NCBI RefSeq assembly: GCF_021462505.1
Contig: NZ_JAKEDV010000009.1
Location: 1-64,000 of the forward strand
Source: Thermus brockianus
Lineage (GTDB): Bacteria > Deinococcota > Deinococci > Deinococcales > Thermaceae
Length of the DNA: 64,000 bases
Reading direction: 5' to 3'
Shown here: one piece after another, positions 1-64,000 of the stretch
How the letters are laid out: every line of letters begins with the position of its first letter
Position numbering within the stretch: position 1 is the first letter of the stretch
Position numbers and translations under genes: made by a program
Notes under the pieces: model-generated
What the model saw: only the letters and a program-made list of their open reading frames with translations
What the model was told of the DNA's origin: nothing
The model's database searches: none

Positions 1-761
1 TGCACGCTGTTCTCCTGCAAGGGGTACGGGGCCAAAGCCGGGCCCCGGGCGAGTTCCGGCGAACGCAGAACTGGATTGGCCCCCCGGGGTGCACCCTGGC
101 TGAGGCCCGCTACGTGCCCCCGCCTCCAGGCCCCATGCTGGAAGCCCTAGACGCCTTGGAGCGTTTCTGGCACAGCGACCATGGGCTACCCCCCCTGGTG
201 GAGATAGCCCTGGTACACTACCAGTTTGAGGCTATACACCCTTTCCTGGACGGCAACGGCCGCATTGGTCGCCTCCTGATTACCCTGATGCTCTTGGAGC
301 GGAACCTTTTGCCCGAGCCGGCCTTGTACCTCTCCGCCTATTTTGAGCGTCATAGGAGCCAGTATTACGATCTCCTTCTGCGCGTTAGCCAGACAGGAGA
401 CTGGATGTCATGGATTGTCTTCTTCCTCAAAGGTGTAAAAACCGAGGCGAAGGACGCCACCCAAAAGGCCCAGCGACTCATAGCCCTCCGTCAAAACTGG
501 CGGCAAATCTATCAGGACAAGGGCGGGAGCGCGCACCTCTTAGCCCTGATTGACCTTCTCTTTGAGCAGCCCGTACTTACGGCGTCCATCGTGCGGGAAC
601 GTTTAGAGGTAACCCACGCCTGGGCCATGCGCCTAATAGGGAGGCTTGTGGAAGACGGTATACTCACGCCCCTAAGCCAGGCCCGGCGCAACCGCCTTTA
701 CGGCGCCCGGGAAATCCTGCAAACCCTGGAGGAGCCCAGCCATGCCGAAGAAGCTCATTGA
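1..761 (+). CDS. Fic family protein (5' end outside window)
   Basis: Fic proteins usually transfer AMP or another nucleotide moiety to hydroxyl side chains of target proteins. The open frame enters from the window edge (first whole codon at position 3) and already reads Fic-like sequence before the first ATG at 135 (GVRGQSRAPGEFR). The signature HPFLDGNGRIGRL is at about 240-280, matching the catalytic HxFx(D/E)GNGRxxR motif with all key residues present. The C-terminal part (from about 560) looks like a winged-helix DNA-binding domain, as in many Fic regulators. The stop overlaps the start of the DUF1156 methylase by 20 nt, so the two are probably co-translated. Target and any inhibitory partner are unknown. 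The family call is secure; the link to defence is inferred from its neighbours. Confidence 0.9.
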   Translation, partial: HAVLLQGVRGQSRAPGEFRRTQNWIGPPGCTLAEARYVPPPPGPMLEALDALERFWHSDHGLPPLVEIALVHYQFEAIHPFLDGNGRIGRLLITLMLLERNLLPEPALYLSAYFERHRSQYYDLLLRVSQTGDWMSWIVFFLKGVKTEAKDATQKAQRLIALRQNWRQIYQDKGGSAHLLALIDLLFEQPVLTASIVRERLEVTHAWAMRLIGRLVEDGILTPLSQARRNRLYGAREILQTLEEPSHAEEAH

Positions 762-3576
762 GGTCGCCCTACCCCTCGAGGCCATCAACCGGGAGGCGAG
801 CCGGGAAAAGTCCATCCGCCATGGCCACCCCTCCACCCTGCACCTGTGGTGGGCCAGGCGGCCCCTGGCCGCCGCCCGAGCCGTCCTCTTCGCCAGCCTG
901 GTGGACGACCCCGGGGTCCACCTTCCCCCCGAGGAGGCCCAGCAGGAGCGGGAAAGGCTCTTTGAGCTCCTGGAGCGTCTGGTAAACTGGGATAACGTCA
1001 AAAATCCCCAAGAGGCCCTGAACCCGGGCCAGGGCGTTATCGCCGAGGCCCAGTACGAAATCGCCAAGAGCCTGGCCCGAAGCCTAGGCCAAGCCCCTCC
1101 CGCCTCCAAGGAGGACCGCCCCGCCATAGAGGCCCTCCTTCGCCAAGCCCCGCCCGTGCTGGACCCTTTCGCCGGGGGCGGCACCATACCCCTAGAGGCC
1201 CAGCGCCTGGGCCTTTCCGCCCACGCCGGGGACCTGAACCCCGTGGCCGTCCTCCTCAACAAGGCCCTTCTGGAAATCCCCGCCCGCTTTGCCGGCCTGC
1301 CGCCCGTGAACCCCGAATACCGGGCGAAGGCCAACGCAAGCGACCGCTTCCATGGGGCCCAGGGCCTTGCCTGGGACGTGCGCCACTACGGGGCCTGGAT
1401 GCGGGAAAGGGCCAGGGAGCGCATAGGGCACCTCTACCCCGAGGTGGACGGGAAGACCGTCATCGCCTGGATTTGGGCCCGGACCGTGACCTGCCCCAAC
1501 CCCGGGTGCCGGGCGGAGGCTCCCTTGGTTCGCTCCTTCTGGCTTTCCAAGAAGAAGGGCAAGGAAGCCTTCGTGGTCCCCAAGGTGGCGGGGGGAAGGG
1601 TTTCCTTCCGGGTGGAGCATAAGGGGAAACCCCCCGTGGAGGGCACCATCAACCGCCGGGGCGGGATCTGCCTGGTCTGCGGGAGCGCCATCCCCCTGGA
1701 GCACGTGCGCCAGGAGGGGAAAGCGGGGCGCCTTGGGGCCCGGCTCATGGCCATTGTGGCCGAGGGGCAGGGGGGCCGGAGCTACCATGCCCCGGAGCCC
1801 GAGCACGAAAGGGTAGCTCACAAGGCAAAGCCTGTATGGAAACCTGATACACAGCTTGCCCACGACCCCCGCAACATCTGGTGCACCCAATACGGCCTGA
1901 CTACCCATGCCGACCTGTTCACCCCCCGCCAGCTCGAGGCCCTCACCACCTTCGCCGACCTGGTGGCCGAGGCTAGGGAGAGAGCCTACCAGGACGCCCT
2001 AAAGGCGGGCTTTCCCGATGACGGCGTACCCCTGGCCCAAGGAGGGCGGGAGGCTAGGGCGTATGCGGAGGCGGTCGGTGTGTATCTAGCCCTGGCACTG
2101 AACCACATGACCAATCGTCACAGCACCCTTGCCACCTGGGATGCTAGTCGGGATAACGTGCGAAGCGTATTTGCCCGCCAAGCCCTCCCCATGACCTGGG
2201 ACTTCGCCGAGGCCAACCCCTTCGGAGAAGCCACGGGCGCTTGGGAAGGCATGGTGGACTGGGTAGCCCGCGCCCTAGAGGCCCTTCCCGCCCACCCCCC
2301 TGGCCAGGCCCGCCAGGTGAACGCCACGGAATCGGTGAACGGGGTGCCCTCCCCGCCCCTCATCTCCACCGACCCCCCTTACTACGACAACATCAGCTAC
2401 GCCGCCCTCTCGGACTTCTTCTATGTCTGGCTCCGGAGAACCTTGAAAGACACCTACCCCGAGCTTTTCCGTACCCTTCTCGTGCCCAAGGAGGAGGAGC
2501 TCATCGCCGACCCCTACCGGCACGGGGGCAAGGAGGCCGCCAAGCGCCGCTTTGAAGAGGGCATGCGCCAGGTCTTCCGCCACCTGCGCGCCAAGGCCCA
2601 CCCGGACTACCCCCTAAGCCTCTACTACGCCTTCAAGCAACAGGAGGTGGACGAAGAGGGGCAAGAAGAGGAGGGAACCCCCCAGGTGGCCTCCACCGGA
2701 TGGGAAACCTTCTTGCAGGGCCTGGTGGACGAGGGCTTCCAGATAACCGCCACCTGGCCCATGCGCACGGAGCTCGCCAACCGCCCCCGGGGCCAGGGAG
2801 CAAACGCCCTCGCCTCCTCCATCGTCCTGGTCTGCCGCCCGCGCCCGCAAGGGGCCCCCAGGGCGACCCGGCAGGACTTCCTCCGGGCCTTGCGTCAAGA
2901 GCTCCCCGAGGCCCTAAGGGCACTCACCCAAGGGAGCATCCCCCCTGTGGACCTGGCCCAAAGCGCCATCGGGCCCGGCATGGCCGTCTTCAGCCGCTAC
3001 GCCGCCGTCTTGGAGCCGGATGGTCGCCCCCTTTCCGTGCGGGAAGCCCTGGCTCTCATCAATCAGGTCCTGGACGAGTTCCTGGCCGAGGAGGAGGCGG
3101 AGTTTGACCCCGACACCCGCTTCGCCATTGCCTGGTACGAGCAGTACGGCTACGAGGAAGGCCCCTATGGGGACGCCGAAACCCTAGCCAAGGCCAAGAA
3201 CGTGGCCGTGGCGGGCCTGGTGGAGGGGGGTATCCTCCATGCCAAGGGCGGCAAGGTGCGGCTCCTCCGCCCCGAGGAATACCCCGAGGACTGGGACCCC
3301 AGCGCCGATAAGCGCCCCTCCGTCTGGGAAGCGGCCCACCACCTCATCCGCCTTCTGGCCGGGCCTGGGGAAAGCGCCGCCGCGGCTCTCCTCGCCAGGC
3401 TCGCTGGGAACCTGCAAGAGGGGGCGAGGGCCCTCGCCTACCGGCTTTACCAGATCGCCGAGCGCGAAGGCCGAGCGGAAGACGCCCTGAACTTCAACCT
3501 GCTGGCGGGAAGCTATGGGCACTTGGCACTGGAGGCCGCAAAGCGTAAGGGGGTCCAGGAAAGGCTTTTTGGCTAG
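742..3576 (+). CDS. DUF1156 DNA methylase (COG1743-like)
   Basis: A large protein (944 aa) of the DUF1156/COG1743 type, predicted to methylate adenine in DNA. The N-terminus carries the DUF1156 signature (SIRHGHPSTLHLWWARRPLA, residues about 29-48). A SAM-binding motif LDPFAGGGT lies near residue 139 and the catalytic DPPY motif in TDPPYYDNISYAALSDFF near 542. CPNPGC (about 250) and CLVC (about 309) probably form a zinc ribbon. The ATG at 742 follows GGAGGAG at a good distance and lies within the end of the Fic gene. In other genomes this family occurs beside DUF499 ATPases in phage-defence clusters; here the DUF499 gene lies 1.5 kb downstream. No restriction nuclease domain was recognised in the window, so whether it restricts or only modifies is open. 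Confidence 0.88.
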   Translation: MPKKLIEVALPLEAINREASREKSIRHGHPSTLHLWWARRPLAAARAVLFASLVDDPGVHLPPEEAQQERERLFELLERLVNWDNVKNPQEALNPGQGVIAEAQYEIAKSLARSLGQAPPASKEDRPAIEALLRQAPPVLDPFAGGGTIPLEAQRLGLSAHAGDLNPVAVLLNKALLEIPARFAGLPPVNPEYRAKANASDRFHGAQGLAWDVRHYGAWMRERARERIGHLYPEVDGKTVIAWIWARTVTCPNPGCRAEAPLVRSFWLSKKKGKEAFVVPKVAGGRVSFRVEHKGKPPVEGTINRRGGICLVCGSAIPLEHVRQEGKAGRLGARLMAIVAEGQGGRSYHAPEPEHERVAHKAKPVWKPDTQLAHDPRNIWCTQYGLTTHADLFTPRQLEALTTFADLVAEARERAYQDALKAGFPDDGVPLAQGGREARAYAEAVGVYLALALNHMTNRHSTLATWDASRDNVRSVFARQALPMTWDFAEANPFGEATGAWEGMVDWVARALEALPAHPPGQARQVNATESVNGVPSPPLISTDPPYYDNISYAALSDFFYVWLRRTLKDTYPELFRTLLVPKEEELIADPYRHGGKEAAKRRFEEGMRQVFRHLRAKAHPDYPLSLYYAFKQQEVDEEGQEEEGTPQVASTGWETFLQGLVDEGFQITATWPMRTELANRPRGQGANALASSIVLVCRPRPQGAPRATRQDFLRALRQELPEALRALTQGSIPPVDLAQSAIGPGMAVFSRYAAVLEPDGRPLSVREALALINQVLDEFLAEEEAEFDPDTRFAIAWYEQYGYEEGPYGDAETLAKAKNVAVAGLVEGGILHAKGGKVRLLRPEEYPEDWDPSADKRPSVWEAAHHLIRLLAGPGESAAAALLARLAGNLQEGARALAYRLYQIAEREGRAEDALNFNLLAGSYGHLALEAAKRKGVQERLFG

Positions 3577-3618
3577 AGCAGCCGAGGATGGCACGGAGGT
3601 TAGCCTTGACTAACTATC

Positions 3619-4005
3619 TTGGGGGTAATAACATGGGGGCGTGAGGTGGGGCGATACCAGGTGGTCTTCTACCAAGACCCCAAAGGGCGCGAACCTTTTC
3701 GCGAGTGGCTTGAGGAACTGAAGCGCTTTCGCCCCCACCTCCACCAGTTGGCCATGCGCCTTCTTAGGGAACTTCAAGAGCTTGGTACCGACGAAATGCG
3801 GCCACCCAAGGTCAAATCCTTCCGCCGCAAGGGCGTGCTGATTCACGAGCTTCGCAAACTCACCCAGGAAGGCGCCATGCGCATTTACTTTCTTCGTCTG
3901 GGTTCCACCTTTTTGGTCGTGGCTGGAGAGCTCAAGAAGGAGGACCAACCCGACAAGCGCCTTTTGGACCTTGTCGTCCGGGCTCACAGGGAAGAGGTGA
4001 ACTGA
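3619..4005 (+). CDS. HigB/RelE-type toxin (Gp49-like)
   Basis: A 128-aa protein of the phage-derived Gp49-like/HigB family, which cleave mRNA, usually on the ribosome. Diagnostic stretches are YQDPKGREPFREWLEELK near the N-terminus, VKSFRRKGVLIHELR in the middle, and RIYFLRLGSTFLVVAGELKK (the RelE-fold core strand). The open frame begins at a TTG (3619), but GTG at 3646, directly before GRYQVVFYQDP, is an equally good start and gives a more usual length of 119 aa. The Xre antitoxin gene starts 3 nt after the stop, toxin first as in higBA loci, and a SecB-like gene follows. This suggests a toxin-antitoxin-chaperone operon. The gene sits between the DUF1156 and DUF499 genes. Confidence 0.85.
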   Translation: MGVITWGREVGRYQVVFYQDPKGREPFREWLEELKRFRPHLHQLAMRLLRELQELGTDEMRPPKVKSFRRKGVLIHELRKLTQEGAMRIYFLRLGSTFLVVAGELKKEDQPDKRLLDLVVRAHREEVN

Positions 4006-4007
4006 GT

Positions 4008-4424
4008 ATGCCTAGGGGCACTAATTTTGCAGAATACTTCAAGGAGGTCATGCAGGACCCCGAGGAGCGGCGGCTCTATCGGGAGGTTTTGGAGGAGGAG
4101 CTGCGGGAGCTTCTTACCTACCTGCGGGACCACCGGGGGTTCACCCAGGAGGAAGTAGCCCAGCGCCTTGGGGTTTCCCGTAGCCGCATTAGCCAGCTGG
4201 AAACCGCTGCGGGGCTTTCCCTTACCCTGGAAACCCTGGCCCGGTACGCCCAGGCTTTGGGCCTTTCCTTGCGGCTTGAGTTCGCTGACGAAAGCGGCGA
4301 GGTGCTTGCCCGCTACAGCCTCTCCCCAGATGAGCCCCTGGAAACGGGCGCCGCAAGTTGGGCCCATGTGAGTGTGGACTCCCTGTATCCCCCTCCGAAA
4401 GAGGCTTCCTCCTTCGCCGCCTAA
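4008..4424 (+). CDS. Xre-family antitoxin (HigA-like)
   Basis: A 138-aa cro/C1-type HTH protein. The helix-turn-helix FTQEEVAQRLGVSRSRISQL lies at about residues 45-64, followed by LTLETLARYAQALGLSLRLE, as in HigA antitoxins. It should bind the HigB-like toxin encoded 2 nt upstream and repress the operon. After the DNA-binding core comes a tail of some 40 residues containing GAASWAHVSVDSLYPPP. In known toxin-antitoxin-chaperone systems the antitoxin has such a C-terminal extension (ChAD) that makes it dependent on a SecB-like chaperone, and a SecB-like gene follows 3 nt downstream. The antitoxin call is firm; the chaperone-dependence role of the tail is inference. Confidence 0.85.
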   Translation: MPRGTNFAEYFKEVMQDPEERRLYREVLEEELRELLTYLRDHRGFTQEEVAQRLGVSRSRISQLETAAGLSLTLETLARYAQALGLSLRLEFADESGEVLARYSLSPDEPLETGAASWAHVSVDSLYPPPKEASSFAA

Positions 4425-4427
4425 ACC

Positions 4428-4988
4428 ATGGCTAGCAAATCGGAAACCATCCGCGAGCTTTACAGGAAGGGAAAAAGCGTTTCAGAAATAGCTAAGGAGC
4501 TCGGGCTGTCGTACCAACGGGTTTACAACACCCTGCGCAGGGCGGGCCTCCTCCAGCCCAAGGGCACCCCATCCGAAACGGAGGTGGACCCTAAGGCCTA
4601 CGGCCGCTTTATTGAGGGCTTGGAAATCCTGTCCGTGGAGCTTGTGGAGGTCCAAGCCAAGTTGGAGCGCCCTCCTCAGAAGGGGAAGCCCCTGGAGCCC
4701 GTGCTCACCCCTCTAAAGGCGTTTGGACCCGACAAAATAGAGGGCGGATTTAAAGCCGGTCTGGAACTCCACCTTGACATCAAGGACGCCCTTGGCAGTT
4801 TTGGTTTTCTGAAGCTCCGCGTAGCCGCCACCTACCAAAGCGCCCACTTCCCCGAAGGGGCTTTTTTCCAAACCTTCAGCCAACGAAACCTGCCCCTAAA
4901 CCTCTGGCCCTACCTCCGCCTTTACGTGGACTTTCTAACCAGCCAGATGGGGCTCCCACGTTTGGTGCTTCCCGTGCTAAAGCTTTAA
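4428..4988 (+). CDS. SecB-like chaperone with N-terminal HTH
   Basis: A 186-aa protein in two parts. Residues about 1-45 form a resolvase/Xre-like HTH (KSVSEIAKELGLSYQRVYNT). The remainder resembles SecB: predicted beta strands, then the pattern NLPLNLWPYLRLYVDFLTSQ with MGLPRLVLPVLKL at the C-terminus, matching the SecB helix and the following LP...L segment. SecB-like proteins in TAC modules fold and protect a chaperone-addicted antitoxin. The gene lies 3 nt after the Xre antitoxin and is the third gene of the toxin-antitoxin unit, which supports that role. A DNA-binding domain fused to a SecB-like fold is unusual and could let the chaperone join operon regulation. The SecB assignment rests on pattern recognition only; the alternative is an unknown HTH regulator. 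Confidence 0.65.
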   Translation: MASKSETIRELYRKGKSVSEIAKELGLSYQRVYNTLRRAGLLQPKGTPSETEVDPKAYGRFIEGLEILSVELVEVQAKLERPPQKGKPLEPVLTPLKAFGPDKIEGGFKAGLELHLDIKDALGSFGFLKLRVAATYQSAHFPEGAFFQTFSQRNLPLNLWPYLRLYVDFLTSQMGLPRLVLPVLKL

Positions 4989-5002
4989 CGCGAGGTGCGT
5001 TT

Positions 5003-5026
5003 GGCCAGGGGCGCTTCCTCCTGGCC
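5003..5026 (+). repeat. Short inverted repeat upstream of DUF499 gene
   Basis: GGCCAGG (5003-5009) and CCTGGCC (5020-5026) form a 7-bp stem with a 10-nt loop in the 52-nt gap between the SecB-like gene and the DUF499 gene. It could be an attenuator, a weak terminator of the TAC module or an operator. There is no T-run after it. Confidence 0.35.
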
Positions 5027-5040
5027 GATATGCTTTTACT

Positions 5041-8000
5041 ATGGCGCTCAGCAACCGCGAAATCGTGGGGCGTGGGCTGGACCTCCTGAAGGAGGCCCTT
5101 AAGCCCTTCGTGGAACAGGAGTACCGCAGGGTCTACAAGGAGGACTGGGCCAAGGAGATGGCGGAGGTCCTGAGGGGGGACCGCTACTCCCTCCAAGACC
5201 CGGACACCCAGGCCCTCCTCAAGCTCATGGACTACCGCTGGGCCGAGGTCTTTGACGAGAAGCTCGGCCGCTGGGGCCGGACGCTGGTCAAGGAGCTCAT
5301 AGAGGTACGCAACCGCTGGGGCCACCAGAACGCCTTCAGCCTCGAGGACGCCCACCGGGCCCTGGATAGCATCACCCGCCTCCTGGAGATGATCGCCGCC
5401 GAGGAAGCCCGGGAAACCGGGCGCATGGCCCGCGAGCTCCTCAGGCGGCGCTACGAAGAGGACGCAAGGCGCGAGGCCGAGCGCCGGGTAAGCGAACCCA
5501 CCCAGGTTTTGGCCCCTAGAGGCCTTCCCCCTTGGCGGGAGGTGGTCACGCCCCACCCCGACGTGGCCTCGGGCCGCTACAGCGAGGCGGAGTTCGCCGC
5601 CGACCTGGCCCAGGTTCACAAGGGGGAGGCTGGCCCCGAGTACGGCGACCCGGAGGAGTTCTTCCGCCGCACCTACCTGACCCAAGGGCTTTCCCGCCTC
5701 CTCCAAAGCGCCCTTAGGCGCCTCTCCGGCGAAGGGGGCGACCCCGTGGTGGAGCTCCAGACCGCCTTCGGGGGCGGCAAGACCCACTCCATGCTGGCCC
5801 TTTACCACCTCTTCGGCGGCCGGGTGGACCCCAAGGAGGTGCCGGGGCTGGAAGACCTCTTGGCCCAGGCGGGCATAACCCAGGTGCCCGTGGCCCGCCG
5901 CGCCGTCTTCGTGGGCACCGCCTTCAGCCCCGCCCGCACCCACCTCAAGCCCGAAGGCATCACCGTGCGCACCCTCTGGGGGGAAATCGCCTACCAGCTT
6001 GGGGGCGTGGAGGGCTACCGCATGGTGGAGGAGGAAGACCAGAAGGGGGTGGCCCCGGGCTCGGACGTGCTCAAGGCGCTCTTTGACCGCTTCAGCCCCG
6101 CCCTCATCCTCATTGACGAGTGGGTAGCCTTTCTTCGCAACCTCTACGGGGAAACGGACCTGCCCGCCGGCACCTTTGACCAAAACCTCACCTTCGCCCA
6201 GGCCCTTACCGAGGCGGCCAAGCGGAGCTCCCGTACCCTGGTGGTGGCCTCCTTGCCCGCTTCCGATATGGAGGTGGGGGGAAGCGGCGGGCGGGAGGCC
6301 CTCATCCGCCTGCAAAACGTGGTGGGGAGGCTGGAGTCCGTGTGGCAACCCGCCACCCAGGACGAAGCCTACGAGATCGTCCGCCGCCGCCTCTTTCTTC
6401 CCCTTTCGGAAGAAGGGTACCGCCAGCGGGACGCCGTGGTGCGGGAGTTTATGCGCTACTACCGGGAAAACAAGGGCGAGTTCCCCAGCGAGGTCCTGGA
6501 GCCCGATTACGAGCGCCGCATGAAGGCGGCCTATCCCATCCACCCCGAACTCTTTGACCGGCTCTACGAGGACTGGTCCACCCTCGAGGGCTTCCAGCGC
6601 ACCCGGGGGGTCCTCCGCCTTATGGCCTTCGTGGTCCACACCCTCTGGACCCGGGGCGACCCTTCCCTTCTCATTCTCCCAGGGAGCCTACCCCTAGACG
6701 CCGGAGGACCTCGGTATGAGCTCGTCCGCCACCTCTCCCGCTACCAGGAGGGCTTTGACCAGGTGGTGGACGCCGACATAGACGGCCCCAACGCCAAGGC
6801 CCTCATCCTGGAGCGGGAGCGCCCCGCCCTGGCCCGCCACCACGCCGCCCGCAGGGTGGCCCGTGCGGTCTTCCTCGCCACCGCCCCCGCCGCTGCAAGC
6901 CCGGGCCAGGCCCACCGCCCCAAGGGCGTGCAGGGGGTGCGGGTGAAGCTGGGGGTGGCCCAGCCCGGGGAAAGCCCCTCCCTCTTCACCGACGCCCTAA
7001 AGGCCCTTTCCGACCGCCTCACCTACTTCCACGCCGAGGGGGACCGCTACTGGTTTGAAACCCGTCCTAGCCTGAACCGCCTGGCCCAGGACCGGATGGC
7101 CTCCCTGGACGAGCACGAGGCCATGGCGGAAATCCTCTCCCGCCTCCAGGCCTGGGCCAGGGCCCGCCCCGCCCTCTTCCAAGCGGTCCACGCCGCCCCC
7201 TCGGGAAGCGGGGACATGCCCGACGAACCCGCCTTGCGTCTGGTAGTCCTGCCCCCCACCGCTCCCTACGCCAAGGAGAACTCCGAAGCGGAGCGGCTCG
7301 CCCGGGAAATTCTGGAGCGCCGGGGCCAGGCCCCGAGGCTTTACCGGAACACCCTCCTTTTCCTCGCCGCCGAGGCCACCCTGGTACCCGACCTAATAGA
7401 AGCGAGCCGCCGTTACCTGGCCTGGAAGTCCATCCTGGAGGACAAGGAGCGGCTTAACCTGGGCCAGGCGGACGTGCGCCAGGTGGAAGCCCGGGTGAAG
7501 GAGGCGAGCGAAACGCTTGACCTGCGCCTAGAAGAGGCCTACCGCCACCTCCTGGCCTTCCACCAACCCGATCCCAAGGCCCCCCACCTGGAGCTGAGCG
7601 CCATCCGCCTCCTGGGTAGCGGCAAACCCCTGGAGCGGGCGGCGGCCAAGGCGAAGAACGAAGGCCTGGTCTACACGGAGTGGCACCCTAACTTCTTGGA
7701 AGAAACCTTGACCAAGCACGGCTTCTTCGCCGCCAAGGACGGGGAGCTCTCCCTAAGCTGGCTCTGGGAGGCCTTCGCCTCTTACCCCTACCTGCCCAAG
7801 CTCAAGGACGAGGAGGTCCTCCTCCGTGCGGTTAGGGAGGGCGTTCAGGAAGGGCTTTTCGGCTACGCCGACCGGAAAGGGGAGAGGGCCAGGGTGTTCC
7901 TTCGGGAACCCGTCACGCCTAACCTCTCCGGGTATCTCCTGGAGCGAGAGCGGGCCGAAGCCTTGCTGGGGCAAGAGAAGGGGCGGGACGGAGGAACCTC

Positions 8001-8313
8001 AGGCCCTCCGCCGACGGTGATAGATCCCCACAAAGACGTTGGCCCAGCCCCCAGCCCCGCCCCGTCCATCTCCGCCGAGCCCAGGCCCCGCCGCTATTAC
8101 CTGAAAAAGGAGGTGCACCCCGCCGACCTGGTAAGGGACGCAAGCCTTGTGGCCGAAGAGATCGTCCGCCACCTGGCGGGGGAGCCCGGGGTGCGGGTGA
8201 GGGTGGTCCTCGAGGTGCAGGCGGAGGCCGAGGAGGGCTTTTCCAAGGAACTCCAACGGGTTTTGCGGGAGAATAGCCCCCACATCAGCCACGATTACAG
8301 CCTGGAAGACTAG
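5041..8313 (+). CDS. DUF499 AAA-type ATPase, defence-associated
   Basis: A 1090-aa protein of the DUF499 family. The P-loop TAFGGGKTHSML is near residue 240 and the Walker B strand ALILIDEW near 354. The first 150 residues are helical and may be a regulatory or Swt1/HEPN-like region, but no motif was clear there. The C-terminal 350 residues are charged, with a low-complexity proline-rich linker near 985-1010 (PSPAPSISAEPRPRR). DUF499 proteins accompany DUF1156 methylases in predicted phage-defence clusters and are thought to act as the ATP-driven motor or sensor; no biochemical role is established from this sequence. The usual further partners (DUF3780 protein, helicase/PLD nuclease) are not present downstream, since the B12 genes follow on the other strand. 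Confidence 0.88.
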   Translation: MALSNREIVGRGLDLLKEALKPFVEQEYRRVYKEDWAKEMAEVLRGDRYSLQDPDTQALLKLMDYRWAEVFDEKLGRWGRTLVKELIEVRNRWGHQNAFSLEDAHRALDSITRLLEMIAAEEARETGRMARELLRRRYEEDARREAERRVSEPTQVLAPRGLPPWREVVTPHPDVASGRYSEAEFAADLAQVHKGEAGPEYGDPEEFFRRTYLTQGLSRLLQSALRRLSGEGGDPVVELQTAFGGGKTHSMLALYHLFGGRVDPKEVPGLEDLLAQAGITQVPVARRAVFVGTAFSPARTHLKPEGITVRTLWGEIAYQLGGVEGYRMVEEEDQKGVAPGSDVLKALFDRFSPALILIDEWVAFLRNLYGETDLPAGTFDQNLTFAQALTEAAKRSSRTLVVASLPASDMEVGGSGGREALIRLQNVVGRLESVWQPATQDEAYEIVRRRLFLPLSEEGYRQRDAVVREFMRYYRENKGEFPSEVLEPDYERRMKAAYPIHPELFDRLYEDWSTLEGFQRTRGVLRLMAFVVHTLWTRGDPSLLILPGSLPLDAGGPRYELVRHLSRYQEGFDQVVDADIDGPNAKALILERERPALARHHAARRVARAVFLATAPAAASPGQAHRPKGVQGVRVKLGVAQPGESPSLFTDALKALSDRLTYFHAEGDRYWFETRPSLNRLAQDRMASLDEHEAMAEILSRLQAWARARPALFQAVHAAPSGSGDMPDEPALRLVVLPPTAPYAKENSEAERLAREILERRGQAPRLYRNTLLFLAAEATLVPDLIEASRRYLAWKSILEDKERLNLGQADVRQVEARVKEASETLDLRLEEAYRHLLAFHQPDPKAPHLELSAIRLLGSGKPLERAAAKAKNEGLVYTEWHPNFLEETLTKHGFFAAKDGELSLSWLWEAFASYPYLPKLKDEEVLLRAVREGVQEGLFGYADRKGERARVFLREPVTPNLSGYLLERERAEALLGQEKGRDGGTSGPPPTVIDPHKDVGPAPSPAPSISAEPRPRRYYLKKEVHPADLVRDASLVAEEIVRHLAGEPGVRVRVVLEVQAEAEEGFSKELQRVLRENSPHISHDYSLED

Positions 8314-8353
8314 CCCCGGCCCCACCCCCGCCAACCTGGGGCCGGGGCTTTCC
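8314..8353 (+). terminator. Rho-independent terminator after DUF499 gene
   Basis: A perfect 10-bp GC stem, CCCCGGCCCC (8314-8323) and GGGGCCGGGG (8338-8347), starts right after the stop codon and is followed by CTTTCCTT. It lies between convergent genes and may also serve the leftward cob operon. Confidence 0.75.
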
Positions 8354-8443
8354 TTCAACGAGGACGCCTAGGCGGCCCCGCAGGAAACGGGCGGGAAACC
8401 GAACTCCTCTGGCTCCCATCCTCTACCCCAACAGGGGGTAGGT

Positions 8444-9763
8444 CTAAGCGAGCCCTCCACCCTCCACACGGGCCCTTGCCAAGAGCCGCTTCGCCCCTTC
8501 AGGCCGAGCGGGAAGGTAGAGGTGCACGAAGCTCGCCAGCACCCTGCCGTCCGTGTACCCCTCCACCTCCTCTCCCCCCACCCGGCGCCAAGCGGGGCTT
8601 GGGGACTGGGGAAGGCGGGCGTAGTGGAACTCGTGGCCCCTAAACACCTCTCCCCTAAGGGCCAGGGGGTTATCCCGGAGGGCCTCCACCTCCCGGTAGC
8701 CCAGGACGGGCCTATCCGCCATCCGGGCCTCCCCGGGGACCAGGCCCACCATGGGGTAGAAGCTTTCCCCCACCCAAAGCCCCTGGGAGAGGTACATGTA
8801 CCCCCCGCACTCCGCCACCACGGGCCCGGGAAAGCGGCGGATGGCCTCCCGCATGGCCCCGTTGGCGGAAAGCCGCTCGGCGAAAAGCTCCGGGTAGCCA
8901 CCCCCGAGGAGGAGGGCGTCCGCTTGGGGAAGGGCCTCGTCCTCCAGGGGGCTAAAGGGGATGAGCTCGGCCCCCAGGGCCTCCAAAAGCTCCAAGGCCT
9001 CGGGGTAATAGAAGCGGAAGGCCCGGTCCCAGGCGTAGGCTACCCGGGCCCGGGGAGGACGCCTCTTTGGGAGGAAGGGCTTGGCCTCGGGGAGGGGCGG
9101 GGCGGCCTGGGCCAGGCGAAGGGTGGCCTCGAGGTCCACCCGGAAGGCCCGCCGCAGGGCCTCCAGGGGCGGGGCCACCTCCCCGGCGAGGACCAAGCCC
9201 AGGTGCCGTTCGGGCAGGGCCAGGGCGGGGTCCTGGGGGAGCCAGCCCAAGAGGGGAAGGCCCAAGGGGGCGAGGGCCTCCCGGAGGAGCTCCGCATGGC
9301 GCTCGGAACCCACCCGGTTGGCGAAGACCCCCACGAGGCGCACCTCGGGGTCGTGGTCGCGGAAGCCCCGCACCAGGGCGGCGATGGAGCCCGCCATCCC
9401 CTTAGCGTCCACCACCAGGGCCACGGGCAGGCCCAGGAGGCGCGCCACCTGGGCCGTGGACCCCACCCGCCCCAAGGGGTCCTTCCCGTCAAAAAGCCCC
9501 ATCACCCCCTCCACCAGGGCGAAATCCGCCCCCCTCGCCCCGTGGCGGAAGAGGGAGCGGAGGCCCTCCTCGTCCAGGAAGAAGCCGTCCAGGTTGTAGG
9601 GGCGGCGGCCGGTGGCGGCCTCGAGGTGGGTGGGGTCTATGTAGTCGGGGCCCACCTTGAAGGCCTGGACCTTCAGGCCCCGCTCCCTCAGGGCCAAGGC
9701 CAGGGCGAGGGAAAACGTGGTCTTGCCCGCGCCCGAGTGGGGAGCCGCAAGGAGGAGGCGCAT
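8444..9763 (-). CDS. cobB: Cobyrinic acid a,c-diamide synthase
   Basis: Amidates the a and c side chains of cobyrinic acid using glutamine and ATP (CbiA/CobB). The 439-aa protein begins with the P-loop segment AAPHSGAGKTTFSLALALAL and ends with a class-I glutamine amidotransferase domain containing the nucleophile in VAECGGYMYL and the histidine region RGHEFHYARL. It is the last gene of the leftward run cobT-cobS-cobO-cobB. Its ATG overlaps the cobO stop by one base (TGATG), so translation is likely coupled. The length is normal for the family. With no CobN or CobST in the window and CbiX present, the cobalt-early pathway is used, so the substrate is probably cobalt-containing and CbiA would be an equally valid name. 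Confidence 0.95.
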   Translation of the reverse strand: MRLLLAAPHSGAGKTTFSLALALALRERGLKVQAFKVGPDYIDPTHLEAATGRRPYNLDGFFLDEEGLRSLFRHGARGADFALVEGVMGLFDGKDPLGRVGSTAQVARLLGLPVALVVDAKGMAGSIAALVRGFRDHDPEVRLVGVFANRVGSERHAELLREALAPLGLPLLGWLPQDPALALPERHLGLVLAGEVAPPLEALRRAFRVDLEATLRLAQAAPPLPEAKPFLPKRRPPRARVAYAWDRAFRFYYPEALELLEALGAELIPFSPLEDEALPQADALLLGGGYPELFAERLSANGAMREAIRRFPGPVVAECGGYMYLSQGLWVGESFYPMVGLVPGEARMADRPVLGYREVEALRDNPLALRGEVFRGHEFHYARLPQSPSPAWRRVGGEEVEGYTDGRVLASFVHLYLPARPEGAKRLLARARVEGGGLA

Positions 9764-10326
9764 CAGTGCTCTATCCCCCTCTGGGCCGGGACGCCCTGGT
9801 CAAAGGCGTGCTTCACCTTGCGCATCTCCGTCACCGTGTCCGCCAGGTCCAAGAGGGCCTCGGGCGCCCCCCTGCCCGTGACCACCACGTGCACGTGGGG
9901 CGGGCGTCCCTTGAGGGCCTCCAGGAACTCCTCCAAGGCGATCCACCCGTAGCGCAAGGGATAGGTGGCCTCGTCCAGGACCACCAGGTCGTACGCCCCC
10001 GAGAGGAGGGCCTCCTTGGCCCTTTGCCACCCCTCCTGGGCCAGGCGGGCAGAGGCCTCGAGGTCCCGGCTTTTCCACGTGAAACCATCCCCGAGGCCCT
10101 CTATGGGGATGCCGAGCCGGGCGAAGGCCCGGTGCTCCCCAAAGCGGGCGGTGGCGTGCTTGACAAACTGGAAGACCCGCACCCTCAGGCCCCGCCCGTG
10201 GGCCCTGAGGGCGAGGCCGAAGGCGGCGGTGCTCTTGCCCTTGCCGTCCCCGGTGTAGACCAGGAGGAGACCCCTCCTCTCCCCTTGGGGCTTGGCGTAG
10301 GGCTTCACCCGGCGAGGCTCTTCCAT
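9763..10326 (-). CDS. cobO: Cob(I)yrinic acid a,c-diamide adenosyltransferase
   Basis: Transfers the 5'-deoxyadenosyl group from ATP to cobalt(I) corrinoids (CobA/CobO/BtuR family). The 187-aa protein has the P-loop [20 protein letters not shown] at residues about 23-42, [14 protein letters not shown] as Walker B, and [20 protein letters not shown] near the end, all typical. The ATG at 10326 was chosen because the sequence [10 protein letters not shown] fits family N-termini; the open frame extends further upstream only through cobS in another frame. It overlaps the 3' end of cobS by 22 nt and the start of cobB by 1 nt. Confidence 0.95.
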
Positions 10327-11000
10327 AGGGCATAGGTTAGCAGGGAAGCTAGCTCCCCCAGGGCGATCATGGCCCCCAGGATGTCCCCGTTTACCCCCCC
10401 AAGCCGGGCCAGGGCGAGCCTTCCCACGCCGAAGGCGGCGAGGAGGGCGGCGAGGGCGGAAAGGGGGAAGAGGAGGGGGAAAGGCAGGGCGAGGAGAAAG
10501 GCCACCCCCCACGGCCCCCCCCGCACCATGGCTGCCATCCCCGGGCCCAGGAGGGGGTAAAGGTGGAGGAAGGGCAAGAAGGCGAAGCGGGCGAACCCGG
10601 GAAAGAGGAGGAGGAAAAGGGGGTCCCGTGCCGAGGCCAGGCCCTGCCAGAGGAGGAGGAGGTAGAGCCCCCCCACCCCGAAGGCGAAGGGGCCCAGGTG
10701 GGGGTCCTTGAGGATGCGAAGCCTCTCCTCCCGAGGCCGGGAACCGAGAAGCGCATCGGCGGCGTCCAGGAGCCCGTCCAGGTGCAGGAGGCCCGTGAGC
10801 CCCAGGAGGAGGGCCACCTGGAGGGCGGCGAGGAGGCCCGGGGGGAGGGGGAGGAAGGCGAGGAGGGCGAGGCAAGCCCCCAGGGCGTAGCCCACCAGGG
10901 GGAAGAAGGCGGAGGCCCGGCGAAAGTCCTCCCCCTCCAGCGCCCGGGCCACGGGGAGGACGGAAAGGAGGGAGAAGGCGGCCAAAAGGGCCCGAAACAC
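10305..11000 (-). CDS. cobS: Adenosylcobinamide-GDP ribazoletransferase
   Basis: Integral membrane cobalamin synthase (CobS/CobV), which joins alpha-ribazole to adenosylcobinamide-GDP. The 231-aa protein is very hydrophobic, with about six predicted membrane segments. It carries the family motif [20 protein letters not shown] near residue 90 and GPFAFGV a little later. A GTG at 11000 abuts the cobT stop, and the gene overlaps cobO at its end. Sequence order and length agree with the family. Confidence 0.94.
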
Positions 11001-12011
11001 CTACCCGCCCCGGGAAACCCCCGCCTCGGCGAAGGTGGCCATGTGGAGGATGCGGGCGGCGGCGCGGAGGAGGGGCATGGCCAGGACCGCCCCCGTCCCC
11101 TCCCCCAGGGCCAGGTCCAGGTCCAGGAGGGGCCTGAGGCCCAAGGCCTCCAAGAGGTACCGGTGCCCGGGCTCCCGGGAGAGGTGGCCGGCGAAGAAGT
11201 GGTCCCTTATCCCCGGCTCCAGCTTCCAGGCCAAAAGGGCCCCGGCGGTCACGGGGAAGCCGTCCAGGACCAGGGGAACCCCTTGGGCGTACCCCTCCAG
11301 GTACACCCCGGCGATGGCGATGAGCTCAAGCCCCCCCACCTCCGCCGCCACCCCCAAGGGGTCAAGCCCGGGCCGCAGGCGGGCGAGGGCCCTCCCCACC
11401 GCCTCCCGTTTCCGCTTGAGGCCCTCCTCTCCCACCCCCGTCCCCCGGCCCACCACCTTCTCCGGGGAAAGGCCCAGAAGCCCGGCGGTGAGGGCAGCGG
11501 CCGCCGTGGTGTTGGCAATGCCCATGTCCCCGGCGGCGAGGAGGGTGGCCCCTTCCGCTAAAGCCCGCCTGGCCGCCTCCCGGCCCGCCTCGAGGGCCCT
11601 TTCCGCCTCCTCCCGGGTGAGGGCGGGCTCGAGGGCCAGGTTGCGGGTGCCCTCCCGCACCTTGCGCTTGAGGAGGCGGGGGTGGTCGGGGAGCTCCCCC
11701 ATGACCCCCACGTCCAGGACGTAGACCTCGCAGTGGGCGGCCAGGGCGAACTGGTTGATGGCGGCCCCGCCCCGGAGGAAGTTGAGGACCATCTGCCGCG
11801 TGACCTCCTGGGGGTAGGCGGAAACCCCTTCCGCCGCCACCCCGTGGTCCGCCGCCGCCACCACCACCGCTCCCTGGCCCAGTTCCGGCTTCACCCGGCC
11901 CTGGATGGCCGCCAGGCGCACCGCCACCTCCTCCAGGTACCCCAAGGAGCGGGGCGGCTTGGTGAGGTCCTCCATGCGCCTTTGGGCTTCTTCCAAAACC
12001 TCCCGCCGCAT
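11001..12011 (-). CDS. cobT: Nicotinate-nucleotide--DMB phosphoribosyltransferase
   Basis: Makes alpha-ribazole phosphate from dimethylbenzimidazole and nicotinate mononucleotide. The 336-aa protein shows the family pattern: [20 protein letters not shown] at the N-terminus, [50 protein letters not shown], and the C-terminal [13 protein letters not shown]. The ATG at 12011 is preferred over the GTG at 12020 because a TATAGT box ends 7 nt upstream of the ATG, giving a nearly leaderless transcript. It is the first gene of the leftward cob operon and is divergent from cobC. Confidence 0.95.
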
Positions 12012-12045
12012 GGCCCCCACTATACCAAAAGCGTAAACTCTACCC
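12012..12045. promoter_or_regulatory. Divergent cobT/cobC promoter region
   Basis: This is an unusually AT-rich 34-nt gap between divergent start codons. On the minus strand TATAGT (complement of 12019-12024) ends 7 nt before the cobT ATG. On the plus strand TAAACT (about 12033-12038) lies 7-8 nt before the cobC ATG. No good -35 hexamer is seen for either. The layout suggests leaderless or near-leaderless transcripts. Confidence 0.5.
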
Positions 12046-12588
12046 ATGGAGCTCTGGCTCGTGCGGCACGGGGAAACCCTTTGGAACCGGGAGGGGAGGC
12101 TTCTCGGCTGGACCGACCTCCCCTTAACCTCCCTTGGGCGGGAACAGGCGAGAGCCCTTAAAGGGCTCCTCCCTCCCCTCCCCGCCCATAGCTCCGACCT
12201 GCGGCGGGCCCTGGAAACAGCGGCCCTGGCGGGGTTTACCCCCGAGCCCACCCGGGCGCTTAGGGAGATCCACTTCGGGGCCCTGGAGGGAGCCCCTTGG
12301 GAAAGCCTAGACCCCCTCCACAAGGAAGCCCTCCTCCGGTTCCAGGGCTTCCATCCCCCTGGGGGAGAGACCCTGGAGGCCTTCCAGGAGCGGGTGTTTC
12401 GCTTCCTGGAAACCCTTAGGGCACCCGCCCTCCTCTTCACCCACGGGGGGGTGGTGCGGGCGGTGCTCCGGGCTTTGGGGGAGGACGGCCTCGTCCTCCC
12501 GGGAAGCGCCGTGGTGGTGGACTGGCCGAGGAGGGTCCTGGGGCGGATAGCCCCCCCAGCGGTTGACGGGGGGCGGGAAGAGGAGTAA
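12046..12588 (+). CDS. cobC: Alpha-ribazole phosphatase
   Basis: Histidine-phosphatase family protein (180 aa) expected to remove the phosphate from alpha-ribazole 5'-phosphate or adenosylcobalamin phosphate. It has the catalytic LVRHGETLWN at the N-terminus, SSDLRRALETA (second arginine), the acid region REIHFGALEGAPWE, and the second histidine in LFTHGGVVRAVLRAL. The family is broad (phosphoglycerate mutase-like), so the specific name depends on its position beside cobT and ahead of the cobalamin riboswitch. Confidence 0.88.
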   Translation: MELWLVRHGETLWNREGRLLGWTDLPLTSLGREQARALKGLLPPLPAHSSDLRRALETAALAGFTPEPTRALREIHFGALEGAPWESLDPLHKEALLRFQGFHPPGGETLEAFQERVFRFLETLRAPALLFTHGGVVRAVLRALGEDGLVLPGSAVVVDWPRRVLGRIAPPAVDGGREEE

Positions 12589-12617
12589 AACCTAGGGCAA
12601 GCCCCCTAGCGGGGCCC

Positions 12618-12766
12618 GTGCGGCTAGGGTGCCCCAAGGCCCGGATGTCTTGGGGCGGAAAAGGGGGAAGACCGGTGAAAGTCCGGCGCTGTGCCGCAAC
12701 GGTAACCGGCCCATGCGTTAGACCCCACGTCGTGGCCGGAAGCCCGAATACCCGCCCTAGCGCGCG
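12618..12766 (+). ncRNA. Cobalamin (B12) riboswitch
   Basis: The 280-nt leader before the cobalt transporter contains the conserved AdoCbl riboswitch elements in order: GGTGCCCC near 12629, GGTGAAAGTCCGG near 12674, GCCGCAACGG near 12693, and the B12 box GGAAGCCCGAATACC near 12738-12752. The outer stem is formed by CTAGGG (12624-12629) with CCCTAG (12755-12760). It should lower expression of the downstream transporter and cbi operon when cobalamin is plentiful. Boundaries are approximate. Confidence 0.93.
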
Positions 12767-12872
12767 CCTCACCTGCCCCCGAGCAGGGGCGAAAGGAGGC
12801 AAGGATGACGAGAAAAAGGCGTTCCCAAGTGAAAGGAAAGGCGGTATCCCCCCAAGGTAGGGGTGCCCCATG
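12767..12872 (+). promoter_or_regulatory. Riboswitch expression platform and start-codon hairpin
   Basis: Downstream of the aptamer there is a short hairpin CCTGC/GCAGG (12772-12787). At the start codon GGGG (12860-12863) can pair with CCCC (12866-12869), or that CCCC with the GGGG just inside the gene (12874-12877). No T-run is present, so control is more likely at translation initiation than by termination. This is inference from sequence. Confidence 0.45.
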
Positions 12873-13529
12873 ACGGGGCTGGAGCTCCTGGCCGTGGCCC
12901 TGGGCATGCGCCACGGGGTGGATCCCGACCACCTGGCGGCGGTGGACGGGCTCTCCCGGGTGCGCCCTTCCCCCTATAACGGCGTCCTCTTTGCCTTGGG
13001 GCACGGCGCCATCGTGACCCTCTTGGCCTTCCCCGCCGCCGCCCTCCTGGAAAGGGTGGACCTCGAGGCCCTCCACCTCCCCACCCTCCTCCTCCTCCTG
13101 GTGGCCGGCCTCAACCTCTACCGGCTCCTCAGGCCCGAGGAGAGGGCCCCAAACCGCCTCCCTTTCCTCCACCCCCTTCTCCTGGGCCTCCTCTTCGGCT
13201 TGGGGTTTGAAACGGCAAGCCAGCTCTCCGCCCTGGCCCTCTCCGCGGAGCTCTCCCCCCTGCGCCTGGGTTTCTTCTTCACCCTGGGGATGCTCCTGGT
13301 GGACGGGGTGGACGGCCTCCTGGCAAGCCGCCTCCAGCACCTAGCCCAGGACTCGGAGAGGGCCCGCAGGGCGAGCCGTGGGCTTGGCTGGGTGGTGGTG
13401 GGTATGGCCCTCCTCCTGGCCTTGGCGGAGCTTTTGGCGGTGGACCTCGAGGCCCTCGCCCTCCCCCTGGGCCTAGGCCTCTTCGGGTTCCTCGTCTCCC
13501 TCCGGCTGTACGCCCTGCGCCCCGCATGA
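12870..13529 (+). CDS. NiCoT-family cobalt (nickel) transporter
   Basis: A hydrophobic 219-aa membrane protein, short for the NiCoT family, with the metal-recognition motif RHGVDPDHLAAVDGLSR in the first membrane segment (the HX4DH signature) and GLLFGLGFETASQ in a later one. About six membrane segments are predicted. It is placed directly under the cobalamin riboswitch and overlaps cbiD (ATGA), so cobalt import for corrin synthesis is the likely role. Nickel cannot be excluded from sequence. Confidence 0.85.
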   Translation: MTGLELLAVALGMRHGVDPDHLAAVDGLSRVRPSPYNGVLFALGHGAIVTLLAFPAAALLERVDLEALHLPTLLLLLVAGLNLYRLLRPEERAPNRLPFLHPLLLGLLFGLGFETASQLSALALSAELSPLRLGFFFTLGMLLVDGVDGLLASRLQHLAQDSERARRASRGLGWVVVGMALLLALAELLAVDLEALALPLGLGLFGFLVSLRLYALRPA

Positions 13530-14626
13530 GCCACCCCTACCCCCCACCCCGGGACAAGAAGGGAAGCCGCATCGGCTTCACCACGGGGGCGAACGCCGCG
13601 GCCGCCGCCAAGGCGGCCACCTTAGCCCTCCTGGGGCAGGCCCCCGAGGTGGTGGACATCTGGCTTCCCGCCGGCTGGCGGCAACCCTTCCGGGTCTTCC
13701 GCCTGGAGCCAAAAGGGGACGGGGTCCTGGTGGGGATGATCAAGGACGCCGGGGACGACCCCGACGTGACCCACGGGGCAGAGATCCAGGCCTACGTGCG
13801 GTTCGCCAGCGAGGACCGGTTGGAAGGGGGCGAAGGGGTAGGGGTGGTGACCCGGCCCGGGCTCGGGGTGCCCGTGGGGGAGGCGGCCATCAACCCCGTG
13901 CCCCGGCAGATGATCTGGGAGGCGGTGCGGGAGGTGACGGAAAGGCCCCTCGCCATCACCATCGCCATTCCGGGGGGGGAGGAGCTGGCGCGAAAGACCC
14001 TAAACCCACGCCTTGGCATCCTCGGGGGGCTATCGGTCCTGGGCACCACGGGGGTGGTGAAGCCCTACTCCACCAGCGCCTTTCGCATGAGCGTGGTCCA
14101 GGCGGTGGGCGTAGCCCGGGCCAACGGCCTCCTGGAAATCGCCGCCACCACCGGGGGCAAAAGCGAGCGCTTCGCCCAGAGGCTCCTTCCCCACCTGCCC
14201 GAGATGGCCTTCATTGAGATGGGAGACTTCGTGGGGGATGTGCTCCGGGCGGCGCGGAAGGTGGGGATTGAGGTGGTGCGCATCGTGGGGATGATCGGAA
14301 AGATCTCCAAGATGGCCGACGGCAAGACCATGACCCACGCGGCGGGAGGCGAGGTGAACCTACCCATGCTCCTCGGCCTCCTCAAGGAGGCGGGGGCGAG
14401 CCCCAGGGCGCTCAAGGAGGCGGAAGGGGCCGCCACCGCCCGGCGTTTCTTTGAGCTCGCCCTAGAGGAAGGGCTTGACCGCTTCTTCTTAGATCTGGTG
14501 CGGCTAGCTCAGGAGAAGCTCCAGGCCTATATCGGCCCCAGGCCCTTCGTGAGCGTGGCCCTCACGGACTTTGACGAGGGCCGGTGCCTCGCCGCCTGGC
14601 CAGACCGGGAGGTGTACCGTGGATGA
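13526..14626 (+). CDS. cbiD: Cobalt-precorrin-5B C1-methyltransferase
   Basis: CbiD adds the C1 methyl group in the cobalt-early B12 pathway. The 366-aa protein starts with the family segment GFTTGANAAAAAKAATLALL and has the conserved block DDPDVTHGAEI, GEAAINPVPRQMI and PRLGILGGLSVLGTTGVVKP. The ATG overlaps the transporter stop (ATGA) and the gene overlaps cbiC by 8 nt. Presence of CbiD rather than CobF marks the oxygen-independent route. Confidence 0.95.
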   Translation: MSHPYPPPRDKKGSRIGFTTGANAAAAAKAATLALLGQAPEVVDIWLPAGWRQPFRVFRLEPKGDGVLVGMIKDAGDDPDVTHGAEIQAYVRFASEDRLEGGEGVGVVTRPGLGVPVGEAAINPVPRQMIWEAVREVTERPLAITIAIPGGEELARKTLNPRLGILGGLSVLGTTGVVKPYSTSAFRMSVVQAVGVARANGLLEIAATTGGKSERFAQRLLPHLPEMAFIEMGDFVGDVLRAARKVGIEVVRIVGMIGKISKMADGKTMTHAAGGEVNLPMLLGLLKEAGASPRALKEAEGAATARRFFELALEEGLDRFFLDLVRLAQEKLQAYIGPRPFVSVALTDFDEGRCLAAWPDREVYRG

Positions 14627-15317
14627 CCTGATCCAGCAGCGGAAAAACCCCACCCACCAGATGACAGCCAAGGGCAGGGCCATAGAGGAGGAAAGCTTCC
14701 GCCTGGTGGACCTCGAGGCGGGCCCCCACCGCTTCTCCCCCCTGGAATGGCCCATCGTGCGCCGCATGATCCACGCCACCGCCGACTTTGAGTACAAGGA
14801 AATCACCCGCTTTAGCCCGGGGGCGGTGGAGGCCGGTCTTAAAGCCCTCCAGGAGGGAGCGAGGATCTTGGTGGACGCCCGCATGATCGCCTGCGGCCTC
14901 AACCCTGAGCGCCTCCGGCTTTTTGGGAACGAGGTGGTGGAACTCCTTTCCCACCCCGAGGTGATAGGGAGGGCCCAGGCCACGGGGGGCACCCGGGCGG
15001 AGGCCGCCGTGGCCTACGCGGAGGAAAAGGGGCTTCTGGAGGGGAGCATCGTGGGGGTGGGGAACGCCCCCACCTTCCTCCTGGCCCTGGTGGAGGCGAT
15101 AAGGCGAGGGGCGCGGCCCGCCCTGGTTCTGGGGATGCCCGTGGGGTTCGTGAACGTCCTCGAGGCCAAGCGGGCCCTCACGGAGGCCCCCGTCCCCTGG
15201 ATCGTCACCGAGGGGCGGAAGGGAGGGTCCACCCTGGTGGTGGCCGCCCTCCACGCCCTCCTGCGCCTGGCGGCGGACGGAGGCGTGGACACCTCCAGGG
15301 CCCACCGGGAGGGCTAG
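14619..15317 (+). CDS. cbiC: Precorrin-8X methylmutase
   Basis: Moves the methyl group from C11 to C12 to give (hydrogeno)cobyrinate. The 232-aa protein starts at a GTG (14619; VDDLIQQRKNP) that overlaps the cbiD stop; a longer in-frame extension to 14571 lies wholly within cbiD and is unlikely. The catalytic histidine is in RRMIHATADFEY. Other family blocks are ILVDARMIACGL, GNAPTFLLALVEAI and GMPVGFVNV. Confidence 0.94.
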   Translation: MDDLIQQRKNPTHQMTAKGRAIEEESFRLVDLEAGPHRFSPLEWPIVRRMIHATADFEYKEITRFSPGAVEAGLKALQEGARILVDARMIACGLNPERLRLFGNEVVELLSHPEVIGRAQATGGTRAEAAVAYAEEKGLLEGSIVGVGNAPTFLLALVEAIRRGARPALVLGMPVGFVNVLEAKRALTEAPVPWIVTEGRKGGSTLVVAALHALLRLAADGGVDTSRAHREG

Positions 15318-16532
15318 ATGGTCTACCTCATCGGCATGGGGGCGCGGGGGCGGGAGGGGCTTAGCCTCCTCGCCCTGCGGCGGGTGGCAGAGGCGGAGGT
15401 GCTCGTGGGAGGGGCTAGGCACCTGGCCCAGTTCCCCGAGCACCCGGGGGAAAAACTGGCGGTGAAAGGACCCCTGGAGGCCCTTTTGGACCGGGCGGCG
15501 GAGCGGGTCCAGGCGGGGAAGAGGGTGGCCTTCCTGGCCTCCGGGGACCCCCTCTTCCACGGCATCGGGAAGAGGGTGTTGGAGCGCTTCCCCGAGGCGG
15601 AGGTCCACCCCGCCCCCACCGCCTTCCAGGAGGCCTTCGCCCGGCTCAAGCGCCCTTGGGACGAGGCCCGCTTCTTCTCCCTCCACGGGAGGCCCCTCGG
15701 GGGTGTGCTCCTGGAAGTGGCCCTCTCCCCCCTCTCCGTGATCTACACCGACCCCGAGAACACCCCCGCCCGGGTGGCGGAAGCCCTCCTCGCCATGGGG
15801 GCGGGGCCCTTTCGGGCCCACGTGGCGGAAAGGCTCGGGGAGGAAGACGAGCGGGTGCGGAGCTTCCCGGACCTGGAGGCCGTGGCCCGGGAGAGCTTCC
15901 TGGACCCCAACGTGCTCGTCCTCGAGGCCCAAGGCCCCCTCCCTCCCCGCCTGGGCTTCCTCCCCGACGAGGCCTTTGAGCAACGGGTTCCCAAGCGGGG
16001 CCTCATCACCAAGCGGGAGGTGCGCCTCCTGGCCCTGGGCCTCCTCGCCTTACCCCCGGACGGCATCCTCTGGGACGTCGGGGCGGGCACGGGGAGCGTG
16101 GGGATTGAGGCGGCGCGCCTCGCCCCCTGGGGGCAGGTCTACGCCGTGGAGCGAAACCCCGAGTCCTGGCCCCACATTGAGGAGAACGCCCGCCGCTTCG
16201 GAGCCCACAACCTCGTCCTGGTGCGGGGGGAGGCCCCCGGGGCCCTGAAGGGCCTCCCCGCCCCCCACGCCGTCTTCGTGGGGGGAAGCGGGGGAGAGAT
16301 GCGGGAAATACTGGCGGAAAGCCTGCGGGCCTTAAGGCCCGGAGGCAGGCTCGTGGTGGCGGCCATCACCCTGGAAAACCTCCTGGAAGCCTACGCCTTC
16401 TTCCGGGAAGCGGGCCTGCAGGTGGAGGGGGTGCAGGTGCAGGCGAGCCGGGTGGTGCCCCTCGGGCCCTACCGCCGCCTGGAGGCGCAAAACCCCACGG
16501 TCCTCCTCGCCGCCACAAAGGAGGGGGCATGA
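15318..16532 (+). CDS. cbiET: CbiE-CbiT fusion, precorrin-6B methyltransferase/decarboxylase
   Basis: A 404-aa fusion. Residues about 1-205 are CbiE (C5-methyltransferase; start VYLIGMGARGREGL, then FLASGDPLFHGIGKRVLERF). Residues about 215-404 are CbiT (C15-methyltransferase and C12 decarboxylase) with the SAM motif LWDVGAGTGSVGIEAARLAP. Such a fusion is the usual CobL arrangement. The gene starts immediately after the cbiC stop and overlaps cbiL by 4 nt. Confidence 0.95.
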   Translation: MVYLIGMGARGREGLSLLALRRVAEAEVLVGGARHLAQFPEHPGEKLAVKGPLEALLDRAAERVQAGKRVAFLASGDPLFHGIGKRVLERFPEAEVHPAPTAFQEAFARLKRPWDEARFFSLHGRPLGGVLLEVALSPLSVIYTDPENTPARVAEALLAMGAGPFRAHVAERLGEEDERVRSFPDLEAVARESFLDPNVLVLEAQGPLPPRLGFLPDEAFEQRVPKRGLITKREVRLLALGLLALPPDGILWDVGAGTGSVGIEAARLAPWGQVYAVERNPESWPHIEENARRFGAHNLVLVRGEAPGALKGLPAPHAVFVGGSGGEMREILAESLRALRPGGRLVVAAITLENLLEAYAFFREAGLQVEGVQVQASRVVPLGPYRRLEAQNPTVLLAATKEGA

Positions 16533-17194
16533 GGCTCTACCTTCTCGGCGTGGGCCCTGGGGACCCCGAGCTCGTGACCCTCAAGGCCCTCCGTCTCATC
16601 CAGAGGCTTCCCGTCCTCTTCTACCCGGAGGAGGAGGGGCGGGAGCCCTTGGCCCTCAGGGCGGCCCGGCCCCACATCCCCCCCGGCAAGCCCCTCGTCC
16701 CCCTGCCCCTCTTCACGGGCCACGACCCCGAGGCCCGCCAGCGGGCGCGCAGGCAAGCGGCGGAGATCATCCGGGAGGCCCTCGCCCGCCACGGGGAGGG
16801 CGGGTACCTGGTCCTAGGAGATAGCCTCCTCTACGCCTCCCCCCTCAACCTCCTCCCCCACCTGGAGGGCATAGCGGTGGAGGCCGTCCCCGGCATCAGC
16901 GCCCACCAACTGGCGGCCTCCCGCATCCTGCGGCCCATCGCCTTGGGGGAAGGAGGCTTCGCCGCGGTCACGGGGCTCAAGGGAGTGGAACCCAAGGGGC
17001 TAGACCGCTTCCAGAGCGTCTTCGTCTACAAGGCCAAGGACCTACCGGGACTAAAGGAAGCCTTCCCGGACAGGAAGGGCTTCGCCTTCCTGCGGCTTGG
17101 GATGGACGGGGAACGGGTTCTGCCCCTGGAGGAGGCCTTGGGAATGGAAAGGGACTACTGGACCCTGGTGGGGCTATGGCGGGAGGAGGTATGA
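16529..17194 (+). CDS. cbiL: Precorrin-2 C20-methyltransferase
   Basis: A 221-aa tetrapyrrole methylase with the N-terminal motif LGVGPGDPELVTLKALRLI and the middle motif VEAVPGISAHQLAASRI. It methylates (cobalt-)precorrin-2 at C20. Overlaps of 4 nt occur at both ends, with cbiET and cbiF. CbiL rather than another methylase is chosen because of the N-terminal motif, the length and gene order; the other methylases of the pathway are all accounted for. Confidence 0.88.
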   Translation: MRLYLLGVGPGDPELVTLKALRLIQRLPVLFYPEEEGREPLALRAARPHIPPGKPLVPLPLFTGHDPEARQRARRQAAEIIREALARHGEGGYLVLGDSLLYASPLNLLPHLEGIAVEAVPGISAHQLAASRILRPIALGEGGFAAVTGLKGVEPKGLDRFQSVFVYKAKDLPGLKEAFPDRKGFAFLRLGMDGERVLPLEEALGMERDYWTLVGLWREEV

Positions 17195-17934
17195 GGCCTG
17201 TGGTGCACGTGGTAGGCGGGGGGCCGGGGGACCCTGAGCTCCTCACGGTCAAGGGGGCGCGCCTCCTCAAGGAGGCCCGCTTCGTCCTCTTCACGGGGAG
17301 CCTCTTCCCCGAGGCGACGCTCCAAGCGCTTGCGCCCAAGGCCGTCCTACGGGACTCCAAAGGGATGGTCCTGGAGGAGATCGCAACCCTCCTGGCCCAG
17401 GAGGCAGCCCAGGGCTCAGGGGTAGTGCGGCTCCACTCGGGGGACCCGGGGCTTTACGGCACCCTCCTGGAGGAGAAGGAGGCCCTCGAGGCCCTGGGCG
17501 TGGAGGTGGAGGTGGTGCCCGGCGTCACCGCCGCCTTCGCCCTGGCGGCCCGGGCGGGCCTCGCCCTCACCGCCCCCGAGGTGGCCCAGGCGGTGGCCTT
17601 CACCCGGCTTGGGGTGCGCACCCCCATGCCCCCGGGGCAGGACCCCAAAAGCCTCGCCCGACCCGGCCTTACCCTGGCGGTCTACCTCTCCGGCATGCAC
17701 CCCAAAAGGCTCGCCCGGGAACTCCAGGAGGCGGGCCTAGCCCCGGACACCCCGGTCCTCTTCGGGCACAGGGTGGGTCAGGCGGGCGAAGAGGTGGGGC
17801 TCACCGACCTTTCGGGCTTGGCCCAACTCCCCGCCCGGGACACCACCGTCTTCCTGGTGGGGGAAGCGTTGCGGGCGAAGGGGGTACGAAGCCGGCTTTA
17901 CGACCCGAACTTCCGGCACCGGTACAGGAGGTGA
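17191..17934 (+). CDS. cbiF: Precorrin-4 C11-methyltransferase
   Basis: A 247-aa tetrapyrrole methylase. Family features are VGGGPGDPELLTVKGARLL, VLFTGSLFPEATLQ, RLHSGDPGLYGTLLEE and RTPMPPGQDPKSLARPG, all typical of CbiF/CobM. The ATG at 17191 is preceded by GGGAGGAGGT and overlaps the cbiL stop (ATGA). An in-frame extension to 17176 lies inside cbiL and was not used. Confidence 0.94.
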   Translation: MRPVVHVVGGGPGDPELLTVKGARLLKEARFVLFTGSLFPEATLQALAPKAVLRDSKGMVLEEIATLLAQEAAQGSGVVRLHSGDPGLYGTLLEEKEALEALGVEVEVVPGVTAAFALAARAGLALTAPEVAQAVAFTRLGVRTPMPPGQDPKSLARPGLTLAVYLSGMHPKRLARELQEAGLAPDTPVLFGHRVGQAGEEVGLTDLSGLAQLPARDTTVFLVGEALRAKGVRSRLYDPNFRHRYRR

Positions 17935-17936
17935 AG

Positions 17937-18800
17937 ATGGGAGAGCTCTACCTGGTGGGCATGGGCCCAGGCGACCTCCCCGGCCTCACCCTGAGGGCCA
18001 AGGAGGCCCTGGGGAAGGCGGAGGTGGTCATCGGCTACAGCACCTACATCAAGCTCCTGGAGGAGATGGGGCTCCTTGCCGGCAAGGAGGTGGTGCGCAA
18101 GGGGATGACGGAGGAGTTGGACCGCGCGGAGGAGGCGTTGGAGCGGGCCTTGGCCGGGCAAAGGGTGGCCCTGGTTTCGGGGGGCGACCCTGGGATTTAC
18201 GGCATGGCAGCCCCCGTGCTGGAGCTCATGGAGGAGCGGGGCTTCCGCCGGGTAGACGGGGGCGTGGGGCTCCCCGGGCGGTTCGCCTTGGGGGAAAAGG
18301 AGGTGGCCCTCGAGGTCGTCCCCGGGGTGACGGCGGCCAACGCCGTGGCGAGCCTCCTGGGAAGCCCCTTAAGCCACGACACCTGCCTCATCAGCCTCTC
18401 CGACCTCCTGACGCCCTGGCCCGTGATAGAGGGAAGGCTCCATGCGGCGGGCATGGGGGACTTCGTGGTGGTCCTCTACAACCCCCAAAGCAAACGGCGG
18501 GACTGGCAACTTCGGCGGAGTGCCGAGATCCTTCTCACCTACCGCCCAAGGGAAACCCCCGCCGCCCTGGTGAAGAGCGCCTACCGCAAACGACAGGAGG
18601 TGACCCTCACCACCCTCGAGGGCCTCCTCTCCGCCGAGGCGGGCATGCTCACCACCGTGGTGGTCGGCAACCACCATAGCCGCTTCTTTGAGGGGACCCT
18701 CCTCACCCCAAGGGGCTACGGCCTAAAGTACGACCTGGAAACGGGCGAGCCCCTCCCTGGGGAGACCCCGGGCCTTTCCCTGAGGAGGCGGGATGCCTGA
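17937..18800 (+). CDS. cbiH: Precorrin-3B C17-methyltransferase
   Basis: CbiH/CobJ methylates C17 and contracts the ring. The 287-aa protein has GMGPGDLPGLTLRAKEAL, GYSTYIKLLEEMG, SGGDPGIYGMAAPVLEL, and the typical VVLYNPQSKRRDWQLRRSAE and TVVVGNHHSRFFEG near the end. ATG 17937 was chosen because AGGAGG (17926-17931) sits 5 nt before it; a GTG at 17931 is in frame but lies in the ribosome-binding site. It has an insertion (about residues 100-118) relative to short CbiH proteins. Confidence 0.93.
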   Translation: MGELYLVGMGPGDLPGLTLRAKEALGKAEVVIGYSTYIKLLEEMGLLAGKEVVRKGMTEELDRAEEALERALAGQRVALVSGGDPGIYGMAAPVLELMEERGFRRVDGGVGLPGRFALGEKEVALEVVPGVTAANAVASLLGSPLSHDTCLISLSDLLTPWPVIEGRLHAAGMGDFVVVLYNPQSKRRDWQLRRSAEILLTYRPRETPAALVKSAYRKRQEVTLTTLEGLLSAEAGMLTTVVVGNHHSRFFEGTLLTPRGYGLKYDLETGEPLPGETPGLSLRRRDA

Positions 18801-19869
18801 GCTAGGCCCCCTGCGGCCCGAAAGGGTGGCGGTCTACACCCTCACCCTGCCCGGCCTCAAGGTGGCGGAGGCGATCCACCGGGCGCTGCCCGGGAGCACG
18901 CTTTACGTGGCGGGAAAGTACCGGGGGCTTCTGGAGGCCCGGTTCTTTGACGAACCCATCCGCGACCTCCTGGAACGAACCTGGCCCCTTCATGACGGAC
19001 ACGTCTTCGTCATGGCGGCGGGGATCGTCCTAAGGGCCATCGCCCCCCGCATCCTGGACAAGCGGGTGGACCCGGCGGTCCTGGTGGTGGACCTGAAGGG
19101 GCGGTATTTCGTCCCCCTCCTCGCCGGCCACCTGGGCGGGGCCAACCCCCTCGCCCGCTACCTGGCGGAAGCCCTAGGGGGAGAGGCGGTCCTCACCACG
19201 GGCACGGATAGCCTGGCCCTCCCCGCCCCCGACCTCCTGGCCAAGGCCCTCTCCGCCAAGGTGCCCGACTGGAAGCCCCTCAAGGACGTGTCCGCCCTCC
19301 TGGTGGACGGGAGGCCCGTGGGGTTCTATGCGGACTGCGTGGACCTGAGCCCCCTGGCCCGCTACCCCTCCCTGCGCCTCCTCCCAAGCCCCCACCCCGA
19401 GGGGGTGGAGGGGATGGTCCTCTTCACGGTGAAGAAGCCCTTCCCCCTCCCCGTCCCCGCCCTCTTCGCCCACCCGCCCGCCCTGGTCCTGGGCCTCGGG
19501 TGCAACCGGGGGACCCCGTTGGAGGAGATCCGGGGGGAGGTTTTCCGCTTCCTGGAGGAAGGGGGGTTCGCCCAAGAGGCCCTGGCCCGGATAGCCACCG
19601 CCACCCTCAAGCGGGACGAGGCTGGGCTTCTGGCCTTCGCCGAGGAAATGGGGCTTCCCCTACGCTTCCACCCCCCCGAGGTGCTCAACGCCCAACCCAT
19701 CCCCAACCCCTCCGAGGTGGTCTTCCGGCACACGGGGCTTTACGGGGTGGCGGAAGCGGCTGTGCTGGCGGAAGGGGCGAGGCTGCTGGTGGAGAAGACC
19801 AAGCGGGGCAACCTCACCCTGGCCCTGGGAGTCCTTACCCTATCCATTCCCGAGGAGGCCCTGCCGTGA
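18793..19869 (+). CDS. cbiG: Cobalt-precorrin-5A hydrolase
   Basis: CbiG opens the delta-lactone and releases acetaldehyde in the cobalt-early pathway. The 358-aa protein contains the N-terminal block VMAAGIVLRAIAPRILDK, the central block LLAGHLGGANPLARYLAEAL with VLTTGTDS, and the C-terminal domain opening LVLGLGCNRGTPLEEI. It overlaps cbiH by 8 nt and cbiX by 4 nt (GTGA). Confidence 0.93.
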   Translation: MPELGPLRPERVAVYTLTLPGLKVAEAIHRALPGSTLYVAGKYRGLLEARFFDEPIRDLLERTWPLHDGHVFVMAAGIVLRAIAPRILDKRVDPAVLVVDLKGRYFVPLLAGHLGGANPLARYLAEALGGEAVLTTGTDSLALPAPDLLAKALSAKVPDWKPLKDVSALLVDGRPVGFYADCVDLSPLARYPSLRLLPSPHPEGVEGMVLFTVKKPFPLPVPALFAHPPALVLGLGCNRGTPLEEIRGEVFRFLEEGGFAQEALARIATATLKRDEAGLLAFAEEMGLPLRFHPPEVLNAQPIPNPSEVVFRHTGLYGVAEAAVLAEGARLLVEKTKRGNLTLALGVLTLSIPEEALP

Positions 19870-20969
19870 TCCTCCTCGCCGCCCACGGCTCCCCCGACCC
19901 CCGGGCCCAGGCCCTGGCCCGCGGGCTCGCCAAGGGCCTCGCCCGGCGGCTCCGGACGGAGGTCCACCTGGGCTTCATTGAGCACGACCGGCCCACCCTC
20001 CTCGAGGCCACCCTGGCCCTGGCAGAAAAGGGGGGCGGGGTGGTCCTGCCCCTCCTCCTCCTGGGGGCCGGCCACCTCAAGGCCGACCTCCCCTTGGCCC
20101 TGGAAGCGGCCCAGGCCCGCCACCCAGAGGCCCGCTTCCTCCTCGCCCGCCCCCTGGGAACCCACCCCGCCCTGGTGGAGCTCTGGGCGGAGCGCCTCCG
20201 GCGACGAGGAGCCGGGGCGGGGGATGGGGCCGTCCTGGTCCTCCGGGGGGGCACGGACCCCGGGGCCAACGCGGAGGGCGCCGCCCTGGCCCGGCTCCTG
20301 GAAGAACGCGCGGGGCTTCCCGTGGTCCCCGCCTACGCCGCCAAGGCACGCCCCACCCCCAAGGAGGCCATTCTGCGCCTCGCTGGGCTCCGACCGCGGA
20401 GGGTTTTCCTCCTTCCCCACCTCTTCTTCCGCGGGGTTGTGGAGGGGAGGCTCCTCGGCCGGATCCAGGGGCTTTCCCTGGAGGTCCTCCCCCCCCTCAT
20501 GGGCCACCCCGCCCTCCTCCAGGCCCTGGAGGACCGGTACCGGGAAGCCCTGGACGGGGGGCACGCCCCTTGCGACACCTGCCGCTTCCGCTTCCCTATA
20601 GGCCGCTTCGCCCCCAGGCGGGAGGCGCAGATTGCCGGGCTTCGCGCCCTGCGCCACGCCCTCTTCGCCCCAGGGCGCCACCCCCACGGACCCTTCACCC
20701 ACCTCCTTCTCTGCACGGGGGAGGCCTGCCGGGAAGGCGGTGCCCTGGCCGTCCTCCGCGCCCTGGAGGAGGGGTTACGGGACCTCGCCTCCTTGGTCCA
20801 GCTTACCCCCACCCCCTGCCTCGGGCGGTGCGGCAAAGGGCCCATCTTGGTGGCCTATCCGGAAGGGGTGGTATATGGGGGGCTAGAACCAAGGGACGTG
20901 CCCCTCCTGAGGAGGACGCACCTGGAAGCGGGAGAGCTTTTTGCCCCCAAGGTTTTGGAGGTGATCTAG
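19866..20969 (+). CDS. cbiX: CbiX cobaltochelatase with C-terminal 2Fe-2S-like domain
   Basis: Inserts cobalt into sirohydrochlorin. The 367-aa protein is two CbiX-like halves plus an extra C-terminal domain. The first half has ILLAAHGSPDPRAQALARGL and LLLLGAGHLKADLPLAL, giving two likely metal-binding histidines; the second half is more diverged. The C-terminal 90 residues contain LLCTGEACREGG and TPCLGRCGKGP, the four-cysteine pattern of thioredoxin-like [2Fe-2S] ferredoxins. CDTC lies in the linker (about residue 235). The start is the GTG at 19866 overlapping the cbiG stop; a longer frame upstream is within cbiG. The iron-sulfur cluster is inferred from the cysteine pattern. Confidence 0.9.
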   Translation: MILLAAHGSPDPRAQALARGLAKGLARRLRTEVHLGFIEHDRPTLLEATLALAEKGGGVVLPLLLLGAGHLKADLPLALEAAQARHPEARFLLARPLGTHPALVELWAERLRRRGAGAGDGAVLVLRGGTDPGANAEGAALARLLEERAGLPVVPAYAAKARPTPKEAILRLAGLRPRRVFLLPHLFFRGVVEGRLLGRIQGLSLEVLPPLMGHPALLQALEDRYREALDGGHAPCDTCRFRFPIGRFAPRREAQIAGLRALRHALFAPGRHPHGPFTHLLLCTGEACREGGALAVLRALEEGLRDLASLVQLTPTPCLGRCGKGPILVAYPEGVVYGGLEPRDVPLLRRTHLEAGELFAPKVLEVI

Positions 20970-21335
20970 ATGGCATGCCACGAGCTTTCGGCCCTTAGGA
21001 TTGCCCTAGGAGAGCTTTTGGAGAAGGAGGCCCACGACCTCATCCACGAACGGGAGGAGCTTGCCCCCGTCCTGGAGGGGCGGCCCGAGATCCGGCACCT
21101 TGCCGAGGCCAAGACCCTTCCCGCCATGGAGGCGGCCCTAAGGGAAGCCCTTCTCCGCCTGGAGGAGCGGGCCGCCCAAGAGGCCGAGGAGCCCTACTGG
21201 CGGGGCCTCCTCCTCACGGCGGAGGCCGCTTTAGGCCGCCTTGAAGCCCTGAGGCGGGAGGCGGAGGCCCTCTACCAGGACCTGGACGCCCTCCACCACC
21301 GCCTCCATCGCCTCTTCCCAAGAAAACGGGGATGA
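20970..21335 (+). CDS. DUF3209 family protein
   Basis: A 121-aa, largely helical, glutamate- and leucine-rich protein beginning MACHELSALRIALGELL, the DUF3209 pattern. Members sit next to cbiX in other B12 clusters, including halophilic archaea. The start directly follows the cbiX stop, and the end overlaps cobA by 4 nt. The conserved Cys3-His4-Glu5 suggests metal binding, perhaps cobalt handling with CbiX, but no activity can be stated. Confidence 0.75.
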   Translation: MACHELSALRIALGELLEKEAHDLIHEREELAPVLEGRPEIRHLAEAKTLPAMEAALREALLRLEERAAQEAEEPYWRGLLLTAEAALGRLEALRREAEALYQDLDALHHRLHRLFPRKRG

Positions 21336-22021
21336 GGGGCAAGGTTTACCTGGTGGGGGCGGGGTTTGGGGGGCCCGAGCACCTCACCCTGAAGGCCCTG
21401 AGGGTCCTGGAGGAAGCGGAAGTGGTCCTCCACGACCGCCTGGTCCACCCCGGGGTTCTGGCCCTGGCCAAGGGGGAAAGGGTCTTTGTGGGCAAGGAGG
21501 GGTACGGGGAAAAGACCCCCCAGGAGGCCATCACCCAAAGGCTCATCGCCCTGGCCCGGGAGGGGAAGGTGGTGGCCCGGCTCAAGGGGGGGGACCCCAT
21601 GGTCTTTGGCCGGGGCGGGGAGGAGGCGATGGCCCTCAAGCGGGCGGGTGTCCCCTTTGAGGTGGTCCCCGGGGTCACCAGCGCCGTGGGGGCCCTGAGC
21701 TGTCTGGGGCTTCCCCTCACCTTCCGCGGCCTCGCCCAAAGCTTCGCTGTGGCCACGGGACACGACCCCTCTGCGCCCCTGCCCCAGGCGGACACCCTGG
21801 TCCTCCTCATGCCCCTCCACGCCCTGGAAGGCCTGAAGGCGAGGCTTTTGGAGCGCTTCTCCCCCGAAACCCCCCTGGCCCTCCTGGCCCGGGTGGGCTG
21901 GCCGGGGGAGGAGGTGCGCCTGGGCCGGGTCAAGGACCTGCCAGGCCTGGGGACGGGCCTCCCCTCCCCGGCCCTCCTGGTGGTGGGGGAGGTGGTGGGG
22001 CTTTACGGGGAGTTGCGGTGA
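21332..22021 (+). CDS. cobA: Uroporphyrinogen-III C-methyltransferase
   Basis: Methylates uroporphyrinogen III at C2 and C7 to give precorrin-2, the entry step to B12. The 229-aa protein has [29 protein letters not shown] and [20 protein letters not shown], the SUMT hallmarks. The usual N-terminal GPGDPELLT is here GFGGPEHLT, which was noted but seems a lineage variant. No fused CysG oxidase/ferrochelatase domain is present, so the dehydrogenation of precorrin-2 must be done elsewhere. Confidence 0.94.
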
Positions 22022-22872
22022 GCCTCCTCCTCGCCCTCCTCCTGGACGCCCTCCTGGGGGAGCCCCCTGCCCGCTTCCACCCCGTGGTCGGGATGGGGCG
22101 GTACCTGGCGTGGGCCTGGGGGCGGGTGCGGGGGTTTTGGTCGGGGGCCTTCTACTGGACCCTGGGGGCCCTCCTCTTCGCCCTCCCCGCCTTCCTCCTG
22201 GACCTCCTCCTCCGCCCCCTGGCCCTGGGGTGGGTCCTCCTGGGCCTCCTCCTCAAGCCCCTTTTCAGCCTGCGGATGCTCCTCGCCGAGGTGGCGGGGG
22301 TGGAAAGGGCCCTTGGGAAGGACCTCGAGGCCGCCCGGAAGCGGCTAGCCGGGCTGGTGAGCCGCAGGACAGAAGACCTTTCCGAAGAGGAGGTGCGGGA
22401 GGCGGCCCTGGAAACCCTGGCGGAAAACCTCTCGGATAGCCTGATCGCCCCCCTCCTCTACTACGCCCTCCTGGGCCTCGGGGGAGCCGCCCTCTACCGC
22501 TACGCCAACACCGCCGACGCCATGTGGGGCTACCCCGAGCACGGGGCAAAGGGCGCCTTCGCCGCCCGGGCGGACGACCTCCTAAACCTCCTCCCCGCGC
22601 GGCTCACGGGCCTCCTCCTTTGCCCTCCAGGGCGTTGGGGGCGGCTTTGGCGGGAGGCCCGCAAGACCCCTTCCCCCAACGCCGGCTTCCCCATGGCGGC
22701 CCTGGCCCTGGGGCTAGGGGTGCGGCTCAGGAAGCGGGGGGTGTACGCCCTGAACCCCGAGGCCCCCTCCCCCACCCCCCGCCACCTCTCCTTGGGCCTT
22801 CGCCGGGTGGGGCTTTGGGGCTACGGGCTGGGGGTGGCCCTGGGGTTGGCCCTCCACCTCCTGGGCCGGTAG
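22018..22872 (+). CDS. cbiB: Adenosylcobinamide-phosphate synthase
   Basis: Membrane protein (284 aa) that attaches aminopropanol phosphate to adenosylcobyric acid. Family blocks are [20 protein letters not shown] at the N-terminus, [34 protein letters not shown] and [16 protein letters not shown]. It starts at a GTG overlapping the cobA stop by 4 nt. About four to five membrane segments are predicted. Confidence 0.94.
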
Positions 22873-22907
22873 GCTAGACCAAGGTTTGGGAAAGGGGGCT
22901 ACCTATC

Positions 22908-23915
22908 ATGGAGGGCATGCTGGACGATGTGCTAAGGCCCATCCACGGGGGGCCGGACGGGGGCCCCGAACCCCTTTACGACTTCTCCACCAACGCCAAC
23001 GCCCTGGGGCCCAACCCGGTGATCCTCGGCTACCTAAAGCGGGCGGATCCGGGCCGCTACCCTGACCCCCTCTACCGGAAGCTCCGCACGGCCCTGGCGG
23101 AGGCCCACGGGGTGGCCCCGGAGCAGGTGGCGGTGGGCACGGGGACGAGCGAGCTCATCCACCGCCTGGCCCGCTGGAACTACCTCCGGGGGCCCATCCT
23201 CCTCCTCCCGCCCACCTTTAGCGAGTACGCCCGGGCGGCGAGGGCTCTGGAGCTTCCCCTCTGGGAGGCGGGAAGCCCCGAGGAGTTTTTGGACCTCCTC
23301 CCCAGAAGCTCCCTGGCCTTCCTCTGCGTGCCCAACAACCCCACGGGGGAGGTCTACCCCTTCCTGGAGGAGGCGGCGGCGCGGGCCGGGGGGGCCTTGG
23401 TCCTGGACCTGGCCTACTACCCCCTCCTGCAAACCCCTCCTCCCCTCCCCCAGAGGGCCTTCCGGCTTTATAGCCCCAACAAGGCCCACGGCCTCACGGG
23501 GGTGCGGGCGGGGTACCTGGTGGCCCCCCTGGACCTCACCCGTTTCCAACACCTGGCCCCTTCCTGGCCCGTGTCCGTCTACGGGGAGGCCCTCCTCCTG
23601 GGCCACCTGGACCCGGAGGCGCAGGCCTGGTTGGAAGGGGCCAAGGAGGAGCTTTTCCGCCTCCGCCGCCTCCTGGCCGAGGGGCTTCGGGGGCTTGGCC
23701 TCGAGGTCCGGGAAAGCCCCGCCAACTTCCTCCTGGTGCGGGTGGGGCGCGCCAGGGAGGTGGCCCTAGCCCTCCGGGCGCGGGGCATCCGGGTGCGGGA
23801 CGCCACCAGCTTCGGCCTTCCCGAGTGGCTCCGGCTCTCCGCGCAGAAGGAGGAGGCCATAACGGCCCTCCTCGAGGCCCTAGAAGCGGTCCTCGCCACG
23901 GAGCGGGTAGACTGA
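22908..23915 (+). CDS. cobD: Threonine-phosphate decarboxylase
   Basis: A class-I PLP aminotransferase-fold protein (335 aa) expected to make (R)-1-amino-2-propanol phosphate for CbiB. It has the N-terminal YDFSTNANALGPNP typical of CobD, VGTGTSELIHRLA, CVPNNPTGEVY and the Schiff-base lysine in YSPNKAHGLTGVRAGY. Histidinol-phosphate aminotransferase is the close alternative, but context favours CobD. ATG 22908 is used; ATG 22917 is also possible. The 35-nt gap before it is the first real gap in this part of the operon and could hold a promoter. Confidence 0.86.
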   Translation: MEGMLDDVLRPIHGGPDGGPEPLYDFSTNANALGPNPVILGYLKRADPGRYPDPLYRKLRTALAEAHGVAPEQVAVGTGTSELIHRLARWNYLRGPILLLPPTFSEYARAARALELPLWEAGSPEEFLDLLPRSSLAFLCVPNNPTGEVYPFLEEAAARAGGALVLDLAYYPLLQTPPPLPQRAFRLYSPNKAHGLTGVRAGYLVAPLDLTRFQHLAPSWPVSVYGEALLLGHLDPEAQAWLEGAKEELFRLRRLLAEGLRGLGLEVRESPANFLLVRVGRAREVALALRARGIRVRDATSFGLPEWLRLSAQKEEAITALLEALEAVLATERVD

Positions 23916-23919
23916 AGGG

Positions 23920-24252
23920 GTGGAGGCGCTTCGGGCCTATCTGGAGGAGGCGGTGGAAAGGCTTAAGGAGGCCTTTCCCCTGGAAGCCCTCTACCTCTTC
24001 GGCTCCCATGCCCGGGGCACGGCGGACGCCCGCTCCGACCTGGACCTCCTGGTGGTGGCGGAGACGGACCTGCCTCCCCTGGAGCGTATCGGCCGGGTCC
24101 TGGAGTCCCTCCAGGATGCGCCCCTACCCGTGGAGGCCATCGTCCTGACGCCCAGGGAACTGGAGGAACGGAAGGACCTCCCCTTCCTGGCGGGGATCCT
24201 CAAGGAGGCGGTGCCCCTCTATGAGCGTGGAAAAGCGGCGGGCAGAGGCTAG
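23920..24252 (+). CDS. MNT-type minimal nucleotidyltransferase (antitoxin)
   Basis: A 110-aa protein with the nucleotidyltransferase motif YLFGSHARGTADARSDLDLL (GSxxRG...SDxD) and a third acidic residue in VEAIVL. It overlaps the following HEPN gene by 32 nt. In known HEPN/MNT modules the MNT protein is the antitoxin and can AMPylate the HEPN toxin. Start is a GTG 4 nt after the cobD stop, so it is embedded in the B12 operon. Confidence 0.88.
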   Translation: MEALRAYLEEAVERLKEAFPLEALYLFGSHARGTADARSDLDLLVVAETDLPPLERIGRVLESLQDAPLPVEAIVLTPRELEERKDLPFLAGILKEAVPLYERGKAAGRG

Positions 24253-24631
24253 GCGGTGGCTACACCAGGCCCAGGACGATTGGGAGGCGGGGGAGGCCCT
24301 CCTCCATGCCCGCAAGTTCGCCCAAGCGGCCTTCTTGGCCCAGCAGGCGGGAGAGAAGGCCCTAAAAGCGCTTTGGCTTTTCCTGGGCCTGGACCCTTGG
24401 GGCCATAGCCTCGCCCACCTCCTCCGCCACCTCCCCGAGGAGGAGGCCCCCGCCTTCCGGCACCTCCTCCCCAAAGCCCTCGCCTTGGACAAGCTCTACA
24501 TCCCCACCCGCTACCCAGACGCCCTGCCCGGGCTCACCCCAAGGGAAGCGTACACGGAGGAGGAGGCCCAAAAGGCCCTAGAGGACGCCAAGGCTATCCT
24601 CGAGGCGGTGGAGGTGCGGCTTGGGCGCTAA
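24221..24631 (+). CDS. HEPN domain protein (toxin partner of MNT)
   Basis: A 136-aa HEPN protein. The first helices read AEARRWLHQAQDDWEAGEAL and FAQAAFLAQQAGEKALKALW, the family signature, and YIPTRYPDALPG lies near residue 91, where the RX4-6H or tyrosine motif occurs in this subfamily. The paired MNT gene lies directly upstream. HEPN toxins of this group are RNases that the partner MNT inactivates. The 3' end overlaps the start of the cobQ-cobU fusion. Confidence 0.87.
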   Translation: MSVEKRRAEARRWLHQAQDDWEAGEALLHARKFAQAAFLAQQAGEKALKALWLFLGLDPWGHSLAHLLRHLPEEEAPAFRHLLPKALALDKLYIPTRYPDALPGLTPREAYTEEEAQKALEDAKAILEAVEVRLGR

Positions 24632-26540
24632 GGCCCTAGTGGTCTGGGGCACGGGAAGCGGGGTGGGGAAAAGCCTCTTCGTGGCGGGGCTCCTCCGCCA
24701 CTTCCGGAGGCTCGGCCTCAAGGCCGCCCCCTTCAAGGCCCAGAACATGGCCAACCACGCCCGGGTGGTGGCGGGGGGGGAGATGGCCACGGCCCAGTGG
24801 CTCCAGGCCCGGGCGGCGGGGGTGACCCCCGAGGTGCGCATGAACCCCGTCCTGGTGAAGCCCTTCGGGGAGCGGGGGGCCCAGGTGGTGGTCCTGGGAA
24901 GGGTGGACCCCTTCCTCTCCTCCTTACCCTGGAAGGAGCGCAAGCCCCACCTGGAAGCCCCCGTCCGGGAGGCCCTGGAGGGGCTCATGGCGGAGTACGA
25001 GCTTTTGGTCCTGGAAGGGGCGGGAAGCCCCGTGGAGCGCAACCTCTGGCCCGACCTCCCCAACCTCCAGGTGGCGGCCTGGGCGGGGGCCAAGGCCCTC
25101 CTGGTGGCGGACGTGGACCAAGGGGGGGCCTTGGGGGCGCTCTACGGCACCTGGGCCCTTTTGGGGGAGCACCGGGAACGCCTCCTTGGCTTCGCCTTCA
25201 ACAAGTTCCGGGGGGACCTCTCCCTCCTGGAGCCCGCCTACGGCCTCCTGGAGGGTTGGACGGGGGTGCCCGTCCTGGGCACCCTGCCCATGCTCCCCCT
25301 GGAGCTTCCCGAGGAGGATGGCTTCCGCCACCGCCCCCGGGCGGGGGAGGGCCCTAAGGTGGCCATCCTCCGCTACCCCCACGCCGCCAACCTGGACGAG
25401 TTCTGGCCCCTATCCGAGCTCGCCCGCTTGGTCCACGCCAGGACCCCCGAGGAGGCGGAAGGGGCGGAGCTCCTGATCCTGCCGGGAAGCCGGCTTCCCG
25501 CCCGGGACCTCCCCTGGCTAAGGGGCTTCCTCCCCCTCCTCAAGCGCCACCTGGAGGCGGGAAAGCCCGTTCTTGCCGTCTGCGGCGGGGCGGAGATGCT
25601 CGCGGAGGCCATCCTGGACGAGGAGGGGGTGGAGGAGAAGGGGGTCTTCCCGGGCCTCGGCCTCCTCCCCTACCGGGTGCGCATGCGCAGGGAGAAGCGG
25701 GTGGAGGGGCGGCGGGTGCGCCTTGGGGGGTTCTCGGGCTACTGGGGGAGGCTCAACGGCCTCGAGGCGGAGGGGTACGAGATCCACCACGGGGAGGGGC
25801 TTCCCCTCTTCCACCAGGAGGGAAGCCTCCTCGCCACCTGGCTCCACGGCCTCCTGGAAAACCCCGGGGTGCTACGGGCCCTTTTCGGCCGGGAAGCCCG
25901 GGCCCTGGACGAGGCCCTGGACGCCTTGGCGGACGCCCTCGAGGCCCACCTGGACCTCGCCCGCCTCCACCGGGGCTTGGGGCTTACGGGGAGGCTTGGG
26001 CAAGGGGCGCCCCAAAGCCCCGACCCTCCCCCTAAGCCCGGCCTCGTCCTCCTCCTGGGGGGGGCGAGGAGCGGCAAGAGCCGCCAGGCCCAGCGCCTCG
26101 CCGGGCCCCACGCCACCCTCATCGCCACGGCGGAGGCCCGGGACGAGGAGATGGCGGCCCGCATCCAGCGGCATCGGGCCGAGCGCCCCCCCACCTGGGA
26201 AACCTTGGAAGCGCCCTTAGACCTGGTGGGGGCCTTGGGACAGGCCCGCCACCCCGTGGTGGTGGTGGACTGCCTCACCCTTTGGGTGGCCAACCTCCTG
26301 GAAAGGGGCCTAGACCCCCTGGCCGAGGCGGAGCGCTTCCTTAGGGCGGTGCGGGAAAGCGGCAAGCGGGTCATCGCCGTTTCCAACGAGGTGGGCCTCG
26401 GCATCGTCCCCGCCAACCCCCTGGCCCGCCGCTACCGGGACCTCCTGGGGGAGGTGAACGCCCGCCTGGCGGAGGCGGCGGAGGAGGTGTACCTCCTGGT
26501 GGCGGGGCAGACCCTTCGCCTTAAGGGGGCGAACCCGTAG
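24621..26540 (+). CDS. cobQ-cobU: Cobyric acid synthase - adenosylcobinamide kinase fusion
   Basis: A single 639-aa frame joins two B12 enzymes. Residues about 1-455 are CobQ (cobyric acid synthase): VWGTGSGVGKSLFVAGLLRH, the typical FKAQNMANHARVV, and an amidotransferase domain with PVLAVCGGAEMLAEAI and a histidine in LATWLHGLLENPG. Residues about 473-639 are CobU (adenosylcobinamide kinase/guanylyltransferase): LLLGGARSGKSRQAQRL, RIQRHRAERPPTWETLEAP, DCLTLWVANLL and VSNEVGLGIVPANPLARRYR. The linker is proline-rich. The TTG at 24621 has GGAGG 6 nt upstream; GTG 24639 is an alternative. The fusion links amidation with nucleotide-loop assembly. Confidence 0.92.
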   Translation: MGAKALVVWGTGSGVGKSLFVAGLLRHFRRLGLKAAPFKAQNMANHARVVAGGEMATAQWLQARAAGVTPEVRMNPVLVKPFGERGAQVVVLGRVDPFLSSLPWKERKPHLEAPVREALEGLMAEYELLVLEGAGSPVERNLWPDLPNLQVAAWAGAKALLVADVDQGGALGALYGTWALLGEHRERLLGFAFNKFRGDLSLLEPAYGLLEGWTGVPVLGTLPMLPLELPEEDGFRHRPRAGEGPKVAILRYPHAANLDEFWPLSELARLVHARTPEEAEGAELLILPGSRLPARDLPWLRGFLPLLKRHLEAGKPVLAVCGGAEMLAEAILDEEGVEEKGVFPGLGLLPYRVRMRREKRVEGRRVRLGGFSGYWGRLNGLEAEGYEIHHGEGLPLFHQEGSLLATWLHGLLENPGVLRALFGREARALDEALDALADALEAHLDLARLHRGLGLTGRLGQGAPQSPDPPPKPGLVLLLGGARSGKSRQAQRLAGPHATLIATAEARDEEMAARIQRHRAERPPTWETLEAPLDLVGALGQARHPVVVVDCLTLWVANLLERGLDPLAEAERFLRAVRESGKRVIAVSNEVGLGIVPANPLARRYRDLLGEVNARLAEAAEEVYLLVAGQTLRLKGANP

Positions 26541-26651
26541 CCCGGGCTACACGTGCCCGGCCACCCCCGGGCGGAAGGTAGTTTGGACAAAGGTTAGACA
26601 AGCGGCACCCCGTTACCCTAATGGGGCCCTAGAGAGGGCGAGGAGGTGCGT

Positions 26652-27314
26652 ATGCGCAAGGTTCTTGCCTGGGTTTTGATGGCATTGGCCGGGCTCACCT
26701 GGGCCCAGGGGGCCATGGTACGGGTGGCCCACCTCTCCCCCGACGCCCCCGCCGTGGACGTGCTGGTGAACGGGCAGCGGGCCATCCAGAACCTCGCCTT
26801 CAAGGAGGTTACCCCCTATATCCCCCTACCCGCCGCCCGGGTACAGGTCCAGGTGGTGCCCGCGGGACAGGAGGGCCCCGTGGTCATTGACGCCGAGCTG
26901 GACCTGAGGGACGGGGTCTACTACACCGTGGCCGCCACGGGCTTTCTGGCGCAGATCCGGCCCCAGGTCTACACGGACGCCCTGGCGGGCCTCTTCCCCC
27001 GGGCGGGCTACGCCCGCATCCGGGTGGTGCACGCTTCCCCCGACGCCCCCGCCGTGGACGTGGCGGTGAAGGGTGGGCCGGTGCTCTTCCAAAACCTCCC
27101 CTTCCCCCGGGCGGGGCAGTACCTGGTGGTGCCGGCGGGGCGGTATGACCTCGAGGTCCGGGTGGCCGGGACCACCACCGTGGCCCTGGAGCTCCCTGGG
27201 GTAGTTCTGGAAAGCGGCAAGACCTACACCGTCTTCGCCGTGGGAAGCGTTCAGGCGGGCACCCTCACCGTGGTGCCCGTGGTGGACGCCGCCGCCCTGG
27301 GTGGCAACCGCTAG
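26652..27314 (+). CDS. Secreted DUF4397 protein, two repeats
   Basis: A 220-aa exported protein with a signal peptide (KVLAWVLMALAGLTWAQG, cleavage likely after AQG or TWA) and two DUF4397 repeats. Each opens with a near-identical block: RVAHLSPDAPAVDVLVNG and RVVHASPDAPAVDVAVKG. The family is extracytoplasmic and of unknown function, often linked to cell-surface beta-sandwich domains. ATG 26652 has AGGAGG 5 nt upstream; the GTG at 26646 falls in that site. The 111-nt gap before it ends the cob operon. Confidence 0.82.
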   Translation: MRKVLAWVLMALAGLTWAQGAMVRVAHLSPDAPAVDVLVNGQRAIQNLAFKEVTPYIPLPAARVQVQVVPAGQEGPVVIDAELDLRDGVYYTVAATGFLAQIRPQVYTDALAGLFPRAGYARIRVVHASPDAPAVDVAVKGGPVLFQNLPFPRAGQYLVVPAGRYDLEVRVAGTTTVALELPGVVLESGKTYTVFAVGSVQAGTLTVVPVVDAAALGGNR

Positions 27315-27327
27315 AACCGGAGGTTAG

Positions 27328-27355
27328 GGCCCCCAGGCCCTCCCTGGGGGCCTTT
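27328..27355 (+). terminator. Terminator between DUF4397 and methyltransferase genes
   Basis: GGCCCCCAGG (27328-27337) and CCTGGGGGCC (27343-27352) form a perfect 10-bp stem with a 5-nt loop, followed by TTT. Only 6 nt separate the stem from the next ATG (27359), so the downstream gene has no room for a separate ribosome-binding site. Confidence 0.7.
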
Positions 27356-27358
27356 CCC

Positions 27359-28060
27359 ATGCCCCTTCCCACCTGGCTCTCCCCCCTCCTCGCTTGCCCG
27401 CGGTGCGGGACGGGTCTGGAGGACCTCCGCTGCTCCAGGTGCGGGGCGCGCTACCCCTTTCGGGGGCCCTTTCCCGACCTGCGGATGGGGGCGGAACGCC
27501 CGTTGCTGGCCTTGGTCAACCGCTTCCCCCTCACCGCTTGGTCCTACGAGGCCTGGCGCGTGCGGTCCACCGCCCTCCTCTCGGGAGGAACCCTTTCCTT
27601 CGCCGAGGAGCTCGCCCACCTAAAGGCTTGGCTCCTCCCCATGGGTGGGCCCTTCCTGGACGTGGGCACGGGGACGGGAGTCTACCGGGAGGTCTTGGGG
27701 GTAAAGGCGGTGGGGATAGACCCCTCCCCCGCCTTCCTCAGGGTGGCCGCCCGGCGCCGGCCCGGGCCTTACCTCCTGGCCCACGGGGAAGCCCTCCCCT
27801 TTCGCGATGGGGCGTTTGCTGGGGTGGCCATAGGGCCCACCTGGAATGAGTTCCAGAACCCTAGGAGGGCAGCCCTAGAGGCTAGGCGCATTCTCCGGAA
27901 GGGCGGCAGGCTCTTCGGGATGCTCCTCCTGGGGCCCGGGGCCTCCTTGGGGCTTTTCCGGCCAAGCGGGGAGGAACTCCTTTGCCTCCTCCGGGAAGCG
28001 GGCTTCCGGGCGGAACTCCTCCGCTTCGGGCGGCTCGGCCTGGTGCTGGCCGAGGCCTAG
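27359..28060 (+). CDS. SAM-dependent methyltransferase with zinc ribbon
   Basis: A 233-aa class-I methyltransferase. The N-terminus carries two CxxC pairs (LACPRCGTG and LRCSRCGARYPF), probably a zinc ribbon. The SAM site is GPFLDVGTGTGVYREVLGV near residue 100, followed by VGIDPSP and the UbiE-like stretch GEALPFRDGAFAGVAIG. The substrate is unknown. The start codon sits 6 nt after a terminator hairpin, so either initiation is leaderless or the true start is at a downstream codon. Confidence 0.8.
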   Translation: MPLPTWLSPLLACPRCGTGLEDLRCSRCGARYPFRGPFPDLRMGAERPLLALVNRFPLTAWSYEAWRVRSTALLSGGTLSFAEELAHLKAWLLPMGGPFLDVGTGTGVYREVLGVKAVGIDPSPAFLRVAARRRPGPYLLAHGEALPFRDGAFAGVAIGPTWNEFQNPRRAALEARRILRKGGRLFGMLLLGPGASLGLFRPSGEELLCLLREAGFRAELLRFGRLGLVLAEA

Positions 28061-28088
28061 GCCCCCGTGGTATCCTGGTCCCCAAGGG

Positions 28089-28439
28089 ATGACCACGGAG
28101 GAACGCCTCTACAAGCTGGAGGGCATCGTGGAGGGAGTCATGGCCACCCTCCCCGACCGGGTCTCCTCCCTGGAACACCGCATGGACCTCCTGAGGCAGG
28201 AGATCAAGGCGGAAGTCGCCAGCCTGCGCCAGGAGGTGAAGGAGGAAATCGCCCGGCTGGACGCCAAGATAGACGCCTTGCGCCAAGAGGTAAAGGAAGA
28301 AATCGCCCGGCTGGACGGCAAGGTAGACTCCCTGCGCCAGGAAGTGAAGGCGGAGATCAACACCGCCCTCAACCGCCTCATGCTTTACTTCACCGCCCTG
28401 GCCGCCGCCCTTACCCTCCTCGCCTTCCTCGCACGCTAG
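28089..28439 (+). CDS. Coiled-coil protein with C-terminal membrane anchor
   Basis: A 116-aa protein. Residues about 20-90 are a coiled coil made of near-perfect repeats (LRQEVKEEIARLDAKIDA, LRQEVKEEIARLDGKVDS), and the last 25 residues (YFTALAAALTLLAFLAR) form a membrane segment. It resembles small DUF1640-like or tail-anchored proteins of unknown function. The repeats are also seen as repeated DNA. Confidence 0.7.
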   Translation: MTTEERLYKLEGIVEGVMATLPDRVSSLEHRMDLLRQEIKAEVASLRQEVKEEIARLDAKIDALRQEVKEEIARLDGKVDSLRQEVKAEINTALNRLMLYFTALAAALTLLAFLAR

Positions 28440-28859
28440 CGCCTCCTTCCTAACCCCCGAGTCCGCCGGGGTGCAAAGCCAGGCAATCCCTTGCAAGCAA
28501 AAGCTCTGCCACCTGGCCTCGGCTTCCCGCAGGAGGGTGGCCCTCGAGGCGGGGCCACCCTTGGCGGTGCCAAGCCTCCCCCCTAGCCCGTGGGCTCCGT
28601 GGCCTCCCAAGGGACCTGAACCCAAGGGTTAGGGGCCCCCGGCGGAAGGGTCTTAACCACCTCCACGATCCCATCCCCCTTCCACCGGAAGCCCCGCAGG
28701 CAAGGTCGTTGCCTTCCCGTCCCACCGCTTCCAGCGCCGAAGGGCTAGCGCATCCACCCAAGCGCCCGAGCCCTGAAGGGTGGACGGGGCCAGGGCCTTG
28801 TGGATAGAAGGGTAACCCCGGGCCCAAAGCCTGGAAGCCCCTCGGACCACCATGGAGGC
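28440..28859 (+). other. 420-nt gap without a convincing gene
   Basis: No recognisable coding sequence on either strand; minus-strand open frames here look like composition artefacts. An 8-bp inverted repeat, GGGTGGCC (28535-28542) and GGCCACCC (28553-28560), could be a terminator for the coiled-coil gene. The rest may be an untranslated leader or decayed sequence. Confidence 0.4.
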
Positions 28860-30137
28860 ATGCGCCTCCTTGCCCTAGGCCTCCTCCTGGGATGGGCGCT
28901 TGCCGGCGCCTACCTCCACCTCCCCGGGGCCCCCACGGGCCGCCCCAGCCTGGACCGGAGCTACGCCCTGGTCTACCGCGCGGAGAACCCCCGGGCGGTG
29001 CTCCTCCTCGTACCGGGCCTCCTCGGGGGGAGCACCAACTTCGCCCTCCTGGCGGAGCGCCTGCAGCGGGAGATGCCGTGGCTGGAGGTGTGGGCCTGGG
29101 AGCGGCGGGCCAATGGCCTCGAGGACCGGAGGGGCTTCCTGGGGGAAGACCCTTTGGCCTACTACCAAGCCCTCCCCGAGCCCGACCTCTCCCCCTTGCG
29201 GGACTTCGGCCTGGAGGTCCACCTGAAGGACCTGGACCGGGCGGTGGCGGAGGCCAGGAAGCGGGCCCCCGTGGTCCTGGCCGGCCACTCCCTGGGGGCG
29301 AGCCTTGCCGTCCTCTACGCCTGGGCCCACGGGGAGGAGCTTGCGGGCCTCGTCCTCCTGGACGGCACCCTGGGGCTCGTCTCCCTCTCCCGGGAGGCCT
29401 TCCTGAAGGGCCAGGACACCCCTTTTGGCCGCCTGCCGGGCCTGGAGGACCTCCGCTCGGGGCGGGCGAGCCCCGTGTTCCAGGCCCCGGGCCTCTCCCC
29501 GAGGGACCTGGCCCTGGCGGAGGCGGAGGCCTTCCTGGCGGGGAGGCGCCCCGAGGAGCTCGTGCCCTTCGGGCCCTACCGGGCCACCCGGGAGGCCAAG
29601 GCCCTCCTCCGGGTGGACGACCACTATAGCCCTTTCCCCACCTTTAGCGTGAGCGTGGGCCGGGCCTGGGCCCGGGAGGGGCTTAGCCTCTTGGGCCTCC
29701 TCCAGGGCCGCTTGGTCCTCACGGTACGGGGGGCAAGGGCCGGGCCCATCCGCTGGCGGGATACGGGGGAGGCCACGGACCCGAGGGCCTTCCTCCGCGC
29801 CTTCGCCCGGGCGGAGACGGGGTTTTCCGAGTGGTACTTCCCCTACCGCCTCCTCCTGGAGGTGGCGGGCTACCCCCACGTGCGGCCCGACCTGAGGCCC
29901 AGGCCCCTCCCCTACCCCGTCCTGGCCCTGGGGGCGGGCCGGGGCCTCGTGGACCGGCCGGAGGGCTTCCGCCTTCCCGAGCTCTTCCCCGAAACCCTCC
30001 TCCAGGCCCAGGTCCTCCCCGGCCTCACCCACCTGGACCTCCTCACGGAGCGGGAGGGGAGGACAGCCCGGGCGCTCCGGGCGTACCTGGAACCCCTCCT
30101 AGGCCCAGGTAGGCCAGGGCCAGCCGGGCCGCCCTGA
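28860..30137 (+). CDS. Alpha/beta hydrolase, probably exported
   Basis: A 425-aa protein with an N-terminal hydrophobic segment (LLALGLLLGWALAGAYLHLP) that may be a signal peptide. The fold is alpha/beta hydrolase: VLLLVPGLLGGSTNFALLAE (oxyanion region) and VVLAGHSLGASLAVLYAWAH (nucleophile serine, GHSLG). The histidine is likely in LPGLTHLDLL near the C-terminus. ATG 28860 was chosen because the signal starts there. The last 95 nt overlap, on the opposite strand, the 3' end of the oxidoreductase gene. The substrate is unknown. Confidence 0.8.
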   Translation: MRLLALGLLLGWALAGAYLHLPGAPTGRPSLDRSYALVYRAENPRAVLLLVPGLLGGSTNFALLAERLQREMPWLEVWAWERRANGLEDRRGFLGEDPLAYYQALPEPDLSPLRDFGLEVHLKDLDRAVAEARKRAPVVLAGHSLGASLAVLYAWAHGEELAGLVLLDGTLGLVSLSREAFLKGQDTPFGRLPGLEDLRSGRASPVFQAPGLSPRDLALAEAEAFLAGRRPEELVPFGPYRATREAKALLRVDDHYSPFPTFSVSVGRAWAREGLSLLGLLQGRLVLTVRGARAGPIRWRDTGEATDPRAFLRAFARAETGFSEWYFPYRLLLEVAGYPHVRPDLRPRPLPYPVLALGAGRGLVDRPEGFRLPELFPETLLQAQVLPGLTHLDLLTEREGRTARALRAYLEPLLGPGRPGPAGPP

Positions 30138-31446
30138 GGCCTGAAAGGGCGGCGGCGGGGATGCCCTGCCCGGGGAAGACCCCCTCCCCCACCCGGAAGG
30201 CGTTCTTGAGGAGGCGCACCCGGGGGAAGCGGAAGGGGTGGGTCTGGGGGATGCCCCCCACCCAGGCCCGGCCGGCGTAGCGCCGGTAGGTCTGGGGCGT
30301 GGCGGCGAAGAGGAAGACCGCCTCCCGAAGCCCGGGGAGAAGGGCCTCCCCGAGGGCGAGGGCCCTTTCCTGCCAAAGGGCTTTGGCCCGCCGGTACCCC
30401 TCCCGGTCCAGCCCCTCCCAAAGGGCCAGGGGCGTGTGGAGGGAGAGGCCAAACACCGTGCTTTCCCCCTCGGGCCGCAAGGAGAGGAAGGCGAAGGGCC
30501 TTTCCCTTGCGTTTTGCCGGTAGTAGGGGGGCGGCACCCGGAAGGGCAGGACGCCGTAGACCACGAAAGCGCCCCACGCATCCCGGGGAACCCGCTCCGG
30601 GAGGCCAAGAAGGGGCTCGGGGGGGACGTTCAGGACGAAAACCTCCCCCGCCACCACCTCCCGCTCCCCCCGGCGCCTTCCCCCGTAGGCCACCTCCACG
30701 CCATACGCCTTGCCTTCCCGGTGGAGGAGCCGCAGGGCCCTGGCCCTGTACCGCACCTCGAGGCCCTCCGCCAAGGCCTCGGCCAGGCGGCCCAAGTAGG
30801 GGGGAAGGGCCGCCCCCAGGTGGGGCAGGTCCAAGGCCAGGGCGGCGTAGAGGGCGTAGGGGTCCTCCGTCTGGGCGCTGATGAGGAGCTGCGCCCCGAG
30901 GAAAAGGCGGAAGCCCGGGTCCTCCGGGGCCCGCCTCGAGGCCCCCACCAGGAGGTCTGGGAGGAGGGGGAAAAGCCCGGGAAGAGTGCGGAGGAGGATG
31001 GGCGCCTCCTCGGGCTCCGGGGGCCAGGGGAGGCGGGGGGCCAGGGCGAGGAGGCGCTCCGCCCGGTCCTGTTGCCAGGCCCAAAAGGGGAGGACCCCCT
31101 TTCCGAAAAAGTCCACCTGCGCCTCCCGCTCCGCCTCCCGCCCCACGGGCCGCACCAGGGGGCCTCGGGGTAGGAGGACCTGGAGGAGGGGGAAACCCTC
31201 GGGCAGGGGCTCAAAGGGGAGTGCCACCCCCGCCGCCTCCAGGGCCAGGGCCAAGGGGGCGCCAGGGGCGAGGCCCGTGAGGAGGGTGGCCCCCGCCTCA
31301 AAGCGAAAGCCCCGGTGGTAAAAGCTACCCGCAAGCCCCCCTGGGTAGGTGTGGGCCTCCAGCACCACCACCTCGAGGCCCGCCCGCCGCAGAAGGCGGG
31401 CCGCCACCAGCCCCCCAACCCCCGCCCCCACCACCACCGCCCGCAC
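30043..31446 (-). CDS. CrtI-like FAD-dependent oxidoreductase
   Basis: A 467-aa flavoprotein of the phytoene desaturase/carotenoid isomerase type. The dinucleotide motif VVVGAGVGGLVAARLLRRAG is followed by VVLEAHTYPGGLAGSF and RGFRFEAGATLLTG. The C-terminal flavin signature includes GGIPQTHPFRF and VGEGVFPGQGIPAAALSGLR. It may act on carotenoids, which Thermus makes, but phytoene desaturase, CrtO or a retinol saturase-like activity cannot be told apart here. It is convergent with and overlaps the hydrolase gene. Confidence 0.82.
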   Translation of the reverse strand: MRAVVVGAGVGGLVAARLLRRAGLEVVVLEAHTYPGGLAGSFYHRGFRFEAGATLLTGLAPGAPLALALEAAGVALPFEPLPEGFPLLQVLLPRGPLVRPVGREAEREAQVDFFGKGVLPFWAWQQDRAERLLALAPRLPWPPEPEEAPILLRTLPGLFPLLPDLLVGASRRAPEDPGFRLFLGAQLLISAQTEDPYALYAALALDLPHLGAALPPYLGRLAEALAEGLEVRYRARALRLLHREGKAYGVEVAYGGRRRGEREVVAGEVFVLNVPPEPLLGLPERVPRDAWGAFVVYGVLPFRVPPPYYRQNARERPFAFLSLRPEGESTVFGLSLHTPLALWEGLDREGYRRAKALWQERALALGEALLPGLREAVFLFAATPQTYRRYAGRAWVGGIPQTHPFRFPRVRLLKNAFRVGEGVFPGQGIPAAALSGLRAARLALAYLGLGGVPGTPGAPGLSSPPAP

Positions 31447-31492
31447 GCCCCCTAGGCTAGGGGCTCCAGGAGGGAAAGACCTTTGCCCGGGC

Positions 31493-31498
31493 TATACT
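31493..31498 (+). promoter_or_regulatory. -10 box of HEPN/MNT module
   Basis: TATACT ends 7 nt before the GTG at 31506, giving a probable leaderless transcript. No clear -35 hexamer is seen. Confidence 0.5.
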
Positions 31499-31505
31499 GG
31501 GAGCG

Positions 31506-31882
31506 GTGCGGCCCGAGGCGGAAAACCTCCTCGCCCAGGCCCGGGAGGACCTCTTGACGGCGGAAACCCTCCAGGTGGCGGTCGCTACTACGCCGCCTTC
31601 TTCGCCCAGCAGTCCGCGGAAAAGGCCCTGAAGGCCCTTTCGGTGGAGCGCCTGCGCACCCACCCCCGCTCCCACGACCTCCTGGCCTTAGCGGAGGCGC
31701 TCGGCGCCCCCGAAACGGTGTGCGAGGCCGCCCGCCTCCTCACCCCCGACTACACCTTAAGCCGCTGCCCCAATGTGGCGGGCACCTTGCCCGCCCGGCT
31801 CTACGGGAAGGCCCAGGGCCTGGCGCGCCTCGAGGCGGCCCGGGAGGTGATCCGGTGGGCGGAAGCGGGCTTGAACGCTTGA
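31506..31882 (+). pseudogene. HEPN domain gene with frameshift
   Basis: From the GTG at 31506 the sequence reads RPEAENLLAQAREDLLTAET, a good HEPN start, but after about 31572 it runs out of frame. In the next frame it continues GGRYYAAFFAQQSAEKALKA and on to the stop at 31880-31882. One missing nucleotide near 31572 (CTCCAGGTGG) would restore a 126-aa HEPN protein. The C-terminal half retains TLSRCPN. This is either a pseudogene or a sequencing error. The partner MNT gene follows with an overlap of 28 nt and is intact. Confidence 0.8.
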
Positions 31883-32187
31883 GGGAGGCCCTCTCCCGGG
31901 CCCCCTTCCCCATCGCCCTGGCCCTCCTCTTCGGCTCGCGGGCCCGGGGGGAAGCCCTCTTGGAAAGCGACTACGACCTCCTCGTGGTCTCCCCCGCCTT
32001 CCGGGGGATGGACTACCTGGACCGCCTTCTCCTCCTCCACCGCACCCTTCCCCTGCGGCACGTGGACTACGTGGCCCTCACCCCCGAGGAGTGGGCCGCG
32101 CGAAAGGGGGAGCTCGGGGTGGTGGGGGAGGCGGCGCGGGAAGGGATCGTCCTCCTGGAAAACCCTTTCCCACCACCATCCCCGTAG
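31855..32187 (+). CDS. MNT-type nucleotidyltransferase (antitoxin)
   Basis: A 110-aa minimal nucleotidyltransferase with LALLFGSRARGEALLESDYD (GSxxRG...SDxD) and VDYVALTPEEW. The GTG at 31855 follows GGGAGGTGA and lies within the end of the frameshifted HEPN gene. It is the expected antitoxin of the HEPN/MNT module, here with gene order HEPN then MNT, opposite to the module at 23920-24631. Confidence 0.85.
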   Translation: MGGSGLERLREALSRAPFPIALALLFGSRARGEALLESDYDLLVVSPAFRGMDYLDRLLLLHRTLPLRHVDYVALTPEEWAARKGELGVVGEAAREGIVLLENPFPPPSP

Positions 32188-32198
32188 GGGAGCAGGGC

Positions 32199-32204
32199 TA
32201 GGCT
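32199..32204 (+). promoter_or_regulatory. -10 box of SDR/DUF2867 gene
   Basis: TAGGCT ends 6 nt before the GTG at 32211, consistent with leaderless transcription. The same box and the following AGGGC recur before the second SDR gene at 33665. Confidence 0.5.
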
Positions 32205-32210
32205 AGGGGC

Positions 32211-33626
32211 GTGCGGGTCCTGGTCACCGGCGCCACGGGATACGTGGGGGGAAGGCTCGTGCCCCGGCTTCTGGAAAGGGGCCACAGGGTGCGGGTCCTG
32301 GTGCGGGATGCCCGCCGTTTGGAAGGCCGCCCCTGGGCGGGGCAGGTGGAGGTGGTGGAGGGGAGCCTCGAGGACGAAGCGGCCCTCCTCCGGGCCCTGG
32401 AGGGGGTGGAGGCCGCCTACTACCTGGTGCACGCCATGCTCTCGGAGACCCGCTTCCAGGAGGCGGAGGAGCGCCAGGCCAAGGCCTTCGCCCAGGCGGC
32501 CCAAAGGGCGGGCCTCCCCCACGCCATCTACCTGGGGGGGCTCCTGCCCCGGACGGGAAGGCCCTCCCCCCACCTGGCGAGCCGGGCCCGGGTGGGGGAG
32601 ATCCTGCGGGCGGGGGTGCCCACCACGGAGTTCCGGGCCGGGCCCATCGTGGGCTCGGGCTCGGCCAGTTTCGAGATGGTCCGCTACCTCACGGAGCGCC
32701 TCCCCGTAATGGTGGCCCCCCGCTGGGTCCTCAACCCCGTCTCCCCCATCGCTATCCGGGACGTCCTGGCCTACCTCCTCCTGGCCCTGGAGCGGGGGCC
32801 TTCGGGGGTGGTGGAGGTGGGGGCCCCGCCCCTCACCTTCAAGGCCATGATGGAAACCTACGCGGAGGTGCGGGGCCTTAAGCGCCTCATCCTCCCCGTG
32901 CCCGTCCTGGCCCCGAGGCTTGCCGCCCTTTGGGTGGGCCTCGTCACCCCCATTCCCAACCGCCTGGCCCTGCCCCTGGTGGAGGGCATCCTCCACCCCC
33001 TGGTGGCGGACACCGCCCGGGCCAAGGCCCTCTTCCCCGAGGTGGACCCCATCCCCTATCGGCAGGCGGTAGCCTTGGCCCTGGAGCGCATCGCCCTGGG
33101 CGAGGTGGAGACCCGTTGGTCCGGGGCCCTCCAGGGGCGGGGTTACTTCCTGGAGGACCGGGAGGGGGTCATCCGCGAGGTGCGCACCCTCCCCGTCCAA
33201 GCGCCCCCCGAGAGGGTCTACCGGGTCTTCGCCTCCCTGGGGGGCGAGCGGGGCTGGCTCGTCTGGGGCTGGGCCTGGGCCCTGAGGGGGCTCGTGGACC
33301 GGCTCCTGGGGGGCCCGGGCTTAAGGCGGGGCCGGCGCCACCCCACCCTCCTCCTCCCCGGGGAGGCGGTGGACTTCTGGCGCGTGGAGGCGGTGGAGCC
33401 GGGCCGCCTCCTCCGCCTCAGGGCGGAGATGCGCCTGCCCGGGAAGGCGTGGCTGGAGTGGCAGGCCCTCCCGGAAGGGGAAGGTTGCCGCCTGGTCCAG
33501 ACCGCCTATTTCGCCCCCATGGGCCTCACGGGCTTCCTCTACTGGTGGTCGCTCTACCCCATCCACGCCCGCATCTTCAGCGACCTGGCCCGGGCCATCG
33601 CCAAAGAGGCGGAGAAGCCGGGCTAG
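32211..33626 (+). CDS. NAD(P)-binding protein fused to DUF2867 domain
   Basis: A 471-aa protein. Residues about 1-290 are an atypical short-chain dehydrogenase/NmrA-like domain opening RVLVTGATGYVGGRLVPRLL. Residues about 310-471 are a START-like DUF2867 domain (RGWLVWGWAWALRGLVDRLL, PGEAVDFWRVEAVEPGRLLR). This architecture is common in plasmid and chromosome loci near photolyase genes. Substrate unknown. It starts at a GTG without a ribosome-binding site, in line with leaderless initiation. Confidence 0.85.
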   Translation: MRVLVTGATGYVGGRLVPRLLERGHRVRVLVRDARRLEGRPWAGQVEVVEGSLEDEAALLRALEGVEAAYYLVHAMLSETRFQEAEERQAKAFAQAAQRAGLPHAIYLGGLLPRTGRPSPHLASRARVGEILRAGVPTTEFRAGPIVGSGSASFEMVRYLTERLPVMVAPRWVLNPVSPIAIRDVLAYLLLALERGPSGVVEVGAPPLTFKAMMETYAEVRGLKRLILPVPVLAPRLAALWVGLVTPIPNRLALPLVEGILHPLVADTARAKALFPEVDPIPYRQAVALALERIALGEVETRWSGALQGRGYFLEDREGVIREVRTLPVQAPPERVYRVFASLGGERGWLVWGWAWALRGLVDRLLGGPGLRRGRRHPTLLLPGEAVDFWRVEAVEPGRLLRLRAEMRLPGKAWLEWQALPEGEGCRLVQTAYFAPMGLTGFLYWWSLYPIHARIFSDLARAIAKEAEKPG

Positions 33627-33664
33627 CCTTAGTCCAAGCTACAAAGGGCTTCCTCCTCCTTCCC

Positions 33665-33670
33665 TAGGCT
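33665..33670 (+). promoter_or_regulatory. -10 box of SDR gene
   Basis: TAGGCT ends 6 nt before the ATG at 33677. The sequence TAGGCTTAGGGC-ATG closely mirrors TAGGCTAGGGGC-GTG at 32199-32213. Confidence 0.5.
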
Positions 33671-33676
33671 TAGGGC

Positions 33677-34300
33677 ATGCGCGTCCTGGTGCTCGGGGCC
33701 ACGGGAGGCCTAGGGGGGGCCCTGGCCCGGGCCCTGAGGGGCTACGAGCTCCTCCTTTCGGGCCGGCGAACGGAGGCCCTGCGGGGGTTGGCGGAGGAGG
33801 TGGGAGGGAAGCCCCTACCCGCTGACCTCGCCGACGAACTGGAGGCCCAGGCCCTCCTGGAGGAGGCGGGGCCCCTGGACCTCCTCCTCCACGCGGTGGG
33901 GGCAGCGGGGCGGGCCCCGGTGCGGGAAACCCCAAGGGACCTCCTGGAGGGGATGCTCTCGGCCCACCTCCTCACCGCCCACCACGCCCTCAAGCACGCC
34001 CGCTTCCGGCCCGGGGCCCGGGCCGTCTTCTTCGGCGCCTACCCCGCCTACGTGCGGGTCCCCGGCTTCGCCGCCTACGCCGCGGCCAAGGGGGCCCTCG
34101 AGGCCTACCTGGAGGCGGCCCACAAGGAGCTCCGCCGGGAAGGGGTCCATCTCGTCCTGGTGCGCCTCCCCGCCGTGGCCACGGGGCTTTGGACCCCCCT
34201 CGGGGGCCCGCCCAAAGGGGCCCTCACCCCCGAGGAGGCGGCGAGGAGGGTGTTGGAGGCCGTCCTCGCTGAGCCTCCGCCCGAGGTCCTGGAGGTGTAG
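33677..34300 (+). CDS. Short-chain dehydrogenase/reductase
   Basis: A 207-aa SDR with the cofactor motif LGATGGLGGALARAL, the loop LLLHAVGAAGRAPV, a catalytic serine replaced by a glycine-alanine stretch in RAVFFGAYPAYV, and the YAAAK motif in GFAAYAAAKGALEAYL. The lack of the usual active-site serine in that strand is noted. The substrate is unknown. It heads a tight + strand run with the next three genes. Confidence 0.82.
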   Translation: MRVLVLGATGGLGGALARALRGYELLLSGRRTEALRGLAEEVGGKPLPADLADELEAQALLEEAGPLDLLLHAVGAAGRAPVRETPRDLLEGMLSAHLLTAHHALKHARFRPGARAVFFGAYPAYVRVPGFAAYAAAKGALEAYLEAAHKELRREGVHLVLVRLPAVATGLWTPLGGPPKGALTPEEAARRVLEAVLAEPPPEVLEV

Positions 34301-34302
34301 CC

Positions 34303-34800
34303 GTGGAAGCCCGCTACCAGGCCCACTTCTATCCCATGCGCCTCGCCCTCCTCGCCGTGGGGGAGAACTTCATGCCCATGGCCTGGTGGACCCCCGTGTC
34401 CAAGGCCCCCTTCCGCTTCCTCCTGGCCGTGGACCGGAAGAACCACACCCTAAGCCTCCTCCGGGAGCTCGGCGAGGGGGCGCTTTGCTTTCTGCCCTGG
34501 GAGGCGCGGGCCTGGGTGGTGCGGGCGGGTTACCTCTCGGGGCGGCGCGTGCGCAAGGCGGATAGGCTCCGCGTGCCCCTTAGGCCCGCCCGGGCCCTCG
34601 CCCGCACCCTGGTGCCCGAGGAGGCGCTCGCCGTGTTTGAACTGAAGGTGGCGGAGTGGCCCACGGACGGGGACCACGCCCTCTTCCTGGGGGATGTGGT
34701 CCACGCCGAGGGAAGCCCCGAGGCCAAAAGGCGGCCCATCCTCTTCCTGGGCTTCCGGGACTTCGCCACCTTGGGGGAGACCTGGAGGTTCCGCCCATGA
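34303..34800 (+). CDS. Flavin reductase-like protein
   Basis: A 165-aa protein of the flavin reductase/FMN-binding split-barrel family: [38 protein letters not shown] and a C-terminal LGDVVHAEG block typical of the fold. It starts at a GTG 2 nt after the SDR stop. It may supply reduced flavin or be a flavoredoxin; no partner oxygenase was seen. Confidence 0.75.
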
Positions 34801-35303
34801 GAGTGGGGGCCGCTTTCCTCTTCCTTCTGGCCTTCGCCCAAGCCCCCTACGCCGTGGAGGGCGTGGCCCGCTACCGGGGCTACTACCCCCTAGGGAGCTG
34901 GGAGGGGGTGAACCCCACGGCCCGGGGGGAGGTCTGGTGGGACGGGGAGGAGGCCTCGGGAAAGGTCTGCCTGGCGCAGGCGGCCTGGGACTCGGGAAAC
35001 GGCGAAAGGGACAAGAAGGCCCGGGAGATCCTCCGGGCAAAGGAATACCCCGAGGCCTGCCTCTACCTCAAGCGGGCCTACTTCGCCCAAGGGCGGTTCG
35101 TGGTGGAGGGGGAGCTCTCCCTGGCGGGCCTCAGGCGCCCCGTGCGGGTGGAGGGGGAGCTCTTGCCGAGGGGGCCGGGCTACCGCTTCCAGGGCCGCTT
35201 CGTCACCCGCTTTTCCGACTGGAACCTGGAGCGCCCCCGCTTCCTCTTCCTGGAGGTGCGGGACGAGGTGGAGGTCCTCCTCGAGGCGGAGGTCCGGCGG
35301 TGA
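34797..35303 (+). CDS. YceI-like secreted protein
   Basis: A 168-aa protein with a signal peptide ([19 protein letters not shown]) and a YceI-like beta-barrel lipocalin fold ([37 protein letters not shown]). Family members bind isoprenoids. It overlaps the preceding and following genes by 4 nt each (ATGA and GTGA). Confidence 0.72.
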
Positions 35304-36214
35304 TCCGCCTGGGCTACCCCTGCGAGAACCTGACCCTCGGGGCGAGCACCAACCACACCCTGCACCTCGCCTCCCTCACGGAGGAAAGGGTGCGGGCCAA
35401 GGTGGCGGAGAACCTCTCGGACCTGGAGCGCATCCTCCGCTGGAACGCCTCCCATGGCTTCCGCCTTTTCCGCATCGGCCAGCACCTCATCCCCTTCGCC
35501 TCCCACCCCGCCTTCCCCTACGCCTGGGAGCGAGCCCACGGGGCGGAGCTTGGCCGCCTCGGGCGCCTGGCCAGGGCCCTGGGGATACGGCTTTCCTTCC
35601 ACCCGGGGCAGTACGTGAACCCGGGAAGCCCAAACCCCCAGGTGGTGGAGCGCTCCCTGGCGGAACTCCGCTACTCCGCCCGCGCCCTCACCCTCCTCGG
35701 GGCGGAGGACGGGGTTTTGGTCCTCCACCTGGGCGGGGCCTACGGGGACCCAAGGCGGGCCCTCCGGCGCTTTGTGGAAAACCTCAAGGCGGAAAGGGAG
35801 GTCCTCCGCTACCTGGCCCTGGAGAACGACGAGCGGCTTTGGCCCGTGGAGGAGGTCCTTAAGGTGGCGGAGGCCTTGGGCGTGCCCGTGGTGGTGGATA
35901 CCCTCCACCACGCCCTGAACCCGGGCCGGCTTTCCCTGGAGGAGGCCCTGCGCCTCGCCTTCCCCACCTGGCGGGGTAGGCCCAAGGTCCACCTGGCAAG
36001 CCAGGACCCGGCCAAGCGCCCCGGGGCCCACGCCTTCCGGGTCCTGGAGGCGGACTGGGAGCGGCTCTTGCGGGCGCTCCCTGGACCCGCCGACCTCATG
36101 GTGGAGGCCAAGGGGAAGGAACAAGGGCTCCCGCCGGGGGCTTTGGCCCTTTTGGCCCCGGCCGCGCAGGGCGAGGAGCCCCTTACTCCTCCAACGCCTC
36201 CCAAAGCGCCCTGA
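35300..36214 (+). CDS. uvsE: UV damage endonuclease
   Basis: A 304-aa UvdE/UvsE protein that nicks DNA 5' of UV photoproducts. Family blocks are [82 protein letters not shown] and KVHLASQDP, covering the metal-binding His and Glu residues. It starts at a GTG overlapping the yceI-like stop and is convergent with the truncated parB copy (32-bp overlap). The C-terminal 20 residues are proline-rich and beyond the family core. Confidence 0.92.
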
Positions 36215-36665
36215 GCCGCGCCTCCACCAGGCGCCGCTTCTTGGGGAGGGCCTCGAGGTCAAGCCGGGCAAGCTTCGCCACCACCTCCTTGTACCAAGGC
36301 TTGGGCGCCTCCTCCCGCCTTAAAGCCTCCCGCACCCTGGCCTTCAGGTCCCGCAAGGAAAGCCTCGCCTTCACCTCCTCCAAGAGGGCCTTCCGGAGAG
36401 CGTCGTCCTTCACCTTCTTCAGTTCCAAGGCGGCGGTGTAGGGGATGGCGCCCTGCTCCAGAGCCTCCTTCAGGTCTTCGGGAAGCGTCAAGAGGGGGAG
36501 GCGGTTCTGGACAAAGGACTCCCAGGTCATCCGCCCCAGGACGCGGAAAACCTCCTCCACCCTCCGGGCCTCCGGGCTACCCATAACGTTATGGGTAGCC
36601 TTACCCCCCCTCTCGTTCCGCATCCGGTGGAGGAGGCGCACCACCTCCTCCCGATCCCTCCCGTG
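36183..36665 (-). pseudogene. Truncated parB copy (C-terminal part)
   Basis: The protein end matches the C-terminal half of the intact ParB at 37540-38415, with about 80% identity by eye: EEVVRLLHRMRNERGGKATH, ALRKALLEEVKARLSLRDLK and ALRREEAPKPWYKEVVAKLA. The N-terminal ParB/Srx nuclease domain is missing. Homology stops near 36655-36665, and upstream residues are unrelated. The open frame extends to 36764 but this start is probably fortuitous. It may be a remnant of an ancestral par locus or a duplication, and contains a 26-bp palindrome. Confidence 0.85.
36575..36600. repeat. 26-bp perfect palindrome in truncated parB
   Basis: The half-site GGCTACCCATAAC (36575-36587) is followed by its exact reverse complement (36588-36600). 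A palindrome at the same place in the intact parB has CC/GG in place of AT/AT at mirrored positions. Candidate parS (centromere) site. Confidence 0.8.
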
Positions 36666-36814
36666 CCCGTAGGCATCCCAGCCTGGCGGCAGGCCCAGGG
36701 CAAAACCGCACCTAGGCTCCAGAGCGCCCCCTGCCACCCTAGTGGGGATCCTCTTTCCGGTCATGCCCCGGGACCAAGAGCCTACGAAGACACTTGGCCT
36801 TCTTCCACTCCGGG

Positions 36815-37219
36815 CTATCCCTTACCAAGTACCTGAGCAGGCGTCCTGCGCCCGAGGGGCGTCCTATCAAAGTCGCCGTCAAAACTGACCAAGATCAAGC
36901 CGTACTTTTCCACCGCCCTGTACTGATAGGCATCGTCAAAATCCAACCGATACCGCTCCATGGTCGCAACCAGGTCCGGCATATCCTCAGGGCTTAGGCG
37001 AACGAGGGAAACGGCCCCCTCCAGGAATGCATCCCGGACGAACAAGACGAAGGCATCCGACCTGCCAAGCCGGCCAAGCACGATACCAATGGAGTGGAGG
37101 AAGAAGTCCGTTAGGCATAACTGGTCCGAGGGGGTTTGGGCCAAAAAGGCTCCGACCTCCTCCGCCCGCTCCTACTCCAGGAAGCGCTCCAACCAGACGT
37201 TCGTGTCCACCAGATACAT
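36815..37219 (-). pseudogene. PIN-domain toxin gene with in-frame stop
   Basis: From the ATG at 37219 the sequence reads YLVDTNVWLERFLE, a typical VapC/PIN start with the first acidic residue, then hits an amber codon (complement of 37172-37174). Translation would continue in frame ERAEEVGAFLAQTPSDQLCL through to the stop at 36815, with later acidic residues in SDAFVLF and LILVSFDGDFDRT. One C-to-T change (CAG to TAG) explains the break. The DUF2281 antitoxin gene lies 3 nt upstream. The toxin is probably inactive unless the amber is read through. Confidence 0.82.
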
Positions 37220-37222
37220 GGC

Positions 37223-37429
37223 TCAATCGCCCCTCCACCGCAACGCCTCTTTCTGAAGCTCTAGCGCAGTGTACTGACTGCGGTACTCCCGGAGCGCTCC
37301 CGCCCAATCTTGTCGCAACGGACGTGCTTGCTTGCGGCGCCGCTTTTCCAGCAAGAACTCCGCGAAGTCGGCAACCTCCCGTTGCAATTCGGGCGGCAAC
37401 TGCTGAAGCAACTCCTCAAGCCTTCCCAT
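37223..37429 (-). CDS. DUF2281 antitoxin
   Basis: A 68-aa protein (RLEELLQQLPPELQREVADF, then AEFLLEKRRRKQ) of the DUF2281 group, which pair with PIN toxins. It starts at 37429 with GGGAGGAAG upstream, and the PIN gene start follows 3 nt after the stop. The partner toxin has an in-frame stop, so this antitoxin may be free. Confidence 0.78.
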   Translation of the reverse strand: MGRLEELLQQLPPELQREVADFAEFLLEKRRRKQARPLRQDWAGALREYRSQYTALELQKEALRWRGD

Positions 37430-37539
37430 ACGTCTTCCTCCCTTCTACCACCCTTGGGCCACCTCTCCAGGCCCGGGGGCACCTTCAGGCGTCCCAAGAG
37501 TAACGGTCTCTTCTGGGGAACGCAGAAGCCCCCAAACCC

Positions 37540-38415
37540 TCAGAGAAGCACGGCTTCCAGCTCCCTCAGCTTCTCTTCCACCAGGCGGCGCTTCTTGGGG
37601 GGGAGGGCCTCGAGGTCAAGCCGGCTAAGCCTCGCCACCACCTCCTTGTACCAGGGCTTGGGCGCCTCCTCCCGCCTTAAGGCCTCCCGCACCCTGGCCT
37701 TCAGGTCCCGCAAGGAAAGCCCCGCCTTCACTTCTTCCAGAAGGGCCTTCCGAAGGCCATCGTCCTTCACCTTCTTGAGCTCTAAGGCGGCGGTGTAGGG
37801 GATGGCACCTCCTTCCAGGGCCTCCTTCAGGTCCTCGGGAAGCCTCAAGAGGGGGAGGCGGTGCTTCACGAAGGAGTCCCAGGTCATTCGTCCGAGGAGG
37901 CGGAAGACCTCTTCCACCTTCTGGGCCTCTGGGCTACCCCCAACGTTGGGGGTAGCCTTACCCCCCTTCTCGTTCCGCATCCGGTGGAGGAAGCGCACCA
38001 CCTCGTCCCTGCTCTTCCCAAGCTCCAGGGCCAGGAGGTCCAGGACCCCGATGGTTTCCTCGTAGGGGTTCAGGTCCTCCCGCTGGAGGTTCTCCATGAG
38101 GGCGATGGCAGAGGCGGCCTTCTCGTCCACCTCCAGGACCACCACGGGGACCTCCTTAAGCCCCGCCATCCCCGCCGCACGGTAGCGCCTTTCCCCGGCG
38201 ATAATCTCGTACTTCCCGCCCTCCACGGGGCGAACCAGGAGGGGCTCCAGGACCCCTTGGGCCCGGATGGACTCGGCCAGGGCCTGGAGGGAGGCCTCGT
38301 CAAAGCGGCGGCGGGGTTGGGGGCGGGGAACAAGCTCGCTCAGGAGGGCCACGGAGGATGCAGGGCGTTTGGCCTCCTCCACCAGTCCCTTGAGGTAGGC
38401 CCGGATGGCGCTCAC
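37540..38415 (-). CDS. parB: Partition protein ParB
   Basis: Plasmid partition protein (291 aa) that loads on parS and spreads. The N-terminal ParB/Srx domain contains VEGGKYEIIAGERRYRAAGM and ASAIALMENLQREDLNPYEE, with the CTP-binding GERRYRAA motif. An HTH follows (LGKSRDEVVRFLHRMRNEKG). The C-terminal part is charged (EEAPKPWYKEVVARLSRL). The ATG overlaps the parA stop by 4 nt. A 26-bp palindrome lies within the coding sequence at the region coding ATPNVGGS. Confidence 0.93.
   Translation of the reverse strand: MSAIRAYLKGLVEEAKRPASSVALLSELVPRPQPRRRFDEASLQALAESIRAQGVLEPLLVRPVEGGKYEIIAGERRYRAAGMAGLKEVPVVVLEVDEKAASAIALMENLQREDLNPYEETIGVLDLLALELGKSRDEVVRFLHRMRNEKGGKATPNVGGSPEAQKVEEVFRLLGRMTWDSFVKHRLPLLRLPEDLKEALEGGAIPYTAALELKKVKDDGLRKALLEEVKAGLSLRDLKARVREALRREEAPKPWYKEVVARLSRLDLEALPPKKRRLVEEKLRELEAVLL
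37932..37957. repeat. 26-bp perfect palindrome inside parB
   Basis: The half-site GGCTACCCCCAAC (37932-37944) is followed by its exact reverse complement (37945-37957), centred on AACGTT. It lies inside parB and matches the palindrome in the truncated copy except at two mirrored base pairs. Candidate parS. Confidence 0.82.
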
Positions 38416-39374
38416 GCCACCACCTCCTCAAAGCGGAAGACCCTCTCCAGGAGGAAGTCGGCGAGCCGGGCGACCTCCTCCGCCGCCTCCTTGTCCCCCG
38501 TGAGGTGGATGGGCACCCCCTCCTCCGTGGCACGGCGGTGTGGGCCAGGCCGGTAGGCCATCCGAGGGGTTACGGGAGCGATTTCCTCCAGCTCTTGGAT
38601 GGTCTCCAGCACCCGGTTGTCGCCGGCGGTGCGGGCGTCGTACTTGGTGGGGATGAAGGCGCGGATGATATGGCCCCGCCCCGACACCGCCTCGGGGTCC
38701 ACCTTGCGCAGGGCCTCCCGGTACTCCTTGGCCACCCCGATCACCGCCTTTAGCGCCTGGATTCCCTTGGCCCCCGTCTCCACGGGCACCAGGAGCCCGT
38801 CCCCCGCCAGGGCGGCCATCACCGCCAAGGAGCCCAGGGAGGGCAGGGAGTCCACGAAGACCAGGTCGTACCGCTCCAGCTTTTCCAGGGCGGTGCGCAG
38901 GGCCAGGGCGCCCAAGGGCTTCCGGTCCAGCTCCAGCTCCCCCACCGCCAGGTTCACGGAGGCGGGGACCAGGTAAAGGTTACGGCCCACCTCCTTGGGC
39001 GGGGGGAGGAGGTCCTGGCGGATGACCCGAAGGAGGGTTTCCTCGTCCTGAACGCCGCTCGGGTCCACGCCGAGCCAGGCGGTGAGGTTGGCCTGGGGGT
39101 CGGCGTCAATCAGGAGAACCCGGTACCCCCTCGAGGCCAGCTCAAACCCCAGGTCCCGGGCCAGGGAGGTCTTCCCCGCCCCGCCGGCGTGGGTGAAGAG
39201 GGTGTAAACCTGCGTCCTCCGCTCGGGACCGTCCACCTCCTCGGGGATGTACCAGTAGTGGCCCAGGCGCACCGCCGCCAGCCTGCCCTCCTTGATCCAC
39301 CTCCGGGCCAGGCTCTCCGACATCCCCTCTTTGCGGGCCCACTCCGTGAGGGGAACCAACCTTTCCCGTTTCAT
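38412..39374 (-). CDS. parA: Partition ATPase ParA with N-terminal HTH
   Basis: A 320-aa ParA. Residues about 5-50 are a MerR/excisionase-like HTH ([36 protein letters not shown]), which marks type Ia-like autoregulating ParA proteins. The deviant Walker A is in [20 protein letters not shown], followed by [17 protein letters not shown] and [19 protein letters not shown]. The ATG at 39374 was chosen because TATCCT ends 6 nt before it, making the transcript essentially leaderless; the 19-residue open extension to 39431 lies beyond the promoter. Confidence 0.92.
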
Positions 39375-39380
39375 GAGGGA

Positions 39381-39410
39381 AGGATACCAGGTATGTGCGC
39401 TTTTCGGCAA
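39381..39410 (-). promoter_or_regulatory. parAB promoter
   Basis: On the minus strand, TTGCCG (complement of 39405-39410) and TATCCT (complement of 39381-39386) are separated by 18 nt. The -10 box ends 6 nt before the parA ATG, so the mRNA should be leaderless. Of the promoters proposed here it has the best -35. Confidence 0.6.
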
Positions 39411-39446
39411 CCAGGCTCTGACGGTTCCCACACAAGAACCCCGGCC

Positions 39447-40037
39447 CTACCGAAAGGCAAAACGCACCACCCAGACCACCTCGCACGCCCCGGCCCCCGT
39501 GTCCTGGCGGGTGGTGGAGGTCCGCCAATAGGACCCATCCGGCCCGTAGACGTCCACCAGGTAGCCCTCGAGGCGCACCACCTGGCCAGGGCGCACCCGG
39601 CCCATGGCCCGCTCTATCCCTGGGCTTGCCGGCACGAGGTGCATGTTGGCGCTATGCTCCACGATCTCCCTCAAAGGGATGGGGGGCTCCCCGGAGCCAG
39701 CGTAGAAGTAGAAGCGGTCCGCCTGCCAGATGCGCATGCGGCGGAGAACGGCGGTGTCCGACATCCGTCCCCAGCCCAGGGCGAAGTCCCAAGGGGCGAC
39801 CGCCGCCCACCGGTCAAAGCGGTAGCGGCGCTTGGCGAGGAGACGGGCCTCGAGGCCGAACCGGGCCACGGGGATTAGCCGGTAGGGGCCCTTCACCAGG
39901 GCACGGGGATCTTCCGGCCCCAAGGGCTCCTGCACCGGGGGATGGGGCGCCAGGACGCCTGGCGGCGGGGGCTTGGGCCGCTGCCAAAACCAGGCCGCCA
40001 CGAGGAGGAGGGCCAGGACCACAAGGAGCCTACCCAT
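39447..40037 (-). CDS. Membrane-anchored protein of unknown function
   Basis: A 196-aa protein with one N-terminal membrane segment (RLLVVLALLLVAAWFWQ), a proline-rich linker, and a conserved-looking domain with FALGWGRMSDTAVLR, EIVEHSANMHLVPASPGI, VRLEGYLVDVYGPDGSYW and STTRQDTGAGACEVVWVVR. The C-terminal strands suggest an OB-like fold. The function is not recognised. It overlaps cas6 by 8 nt, and may be co-transcribed with it. Confidence 0.6.
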   Translation of the reverse strand: MGRLLVVLALLLVAAWFWQRPKPPPPGVLAPHPPVQEPLGPEDPRALVKGPYRLIPVARFGLEARLLAKRRYRFDRWAAVAPWDFALGWGRMSDTAVLRRMRIWQADRFYFYAGSGEPPIPLREIVEHSANMHLVPASPGIERAMGRVRPGQVVRLEGYLVDVYGPDGSYWRTSTTRQDTGAGACEVVWVVRFAFR

Positions 40038-40764
40038 CCCCCTCCCTCGGGGCGAACACCTTGGCCCGCCCGTAGCCCAGGGCAGTCTTGGCCCCCACCC
40101 CGGCGAAGAAGGCGAAGCGCCCCAAGGCCCAAAGCCAAGCCCGCTCCTCCTCCGTGGCCCTAGGGAGGTGGTAGACCACCCGGCCCACGAAGCCCACGGT
40201 GTCCACCTCCGTGGCCGCCCTCAGGGTGCGCCCCTCCAGCCAGCGCACCGTGGTCCTCTCCAAGAGGGCCTCCCGCACCTCCTCTGGGGCCTTGAGGGTG
40301 CCGAAGGCCTCGAGGCGCCGTAAGAGGCTCTCCATCACCAGCCTAGGCTCGGGGAGAGGGTAGTGCACCCCCTTGCGGCGGAAGAAGGTGGGGGCGTGGA
40401 AGCGCAAGGGGAGGTCCGGCCCTAAGGGGTTCTGGAAAAGCCTCGGGTAGGTGGTGACCCCCGCCCAGGGGTGTCCCTCCTGGAGCACGGCCTTGAGGCG
40501 GAAGGGGGTCCCCAGGCGCACCTCCTGGCCCTCGAGGGCGAAGAGGGTAGGGGAGAGCCGGGCATAGAGGTCCTCCCTTAGAAAGCTCACCCGGGCCCAG
40601 TAAGCCCCCTCCTTCCCCCCAAACCCCAGGGCAAAGGGGTTTTCCCCCTGGTCGTGCACCTCGGGGGCCACCTCCCGCAGGAGCCCGTAGAAAAACCCCC
40701 TTAGGCCCAAGGGCTCGGGCGGGGCCTCGCCCTCCAGGAGGAGCACCAGCGCCGCCAAGACCAT
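40030..40764 (-). CDS. cas6: CRISPR-associated endoribonuclease Cas6
   Basis: A 244-aa Cas6 that cuts pre-crRNA within repeats. Recognised from its overall RAMP pattern and the C-terminal glycine-rich motif FAFFAGVGAKTALGYGRAKV, preceded by DTVGFVGRVVYHLP. The catalytic histidine cannot be placed with confidence. No CRISPR array lies in the window, so it must serve arrays elsewhere. In Thermus, cas6 genes often stand apart from the other cas genes. Confidence 0.85.
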   Translation of the reverse strand: MVLAALVLLLEGEAPPEPLGLRGFFYGLLREVAPEVHDQGENPFALGFGGKEGAYWARVSFLREDLYARLSPTLFALEGQEVRLGTPFRLKAVLQEGHPWAGVTTYPRLFQNPLGPDLPLRFHAPTFFRRKGVHYPLPEPRLVMESLLRRLEAFGTLKAPEEVREALLERTTVRWLEGRTLRAATEVDTVGFVGRVVYHLPRATEEERAWLWALGRFAFFAGVGAKTALGYGRAKVFAPREGDG

Positions 40765-40801
40765 GGCCCGATTGTACCCATTCGGCCCCGGTGCCCATCG
40801 C

Positions 40802-41110
40802 TCACACGGTAGCGCTCGCTTCGCTGGCCCTGGTACTCGCTTTCAGGTAGGCAACCGGCGCCAGTCTCTTCTGTTTCAGGAACGTCTTTGGGTTCTTCAA
40901 GGTTACGTGATAGCTTGCAGCAAAGCTTTCGGACCAGTCCAGAAAGGAGGCGTGATGGCGCAAGGAGGTGCCATAGTCCCGCACCAGCTTCGCCGCCACG
41001 GGATGGGTGTCCTGGCTCGCCAGGAAAACCACCCCTTCCGGGGCGTGGTGGGCCAAGGCCTCCTCCAGGGGGCCTGGGGTGGTCCCTACCGTGAGGATGA
41101 GGACCTTCAT
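40802..41110 (-). pseudogene. N-terminal fragment of a CARF protein (TIGR02710-like)
   Basis: Reading from the ATG at 41110, the sequence KVLILTVGTTPGPLEEALAH, then EGVVFLASQDTHPVAAKLVR, is the start of a CARF domain as in Csm6/TIGR02710 proteins. After about 75 residues the match fades (SFAASYHVTLKNPK) and the frame ends at 102 aa, without the NTGGTK-like middle motif or an effector domain. The C-terminal part of such a protein is found at 44521-45226 on the other strand, so this seems to be a broken and rearranged gene. Confidence 0.65.
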
Positions 41111-41178
41111 ACAGAGCTTTATCATTCGGGATGGGCACCCACCGGGGCCAGGCACGGAGGGCTTCCGGGGGAAGGACA

Positions 41179-41195
41179 CCCCAAGACTTCCGATA
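41179..41195 (+). repeat. Outlying iteron copy
   Basis: CCCCAAGACTTCCGATA differs by one base from the iteron of the array at 41406-41702 and has the same orientation. It lies 227 nt from the array and on the far side of the AT-rich segment. Confidence 0.75.
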
Positions 41196-41282
41196 GCCAT
41201 TGCTTGGATACGTTACATGGAGCAAGGAAAGAGGGGAGCCCTGTCCAACGCTAAAGGGAATGGATCCAAACAATAGTGCCGT

Positions 41283-41346
41283 GTTGTTGATCTCTATTAA
41301 TCTCCTTAAATGCTCTAAACCCATTGATATATTGATGATCAACAAC
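41283..41346. other. AT-rich segment flanked by inverted repeat (candidate DNA-unwinding element)
   Basis: In this roughly 70% GC window, 41260-41350 is strikingly AT-rich. It is bounded by GTTGTTGATC (41283-41292) and its perfect inverse GATCAACAAC (41337-41346). Its position beside the iterons suits the melting region of an iteron origin. Confidence 0.65.
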
Positions 41347-41405
41347 AAGGACGGGGGGCGGCGGGGCGAAAACCGCGTTCAGGACGCAAACCGGGGTGAA
41401 AAACT

Positions 41406-41702
41406 CCCCAAGTCTTCCGATAGAACTCCCCAAGTCTTCCGATACCAACTCCCCAAGTCTTCCGATAGTTTGCTCCCCAAACTCCCCAAGTCTTCCGATA
41501 GCAATTCCCCAAGTCTTCCGATACCAACTCCCCAAGTCTTCCGATAGTTTGCTCCCCAAACTCCCCAAGTCTTCCGATACGGGACCGGGCAAACTGCCCA
41601 AGTCTTCCGATAGTCGGGGTACGAGCCGATTTTGCCTTAACTAAGGGAAAAGGGCGGGGTTTCGCTTCCCGCCCCGCCCAAAACTCCCCAAGTCTTCCGA
41701 TA
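41406..41702 (+). repeat. oriV: Iteron array of the replication origin
   Basis: Nine direct copies of the 17-bp CCCCAAGTCTTCCGATA start at 41406, 41428, 41451, 41484, 41507, 41530, 41563, 41596 and 41686; eight are exact and 41596 has G at the first base. Spacings are 22, 23, 33, 23, 23, 33, 33 and 90, all near multiples of 11, so the sites face the same side of the helix. A 73-nt block (41428-41500) is repeated at 41507-41579. The rep gene lies directly beside it. Confidence 0.9.
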
Positions 41703-41705
41703 CCC

Positions 41706-43088
41706 CTACTCCCCCAGCCCCATGCGGAAACTTTGGACCCATTCCTCCAAAGTCCCCCGGGACGCCGCCTCCTTGAGCTCCTCCACCACCCGCCGCGGCT
41801 CAAGCACCCCCGCCTCCATGAGGCGGGTGAGGTCCTCGAGGTCGCCCACGGAAAGGCGGGAACGCAAAAGGAGCTGGGCCACCTGCACCGCCCGGCGCAC
41901 CTGGGCCTCCTTGGGCATGTTCTGCCACTCCCTTTCCGCCTCTTCCTCTATGCGGCGGGCCTCCTCCTCCTCCACCTTGGCCTGGACCCTGCGGGCGGAG
42001 GCGGGGGGGAGGGCGCGGGCGTACTTGCCGCTTTCGTCCCGGATCACGTCCACCAGGAAGCCCAGATTGTTCTTGGGTTTGTACCCGGAGGCCAGGATGT
42101 TCCGGTACCGCTCCAAGCGCTCCTTGATGTGGGCCAAGGGGTAGCGGCGGGCGAGGGAATAGGCGCTGGTGAAGGAAAGGCCCTCCGCCATCAGGAGCTC
42201 CACCGCCTCCATATCTGGGACCCCGCCCGCCTCCTCGCCGAAGACGTAGACGATGGTCTGGTTCTGGCCCCGGCCGATGTATTCCACGGACTGAAGGTAG
42301 CGGCGCTCTATGAGCTCCTCGTGGGCGGGCTCGAGGGTGCGCCGCACCTTGTCGGGCCGCTTGTGGACGATCTTGCAGGCGGCGGCCCACTCCATGAGGT
42401 TCACCTCAAACCGGGTGAGGGGGGCCGGGTTCTCCGGGGAAAACCGCTGGGCGTCCAAAAGCCGGTACAGGGCCCGGCTCAAGGGGCGGCGGAGGCTCGC
42501 CATGAACTCAATGTCAATGGGCTTCACGTAGTTTTGCTTTAGCGAGCGCACGATTTCCTTGGCCAGAGTGATGCGCAAGACGCTGGCCCGGTCCAGCTTG
42601 CCCTCGGCGGAAGAGGTGTACTCCAGCTTCTCTATGTAGCGGAAGGTGACGCTCTGCCAGCGCCCATCCGCCCGCCAGGCCTCTGAGAGGACGTAAGTGG
42701 CGGTGGTGAGGCGCATGAGGCTCTCCTTGAGGGCCTGGTAGTAGTAGCCCGAGGTGTCCAGGCCCATGAGCTTCAGGATCTGGTAAGGGGTGGCGGTGAA
42801 GGTGCCGTCCTCGGGGCTTCCGGCGTTGAAGTAAAGGGCGATGAGGGCCAAGGAAACCTCGTTGTCCAAGCCGTGGGGCACGCCCCCCACCTTTTCGCTG
42901 GCGTAGCAGGCCAGCTTCACCGGCTTGCCCAGGAACTCAAACTCCTCTTCCCAAGAGGAGTAGCCCTCGGGGATGCGCTCCTGGATGGAGATGAGCCCAA
43001 GGCGGGCCACGTTGGCCTCGTCCAGGTGCTGCGCCCGGGCCAGGACCTCCTTCTTGGAAGGGCGGCTTGCGGCCATGTTCCGGTCCAT
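41706..43088 (-). CDS. repA: Replication initiator protein (RepA-like)
   Basis: A plasmid replication initiator (460 aa from 43088, 456 aa from ATG 43076) with a PF10134-like Rep domain: NEVSLALIALYFNAGSPEDG, TATPYQILKLMGLDTSGYYY, KESLMRLTTATYVLSEAW and LRRPLSRALYRLLDAQRF. The C-terminus is charged. A TAGAAT box (complement of 43087-43092) overlaps the first ATG, favouring the start at 43076 with a near-leaderless mRNA. The frame is open beyond to 43355, but that is upstream of the box. The array of iterons lies just past the stop, so the protein most likely binds them. Confidence 0.9.
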   Translation of the reverse strand: MDRNMAASRPSKKEVLARAQHLDEANVARLGLISIQERIPEGYSSWEEEFEFLGKPVKLACYASEKVGGVPHGLDNEVSLALIALYFNAGSPEDGTFTATPYQILKLMGLDTSGYYYQALKESLMRLTTATYVLSEAWRADGRWQSVTFRYIEKLEYTSSAEGKLDRASVLRITLAKEIVRSLKQNYVKPIDIEFMASLRRPLSRALYRLLDAQRFSPENPAPLTRFEVNLMEWAAACKIVHKRPDKVRRTLEPAHEELIERRYLQSVEYIGRGQNQTIVYVFGEEAGGVPDMEAVELLMAEGLSFTSAYSLARRYPLAHIKERLERYRNILASGYKPKNNLGFLVDVIRDESGKYARALPPASARRVQAKVEEEEARRIEEEAEREWQNMPKEAQVRRAVQVAQLLLRSRLSVGDLEDLTRLMEAGVLEPRRVVEELKEAASRGTLEEWVQSFRMGLGE

Positions 43089-43124
43089 TCTACCGGAGGG
43101 GGGCCTTGTGGTATAAGGGTTTCC

Positions 43125-43241
43125 ATGCTCCAAGAGCAGGAACGGTGGAAGGCGTTGCAAGAGGCGTGGGCCAGGTACAAGGAGGCGGTGGCTGCGGGCG
43201 GGAACTCCCAGGCCCTTTACAGAAAAGAGGGGGCGGCGTAG
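43125..43241 (+). CDS. Possible small protein (38 aa)
   Basis: An ORF starting at ATG 43125 encodes MLQEQERWKALQEAWARYKE and a short tail, a charged helical peptide. TATAAG (43112-43117) ends 7 nt before the start, the same leaderless arrangement as at several other genes here. It is divergent from rep. No homologue is recognised, and it may be a control peptide or chance. Confidence 0.4.
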   Translation: MLQEQERWKALQEAWARYKEAVAAGGNSQALYRKEGAA

Positions 43242-43348
43242 GGAAGCGATAATCCCCCAGTTCCCGAGCCGGGGATACATAAACTCCCCCACGCCCGTCG
43301 AAGGTGCACATAGCAGGACAAGCGGAGGATGCGCTATTGTGATGGCAC

Positions 43349-44486
43349 GTGGCACGTAAAGCCTTCAAATACCGCCTCTACCCCACCAAGCCCCAGCAAA
43401 AGGACCTGGAGCGCACCCTGGAGCTCTGCCGCCAGCTCTACAACGCCGCCCTCCAAGAACGGAGGATGGCACATAGGAAAGCGAAGAAAAGCCTTTCCCT
43501 CTACGAACAAATGAGGTGGCTCCCAGAGATAAGAGCCGACCTGCCGGAGTACAAATAGGGTCCACTCCCAGGTCCTGCAAGACGTTCTTAAGAGAGTAGA
43601 CCGAGCCTTCAAGGGCTTCTTCCGCCGCCTAAAAGCCAGAAAGGGTAAAGCCGGCTACCCCCGGTTCAAGGGAAAGGGACGCTACGACGCCTTCACCTTC
43701 CCCCAGGCCTACGCCACCGGGATCAAAGTCCAGGAGGGCGGGAAGCGGGTTCTTCTTCACGGGATTGGTTCGGTTAAGGTCAAGATGCACCGCCCGCTTG
43801 AAGGGAAAATCAAGACCGCCACAATCAAAAGAGAAGGGGACGAATGGTACATCGTCTTTGTGTGTGAGGTAGACCCCAAACCGCTTCCCCCGTCTAGGGA
43901 GGCGGTGGGCCTTGACCTGGGGACCAACCCCCACTTCCTCATCACCTCGGAGGGGGAAAAGATAGAAGCCCCTCGGTACTACCAGAAGACCCAGGAGAGG
44001 CTGGCTAGGAAGCAGAGGGAGCTCTCTCGTAAAGGGAAGGGGAGCTGTCGCTACCTGAAGGCCAAGGAAGAGTTTGCCAAGCTACACCGGAAGGTAGCTA
44101 GGCAAAGGTTGGACTTCCACCACAAGGTGGCGAGGAGGCTTGTTAACCGCTATGGGACTATCGTCCACGAAGACCTGAACGTTCTTGGCTTAGCTCGTAG
44201 CCACACAGCCAAGGGCGTACACGATGCCGGTTGGGCGCAGTTTTTGCAAATCCTCGCCTACAAAGCGGAGGAGGCTGGTAGGCGAGTCATAAGGGTAGAC
44301 CCCAAATACACGAGCCAGGACTGTCCGGTGTGCGGCCACAGGGAGAAAAAGCCCCTGTGGGTGAGGGAGTTTGTTTGTTCATCCTGCGGGACGCCGCTTC
44401 ACAGGGATGTGGCCGCTGCGCGGAACATCTTGGCTCGGGCCTGGACGGGGCCTTCGGGGAAAGATACAGGGATAGCTGTATCTTGA
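43349..44486 (+). pseudogene. tnpB: TnpB RNA-guided nuclease gene, frameshifted
   Basis: From the GTG at 43349 the sequence reads KAFKYRLYPTKPQQKDLERT, a normal TnpB N-terminus, up to a stop at 43556-43558 (...RADLPEYK). The next frame, from about 43563, continues without stop: VHSQVLQDVLKRVDRAFKGF, then VGLDLGTNPHFLITSEGE (RuvC I, DxG), VHEDLN (RuvC II), the zinc-finger CPVCGHREKKPLW with CSSCGTPLHRDVAAARNI and its RuvC III aspartate. A one-nucleotide insertion around AAATAGG explains the break. Catalytic residues remain. It may be a pseudogene or have sequencing error. Confidence 0.85.
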
Positions 44487-44515
44487 ACCGAGAAGCCTCG
44501 GACTTTAGTCCGAGG
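44463..44515 (+). repeat. Right-end hairpins of the TnpB element
   Basis: Two perfect stem-loops: GATACAG (44463-44469) with CTGTATC (44476-44482), and CCTCGGACT (44496-44504) with AGTCCGAGG (44507-44515). They overlap and follow the tnpB end, where IS200/IS605 right ends and the guide (omega) RNA of TnpB are found. Confidence 0.75.
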
Positions 44516-44520
44516 AGTCG

Positions 44521-45226
44521 TCACCACCTCCTCGCCGAGATGTACCGGGCTTGGCGGGCCCTGGACTTTAAGGAGGCGGCCAGGAAGGGGGAAAGCCTCC
44601 TCGAGGCCCTGGGCAGGAACGTCTGGCTCCAGCACCCCCTGGCCCGCCACTTCGGGCGCCTCAAGCGCCAAACGGAGCTTCTCCAAGCGGCGCGGGAGCT
44701 TCTTTCCACAGGGGACCTGGCGAACCCCCGAGGGGTGCTGGCGGTGGCGGCCACCCTCCTTCACCTGAGCGAACGCTTCGGCAAGCGGGGCCAGACCACC
44801 CTGGCGGCCCTCTACGCCTACCGGGCCCTGGAACTCCTCCTCCAGGAGCGGCTTGGCCGGTTCGGCCGCCTTGCCGAGGCCCCCGGGCTCTCCCCGGAGG
44901 AGGCGGAGGCTTTAGCGGAGGAGCTTCGGCGCATCCTCCCGGGGAACGAGGCCCCGAGGGTTCGGGAAAAGCTCGGGCTTCTGGAGGTCTTGGCCTTCCT
45001 CCGGGTGCTGGGGGACCCCCTCCTGGCCTCCCTGAACGTCCGGGACCTGCAGGGGCTTGCTGGGGTGCTCAAGGCCAGAAACCAGGCCCTCCTCGTCCAC
45101 GGCCTGCAGGTGCCCACGGAGAAGCAGGTGGACCAGGTGGCGGCCCTCGCCCGGAAGCTCTTTCAGGACCTCCAAGGGGCGCTCGGGTTCCAGCCGGACC
45201 TCGAGGCCATCCCCTTGCCCCGGTGA
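44521..45226 (+). pseudogene. C-terminal remnant of a CARF protein (TIGR02710-like)
   Basis: From the TnpB element boundary (about 44520) an open frame runs HHLLAEMYRAWRALDFKEAA, QTTLAALYAYRALELLLQER and LQGLAGVLKARNQALLVHGL to 45226. This resembles the effector half of TIGR02710 (Csm6/Csx-like) CRISPR-associated proteins, with RNQALLVHG matching the HEPN-like RNxxxxH motif. The N-terminal CARF half is absent here; a CARF start lies at 40802-41110 inverted. The stop is 3 nt before can1, so it was once in one operon with can1. Confidence 0.65.
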
Positions 45227-45229
45227 GCC

Positions 45230-47110
45230 ATGGCGGTCTACGTTTCTCTCTTGGGCAACGAGCCCGGCCCCGCCTACATAGGGCTCAAGTTCGTGCGTAG
45301 CCGCGCGGGCAGCGTGGAGGAAGCGGTCTTCTACGCCGAAAGGCCCTGGCCGGGGTACGAGAAGAAGTGGGAGGCCCTTCTGCGGCTCCTTGAGGAGGAG
45401 GGCACCCCCTACCGCCTGCTGGAAGCGGGGGCTTTGGACGGGGCAGGGGTGGAGCCAGGAGAGGGGGTTTGGGTCAACCTCACCGGGGGCTCCAAGCTCC
45501 TCGCCCTCCGCTCCCTCCGCCGCTGGCAGGGGACGGGGGCCAGGGTCTTCCTCCTGGACGCCCACCGGGACCTCGAGGCCCCCCGGGCCCTCTTCTTCCT
45601 CCCGGAGGAAGGGGAGGAGGTGCGAGACGGGGGTGCTGCCCTGACGCTAGCGGACTACCTCCGCCTCTACCTCCGGCCCGAGGGGGAGGAGGTGGAGCCC
45701 GTGCAACCGCCCAGGGCCTTCCTCCAAGGGGCAGAGGCCGTGCGGCTTCATGGGCGTGGGGGAGGCCTCTTTGTGGTCTACCGGGGCCGGCCCTACTGGG
45801 TGCGCCCCCACCTTGGGAACCCTAAGGGGGAGATGGAGCGGAACGCCCTCGCCCAGCACCGCCAGGAGGCCCAGAGGCTTGGAGGCTACCTGTGCCGGCC
45901 CGTGGTGGCCTTCCACGCCGCCCACCTGCAAAGCCTCCACGCCAAACAAAGGGGCAACGTCCTGGCCCGCTGGCGGGCCTGGGCGCAGGAGCAGGGGGTT
46001 CTCCTCGCCCACCCGGAAAAGCCCTTGGCGGCGCACCTCGCTCCCCAAGCCCAGGGCAAGGCCCCCAAGAAGGCCCTTCCCGCCCCACAGGGGCCAAGCC
46101 TTCTCGCCCTCCTTTCCGAGCAGAGCATGCCCCTTTACGCCGCTTACCTCCACGCCAAGCCTGAGGAGGTCTACCCCCTCGCCACCGGGGAAATGGAGGG
46201 GCAACTCCGCTCGGCCCAAGCCTTTTTCCGGGAACAGGGGGTGCGGGTCCACTTCAGCTTCCTCTCCTCCCCCTGGGCCTGGAAGGAGGTGGTCAGGCTT
46301 CTAGGCCCCGTGGTGGAGGAGGCCTCGAGGCGGGGGTTACCCGTGCACGCCAACCTCAATGGGGGCACCACCGCCTTGGCCATGGGCCTATTCCTCGCCT
46401 TGGGGAAAGGGGTGGAGGCCTCCTACCTGGACCGGGACCGGCTTTTGCGGCTAGAGGGGGGCGAGCTCCCCGTTCCCTGGGGGGAGGGCGACCCGGAGGC
46501 CTACCCTCTCCTGCGAGTGTACCGGCTCCTCGGCAAGGTGGGGAGACCTTACCCGGACCCCGAGCTCTTGGCTTTGGCCCGCCGCATCCTCGAGGGCTGG
46601 GAAGAGGCGGAGCGGGGATGGGACACCTCTCCCCTAGTCAAAGGCTTCCTTGACCGGTGGAGGCGGTTTGGCCGGGAGTTTTCCGGTAAGGACAGGGGAA
46701 GCCTGAAGGGTCTTGCCCTGGAGTACCTCGCTTTCGCCGAGCTCCAGGCCCACCTTGCGACCAGAGGAGGTAGGGCGGCCATGGGCGGCAACCTCGTGCC
46801 CCTGGGAGGGCGGGAGGACCTGGGCGGGCAGAACACGGAGGTGGACGGCGTCCTCCTCTACCGGGGTGCCCTGTGGTTTCTGGAGTGCAAGCCCACGGCC
46901 CGGGAACTCCGGAAACGGGCCCCCTTCATGGAAAGCCTGGTACAGGGGGTGGCGGGGACCCAGGGGAAGGGGCTCATGCTGGCCCGGGACTGGGGGAATG
47001 CGCCGCCGCCGGAGAGGAGCCCTCGGCTCGTCTACATGGCCCTGCGGGTGCCCGAAGGGGTGGAAGGGGTCCACCGCTTCCCCGAGGACCTGGATAAGGT
47101 GCTTCCCTAG
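45230..47110 (+). CDS. can1: Cyclic-oligoadenylate-activated nuclease Can1
   Basis: A 626-aa protein matching the Thermus Can1 architecture: CARF1, nuclease-like domain, CARF2, nuclease. CARF1 has VWVNLTGGSKLLALRSLRRW (about residues 80-100). The middle (150-260) is nuclease-like. CARF2 has LPVHANLNGGTTALAMGLFL near 370-390. The nuclease at 500-626 shows GGQNTEVDGVLLYRGALWFL and ECKPTARELRKRAP, the E...D...ExK pattern of PD-(D/E)XK nucleases. In type III CRISPR systems cA4 activates this enzyme to nick DNA. No cas10 is in the window, so the signal must come from elsewhere. Confidence 0.9.
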   Translation: MAVYVSLLGNEPGPAYIGLKFVRSRAGSVEEAVFYAERPWPGYEKKWEALLRLLEEEGTPYRLLEAGALDGAGVEPGEGVWVNLTGGSKLLALRSLRRWQGTGARVFLLDAHRDLEAPRALFFLPEEGEEVRDGGAALTLADYLRLYLRPEGEEVEPVQPPRAFLQGAEAVRLHGRGGGLFVVYRGRPYWVRPHLGNPKGEMERNALAQHRQEAQRLGGYLCRPVVAFHAAHLQSLHAKQRGNVLARWRAWAQEQGVLLAHPEKPLAAHLAPQAQGKAPKKALPAPQGPSLLALLSEQSMPLYAAYLHAKPEEVYPLATGEMEGQLRSAQAFFREQGVRVHFSFLSSPWAWKEVVRLLGPVVEEASRRGLPVHANLNGGTTALAMGLFLALGKGVEASYLDRDRLLRLEGGELPVPWGEGDPEAYPLLRVYRLLGKVGRPYPDPELLALARRILEGWEEAERGWDTSPLVKGFLDRWRRFGREFSGKDRGSLKGLALEYLAFAELQAHLATRGGRAAMGGNLVPLGGREDLGGQNTEVDGVLLYRGALWFLECKPTARELRKRAPFMESLVQGVAGTQGKGLMLARDWGNAPPPERSPRLVYMALRVPEGVEGVHRFPEDLDKVLP

Positions 47111-47643
47111 CGGAGCCTACGCTTGGGCACGGGGAGGAGCCTTCTGGGAAGGGCCCGCGCGGGAATGGGCAGGGGAAGGCGGAGGGCCCACCAGGGCCGT
47201 TTGGGCCTTTCCCGCAAGGGTTCGGGGACCCGCGCCTCCTCCGGGGGGATGGCCTCGAGGATAGGCGCGGGCTCGGGCGGGGGCGGGGCCTGAAGGAAGG
47301 CCACCCGCTCGGCAAGCTCCCCCCTTTCGTAGAACCCCTGCCTCTCCAGGGCGAGAAGCATCCGGCGGAGGAGGGCCTCTCCCTCTTCAAAGGCCCAAGG
47401 GGGGACCTCCGCCCGCTCGTGCAGGACGGCGTTCCGCACCTCCACGAGCCGCCAAAGCCTGGCCCGCACCTCCTCCCCATCGGGGTAGCTCTGGAAAAAA
47501 GCCAGGGCGGCCCCCGAGTGGAGCTTGGCCCCCAGGGTGGCCTCAGGGGGAGCCCCGAGCCGCTCCAGGGCTTCCTCCAGGAGGAGGATGAGCCGGATAA
47601 AGTCCCCAAGCGGATCTCCCGTGCGTTTCCAGACTGCGGCCAT
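47107..47643 (-). CDS. Possible HEPN-type RNase, unknown operon gene
   Basis: A 178-aa protein whose first 110 residues are helical and contain WRLVEVRNAVLHERAEVPPW, an R-N-x3-H motif as in HEPN RNases. The C-terminal 60 residues are rich in proline and arginine. It is the last gene of the leftward operon 50073-47107, with only a 3-nt gap from the previous gene, and its stop overlaps the can1 stop by 4 nt. HEPN assignment is by motif only; the family is not recognised. Confidence 0.5.
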   Translation of the reverse strand: MAAVWKRTGDPLGDFIRLILLLEEALERLGAPPEATLGAKLHSGAALAFFQSYPDGEEVRARLWRLVEVRNAVLHERAEVPPWAFEEGEALLRRMLLALERQGFYERGELAERVAFLQAPPPPEPAPILEAIPPEEARVPEPLRERPKRPWWALRLPLPIPARALPRRLLPVPKRRLR

Positions 47644-47646
47644 GGC

Positions 47647-48366
47647 CTATAGGAAGGGGTAGAGCCGGGGGGAGGCGCCGTAGCCCACAAGCCTCCCTCC
47701 GGAAGCGGCGATAAGCTCTTCCCAAAAGGCCTTGATGGAGGTGGTGAGCCGGGCGTTGGCGTTGTTGTCGTGGCCTGCGGTGATGCCGGCGATGCAGACC
47801 TCCTGGCCCCTTAGGTTAGGTAATCCCAGCCGTTGCTTTGTCCGCTCTAGCAGGGTTTTGCGCACCTCGGGCCTTTCCAGCTTGAGCCGGTAATCGTAAA
47901 GGTTCACCAGCTCGGACTGCTCAAATCCGTGGGCCAGGACCAGGATGCGCCCCCTGCCCCTGGCCCGCTCCCCAGCCGCCTTTAGGGCGGCCACGATCTC
48001 CGTGCCCTTGGTGCACTCGGCGGTGGCCCGCCTGCGGAGCTCGTCAAAGGCCTCGAGGGCCCGCCTCTGCCAGAGGGCCTTTTCCTTTTCCAGCTTGAAC
48101 CGGGGGGTGGAAAGGGGGTCCGGCGTTTCCAGGACCCGCACGGGGGCGGTGTAGCTCCGCCCCGTGATGGGGGCCAGGGTGAGGCGTATCCGTTCGTTGA
48201 GAAGCCTCTCCGCCAGGCGGGGCAGGACCTCGTGGGCCAGTGCCTCCCGGTAGGCGTTTTGCACGTGACGGGGGGCGCTGCATCCCAGGGCCACCAGCAC
48301 CTGGAAGTCCTGGACCTGCCCGCCAAAGGGCAGGGTGAGGGCTAGGCTCAAGACCCAAGGGATCAT
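47647..48366 (-). CDS. Exported protein of unknown function, possible VWA-like fold
   Basis: A 239-aa protein with an N-terminal signal-like segment (IPWVLSLALTLPFGGQVQ), then FQVLVALGCSAPRHVQNAYR, GTEIVAALKAAGERARGRGR and ILVLAHGFEQSE, which resemble VWA-domain strands with a possible LGCSA in place of DxSxS. The C-terminal VCIAGITAGHDNNANARLTT looks conserved. ATG 48366 overlaps the upstream stop by 4 nt. Function is not recognised. Confidence 0.5.
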   Translation of the reverse strand: MIPWVLSLALTLPFGGQVQDFQVLVALGCSAPRHVQNAYREALAHEVLPRLAERLLNERIRLTLAPITGRSYTAPVRVLETPDPLSTPRFKLEKEKALWQRRALEAFDELRRRATAECTKGTEIVAALKAAGERARGRGRILVLAHGFEQSELVNLYDYRLKLERPEVRKTLLERTKQRLGLPNLRGQEVCIAGITAGHDNNANARLTTSIKAFWEELIAASGGRLVGYGASPRLYPFL

Positions 48367-49319
48367 CCCGCCCGCACCTCTTGCGTCAGGGGGTCGCTCG
48401 GGGCCTCGTGGGTGAGGGGTGGGAGCTCGGGGCGGTTCAAGGGGGGCACGTATCCCACGAACTCGGGGGCCGGGTCCCAGGCGGGCCAGGCCCGGGCGAA
48501 CCCCCGCCAGTAGGCGGCCACCTCCTCCCGGTAGTGGGCGAGGAGCTGGTCCAGGGCGCGCTCCGTGTGCCGGTGTAGGGCCTCTAGGTGCTCCGCAAGC
48601 CGCCTCTCCTTCCGGGCGGTGAGGAAGAGCTTCCGCATGAGCACCTCCCGTTCGTGGGGGCTCTTGTAGCCCAGGAAGAAGGTGAAGGCCACGAGGGCCA
48701 GGCCCAAGACCAAAAGGGCCGGCAGGGCCCAGGGGGAGGGGAGGGGGTCCCCGTTGATCTGGGCCATGCGCCGGGTGAACTCCGTGCGGAGGGCGGCGAA
48801 GCTCACCGCCATCAGGGCCGGCAAGACCGCCATGCCCAGGGCGAGGGGCACGTTGCCCTTCCGGAACTGGTTGCCCGCCTCGTGCCCAAGCCAGAACATG
48901 ACCAAGGTGGCGATGGAGGCCACGATGTAGGCCTCTAGCTGGGAGAGCTCTAGGGTGTCCATGGCGAGCTTGTTGTAGACGAGCTCGGCGGCGAGCACCG
49001 CTCCGAGGAGCCCGTACCGCCCGGCGTAGCCCCACATGTGGGCGAAGACTTCCGGGGTGGGTTCGTCCTGGCCCACCACCCGGGTGAGGGCCTTCCGCTG
49101 GTGGCGGACCACCTCTAGCCGCTCCTCCAGCCTGGCCCTAAGCCGCAGGTACCGCCCCGCCACCCCCTCCATCCAGCGCCGGAAGCGCTCGGCGAGCTCC
49201 TGGGGGAAGGGGCTTGGCGTGAGGTAGGCGAGGCTGGCGTGCTTCTTGGCGAAATTCCTCCCGTCCCGCTTTCCGATCCAGTAGGCGCGCATGTTGCGCA
49301 GGCTAAAGAGCAGGGGCAT
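48363..49319 (-). CDS. Membrane protein of unknown function
   Basis: A 318-aa protein with about four membrane segments (near residues 100-115, 132-146, 155-173 and 200-217: MWGYAGRYGLLGAVLAAELV, AYIVASIATLVMFWLGH, ALGMAVLPALMAVSFAAL and ALPALLVLGLALVAFTFFLG) and long charged helices on both sides. It overlaps both neighbours (17 nt upstream, 4 nt downstream). Function is not recognised; it may scaffold the rest of the operon. Confidence 0.6.
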   Translation of the reverse strand: MPLLFSLRNMRAYWIGKRDGRNFAKKHASLAYLTPSPFPQELAERFRRWMEGVAGRYLRLRARLEERLEVVRHQRKALTRVVGQDEPTPEVFAHMWGYAGRYGLLGAVLAAELVYNKLAMDTLELSQLEAYIVASIATLVMFWLGHEAGNQFRKGNVPLALGMAVLPALMAVSFAALRTEFTRRMAQINGDPLPSPWALPALLVLGLALVAFTFFLGYKSPHEREVLMRKLFLTARKERRLAEHLEALHRHTERALDQLLAHYREEVAAYWRGFARAWPAWDPAPEFVGYVPPLNRPELPPLTHEAPSDPLTQEVRAG

Positions 49320-49656
49320 GGCCTTCCTCCTTTTGCGGCAGGGGGAAGAGGTCGTCCAAGGCCTCCTCTGCTTGGGCCAGGGCCGCTAGGCGGGCGGCCT
49401 TGACCCGGGCCCGGGTGAGGCGCTTGGCCACCTGGAGGCGGTGGGCCTCCTCGAGGCGGGCAAGCTCCCCCTTGACGTAGGCGATCCTAAGCTCCTCCCG
49501 GGCAAGGGCCGCCCGGAGGGCGCCCTCGGGGTAGCGCCCTTCCGCCCGAAGGTTCTCCAGGTGGGCGAGCACCTTCTGGTACTCCTCCAGGGCCTTCAGT
49601 AAGGGCGCCTTGCGGCGTGTGAACCGCTCTTCCAGGGCGACAAGTTGCCTCTTCAC
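49303..49656 (-). CDS. Coiled-coil protein of unknown function
   Basis: A 117-aa helical protein rich in Leu, Glu, Arg and Ala (KALEEYQKVLAHLENLRAEG, YVKGELARLEEAHRLQVAKR), no membrane segment. It overlaps the membrane-protein gene by 17 nt and likely interacts with that protein. Confidence 0.6.
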   Translation of the reverse strand: MKRQLVALEERFTRRKAPLLKALEEYQKVLAHLENLRAEGRYPEGALRAALAREELRIAYVKGELARLEEAHRLQVAKRLTRARVKAARLAALAQAEEALDDLFPLPQKEEGHAPAL

Positions 49657-49683
49657 CCGTTCCTTGAGGGGTTTGCACCGTAC

Positions 49684-50073
49684 CTATGAGGGTTTGAAAG
49701 GCGCTCTGCGCTCGAGGAAGAACACCAGGGCGATGCCTCCGTCCTCTGCGGCCCAGAGGGCGTTGGTGAGCCAGAAGCCCTGCCATAAAGAATCGGCCAC
49801 CACGAGCCCCTCCAAGGCCCCGGCGAAGGTCCAGGGCACGCTCCAACGGAGAAGCCCCACGGAAAGGGAAAACCCTTGGTAACCCTCAGGCAAGGGCCCA
49901 AGGAGGAGGCGCTCCAAGGGAGGTCTTTCCCCGAGCGTGTCGGGTGCCGCCCCGGTCGCCAAGAGATCTTGGGAGATGGCGTTCCAGTCAGCCCCCAGGG
50001 GTTTGCCCAATCTTTGGCCGTAAGTTAAGCCCCCCAGGAGCAGAAAGACCGCCAGGCGGAGGGATCTTGCCAT
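49684..50073 (-). CDS. Exported protein of unknown function
   Basis: A 129-aa protein with a signal peptide (RSLRLAVFLLLGGLTYGQ, cleavage probably after YGQ), then a hydrophobic-rich mature part (GFSLSVGLLRWSVPWTFAGA, GLVVADSLWQGFWLTNALWA). It is 27 nt upstream of the coiled-coil gene and probably heads the leftward operon. ATG 50073 is chosen because the signal peptide begins there. Confidence 0.55.
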   Translation of the reverse strand: MARSLRLAVFLLLGGLTYGQRLGKPLGADWNAISQDLLATGAAPDTLGERPPLERLLLGPLPEGYQGFSLSVGLLRWSVPWTFAGALEGLVVADSLWQGFWLTNALWAAEDGGIALVFFLERRAPFKPS

Positions 50074-50161
50074 GCCCAAGGCTTCTCCCTTCCTCCTCGG
50101 TGGGCCAGGGGGAACTTCAGGGCCTACGGGACCCCGCAAACCCCTCGTCCCAAAGCTTTCC

Positions 50162-50617
50162 TCACCCCTGGCTCTCCAGGAGGTCCAGAACCAACTCCAA
50201 GGACTCCCTCAGGGAAAGCACCCAGACCGTTCCCACCTTTTTGCCCATAAGGTGCCCGAAATGGCGTCGGTCACCGGTAACCAGGGCATTCGCACGAGCG
50301 CTCCAGGCGGCCGCCAGGATCGGTGCATCCTCCAAGGTAAGACCTTTCGCTAAGGCTTTTTGCACCAAGCTCCAAGGAGCCTCAGGAACCGGCCGCACGC
50401 TTTCCCGAAGGACCTGAAGGTACTCCAGGGCCTCCAGCCGTTTCGCCTCCAGGTTGCGCCGGGCCTCCTCCAGGGCGTGGGCGGAGGTGAGGAGCTCTAA
50501 GCCCACTTTGGGCGCTAGCTCCAGAAGAGCCCGCGCCCTTCCCGCTTGCCAACAAGCGGCGAAGAGGACGTTGGCGTCTAGAAAAAGGCGGCGGAGCTTA
50601 GCGGGGGATTGCGGCAA
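50162..50617 (-). CDS. PIN-domain protein (VapC-like toxin)
   Basis: A 151-aa PIN-domain RNase with LRRLFLDANVLFAACWQ (first Asp), EEARRN (Glu), and LTLEDAPILAAAWSARANAL with VTGDRRHFG (later acidic residues). It overlaps the AbrB-type antitoxin gene by 20 nt. It is intact, unlike the PIN gene at 36815. Confidence 0.83.
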   Translation of the reverse strand: MPQSPAKLRRLFLDANVLFAACWQAGRARALLELAPKVGLELLTSAHALEEARRNLEAKRLEALEYLQVLRESVRPVPEAPWSLVQKALAKGLTLEDAPILAAAWSARANALVTGDRRHFGHLMGKKVGTVWVLSLRESLELVLDLLESQG

Positions 50618-50840
50618 GGCGGGCCCGTTCCTCTTCGGTAAGGGCGTCCTCTGCCAGGAGCTCCTGGAGGCGCCTTTCCGTGTACACCTCCAGAGGGTAG
50701 ACCCCGGCGGGGCGCAAGAGGAGCCCCCCTTCGGGGGCGAGCTCCACTAGGAAGTAAGCTTCCCCCTCCACGCCCATGGCCCTGAGGAGGCGCTTGGGAA
50801 TGGAGAGTTGGCCCTTTCGGCTAAGCTTGGCCAGTTCCAT
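50598..50840 (-). CDS. AbrB/MazE-type antitoxin
   Basis: An 80-aa swapped-hairpin DNA-binding protein beginning MELAKLSRKGQLSIPKRLLR, typical of AbrB/SpoVT antitoxins, with a C-terminal helix for toxin binding (TERRLQELLAEDALTEEERA). ATG 50840 is preferred over the upstream frame (50978) because of the family start and the -10 box 6 nt before it. Confidence 0.82.
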   Translation of the reverse strand: MELAKLSRKGQLSIPKRLLRAMGVEGEAYFLVELAPEGGLLLRPAGVYPLEVYTERRLQELLAEDALTEEERARLAAIPR

Positions 50841-50846
50841 GGTTTC

Positions 50847-50852
50847 AGTATA
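50847..50852 (-). promoter_or_regulatory. -10 box of AbrB/PIN module
   Basis: TATACT on the minus strand ends 6 nt before the antitoxin ATG (50840); no clear -35. A leaderless transcript is likely, and the antitoxin probably represses it. Confidence 0.5.
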
Positions 50853-50971
50853 TCCCAACTCAGGGTTTCTTGGTTTGCCGAAATTCATACCTTCCAATAG
50901 CCCCTCGCTCCACTTCTCCCGAACGTTCCTGGGCAAAAGGGCGAAGCGAAAGAAGCGTCCCCGCTCGTTCA

Positions 50972-51247
50972 TCACCACCCCCAGGACAAGCCCAGCAAAT
51001 CCAAAGGGCCCACGCCGATGGCTACGTGGGGGAAGGAGCGGGTGTGGATGCGGTGGCCGTGGACTAGGGGTAGGGGTTTGCGGTCCACCCCTTGGGGGAG
51101 GCCGGGTCCGCCTTCCAGGCGTTGGGCCAGGAGGGCGGGGAGGCGGGCGGCTTTTTGGAGGACGCGGTAGAAGCGGGAGAGGTGGGGTAGAGAGGGGAAG
51201 AGGGGTTTGAGGAGGGTTTTGCTGGCCAGGTAGTCTTTGGCGAGGTC
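50972..51247 (-). pseudogene. Transposase remnant
   Basis: A stretch read on the minus strand gives DLAKDYLASKTLLKPLFPSL, then PHLSRFYRVLQKAARLPALL, DRKPLPLVHGHRIHTRSFPH and VAIGVGPLDLL, ending at a stop at 50972. It looks like the N-terminal region of an IS transposase; no start or catalytic C-terminal domain is present. The IS family is not certain. Confidence 0.55.
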
Positions 51248-51284
51248 TTAGCCTTCAAGGACCTTTGGAATCAAGGTGGTTAAA

Positions 51285-51325
51285 GGGGGTGCTCACGGTT
51301 AAGCTTCATAGCACCCCCTCTTTTT
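51285..51325. terminator. Bidirectional terminator
   Basis: GGGGGTGCT (51285-51293) and AGCACCCCC (51310-51318) form a 9-bp stem, with TCTTTTT after it on the + strand and TTTAA on the - strand. It could end the leftward dctPQM run as well as rightward read-through. The 138 nt between it and the dctM stop show no gene. Confidence 0.65.
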
Positions 51326-51463
51326 GCGCATCTGACCCTGGAGATCAAGTAGCACACGAAGGCATTCCGCTTGTTGGAGTCAAGATGCCGAGGAGCTGCC
51401 TACAGGAAGGTTTCCCCAAGGGGCGATACCATCCGCCAGATGGCGAGCTCGTGCCGCCAGGCC

Positions 51464-52714
51464 TTAGCCTCCCGTCATGGTCCGGGGTAGCCAGGTGGCC
51501 AGTTCGGGGAAGGCCACCAGGAGGGCCACCATGAGGAGGAGGACCCCCATAAAGGGGAGGCTATACCGGGCGATGCGGACGAGGTCCTCCCCGGTCAGGG
51601 ACTGGAGGACGAAGAGGTTGAAGCCCACGGGCGGCGTGATCTGGGCGAGTTCCACCATAATCACCAGGTAGATGCCAAACCACAGGGGGTCCACACCGAT
51701 GGCCTTCACCACGGGCAGGATCACGCTGATGGTGAGGACCACGATGGAGATGCCGTCCAGGAACCAGCCCAGGACGATGTAGACCAGGGTTAGGAAGAAG
51801 ATGAGGGCTATTGGCGTGACCCCGGCCTCGGCCGCCCAGGCGGCCAGGGCCCGGGGGATGCCCGTGAAGCCCATGGCCAGGGTGAGCACCCCAGCCCCCG
51901 CCAAGATGAGGCCGATCATGCTGGTGGTACGCACGGCTCCCAAGAGGCTTTCAAAGGAGAGGGAAGGGGAGAGTTCCCGGCAGAGGGCGGCGAGGAGGAA
52001 GGCCCCCACTACACCGATGGCCGCCGCCTCCGTGGGGGTGGCGACCCCAAGGTAGATGGAGCCCAGGACGAGGAGGATGAGGAGGAGTACGGGGCCCACC
52101 TTTAGGAGGCCCAGGAGGGTTTCCCCGAGGGGCCTCGAGGGCTCCCTCGGCAAGGCGTCCCGGTGCCTTAGGGCGAGGAGGGCCACCGTGAGCATGAAGA
52201 GCCGGGCCGCGGACACCTCCGCCATCACCCCGTAGGCGATCATGATGACGCTCGGGGGGATAAGGAAGCCCAGGGTGCCCGCCCCCGCCAGGGAGCCCAG
52301 GGCGAGGGGCTTGGGGTAGCCCCGCCGCAGGAGCTCGGGCAGGGTGAAGCGGTTCACCGTGGCCGTGGTGGCGGCGGAGGAACCGATGACGGCGGCGAAG
52401 AGGGCGCTCGCCACCACGTTCCCGTGGAGGAGCCCCCCGGTGAGCCGGGAGAGGAGCGGGGCAAGCCCCTGGAAAAGCCCCTGGGCCAGGAGGGACCGAT
52501 AGAGGACCTCCCCCATCCAGACGAAGAGGGGAAGGGCGGCCAGGCTCCAGCCCGAGGTGGCCGTCCAGAGGGCCGTGGCCAGGTTGGGCCCAAGGGGGGC
52601 CTAGGTGTAGAGGGCGAGGGCCAGGAGGCCCACCAGGAGGAGGGCAAGCCCCACGTACACCCCAAGCTCCAGGAGGGTGAGGATGAGGGCGAGGCTGGCT
52701 TCGAGGAGGTTCAC
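51464..52714 (-). pseudogene. dctM: TRAP transporter large permease with in-frame stop
   Basis: From the GTG at 52714 the sequence encodes NLLEASLALILTLLELGVYV and LALLLVGLLALALYT, then an amber codon (complement of 52601-52603) at codon 38, then APLGPNLATALWTATSGWSL and, in the same frame, the rest of a normal DctM (VVASALFAAVIGSSAATTAT, ATPTEAAAIGVVGAFLLAAL, LVIMVELAQITPPVGFNLFV). One base change would restore it. About ten membrane segments are predicted downstream. The ATG at 52516 could restart translation but would leave out the first helices. Confidence 0.85.
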
Positions 52715-53172
52715 CTTTCCCTCCTCGCCGCCTTCAGGAAGGCTTCCAGGAGGCCTAAGGCGAAAAAGCTAAGCCCCAGGGCTAGAAAACCCTGCGGCAG
52801 CCATAGGGGCAAGGGGAGTAGCCCCGGGGCCAGGTCGCCATAGCGGTAGCTCTCCGCCGCCTTGGCCCAGGCGTGGTAGGCGGCGAAGAGGCTCGCCAAA
52901 AGGCCCAGGAGGAGAGCCCCCGCCTCCACGGCCCGCCTGGGCCCTGGGGGAAGCCGCTCCAGGAGGAGCCCCACCCGGATGTGCCCCCCGGCCCGCAGGG
53001 TGGGGGCGAGGCCCAGGAAGATGAGGCCAGCGGTGGCGTAGCCGGCGAGCTCCAGGGCCGAGGGGACCACGAAGCCGAGGAAGCGCTCCACCACCTGGGC
53101 CAGGATCACCAGGAGGACGAAAAGGCCCATGAGGGCCGCGAGGAGTTCTGCCAGGCGAAATAGGAGGCTCAT
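52711..53172 (-). CDS. dctQ: TRAP transporter small permease
   Basis: A 153-aa DctQ with four membrane segments and the pattern FVVPSALELAGYATAGLIFL, APTLRAGGHIRVGLLLERLP. The ATG at 53172 sits in CGAATGAGC; in the upstream frame dctP runs straight into it without a stop. A single extra A there would explain the P-Q read-through, since CGATGA is the usual overlap. The gene itself seems intact; it overlaps dctM by 4 nt (GTGA). Confidence 0.8.
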   Translation of the reverse strand: MSLLFRLAELLAALMGLFVLLVILAQVVERFLGFVVPSALELAGYATAGLIFLGLAPTLRAGGHIRVGLLLERLPPGPRRAVEAGALLLGLLASLFAAYHAWAKAAESYRYGDLAPGLLPLPLWLPQGFLALGLSFFALGLLEAFLKAARRER

Positions 53173-54146
53173 TCGGCCGAGGTACTGCCGGTAGACCTTC
53201 ACCCCTGTGGCCCCCGCCTGGCGTTGCCACTCCACGATCATGGTCCCGCCCACCTTCTTGAGGTCGGCGAGGAGCTGGGGCGAGGGCTTCACCACCTGCA
53301 TGCCCCGGCTCTCCAGGGTCTTTAGCGCCTTCTCCTCCTGCTCTTGGCTTAGCCGCCAGCCCCGTTTCTCCGCCCGCTTGGCCGCCTGCAGGAGGGCTTC
53401 CCGGTCCTGGGGGGAGAGGCTCTCAAAGGCCCGGCGGCCGATGACCCCCATGTTCTTGGGAATCCAGGCCTTCACGTCGTAGAAGTAGCGGGCGAAGTCC
53501 CAGGCCTGGCTGTCCACCCCCGTGACGGGGGAGGTGATCATGGCCTCCACGATGCCCGTGGCGAAGGCTTGGGGGATGTCCGCCGCCTCCACCTGCACGG
53601 GGGTCATGCCCAGGAGCTCCGCCAGCCGGGCCGTGGCGGGGTTATAGGCGCGGAAGCGGATCCCCTGGAGGTCCTGGGCGGACTGGACGGGCTTCTTGGT
53701 GTAAAGCCCCTGGGGCGGCCAGGGCACGGCGTAGAGGAAGACCACCCCCCGCTGGGCGAGCCACCGCTCCACCTCGGGCCGCTGGGCTTGGTAAAGCCGC
53801 TGCGCCCCTTCGTAGCTCATGGCCACGAAGGGGATGGAGTCCAGGTTGAAGAGGGGGTTTTCGTTGGCGAGGAGGGACATGAGGACCTCCCCCATCTGGA
53901 TCTGCCCGTTGCGCACCGCGGGGAGGATCTGCGGGTGGGGGAGGAGGGACCCCCCGGGGTGGACCGTGATCTTCACCCGCCCCCCGTGGCCTCCTCCACC
54001 TCCTGGGCGAACTGGAGGATGTTCTTGAGTGTGGAAGTTGGCCGGGGGATAGGGGGTGGCCATGTTCTAGGTCTGGGCTTGGGCCTTCAGGAAATGCCGA
54101 TAAGGGCTACCAGGGCTTTGCGCAGGAACCCTCGCCTCTTATGCAT
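53173..54146 (-). pseudogene. dctP: TRAP substrate-binding protein gene, multiply disrupted
   Basis: From ATG 54146 a Tat-like signal KRRGFLRKALVALIGIS is cut by a stop (TGA). In another frame LKAQAQT is followed by an amber codon (54067-54069) where Trp is expected, then NMATPYPPANFH. A further 45 nt run out of frame (EHPPVRPGGGGGHGG where QFAQEVEEATGG-like sequence is expected) before RVKITVHPGGSLL returns to the correct frame. The rest is a normal DctP (NIPFVAMS-like region SIPFVAMSYEGAQRLY, YNPATARLAELLGMTPVQVE), then read-through into dctQ. At least four lesions, so the gene is dead. Confidence 0.82.
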
Positions 54147-54150
54147 AATC

Positions 54151-55140
54151 TTACTGCTTGGGCGCCTGGTCCACGAAGGCGTTGGTGTAGGTGCGCTTCA
54201 GGTCTATCCGCGCCCGGGCCACGTTGGGGTCAAAGGCGGAGAGCACCGTGAGGGGCCGCAAGGGGGCGGTGTCGCTGAAGCGCCCCGTGGGGGAGAAGCT
54301 TTCCAAGGAGTTCCTGAGCACCTTCAGGTAGAGGGCCTTGTCCCCCAGGAAGTACTCCTCGGGCAGAATGGCGGCGATCTCCTCGGGGGACTTGCCCTGC
54401 ATCCAGCGCAGGCCCCGCACCATGGCGTTCACCAGGCGCTGGGCCGTGTCCGGGTTCCGCTCCAGCCAGGCCCGGGTGGTGTAGAGGACGGCGGCGGGGT
54501 ACTCCCCTCCCAGGACCTCCCGGGTGCCCTTGGTGGTGCGGGTGTCCGCCAGGACCTTGATGAGGCCCCGCTCCTCCAGGAGGGTGATGGCGGGTTCCAC
54601 GTTGGCGATGGCCTCCACCTGCTTGTTCTGCACGGCGGCCACCGCCTGCGCCCCCACGGAAACCCCCACCACGGCCACGTCCGTGGGCTTGAGGCCGTTC
54701 TTCACCAGGAGGTAGTTGAGGAAGAAGTGGGTGGAGGAGCCGGGGGCGGTGACCCCCACCCGGCGCCCCTTGAGGTCGGCGATGGACCGCACCTGGTCCG
54801 CCAGGTCCGAGCGCACCCCGAGGACGATGGCCGGATACCGCCCCACCTGCACGAAGGCCACGATGTCCCGGCCCTGGGCCTGCATCTGGATGGTGTGGTC
54901 GTAGTAGCCCATCACCACCTCCACGCTTCCCCCGATAAGGGCCTGGAGGGCGCGGCTACCCGCCTGGAGGTCCTGGATCACCACGTCCAGGCCCTCTTCC
55001 TTGAAGTAGCCGAGCCTTTCCACCACCGTGAGGGGCAGGTAGACCACGGCGGTCTTCCCCCCCACGCCCAGGACCACCCGCTTCTGGGCGAGGCCGAAGG
55101 CCAAAAGGACCAGAAGGAACCAGACCGCAATCCGCTTCAT
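54151..55140 (-). CDS. ABC transporter substrate-binding protein (NitT/TauT type)
   Basis: A 329-aa exported binding protein with a signal peptide (RIAVWFLLVLLAFGLAQ) and the SsuA/THI5-like fold: YLPLTVVERLGYFKEEGLDV, VEVVMGYYDHTIQMQAQGRD, GRRVGVTAPGSSTHFFLNYL. Ligands of this family include sulfonates, nitrate, pyrimidine precursors and riboflavin; not specified here. It overlaps the permease gene by 4 nt and is followed 4 nt later by the disrupted dctP. Confidence 0.86.
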   Translation of the reverse strand: MKRIAVWFLLVLLAFGLAQKRVVLGVGGKTAVVYLPLTVVERLGYFKEEGLDVVIQDLQAGSRALQALIGGSVEVVMGYYDHTIQMQAQGRDIVAFVQVGRYPAIVLGVRSDLADQVRSIADLKGRRVGVTAPGSSTHFFLNYLLVKNGLKPTDVAVVGVSVGAQAVAAVQNKQVEAIANVEPAITLLEERGLIKVLADTRTTKGTREVLGGEYPAAVLYTTRAWLERNPDTAQRLVNAMVRGLRWMQGKSPEEIAAILPEEYFLGDKALYLKVLRNSLESFSPTGRFSDTAPLRPLTVLSAFDPNVARARIDLKRTYTNAFVDQAPKQ

Positions 55141-55904
55141 GCTTCACCTCCTTTGGGCCGCCACACGAGAAGCCTCCGTTCCACGGCCCCCACCAGGGCG
55201 TCCAGCGCCAGGACGAAGGCCATGAGGACCACCATCCCGGCAAAGACCCCCGTGGTGTCAAAAACCCCTTCCGCCTGGGCGATGAGGTAGCCAAGCCCGG
55301 CGGCGCTTCCCAGGTACTCCCCCACCACGGCCCCGATGACGGCGAAGCCGATGGAGGTCCGCAAGGAGCTGAAGATCCAGCTCGCCGCCGCCGGCAGGTA
55401 AACGTGGGCGAGGAGGTGGCGGCGGTTCGCCCCGAGGAGGCGGGCGTTTTGCAGGACGATGGGGCTCACCTCCTTCACCCCTTGGTAGGTGTTGAAGAAG
55501 GCCACGAAGAAGACCAGGGTGACCCCCAGGGCCACCTTGGAGAGGACCCCGAGGCCGAACCACAGGGTGAAGATGGGGGCGAGGACCACCCGGGGGATGG
55601 CGTTCAGGGCCTTCACGTAGGGATCCAGCACCGCCGCCACCCCGGGGGAGAGGGCGAGCCAGAGCCCGAAGACCACCCCGAGGAGGGTGCCGATGGCGAA
55701 GGCGAGGAGCATCTCCACCGTGGTCACGTAGAGGTGGGGGTAGACCTCCCCCGTGCCGAACCAGCGGAGGACCCGCTTGAGGATCTCCGAGGGGTAGGAG
55801 AAGAAGAAGGGGTCTATGCGGCCTGTCCTCGAGGCCCACTCCCAAAGGAGGAGGAAGGCCACGAGGAGCCCCGCCTGCCAAAGCCGTACCCTAAGCCCCC
55901 GCAT
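55137..55904 (-). CDS. ABC transporter permease (NitT/TauT type)
   Basis: A 255-aa inner-membrane permease with about six helices (LLVAFLLLWEWASRTGRIDP, TVEMLLAFAIGTLLGVVFGL, RVVLAPIFTLWFGLGVLSKV) and the EAA-like loop (GANRRHLLAHVYLPAAASWI). It overlaps the ATPase gene by 14 nt and the binding-protein gene by 4 nt. Confidence 0.9.
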   Translation of the reverse strand: MRGLRVRLWQAGLLVAFLLLWEWASRTGRIDPFFFSYPSEILKRVLRWFGTGEVYPHLYVTTVEMLLAFAIGTLLGVVFGLWLALSPGVAAVLDPYVKALNAIPRVVLAPIFTLWFGLGVLSKVALGVTLVFFVAFFNTYQGVKEVSPIVLQNARLLGANRRHLLAHVYLPAAASWIFSSLRTSIGFAVIGAVVGEYLGSAAGLGYLIAQAEGVFDTTGVFAGMVVLMAFVLALDALVGAVERRLLVWRPKGGEA

Positions 55905-56664
55905 GGGCCCGCATCACCTCCCCTCGCAAAAGCTCCCAAATCTCCCGGTGGAGCCGCAGGAACTCGGGGGTGAGCCGGATCTCCGCCACGTCCCGGGGCC
56001 GGGGGAGGGGGATGGGGAACTCCCCGATGGGCCGGGAGCGGGGCCCGGCGGAGAGGACCACCACCCGGTCGGAGAGGGCGATGGCCTCCTCTAGGTCGTG
56101 GGTCACGAAGAGCACCGTCTTCCGGTCCTCCTGCCAGAGCTTTAGAAGCTCGTTCTCCATGAGTTGCCGGGTCTGCACGTCCAGGGCGGAGAAGGGCTCG
56201 TCCATGAGGAGGAGCTTGGGGCCGGCGATGAGGACCTGGGCCAGGCCCACCCGCTTGCGCATCCCGCCGGAGAGCTGGTGGGGGAAGTGGTGGGGAAAAC
56301 GCCCAAGCCCCACCTTCTCCAGCCAGGCCAGGGCCTCCTTGCGGGCCTCGGCCCAGGGGCGCCCCCGGAAGACCAAGGGGAGGGCCACGTTGTCCAGGGC
56401 GGTCTTCCAGGGGAGGATGGCGTCCTGCTGGAAGAGGTAGCCCGCCAAGGGGTTCAGGCCCCTGAGGGGCCTCCCCTCCAGGAGGACCTCCCCCCGGCTT
56501 GGGGGGAGGAGGCCCGCCGCCACGTTGAGGAGGGTGCTCTTCCCGCACCCCGTGGGCCCCACCAGGCTCACGAACTCCCCGGGGACGAGGCGGAGGGTAA
56601 CCCCTTCCACCGCCACGTACTCCCCAAAGGCCACGGAAACCTGCCGGAACTCCAGGAGGCTCAT
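55891..56664 (-). CDS. ABC transporter ATPase (NitT/TauT type)
   Basis: A 257-aa ATPase with Walker A in VGPTGCGKSTLLNVAAGLL, Q-loop GYLFQQDAILPWKTALDNV, signature LSGGMRKRVGLAQVLI, Walker B KLLLMDEPFSALD and switch VLFVTHDLEEAI. It energises the neighbouring permease. It overlaps the CMD gene by 4 nt upstream. Confidence 0.94.
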   Translation of the reverse strand: MSLLEFRQVSVAFGEYVAVEGVTLRLVPGEFVSLVGPTGCGKSTLLNVAAGLLPPSRGEVLLEGRPLRGLNPLAGYLFQQDAILPWKTALDNVALPLVFRGRPWAEARKEALAWLEKVGLGRFPHHFPHQLSGGMRKRVGLAQVLIAGPKLLLMDEPFSALDVQTRQLMENELLKLWQEDRKTVLFVTHDLEEAIALSDRVVVLSAGPRSRPIGEFPIPLPRPRDVAEIRLTPEFLRLHREIWELLRGEVMRAHAGA

Positions 56665-57209
56665 GAATAGTACTCGGGGTTGGGCCTTATCCCAAGGGCG
56701 TTAAGGAGGCGGTTGGTGAAGTTGAACATGGCCGCCACCTCGGCGGCCTCGAGGATGGCCTCGTCGGAAAGCCCCGCCTCCTTGAGGGGCCTCAGGTCCT
56801 CCTTCGAAAGCTCGTAGTGCCGGTGGGTTACCTTGAGGGCAAAGTTCACCAGGGCCCGCATCCTCGGGGGAAGCTCCGCCCGGCGGGGGTTGGCGGCCAG
56901 GACCTCGGGGAGCCGCCCGTCCCCGGTGAGCTCCTTCAGGTAGCGCTTGTGGCTCGCCACGCAGTACTCGCACCGGTTTTCCCCGCTTATGGCGATGGCC
57001 ATGGCCTCCTTTTCCTCCCGGCTGAGGAGGCCCTCCCCCCGCATGAGGGCGTGGTAGTAGCGGAACCAGAGGAGGAAGCGGGGGCTTAGGGCGAAGGCCC
57101 GGGCCACGTTGGGGACGAAGCCCATTTGCTCCCGGAACTCCCCGAAGAGGGCCCTCACCTCCTCGGGAAGCTCCGCCTCCTCCGGGACCCGGAGCCAGGA
57201 GATCACCAT
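56661..57209 (-). CDS. Carboxymuconolactone decarboxylase/AhpD-like protein
   Basis: A 182-aa peroxidase-related CMD-family protein with the redox pair in ENRCEYCVASHKRYL (CxxC followed by H), and LSDEAILEAAEVAAMFNFTN. Such proteins reduce peroxides or act on lactones. It is the second gene of the cyclase-to-transporter operon, overlapping the cyclase by 7 nt and the ATPase by 4 nt. Confidence 0.85.
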   Translation of the reverse strand: MVISWLRVPEEAELPEEVRALFGEFREQMGFVPNVARAFALSPRFLLWFRYYHALMRGEGLLSREEKEAMAIAISGENRCEYCVASHKRYLKELTGDGRLPEVLAANPRRAELPPRMRALVNFALKVTHRHYELSKEDLRPLKEAGLSDEAILEAAEVAAMFNFTNRLLNALGIRPNPEYYS

Positions 57210-58012
57210 ACCGCCACCGCCCGCACGGGGCCGCCGGAGGCGCCCCGGTGCTTGGGCCCGCCCACGAAGAGGAGGGCCCCGGCGGGGGGCACCTGGGCCA
57301 GGTTGGCCAGGTTCTCCAGGCCGTACTTCCCGGCCCCGAGGAGGATCACGTGGGCCTTAAAGTCCTTGGAGGGGCCGTGGTCCAGGGAGAGGGTGTCCAC
57401 CCCCACCCCCACGATCTCCCGCTCCCGCACCAGGAACTCCGCCGCCTCGGGGGAGAAGCCGGGGAAGTGGAGGGTGCCGGAGGCGTCCTGGTTGAGGAAG
57501 GCCTTGGGGTCGCGCCAGCGCGCCTCCCAGCCCGAGTGCATGGCCACGAAGGCCCCCTTGGGCAGGCGGCCGTGCTGGCGCTCGTAGGCCAGGATGTCGT
57601 CCACGGTCACCTGGGTGTCGGGGTCCCTGGCCGCCCGCTCGTGGAGGTGGAGCACCGCCAGGGGGGCGATGAGGCTTGCCACGGGGAGCTTCTCCGCCGT
57701 AAGCCCCCCCTCGGCGAAGTGGGCGGGGGCGTCCATGTGGGTGCCCGAGTGCTCCCAGAGGTCCAGGCGGTTCCCGTAGTAGCCGTTCTGCCGCACGGTG
57801 ACCAGGGTGGTGATGCGCATGGGCTCGGCCCCGGGGAAGAGGGGGATCTCCGGGGAGAGCTCATGGGTGAGGTCCACCGCCCGGGAGAAGGCCTTCCCCG
57901 GCACCTCCGCCTGGGCCAGGGCCCGCCCCGCCAGAAGCCCCAGGCCCGCCCCCAAAAAGGCCCTCCGGGAAAGGGAGCGGGCCACCGCCTCCATCACCAA
58001 GGGTGCGCACAT
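57203..58012 (-). CDS. Cyclase/kynurenine-formamidase-like hydrolase with Tat signal
   Basis: A 269-aa cyclase-family hydrolase with a twin-arginine signal (SLSRRAFLGAGLGLLAGRAL) and the metal-binding motif LWEHSGTHMDAPAHFAEGGL. Also VAMHSGWEARWRDP and GVGVDTLSLDHGPSKDFKAH. Members hydrolyse N-formylkynurenine, isatin or cyclic amides. The ATG at 58012 has AAAGGAGGA a few bases upstream. It is the first gene of the operon, so the ABC transporter may import its product or a related molecule. Confidence 0.87.
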   Translation of the reverse strand: MCAPLVMEAVARSLSRRAFLGAGLGLLAGRALAQAEVPGKAFSRAVDLTHELSPEIPLFPGAEPMRITTLVTVRQNGYYGNRLDLWEHSGTHMDAPAHFAEGGLTAEKLPVASLIAPLAVLHLHERAARDPDTQVTVDDILAYERQHGRLPKGAFVAMHSGWEARWRDPKAFLNQDASGTLHFPGFSPEAAEFLVREREIVGVGVDTLSLDHGPSKDFKAHVILLGAGKYGLENLANLAQVPPAGALLFVGGPKHRGASGGPVRAVAVW

Positions 58013-58069
58013 GGCGTCCTCCTTTCTTGCCGAATAAACTTACCACGTCCCCGCAAAGGTAGGCAAGGG

Positions 58070-58867
58070 TTACCGCCTGGGGTCCAGCCGGTCCCGTAGC
58101 CCGTCCCCCAAGAGGTTGAAGCCGAGGACGGCCAGGGTGAGGGCGAGGCCCGGGACCAGGGCGGGGTAAGGGGAGAGGGGGAGGAAGCTTTGCGCCTCCC
58201 GGAGCATCCGGCCGAGGCTTGGGGCGGGGGGCTGGACGCCGAGGCCCAGGTAGGCGAGGGCGGCCTCGGCCAGGAGGGCGGCTGCGAAGGCTAGGCTCGC
58301 CTGGACCAGGAGGGGCCCGAGGAGGTTGGGGAGGATGTGGCGGAGGAGGATGCGCCCCCTCGAGGCCCCTAAGGCCACGGCCGCCTCCACGAAGGGGGCG
58401 CTCCGGAGGGCCATGGCCCCGGCGCGGGCCACCCGGAAGAAGGCGGGCACCATGGATAGCCCCACCGCCAGCATGCTGCTCAAGGCCCCGGGGCCCAGGA
58501 GGGCGGCGAAGAGGAGGGCGAGGAGAAGGCCGGGCAGGGCGTAGAGGGCCTCCATGAGGAGGCTTAGGGCCCCGTCCACCAGGCCCCCCAGGTACCCGGC
58601 GAGGAGCCCCAAGGGGACCCCCAGGCCAAACCCCACCGCCACGGCGATGCCCCCCACCCAAAGGGCGTTTCTGGCCCCGTGGAGGACCCGCGCCAGGAGG
58701 TCCCGGCCCAAGGGGTCCGTGCCCAGGGGGTGGTCCGGGGAAGGAGGGCTTAGACGGCGGAGGAAGTCCGGGGCGTTGGGGTCCACGGGGTAGAGGAAGG
58801 AGGCCAGGGCCAGGAGGAGGAAGAGGCCCACGAGGAGGCTTCCCAAGAGGAGGCTTGGCCTAGGCAT
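58070..58867 (-). CDS. Peptide-type ABC transporter permease (DppC-like)
   Basis: A 265-aa permease with the DppC pattern: APDFLRRLSPPSPDHPLGTD, LGRDLLARVLHGARNALWVG, and the EAA loop EAAVALGASRGRILLRHILP. It overlaps the DppB-like gene by 8 nt and is the last gene of the SBP-DppB-DppC operon. Confidence 0.9.
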   Translation of the reverse strand: MPRPSLLLGSLLVGLFLLLALASFLYPVDPNAPDFLRRLSPPSPDHPLGTDPLGRDLLARVLHGARNALWVGGIAVAVGFGLGVPLGLLAGYLGGLVDGALSLLMEALYALPGLLLALLFAALLGPGALSSMLAVGLSMVPAFFRVARAGAMALRSAPFVEAAVALGASRGRILLRHILPNLLGPLLVQASLAFAAALLAEAALAYLGLGVQPPAPSLGRMLREAQSFLPLSPYPALVPGLALTLAVLGFNLLGDGLRDRLDPRR

Positions 58868-59795
58868 ACGCCACCCGGGGGTCCAGAAGGCCGTAGAGGA
58901 GGTCCACGAGGAGGTTGAAGAGGACGATGAGGCAGGCCATGGCGAGGACCAGGCCCTGGAGGAGGGGGTAGTCCCGGGCCTCCAGGGCGGTGAGGGCCAG
59001 GCTCCCGAGGCCGGGGAGGGCGAAGACCGCCTCCACCACCACCGCCCCCGTGAGGAGGAAGCCCCCCTCGAGGCCTAAAAGGGTCACTAGGGGAAGGCTT
59101 GCCGGTTTCAGGGCGTGCTTCCAAAGCACCCGCCCCTCGGGGACCCCCTTGGCCCGGGCGGTGCGGATGTAGTCCTGGGAGAGGACCTCCAGGAGGCTCG
59201 CCCGGGCCATGCGGAAGAGGAGGGCGGCCCGGGAGAGGGCCAGGGTGAAGGCGGGGAGGAGGAGGTGGCGGAGGGCCTCTAAGGGCCTTTCCCAGCCCGG
59301 GAAGCCGCTTGCGGGGAGAAGGGGAAGGTGGACGGCGAGGAGGTAGAGGAGGGCCACCCCGAGGAAAAAGGTGGGGAGGGACTGGAGGAAGGCCATGAGG
59401 CCGCTTAGGGCCAGGTCCCAAAGGGGAAAGCGGAGGGCGAGGAGGGCGAGGGGGAGGGAGAGGGCCAGGCTACCCCCAAGCCCCAGGAGGACCAGGGCCA
59501 AGGAGAGGGGAAGCCTCTCCCAGAGGAGTTCCGCCACGGGCTTCCCGTAGCGGATGGACTCCCCCAGCTCCCCCCGGAAAACCCCCTCTAGCCAGTCCAG
59601 GTAGCGCGCCAGGGGGGGCTTGTCCAGGCCCAAGGAGCGCTCCAGGGCGGCCCGGGCCTCGGGGGAGGCCTCCAGGCCCAGGATGGCCTGCACGGGGTCC
59701 CCAGGCAGGAGGAGGAGGAAGGCGAAGACCAAGGTGGCGGAAAGCCAGAGGGTGAAGAGGGCGAGGAGGAGGCGGCGGAGGAGGAAGCCCCGCAT
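58860..59795 (-). CDS. Peptide-type ABC transporter permease (DppB-like)
   Basis: A 311-aa permease of the DppB type, with LLLPGDPVQAILGLEASPEA, LALDKPPLARYLDWL-like block at about residue 52, and the EAA-loop YIRTARAKGVPEGRVLWKHA. Six helices. No ATPase gene follows in the window, so ATPases must be encoded elsewhere, as is common for Thermus peptide importers. Confidence 0.9.
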   Translation of the reverse strand: MRGFLLRRLLLALFTLWLSATLVFAFLLLLPGDPVQAILGLEASPEARAALERSLGLDKPPLARYLDWLEGVFRGELGESIRYGKPVAELLWERLPLSLALVLLGLGGSLALSLPLALLALRFPLWDLALSGLMAFLQSLPTFFLGVALLYLLAVHLPLLPASGFPGWERPLEALRHLLLPAFTLALSRAALLFRMARASLLEVLSQDYIRTARAKGVPEGRVLWKHALKPASLPLVTLLGLEGGFLLTGAVVVEAVFALPGLGSLALTALEARDYPLLQGLVLAMACLIVLFNLLVDLLYGLLDPRVAYA

Positions 59796-61277
59796 CTAGC
59801 GCGCCAGGTAGACCCGGGTCACGTTGAGGCTCGGGGTGGGTTGGTTCGTCCACCAGCCCATCACCTCCCGGCGCATGGCGGCCAAGTAGGGGGCGTTCAT
59901 CACCCAAAGGTTCACCGCGTCCTGGGCGAGGAGGCGTTGCATCTCCTTCATGAGCTCGCAGGCCCGTTTGGGGTCCGGGGTGCGCAGGTACTGGGTGTAG
60001 AGCTCCCGGAACCTGGGGGAGTCGTAGCGGAAGTAGTAGTTGGGGTTGGCGTAGATCCCGATGTCGTTGGGCTCGGAGTGGCCGATGATGGTCATCTGGT
60101 AGTCCGCCCCCCGGAAGACCCGAGAAAGCCAGGTGGCCCACTCCACCACCTCGAGGCGGGCCTGGACCCCGATCTGGCCGAGCTGGGCGGCGATGGCCTC
60201 CCCAAGCCGCCTTTCGTAGGGGTAGGGGGCGGCGAGGGTGAAGGTGAAGCGCAAGGGGTTGCCCGGCCCATACCCTGCCTCCTGCAGGAGGGCCCGGGCC
60301 CGGGCGGGGTCGTAGGGGTAGTAGCCGGAGAGGTCCTCGTAGCAACTCTCCCCCGGGGAGCGGTGGCTTCCGATGGGCGTGCCGTAGCCCAGCATCACCC
60401 CCTCCACCAGGGCCTTCTTGTCCACGGCGTGCTGGATGGCCCGGCGCACCCGGGGGTCGTTGAAAGGGGGGCGGCTGTTGTTCATCCCTGCGGTGATCTC
60501 CGTGGTGGTGAAGCCCGTGACCACCTTGAAGGCGGGGTCCCGCCCGAGCACCAGGGCGTTTTCCGGGCTCACCCCGAGGCCGATCACGTGGATGTCCCCG
60601 GCCCTTAAGGCGGCGATTTGGGCGTTGGCGTCGGGAAGGAAGCGGAAGAAGACCCGGTCCAGGTAGGGGAGGCCGGGCTCGTAGTACCCCTCAAACCGCT
60701 CCAGCCGCACCCCCACCCCCCGCTCCCAGGCCACGAAGCGGAAGGGGCCGGTGCCGATGGGGTTTGTCCGCTGCGCCTCCACCCGCCCCTTGGGGCCGAT
60801 CACGGAGTCGGGACGGGCCAAGTTGAACAGGAAGTCCTGGTTGGGCTGGCGCAGGCGGAAGACCACGGTGTAGGGGTCTTTGGTCTCCACGCTCTGGATG
60901 TCCTGGTAGTACTCGGGGTGGGTGTGGCCGGACCTGGGGTCCCGGGCCCGGTTGAACTTGTAGACCACGTCCTCGGCGGTGAAGGGGCTCCCGTCGTGGA
61001 AGCGCACCCCCTTCCGCAGGTAAAAGGTCCAGGTGAGGCTGGAGGGGCTTCCCTGCCAGCGCTCCGCCAGGGCGGGAACGATCTCCCCCTTCTCGTTGAA
61101 CTTCACCAGGCCCTGGAGGACGTTGTCGTAGAGCATCCGGGCGATCTCTTGGCTGGTGGAGGCGGTGGGGTCCAGGACCGGGGGCTCGGCCAGGATGGCC
61201 ACCCGAAGCTCCCCGCCCCGGGTCTGGGCCAGGGCGAGGGAGAAGCCGAGAGCGAGCATCGCCAGGGTGCGCTTCAT
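59796..61277 (-). CDS. Peptide-type ABC substrate-binding protein
   Basis: A 493-aa SBP_bac_5 protein with signal peptide (RTLAMLALGFSLALAQ), ELRVAILAEPPVLDPTAS, WTFYLRKGVRFHDGSPFTAE and DPRVRRAIQHAVDKKALVEG. No lipobox cysteine is evident. Likely imports di/oligopeptides or a related ligand (nickel and glutathione binders share the fold). It precedes the DppB-like gene with no gap. Confidence 0.9.
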   Translation of the reverse strand: MKRTLAMLALGFSLALAQTRGGELRVAILAEPPVLDPTASTSQEIARMLYDNVLQGLVKFNEKGEIVPALAERWQGSPSSLTWTFYLRKGVRFHDGSPFTAEDVVYKFNRARDPRSGHTHPEYYQDIQSVETKDPYTVVFRLRQPNQDFLFNLARPDSVIGPKGRVEAQRTNPIGTGPFRFVAWERGVGVRLERFEGYYEPGLPYLDRVFFRFLPDANAQIAALRAGDIHVIGLGVSPENALVLGRDPAFKVVTGFTTTEITAGMNNSRPPFNDPRVRRAIQHAVDKKALVEGVMLGYGTPIGSHRSPGESCYEDLSGYYPYDPARARALLQEAGYGPGNPLRFTFTLAAPYPYERRLGEAIAAQLGQIGVQARLEVVEWATWLSRVFRGADYQMTIIGHSEPNDIGIYANPNYYFRYDSPRFRELYTQYLRTPDPKRACELMKEMQRLLAQDAVNLWVMNAPYLAAMRREVMGWWTNQPTPSLNVTRVYLAR

Positions 61278-61299
61278 GGGTTCCTCCCTTAGGGAAAGC

Positions 61300-62409
61300 C
61301 TACCACAGGGTTCCAGGGGTGGCGCCCTCGCCCCCCAAGAGGCCCCGCTTCCTGGCCTCGAGGTCCAGCCCCACCGCCTCCAAAAGCCGCTTGGCCTCTG
61401 TGAGGTCGTGGGTCCAGGTTTCCACGTAGCCCCGAAGCGTTTCTCGGTTCAGGGGGCGGAGGGGGCTCGGCTCAAAGCGGTTCCGCCCTCGGATGAGAAA
61501 CCAGGCTTCGCTTCCCCTAAAGGCCGCCCAGAAGGGCTTCCCCAGGGCCTTTCTGAAGGCCACCAAAGCCTCTTGCACCCTTGGGGTCAGGAGCTTCCTG
61601 GCCTCTATCTGGTCCCCGTAGACGTCAAAGAGCTGCTCAAACTCCCCCGACTCCAGGGCCACCCGCTCCCTAGGCCCCACGCCGGGCTTCCAGAGGCCAA
61701 GGCCGTAGAGGAGGAAGGGGAGGCTTAGGAGGGCGAAGCCCCCCACCACGAGGGGGAGTTCCGCCTTATCCCCTTCGCCAAAGGTAACGCCAAGGACGAA
61801 AATCCCCCAGAAGAGGGCCAGGAAGCCGAGGACGAGGGCGGGAGAGGCCCCACCCGCCTGTACCCCCGCCCCTTGGGGGGCGAGGCGTACCTCCTGGGGA
61901 AAGGCGAAGGGGAGGGAGAAGCGGTAGAGGGTCCCTTGGAAGATTTGGACGTAGCGGGTGCCGTTCTTGGTGCGTTGCTTTTGGTAGAGGGCGATGTCCC
62001 CCGAGCGGAAGGCGAAGGGGCCCACTTGCCCCTCCAGGAAGTCCTCGCTTTCATAGCGGTCCGCCCGGGGAAGGAGGCCCGAGGCCTCCACGTCCTCCCG
62101 GGACAGGCCGGAGGAGGGAAAGTAGGTGAAGCCCAGGGCTTCCGCCAGGGGCTTGGCGAGCTTCCACTTGAGGGTGGAGCGGAGGACGTGGAGGCGCCAC
62201 AGGGCGAGCCCCGGGGGGATGGCCACGAGGAGGGTCCAGAGGGTGCCTAGCCCCCGGACTCCGATAGCCTGGAAAGCCTTCAGGAGGAGGTAGGCCCAGA
62301 AGGGGGTGAGGAGAAGGAGGACCCCCGCCAGGAGGAGTTCCCGCCTCCTTTGGGCCTCCAGGGGGGCGAGCTTGGCCTCGAGGGCGGCCAGGATTTCTTC
62401 TTTCTCCAC
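61300..62409 (-). CDS. DUF3137-like membrane protein
   Basis: A 369-aa protein with four predicted membrane segments in pairs (near 23-42, 52-70, 190-208 and 218-240: ELLLAGVLLLLTPFWAYLLL, LGTLWTLLVAIPPGLALWRL, ALVLGFLALFWGIFVLGV, AELPLVVGGFALLSLPFLLY) and a cytoplasmic C-terminal domain. DUF3137 is often paired with LemA, which is the case here (11-nt gap). Function unknown. Confidence 0.75.
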   Translation of the reverse strand: MEKEEILAALEAKLAPLEAQRRRELLLAGVLLLLTPFWAYLLLKAFQAIGVRGLGTLWTLLVAIPPGLALWRLHVLRSTLKWKLAKPLAEALGFTYFPSSGLSREDVEASGLLPRADRYESEDFLEGQVGPFAFRSGDIALYQKQRTKNGTRYVQIFQGTLYRFSLPFAFPQEVRLAPQGAGVQAGGASPALVLGFLALFWGIFVLGVTFGEGDKAELPLVVGGFALLSLPFLLYGLGLWKPGVGPRERVALESGEFEQLFDVYGDQIEARKLLTPRVQEALVAFRKALGKPFWAAFRGSEAWFLIRGRNRFEPSPLRPLNRETLRGYVETWTHDLTEAKRLLEAVGLDLEARKRGLLGGEGATPGTLW

Positions 62410-62419
62410 CTAGCCCTCC

Positions 62420-62986
62420 CTACCCGAAGAGCTTCCCCAAGTCGGGCCTTTCCCGCTCTTCTTCGGGGACCGTGAAGACGGGCTTGCGCCCTAGGCCCAT
62501 GAGGGGGGCGAGGAGGCGGCCCGGCAGTTGCTCAATGGCGTTGTTGTAGTCCGTCACCGCCTGGTTGTAGAAGCGCCGGGCAGCGGCCAGGGAGTCCTCC
62601 ACCTCCGTGAGGGCGGCTTGGAGTTGCAGGAAGTTCTGGCTCGCCTTTAGGTCCGGGTAGGCCTCCGCCCGGAGGCGCACCTGGGCGAGGAGGCGGGAGA
62701 GCTCTCCTTCCAGCCGGAAGTCCTCTTCGGGCTTGCCCTCCCTTAGGGCCATAGAAGCTTTCTCCCGGAGCTCCACGAGCCTCTCCAAAAGCTCCCGTTC
62801 GTGGGCCATGTACCGTTTCACCGCCTCCACCAGGTTGGGGATGAGGTCGTGGCGCTTCTTGAGGTAGGCCTCCACGGCGCCAAGGGCGTTTTCCACCTGG
62901 TTTTTGCGGGCGATGAGGGCGTTGTAGGTGAGAAAGCCCCCCAAGACGAGGAGCGCCACCAACCCTAGCACGATAGCCAGGTCCAT
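62420..62986 (-). CDS. lemA: LemA family protein
   Basis: A 188-aa protein with an N-terminal membrane segment (LAIVLGLVALLVLGGFLTYN) and the LemA coiled region ENALGAVEAYLKKRHDLIPN, LVEAVKRYMAHERELLERLV. The function is unclear, linked to envelope signalling in other bacteria. Just upstream of the DUF3137 gene. Confidence 0.87.
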   Translation of the reverse strand: MDLAIVLGLVALLVLGGFLTYNALIARKNQVENALGAVEAYLKKRHDLIPNLVEAVKRYMAHERELLERLVELREKASMALREGKPEEDFRLEGELSRLLAQVRLRAEAYPDLKASQNFLQLQAALTEVEDSLAAARRFYNQAVTDYNNAIEQLPGRLLAPLMGLGRKPVFTVPEEERERPDLGKLFG

Positions 62987-63032
62987 CCTGTCCCTCCCCC
63001 TCCATCCTAAAGACCTAGGCCTTCCAGGGGCC

Positions 63033-64000
63033 CTACGCCAGGTAGAGCACCGCTAGGGCGGCGTAGACCCGGGCCGCCAGGACCACCTCCTCGAGGTCCA
63101 CCCACTCGTCCACCTGGTGGGGAAGGGTCTTCCTCCCTGGCCCCATGACCACCACGGGAAGCCCGCCCCAGGCCCTGAGGAAGGTGCCGTCCGTGGCCCC
63201 CGGCACCCCGCCAAGCCGCACGGACAGGCCTAGGAGCCTCAAGGCCTCCTCCGCCGCCTGGACCAGGGGGTCGTCCCGGGGGGTTTCCACGGGGGGGCGG
63301 TCCTCGAGGACCTCCACCCCTACCCCGGAGAGGGCTTCCAGCTCCCTTACCAAGCCATGATGGTCCACCCCGGGCACGGTGCGGACGTCCAGGGCCACCT
63401 CCGCCCGGCCGGGGATGACGTTGAGTTGCCCCTCCCCGGCGCTTGCCAGGAAGCGGGTGGGGGTGAGGTAGGGCGGGCCCAGGTAAGGGTGGGGGTGGGC
63501 CTTCTGCAGGCGCTCCTCCAGGTCCTTTAGCGCCACCACGAAGCAGGCCGCCTTGGGGATGGGGTTTTCCCCGGCGTAGGGCATGGCCCCGTGGGCCATC
63601 TTTCCCGGGAAAAGGAGGCGGAGGCGCAGGGCCCCCTTTTGCCAGAGGCAGACCTCCATCTCCTCGGGCTCCGCCACCAAGGCCCCCCGGAAGCCCTCCG
63701 CCAGCCCCGCCCGGAGGAAGGCTTTGACCCCGAGCATCATCCCCTCCTCGTCCGCCAGGGCGGCGAGGCGAAGGGGGCGCTTGGGTTTTCCCAGGGCCCG
63801 CTTCACCGCCAGCATGGCCCCCACCAGGGCGGCGAGGCCCCCCTTCATGTCGCAACTTCCCCGGCCGTAGAGCCTCCTTCCCTCCACCACCCCGGCGTAA
63901 GGGGGATGGGTCCAAAGGGCCTCATCCCCTGGGGTGACCACGTCCGTGTGGCCCTCGAGGAGGAGCCCCCCCTCGCCCTCCCCCAGGTCCGCCACCAGGT
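63033..64000 (-). CDS. M20-family metallopeptidase/deacylase (N-terminus outside window)
   Basis: Zinc hydrolase of the ArgE/DapE/CPG2 group, 320+ aa in the window with the N-terminus beyond 64000. Metal ligands: LLLEGHTDVVTPGD (His), LYGRGSCDMKGGLAALV (Asp), ALADEEGMMLG (Glu pair) and LPHQVDEWVDLEE near the C-terminus (His). The dimerisation domain includes GEGQLNVIPGRAEVALDVRT. Substrate (N-acyl amino acid or peptide) not fixed. Confidence 0.88.
   Translation of the reverse strand, partial: LVADLGEGEGGLLLEGHTDVVTPGDEALWTHPPYAGVVEGRRLYGRGSCDMKGGLAALVGAMLAVKRALGKPKRPLRLAALADEEGMMLGVKAFLRAGLAEGFRGALVAEPEEMEVCLWQKGALRLRLLFPGKMAHGAMPYAGENPIPKAACFVVALKDLEERLQKAHPHPYLGPPYLTPTRFLASAGEGQLNVIPGRAEVALDVRTVPGVDHHGLVRELEALSGVGVEVLEDRPPVETPRDDPLVQAAEEALRLLGLSVRLGGVPGATDGTFLRAWGGLPVVVMGPGRKTLPHQVDEWVDLEEVVLAARVYAALAVLYLA

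Follow-up and report, generated by a model that had tools for sequence, protein, structure and literature searches.

Known toxin-antitoxin-chaperone systems

Toxin-antitoxin-chaperone (TAC) systems, chaperone addiction, HicAB and MqsRA variants, and phage sensing have all been described (PMC5105189, PMC9519451, PMC11618068). In the TAC of Mycobacterium tuberculosis, the genes Rv1955-Rv1956-Rv1957 encode the toxin HigB1, the antitoxin HigA1 and a SecB-like chaperone in that order, and the Val-Ala end of HigA1 is a proven ClpX signal (PMC8165232). Escherichia coli HigBAC and CmdTAC (PADLOC PD-T4-9) also carry an antitoxin that depends on a SecB-like chaperone and is displaced by phage structural proteins. 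For CmdTAC it is established that these proteins draw off the chaperone (PMC11618068), and for HigBAC activation by phage through the chaperone has been reported, as reviewed (PMC11980606), so phage sensing via a TAC chaperone is not a new idea. The Hma system is a DUF499-centred, BREX-related system in which a HEPN domain on HmaC is known (PMC8565338, PMC12839542). The word SecB is absent from PMC12839542, and the passages of PMC8565338 consulted do not describe embedded toxin-antitoxin modules.

The locus analysed here has the three-gene order of the M. tuberculosis TAC and shares with it the HigB fold, a tailed Xre antitoxin, a hydrophobic-Ala C-terminus and a SecB-like chaperone, for which Rv1957 is the best structural match. 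The M. tuberculosis system differs in lying outside any DNA-targeting defence operon and in having no helix-turn-helix (HTH) on its chaperone, either in the Rv1957 structure or in the TAC literature searched. Similarly, no HTH is described on the chaperones of HigBAC and CmdTAC, with which a phage response here would be shared by analogy. CmdT is an ADP-ribosyltransferase, whereas the toxin at this locus is of the HigB type and only the chaperone gives a weak match to the PD-T4-9_C (CmdC) profile (E = 2.4e-5). HicAB-SecB modules, which occur in Meiothermus/Calidithermus relatives and also in Thermus locus L035, where the chaperone is HTH-SecB, differ in toxin, antitoxin and operator, and the Meiothermus/Calidithermus chaperones are without HTH. 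In keeping with the original prediction, which set the HTH on this chaperone apart from described TAC systems, the literature searched, with few subscription papers among it, contained no HTH-SecB fusion, no TAC within Hma and no natural exchange of toxin-antitoxin cassettes around one chaperone. In that literature, fusion to an HTH, a portable slot and the exchange of partners all appear undescribed.

Gene order and host system

The window, i.e., the whole 64,000-nucleotide stretch analysed, opens contig C24 in a Thermus genome of 2.35 Mb. We regard positions 3646-4988 as probably a HigBAC-type TAC module, because the toxin and chaperone folds match HigB and Rv1957, the gene order and short gaps are conserved in Thermus, HicB antitoxins carry a tail with the chaperone and lack it without, and the TAC persists before a HmaC stub where Hma has been lost. 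This last observation fits plain addiction equally well. The domains, folds, gene order, conservation, operator and co-occurrence of tail and chaperone are established by sequence and prediction.

Genes in the window, all on the forward strand, run in the order Fic, HmaB, toxin, antitoxin, HTH-SecB and HmaC. Fic (3-761; PADLOC SoFic, 242 bits) has lost its 5' end at the contig edge, and a frame check found it open from base 3. The flanking genes encode the DUF1156 methylase HmaB (742-3576; PADLOC, 1181 bits) and the DUF499 ATPase HmaC with an N-terminal Swt1-like HEPN domain (5041-8313; PADLOC, 955 bits; HEPN_Swt1, E = 4e-29). The HmaA helicase (1291 bits) lies at the edge of another contig, C23, so that all three Hma proteins are strongly matched in this genome, and from comparison with L032 and L154 we infer that HmaA adjoins the window's Hma genes across the assembly gap. 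On the T. brockianus plasmid pTB1, HmaA-Fic-HmaB-toxin-antitoxin-HTH-SecB-HmaC is complete on a single molecule, and L154, from a genome of the same species as the pTB1 host, has the same complete order from HmaA to HmaC. The trio is a passenger added to the Hma system between its HmaB and HmaC genes.

Three further observations concern the host island. Both ends of contig C23 of genome G000 carry the HmaA end (L052 1-60, L053 8852-9128); the second copy comprises residues 1045-1118 only, is 96% identical and is followed by the same 40-nt junction as the first, which argues that the assembly gap bordering the window is a repeat, and the Hma island is likely to be partially duplicated. The HmaC N-terminus (5041-5400) contains RNRWGH in its HEPN domain, fitting the Rx4-6H RNase motif, and the island may therefore hold a second RNase. 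Between chaperone and HmaC lies an inverted repeat, GGCCAG...CTGGCC (5003-5026); this hairpin is good in the window (z -2.6) and inconsistent among relatives, and was rejected as a conserved element.

The predicted order of toxin, antitoxin and chaperone genes stood: three open reading frames with gaps of 2 nt and 3 nt follow one promoter, an arrangement kept in relatives, and chance is excluded because the unit is conserved at many Thermus loci. The predicted placement in a DUF1156/DUF499 island was borne out by the flanking HmaB and HmaC, but the unit is not specific to such islands, since it also occurs in BREX-like and DISARM/Druantia-like surroundings and alone.

Toxin, antitoxin and chaperone

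The toxin (3646-4005, 119 aa) very probably starts at GTG 3646 and not, as first proposed, at TTG 3619, because relatives begin there and 3599-3634 is promoter and operator. Pfam Gp49 matches 13 of 13 toxin orthologues, the window toxin being weak in Pfam by itself. A toxin profile finds HigB 6af3 in the PDB (E = 5e-7), and the model (pLDDT 91.5) matches the folds of Streptococcus pneumoniae HigB (6af3/6af4) and of HigB1, the M. tuberculosis TAC toxin, placing it in the HigB family. In several relatives the toxin is broken or absent while antitoxin and chaperone are kept, as is expected of a toxin-antitoxin pair. In the window's nearest relatives the toxin is frameshifted (L032 8908-9287; L154 8509-8888), with antitoxin and chaperone intact.

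The antitoxin (4008-4424, 138 aa) is of the Xre/HigA type (HTH_3, E = 1.7e-13, residues 38-89) and extends about 35 residues beyond this domain. An alignment of 18 antitoxins delimits this tail (4320-4421) as a predicted chaperone-addiction region. Trp118 is common to 18/18 and a C-terminal Ala preceded by a hydrophobic residue to 17/18, counts drawn from short segments of mutually related proteins and so not independent; [AVLI]A ends occur in 3.5% of unrelated long ORFs at the same loci. The window antitoxin ends in Ala-Ala, a ClpX-type end, and ClpX is encoded in this genome. HicBs at chaperone-less loci (L147, L150) stop early, without a tail, and those adjoining HTH-SecB have a tail with Trp that ends in -VA or -LA. 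Judged by sequence, then, the Xre tail is present here and the HicB tail tracks the chaperone, as in HigBAC-type TAC.

The chaperone (4428-4988, 186 aa) proved to have both predicted parts. Its N-terminal HTH (residues 4-41, 4437-4550; HTH_23, E = 4.5e-6, residues 11-38) is modelled as three helices (4-13, 18-25 and the recognition helix 29-38, YQRVYNTLRR), followed by a flexible linker (45-50) and a SecB-like domain (55-186, 4590-4985). The structure prediction (pLDDT 87) gave a SecB fold in Foldseek (E = 1e-8), with Rv1957 ranked first (TM 0.80-0.83 by target, best two chains) and the true SecBs of E. coli and Haemophilus influenzae after it. Every one of the 19 PDB entries matched with E <= 1e-3 is either SecB or Rv1957, and the profile search that had been proposed alongside structure prediction as a check on the SecB-like fold also finds Rv1957 (E = 7e-6). 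The prediction thus withstood the fold test that had been set as one way to refute it.

HigB would act as a ribosome-dependent-type mRNase, neutralised by Xre, which would also repress the operon at a palindrome, GTTAG-N6-CTAAC. The chaperone would fold the antitoxin and hold and shield its tail, with the conserved Trp and C-terminal Ala-Ala. By analogy, another client, e.g. a new phage structural protein, may occupy the chaperone and leave the tail exposed, whereupon ClpXP would remove the antitoxin and HigB would cleave mRNA and stop growth. The extra HTH would most likely give the chaperone a means of DNA binding, by itself or together with the antitoxin.

Distribution and cassette exchange

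TAC units within Hma occur in the window, in L032-L038 and on T. thermophilus plasmids. Outside Hma, the unit follows a BrxL-like gene in L041 and DpdE/DrmMI-like genes in L042. In L043 it has on one side a large gene adjoining a DpdE-like helicase and on the other a DruE-like gene; in L045 it is flanked by DrmMI-like and DruE-like genes. Among the sequences searched, full-length HTH-SecB was confined to the Thermus family and a second family within its order; around G148, the search of the phylum covered 3 genomes. Outside Deinococcota, matches on genome contigs cover the HTH only or nearly so, in a scan with two peptide patterns that could miss distant forms. Plasmid searches gave full-length matches only in Thermus, no phage record contained HTH-SecB, and IMG/VR held virtually nothing.

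The HmaB-HmaC junction is a slot for toxin-antitoxin units: in relatives it is either empty or occupied by HigBA-HTH-SecB, HicAB-HTH-SecB, HicAB by itself or a VapBC-like AbrB/PIN pair. Examples are HicAB without chaperone in L147 (5466-6178) and an AbrB-type/PIN pair on the opposite strand in L151 (4927-5693). Loci L035 and L036 share 95.7% DNA identity up to near the HmaB end, and their identity is 96.5% beyond roughly codon 6 of HTH-SecB; between these flanks, each holds one set, HicA-HicB or HigB-Xre. By sequence comparison, toxin-antitoxin pairs are thus exchanged as cassettes, with HTH-SecB retained. Chaperone transferability was shown earlier with engineered tail grafts (PMC5105189); here, one chaperone type serves unrelated toxin-antitoxin pairs in nature, and a defence operon has a fixed slot where such units come and go.

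The distribution also bears on a pure addiction or maintenance module, which would serve to retain the Hma island (and plasmid) and play no part in phage sensing. We consider this possible, though rather doubtful. The unit remains where Hma genes are lost (L039, L040 and L108, in which the first codons of HmaC are left behind the chaperone), many HTH-SecB copies lie on plasmids, and the same slot is occupied by other pairs such as HicAB alone or VapBC-like genes. However, a plain two-gene pair would suffice for addiction, and the chaperone-dependent form recurs in several defence systems, which points to a sensing role; moreover, the TAC systems that have been tested respond to phage (PMC11618068, PMC9519451).

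Operators and the role of the HTH

The TAC promoter is sigma-70-like as read from the sequence (forward strand, 3606-3634: TTGACT at 3606-3611, a 17-nt spacer and TAACAT at 3629-3634), and its layout is conserved among relatives. The palindromic operator GTTAG-N6-CTAAC (3599-3614), recognised by its copies at relatives' promoters, overlaps the -35 box. Within the HTH-SecB group, each HigB-Xre promoter that is intact carries it. The loci compared, about 620 kb with some redundancy, hold 23 copies, all of them at these promoters, and the 2.35-Mb genome holds one. HicAB promoters have a different operator, of the GTGATAT..ATATCA type, whether or not the chaperone has an HTH, and L044, whose chaperone is without HTH, retains GTTAC-N6-CTAAC (9/10 operator bases), so the operator goes with the antitoxin. 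Xre is the likely binder of GTTAG-N6-CTAAC as judged from these sequences. HTH-SecB as sole binder was rejected, given that the HTH-less L044 keeps the site and HicAB loci use another with or without HTH; L035 is a weak test of the binder because its cassette swap is recent. As to whether L044 lost its HTH or never had one, the tree places L044 inside the HTH group, which favours loss, though ancestral absence is not rejected (p-AU 0.154).

That HTH-SecB is a DNA-binding chaperone, whose client load (antitoxin or phage protein) decides its DNA occupancy, is a tentative proposal. R9, K16, Y29, Q30 and Y33 are invariant in the HTH, and those in the recognition helix suggest DNA as its target. 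If true, one protein would tie the stability of the antitoxin to the freeing of the toxin and to how the TAC, or else the neighbouring defence genes, are transcribed.

It is conceivable, with similarly limited confidence, that the HTH does not bind DNA and is an adaptor contacting the antitoxin, the toxin or Hma proteins. This would agree with both operators found, which track antitoxin type and not the chaperone HTH, and with the nearly intact operator of the HTH-less L044. Against it, Y29, Q30 and Y33 do not vary between Hma, BREX-like and Druantia-like loci, a constancy that a DNA target would lead one to expect, and the closest sequence neighbours of the HTH are DNA-binding HTHs.

Between HmaA and Fic/HmaB lies an array of TGTGATAC/GTATCACA half-sites (e.g. 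TGTGATACGCCTGTATCACA) at L033 5494-5550, L036 4628-4690, L100 682-740 and equivalents. This TGATAC/GTATCA array, which lies upstream of Fic/HmaB, is confined to the Hma loci that belong to the TAC-bearing group. Because it persists without Fic (L033-L035) or without Xre (L035), HTH-SecB is one candidate binder; HmaB and a chromosomal regulator are other candidates.

The array could also speak for Xre and HTH-SecB as a regulator pair of the defence operon, with the SecB fold as sensor domain and the toxin incidental, a reading that we find unlikely. Its restriction to TAC-bearing Hma loci and its outlasting of a missing Fic or Xre would fit, as would Xre with HTH-SecB but no HigB in HB8, L106 and L107 and the truncated HigB of L108. 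Yet HTH-SecB loci outside Hma do not have the array, most TAC-less Hma loci are more distant, so that its distribution may reflect ancestry only, and the Xre operator stands at no Hma promoter in the loci set or the genome. Returning to the HigBAC-type reading, on the T. thermophilus HB8 plasmid pVV8, where the same slot is filled, HicA-HicB precede Xre and HTH-SecB and HigB is missing, and therefore the chaperone may have a role beyond the HigB toxin. Because HB8 is a laboratory strain, this copy, with HicAB in place of HigB, makes the question testable.

Annotation and related modules

An ordinary export chaperone SecB lying by chance beside a toxin-antitoxin pair is very improbable: the protein has the SecB fold, but its closest structure is a TAC chaperone, it is found in defence clusters and on plasmids and is patchy within Thermus, and Pfam SecB is not among the 25 best Pfam matches of the window chaperone, reaches only E = 0.015 at best in the 16 relatives scanned, and has no match in this genome at E <= 0.1. 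Such weak Pfam SecB matches explain database names like 'sigma-70 family RNA polymerase sigma factor' or 'helix-turn-helix domain-containing protein'. If the HigBAC-type reading is right, TAC chaperones bearing an HTH form an additional class, overlooked because databases name these proteins by the HTH only.

Other SecB-like proteins stand in comparable rows. In Meiothermus-group genomes (L048 and L051, about 8500-10060), a DUF4160-like protein and a second protein, perhaps its antitoxin, are followed by a SecB-like protein, a possible further TAC type. In Deinococcus radiodurans MP1 (L113 2255-6501; L115), HicA, an unannotated HicB-like ORF and a SecB-like protein, followed by McrB, constitute another TAC, beside a restriction system.
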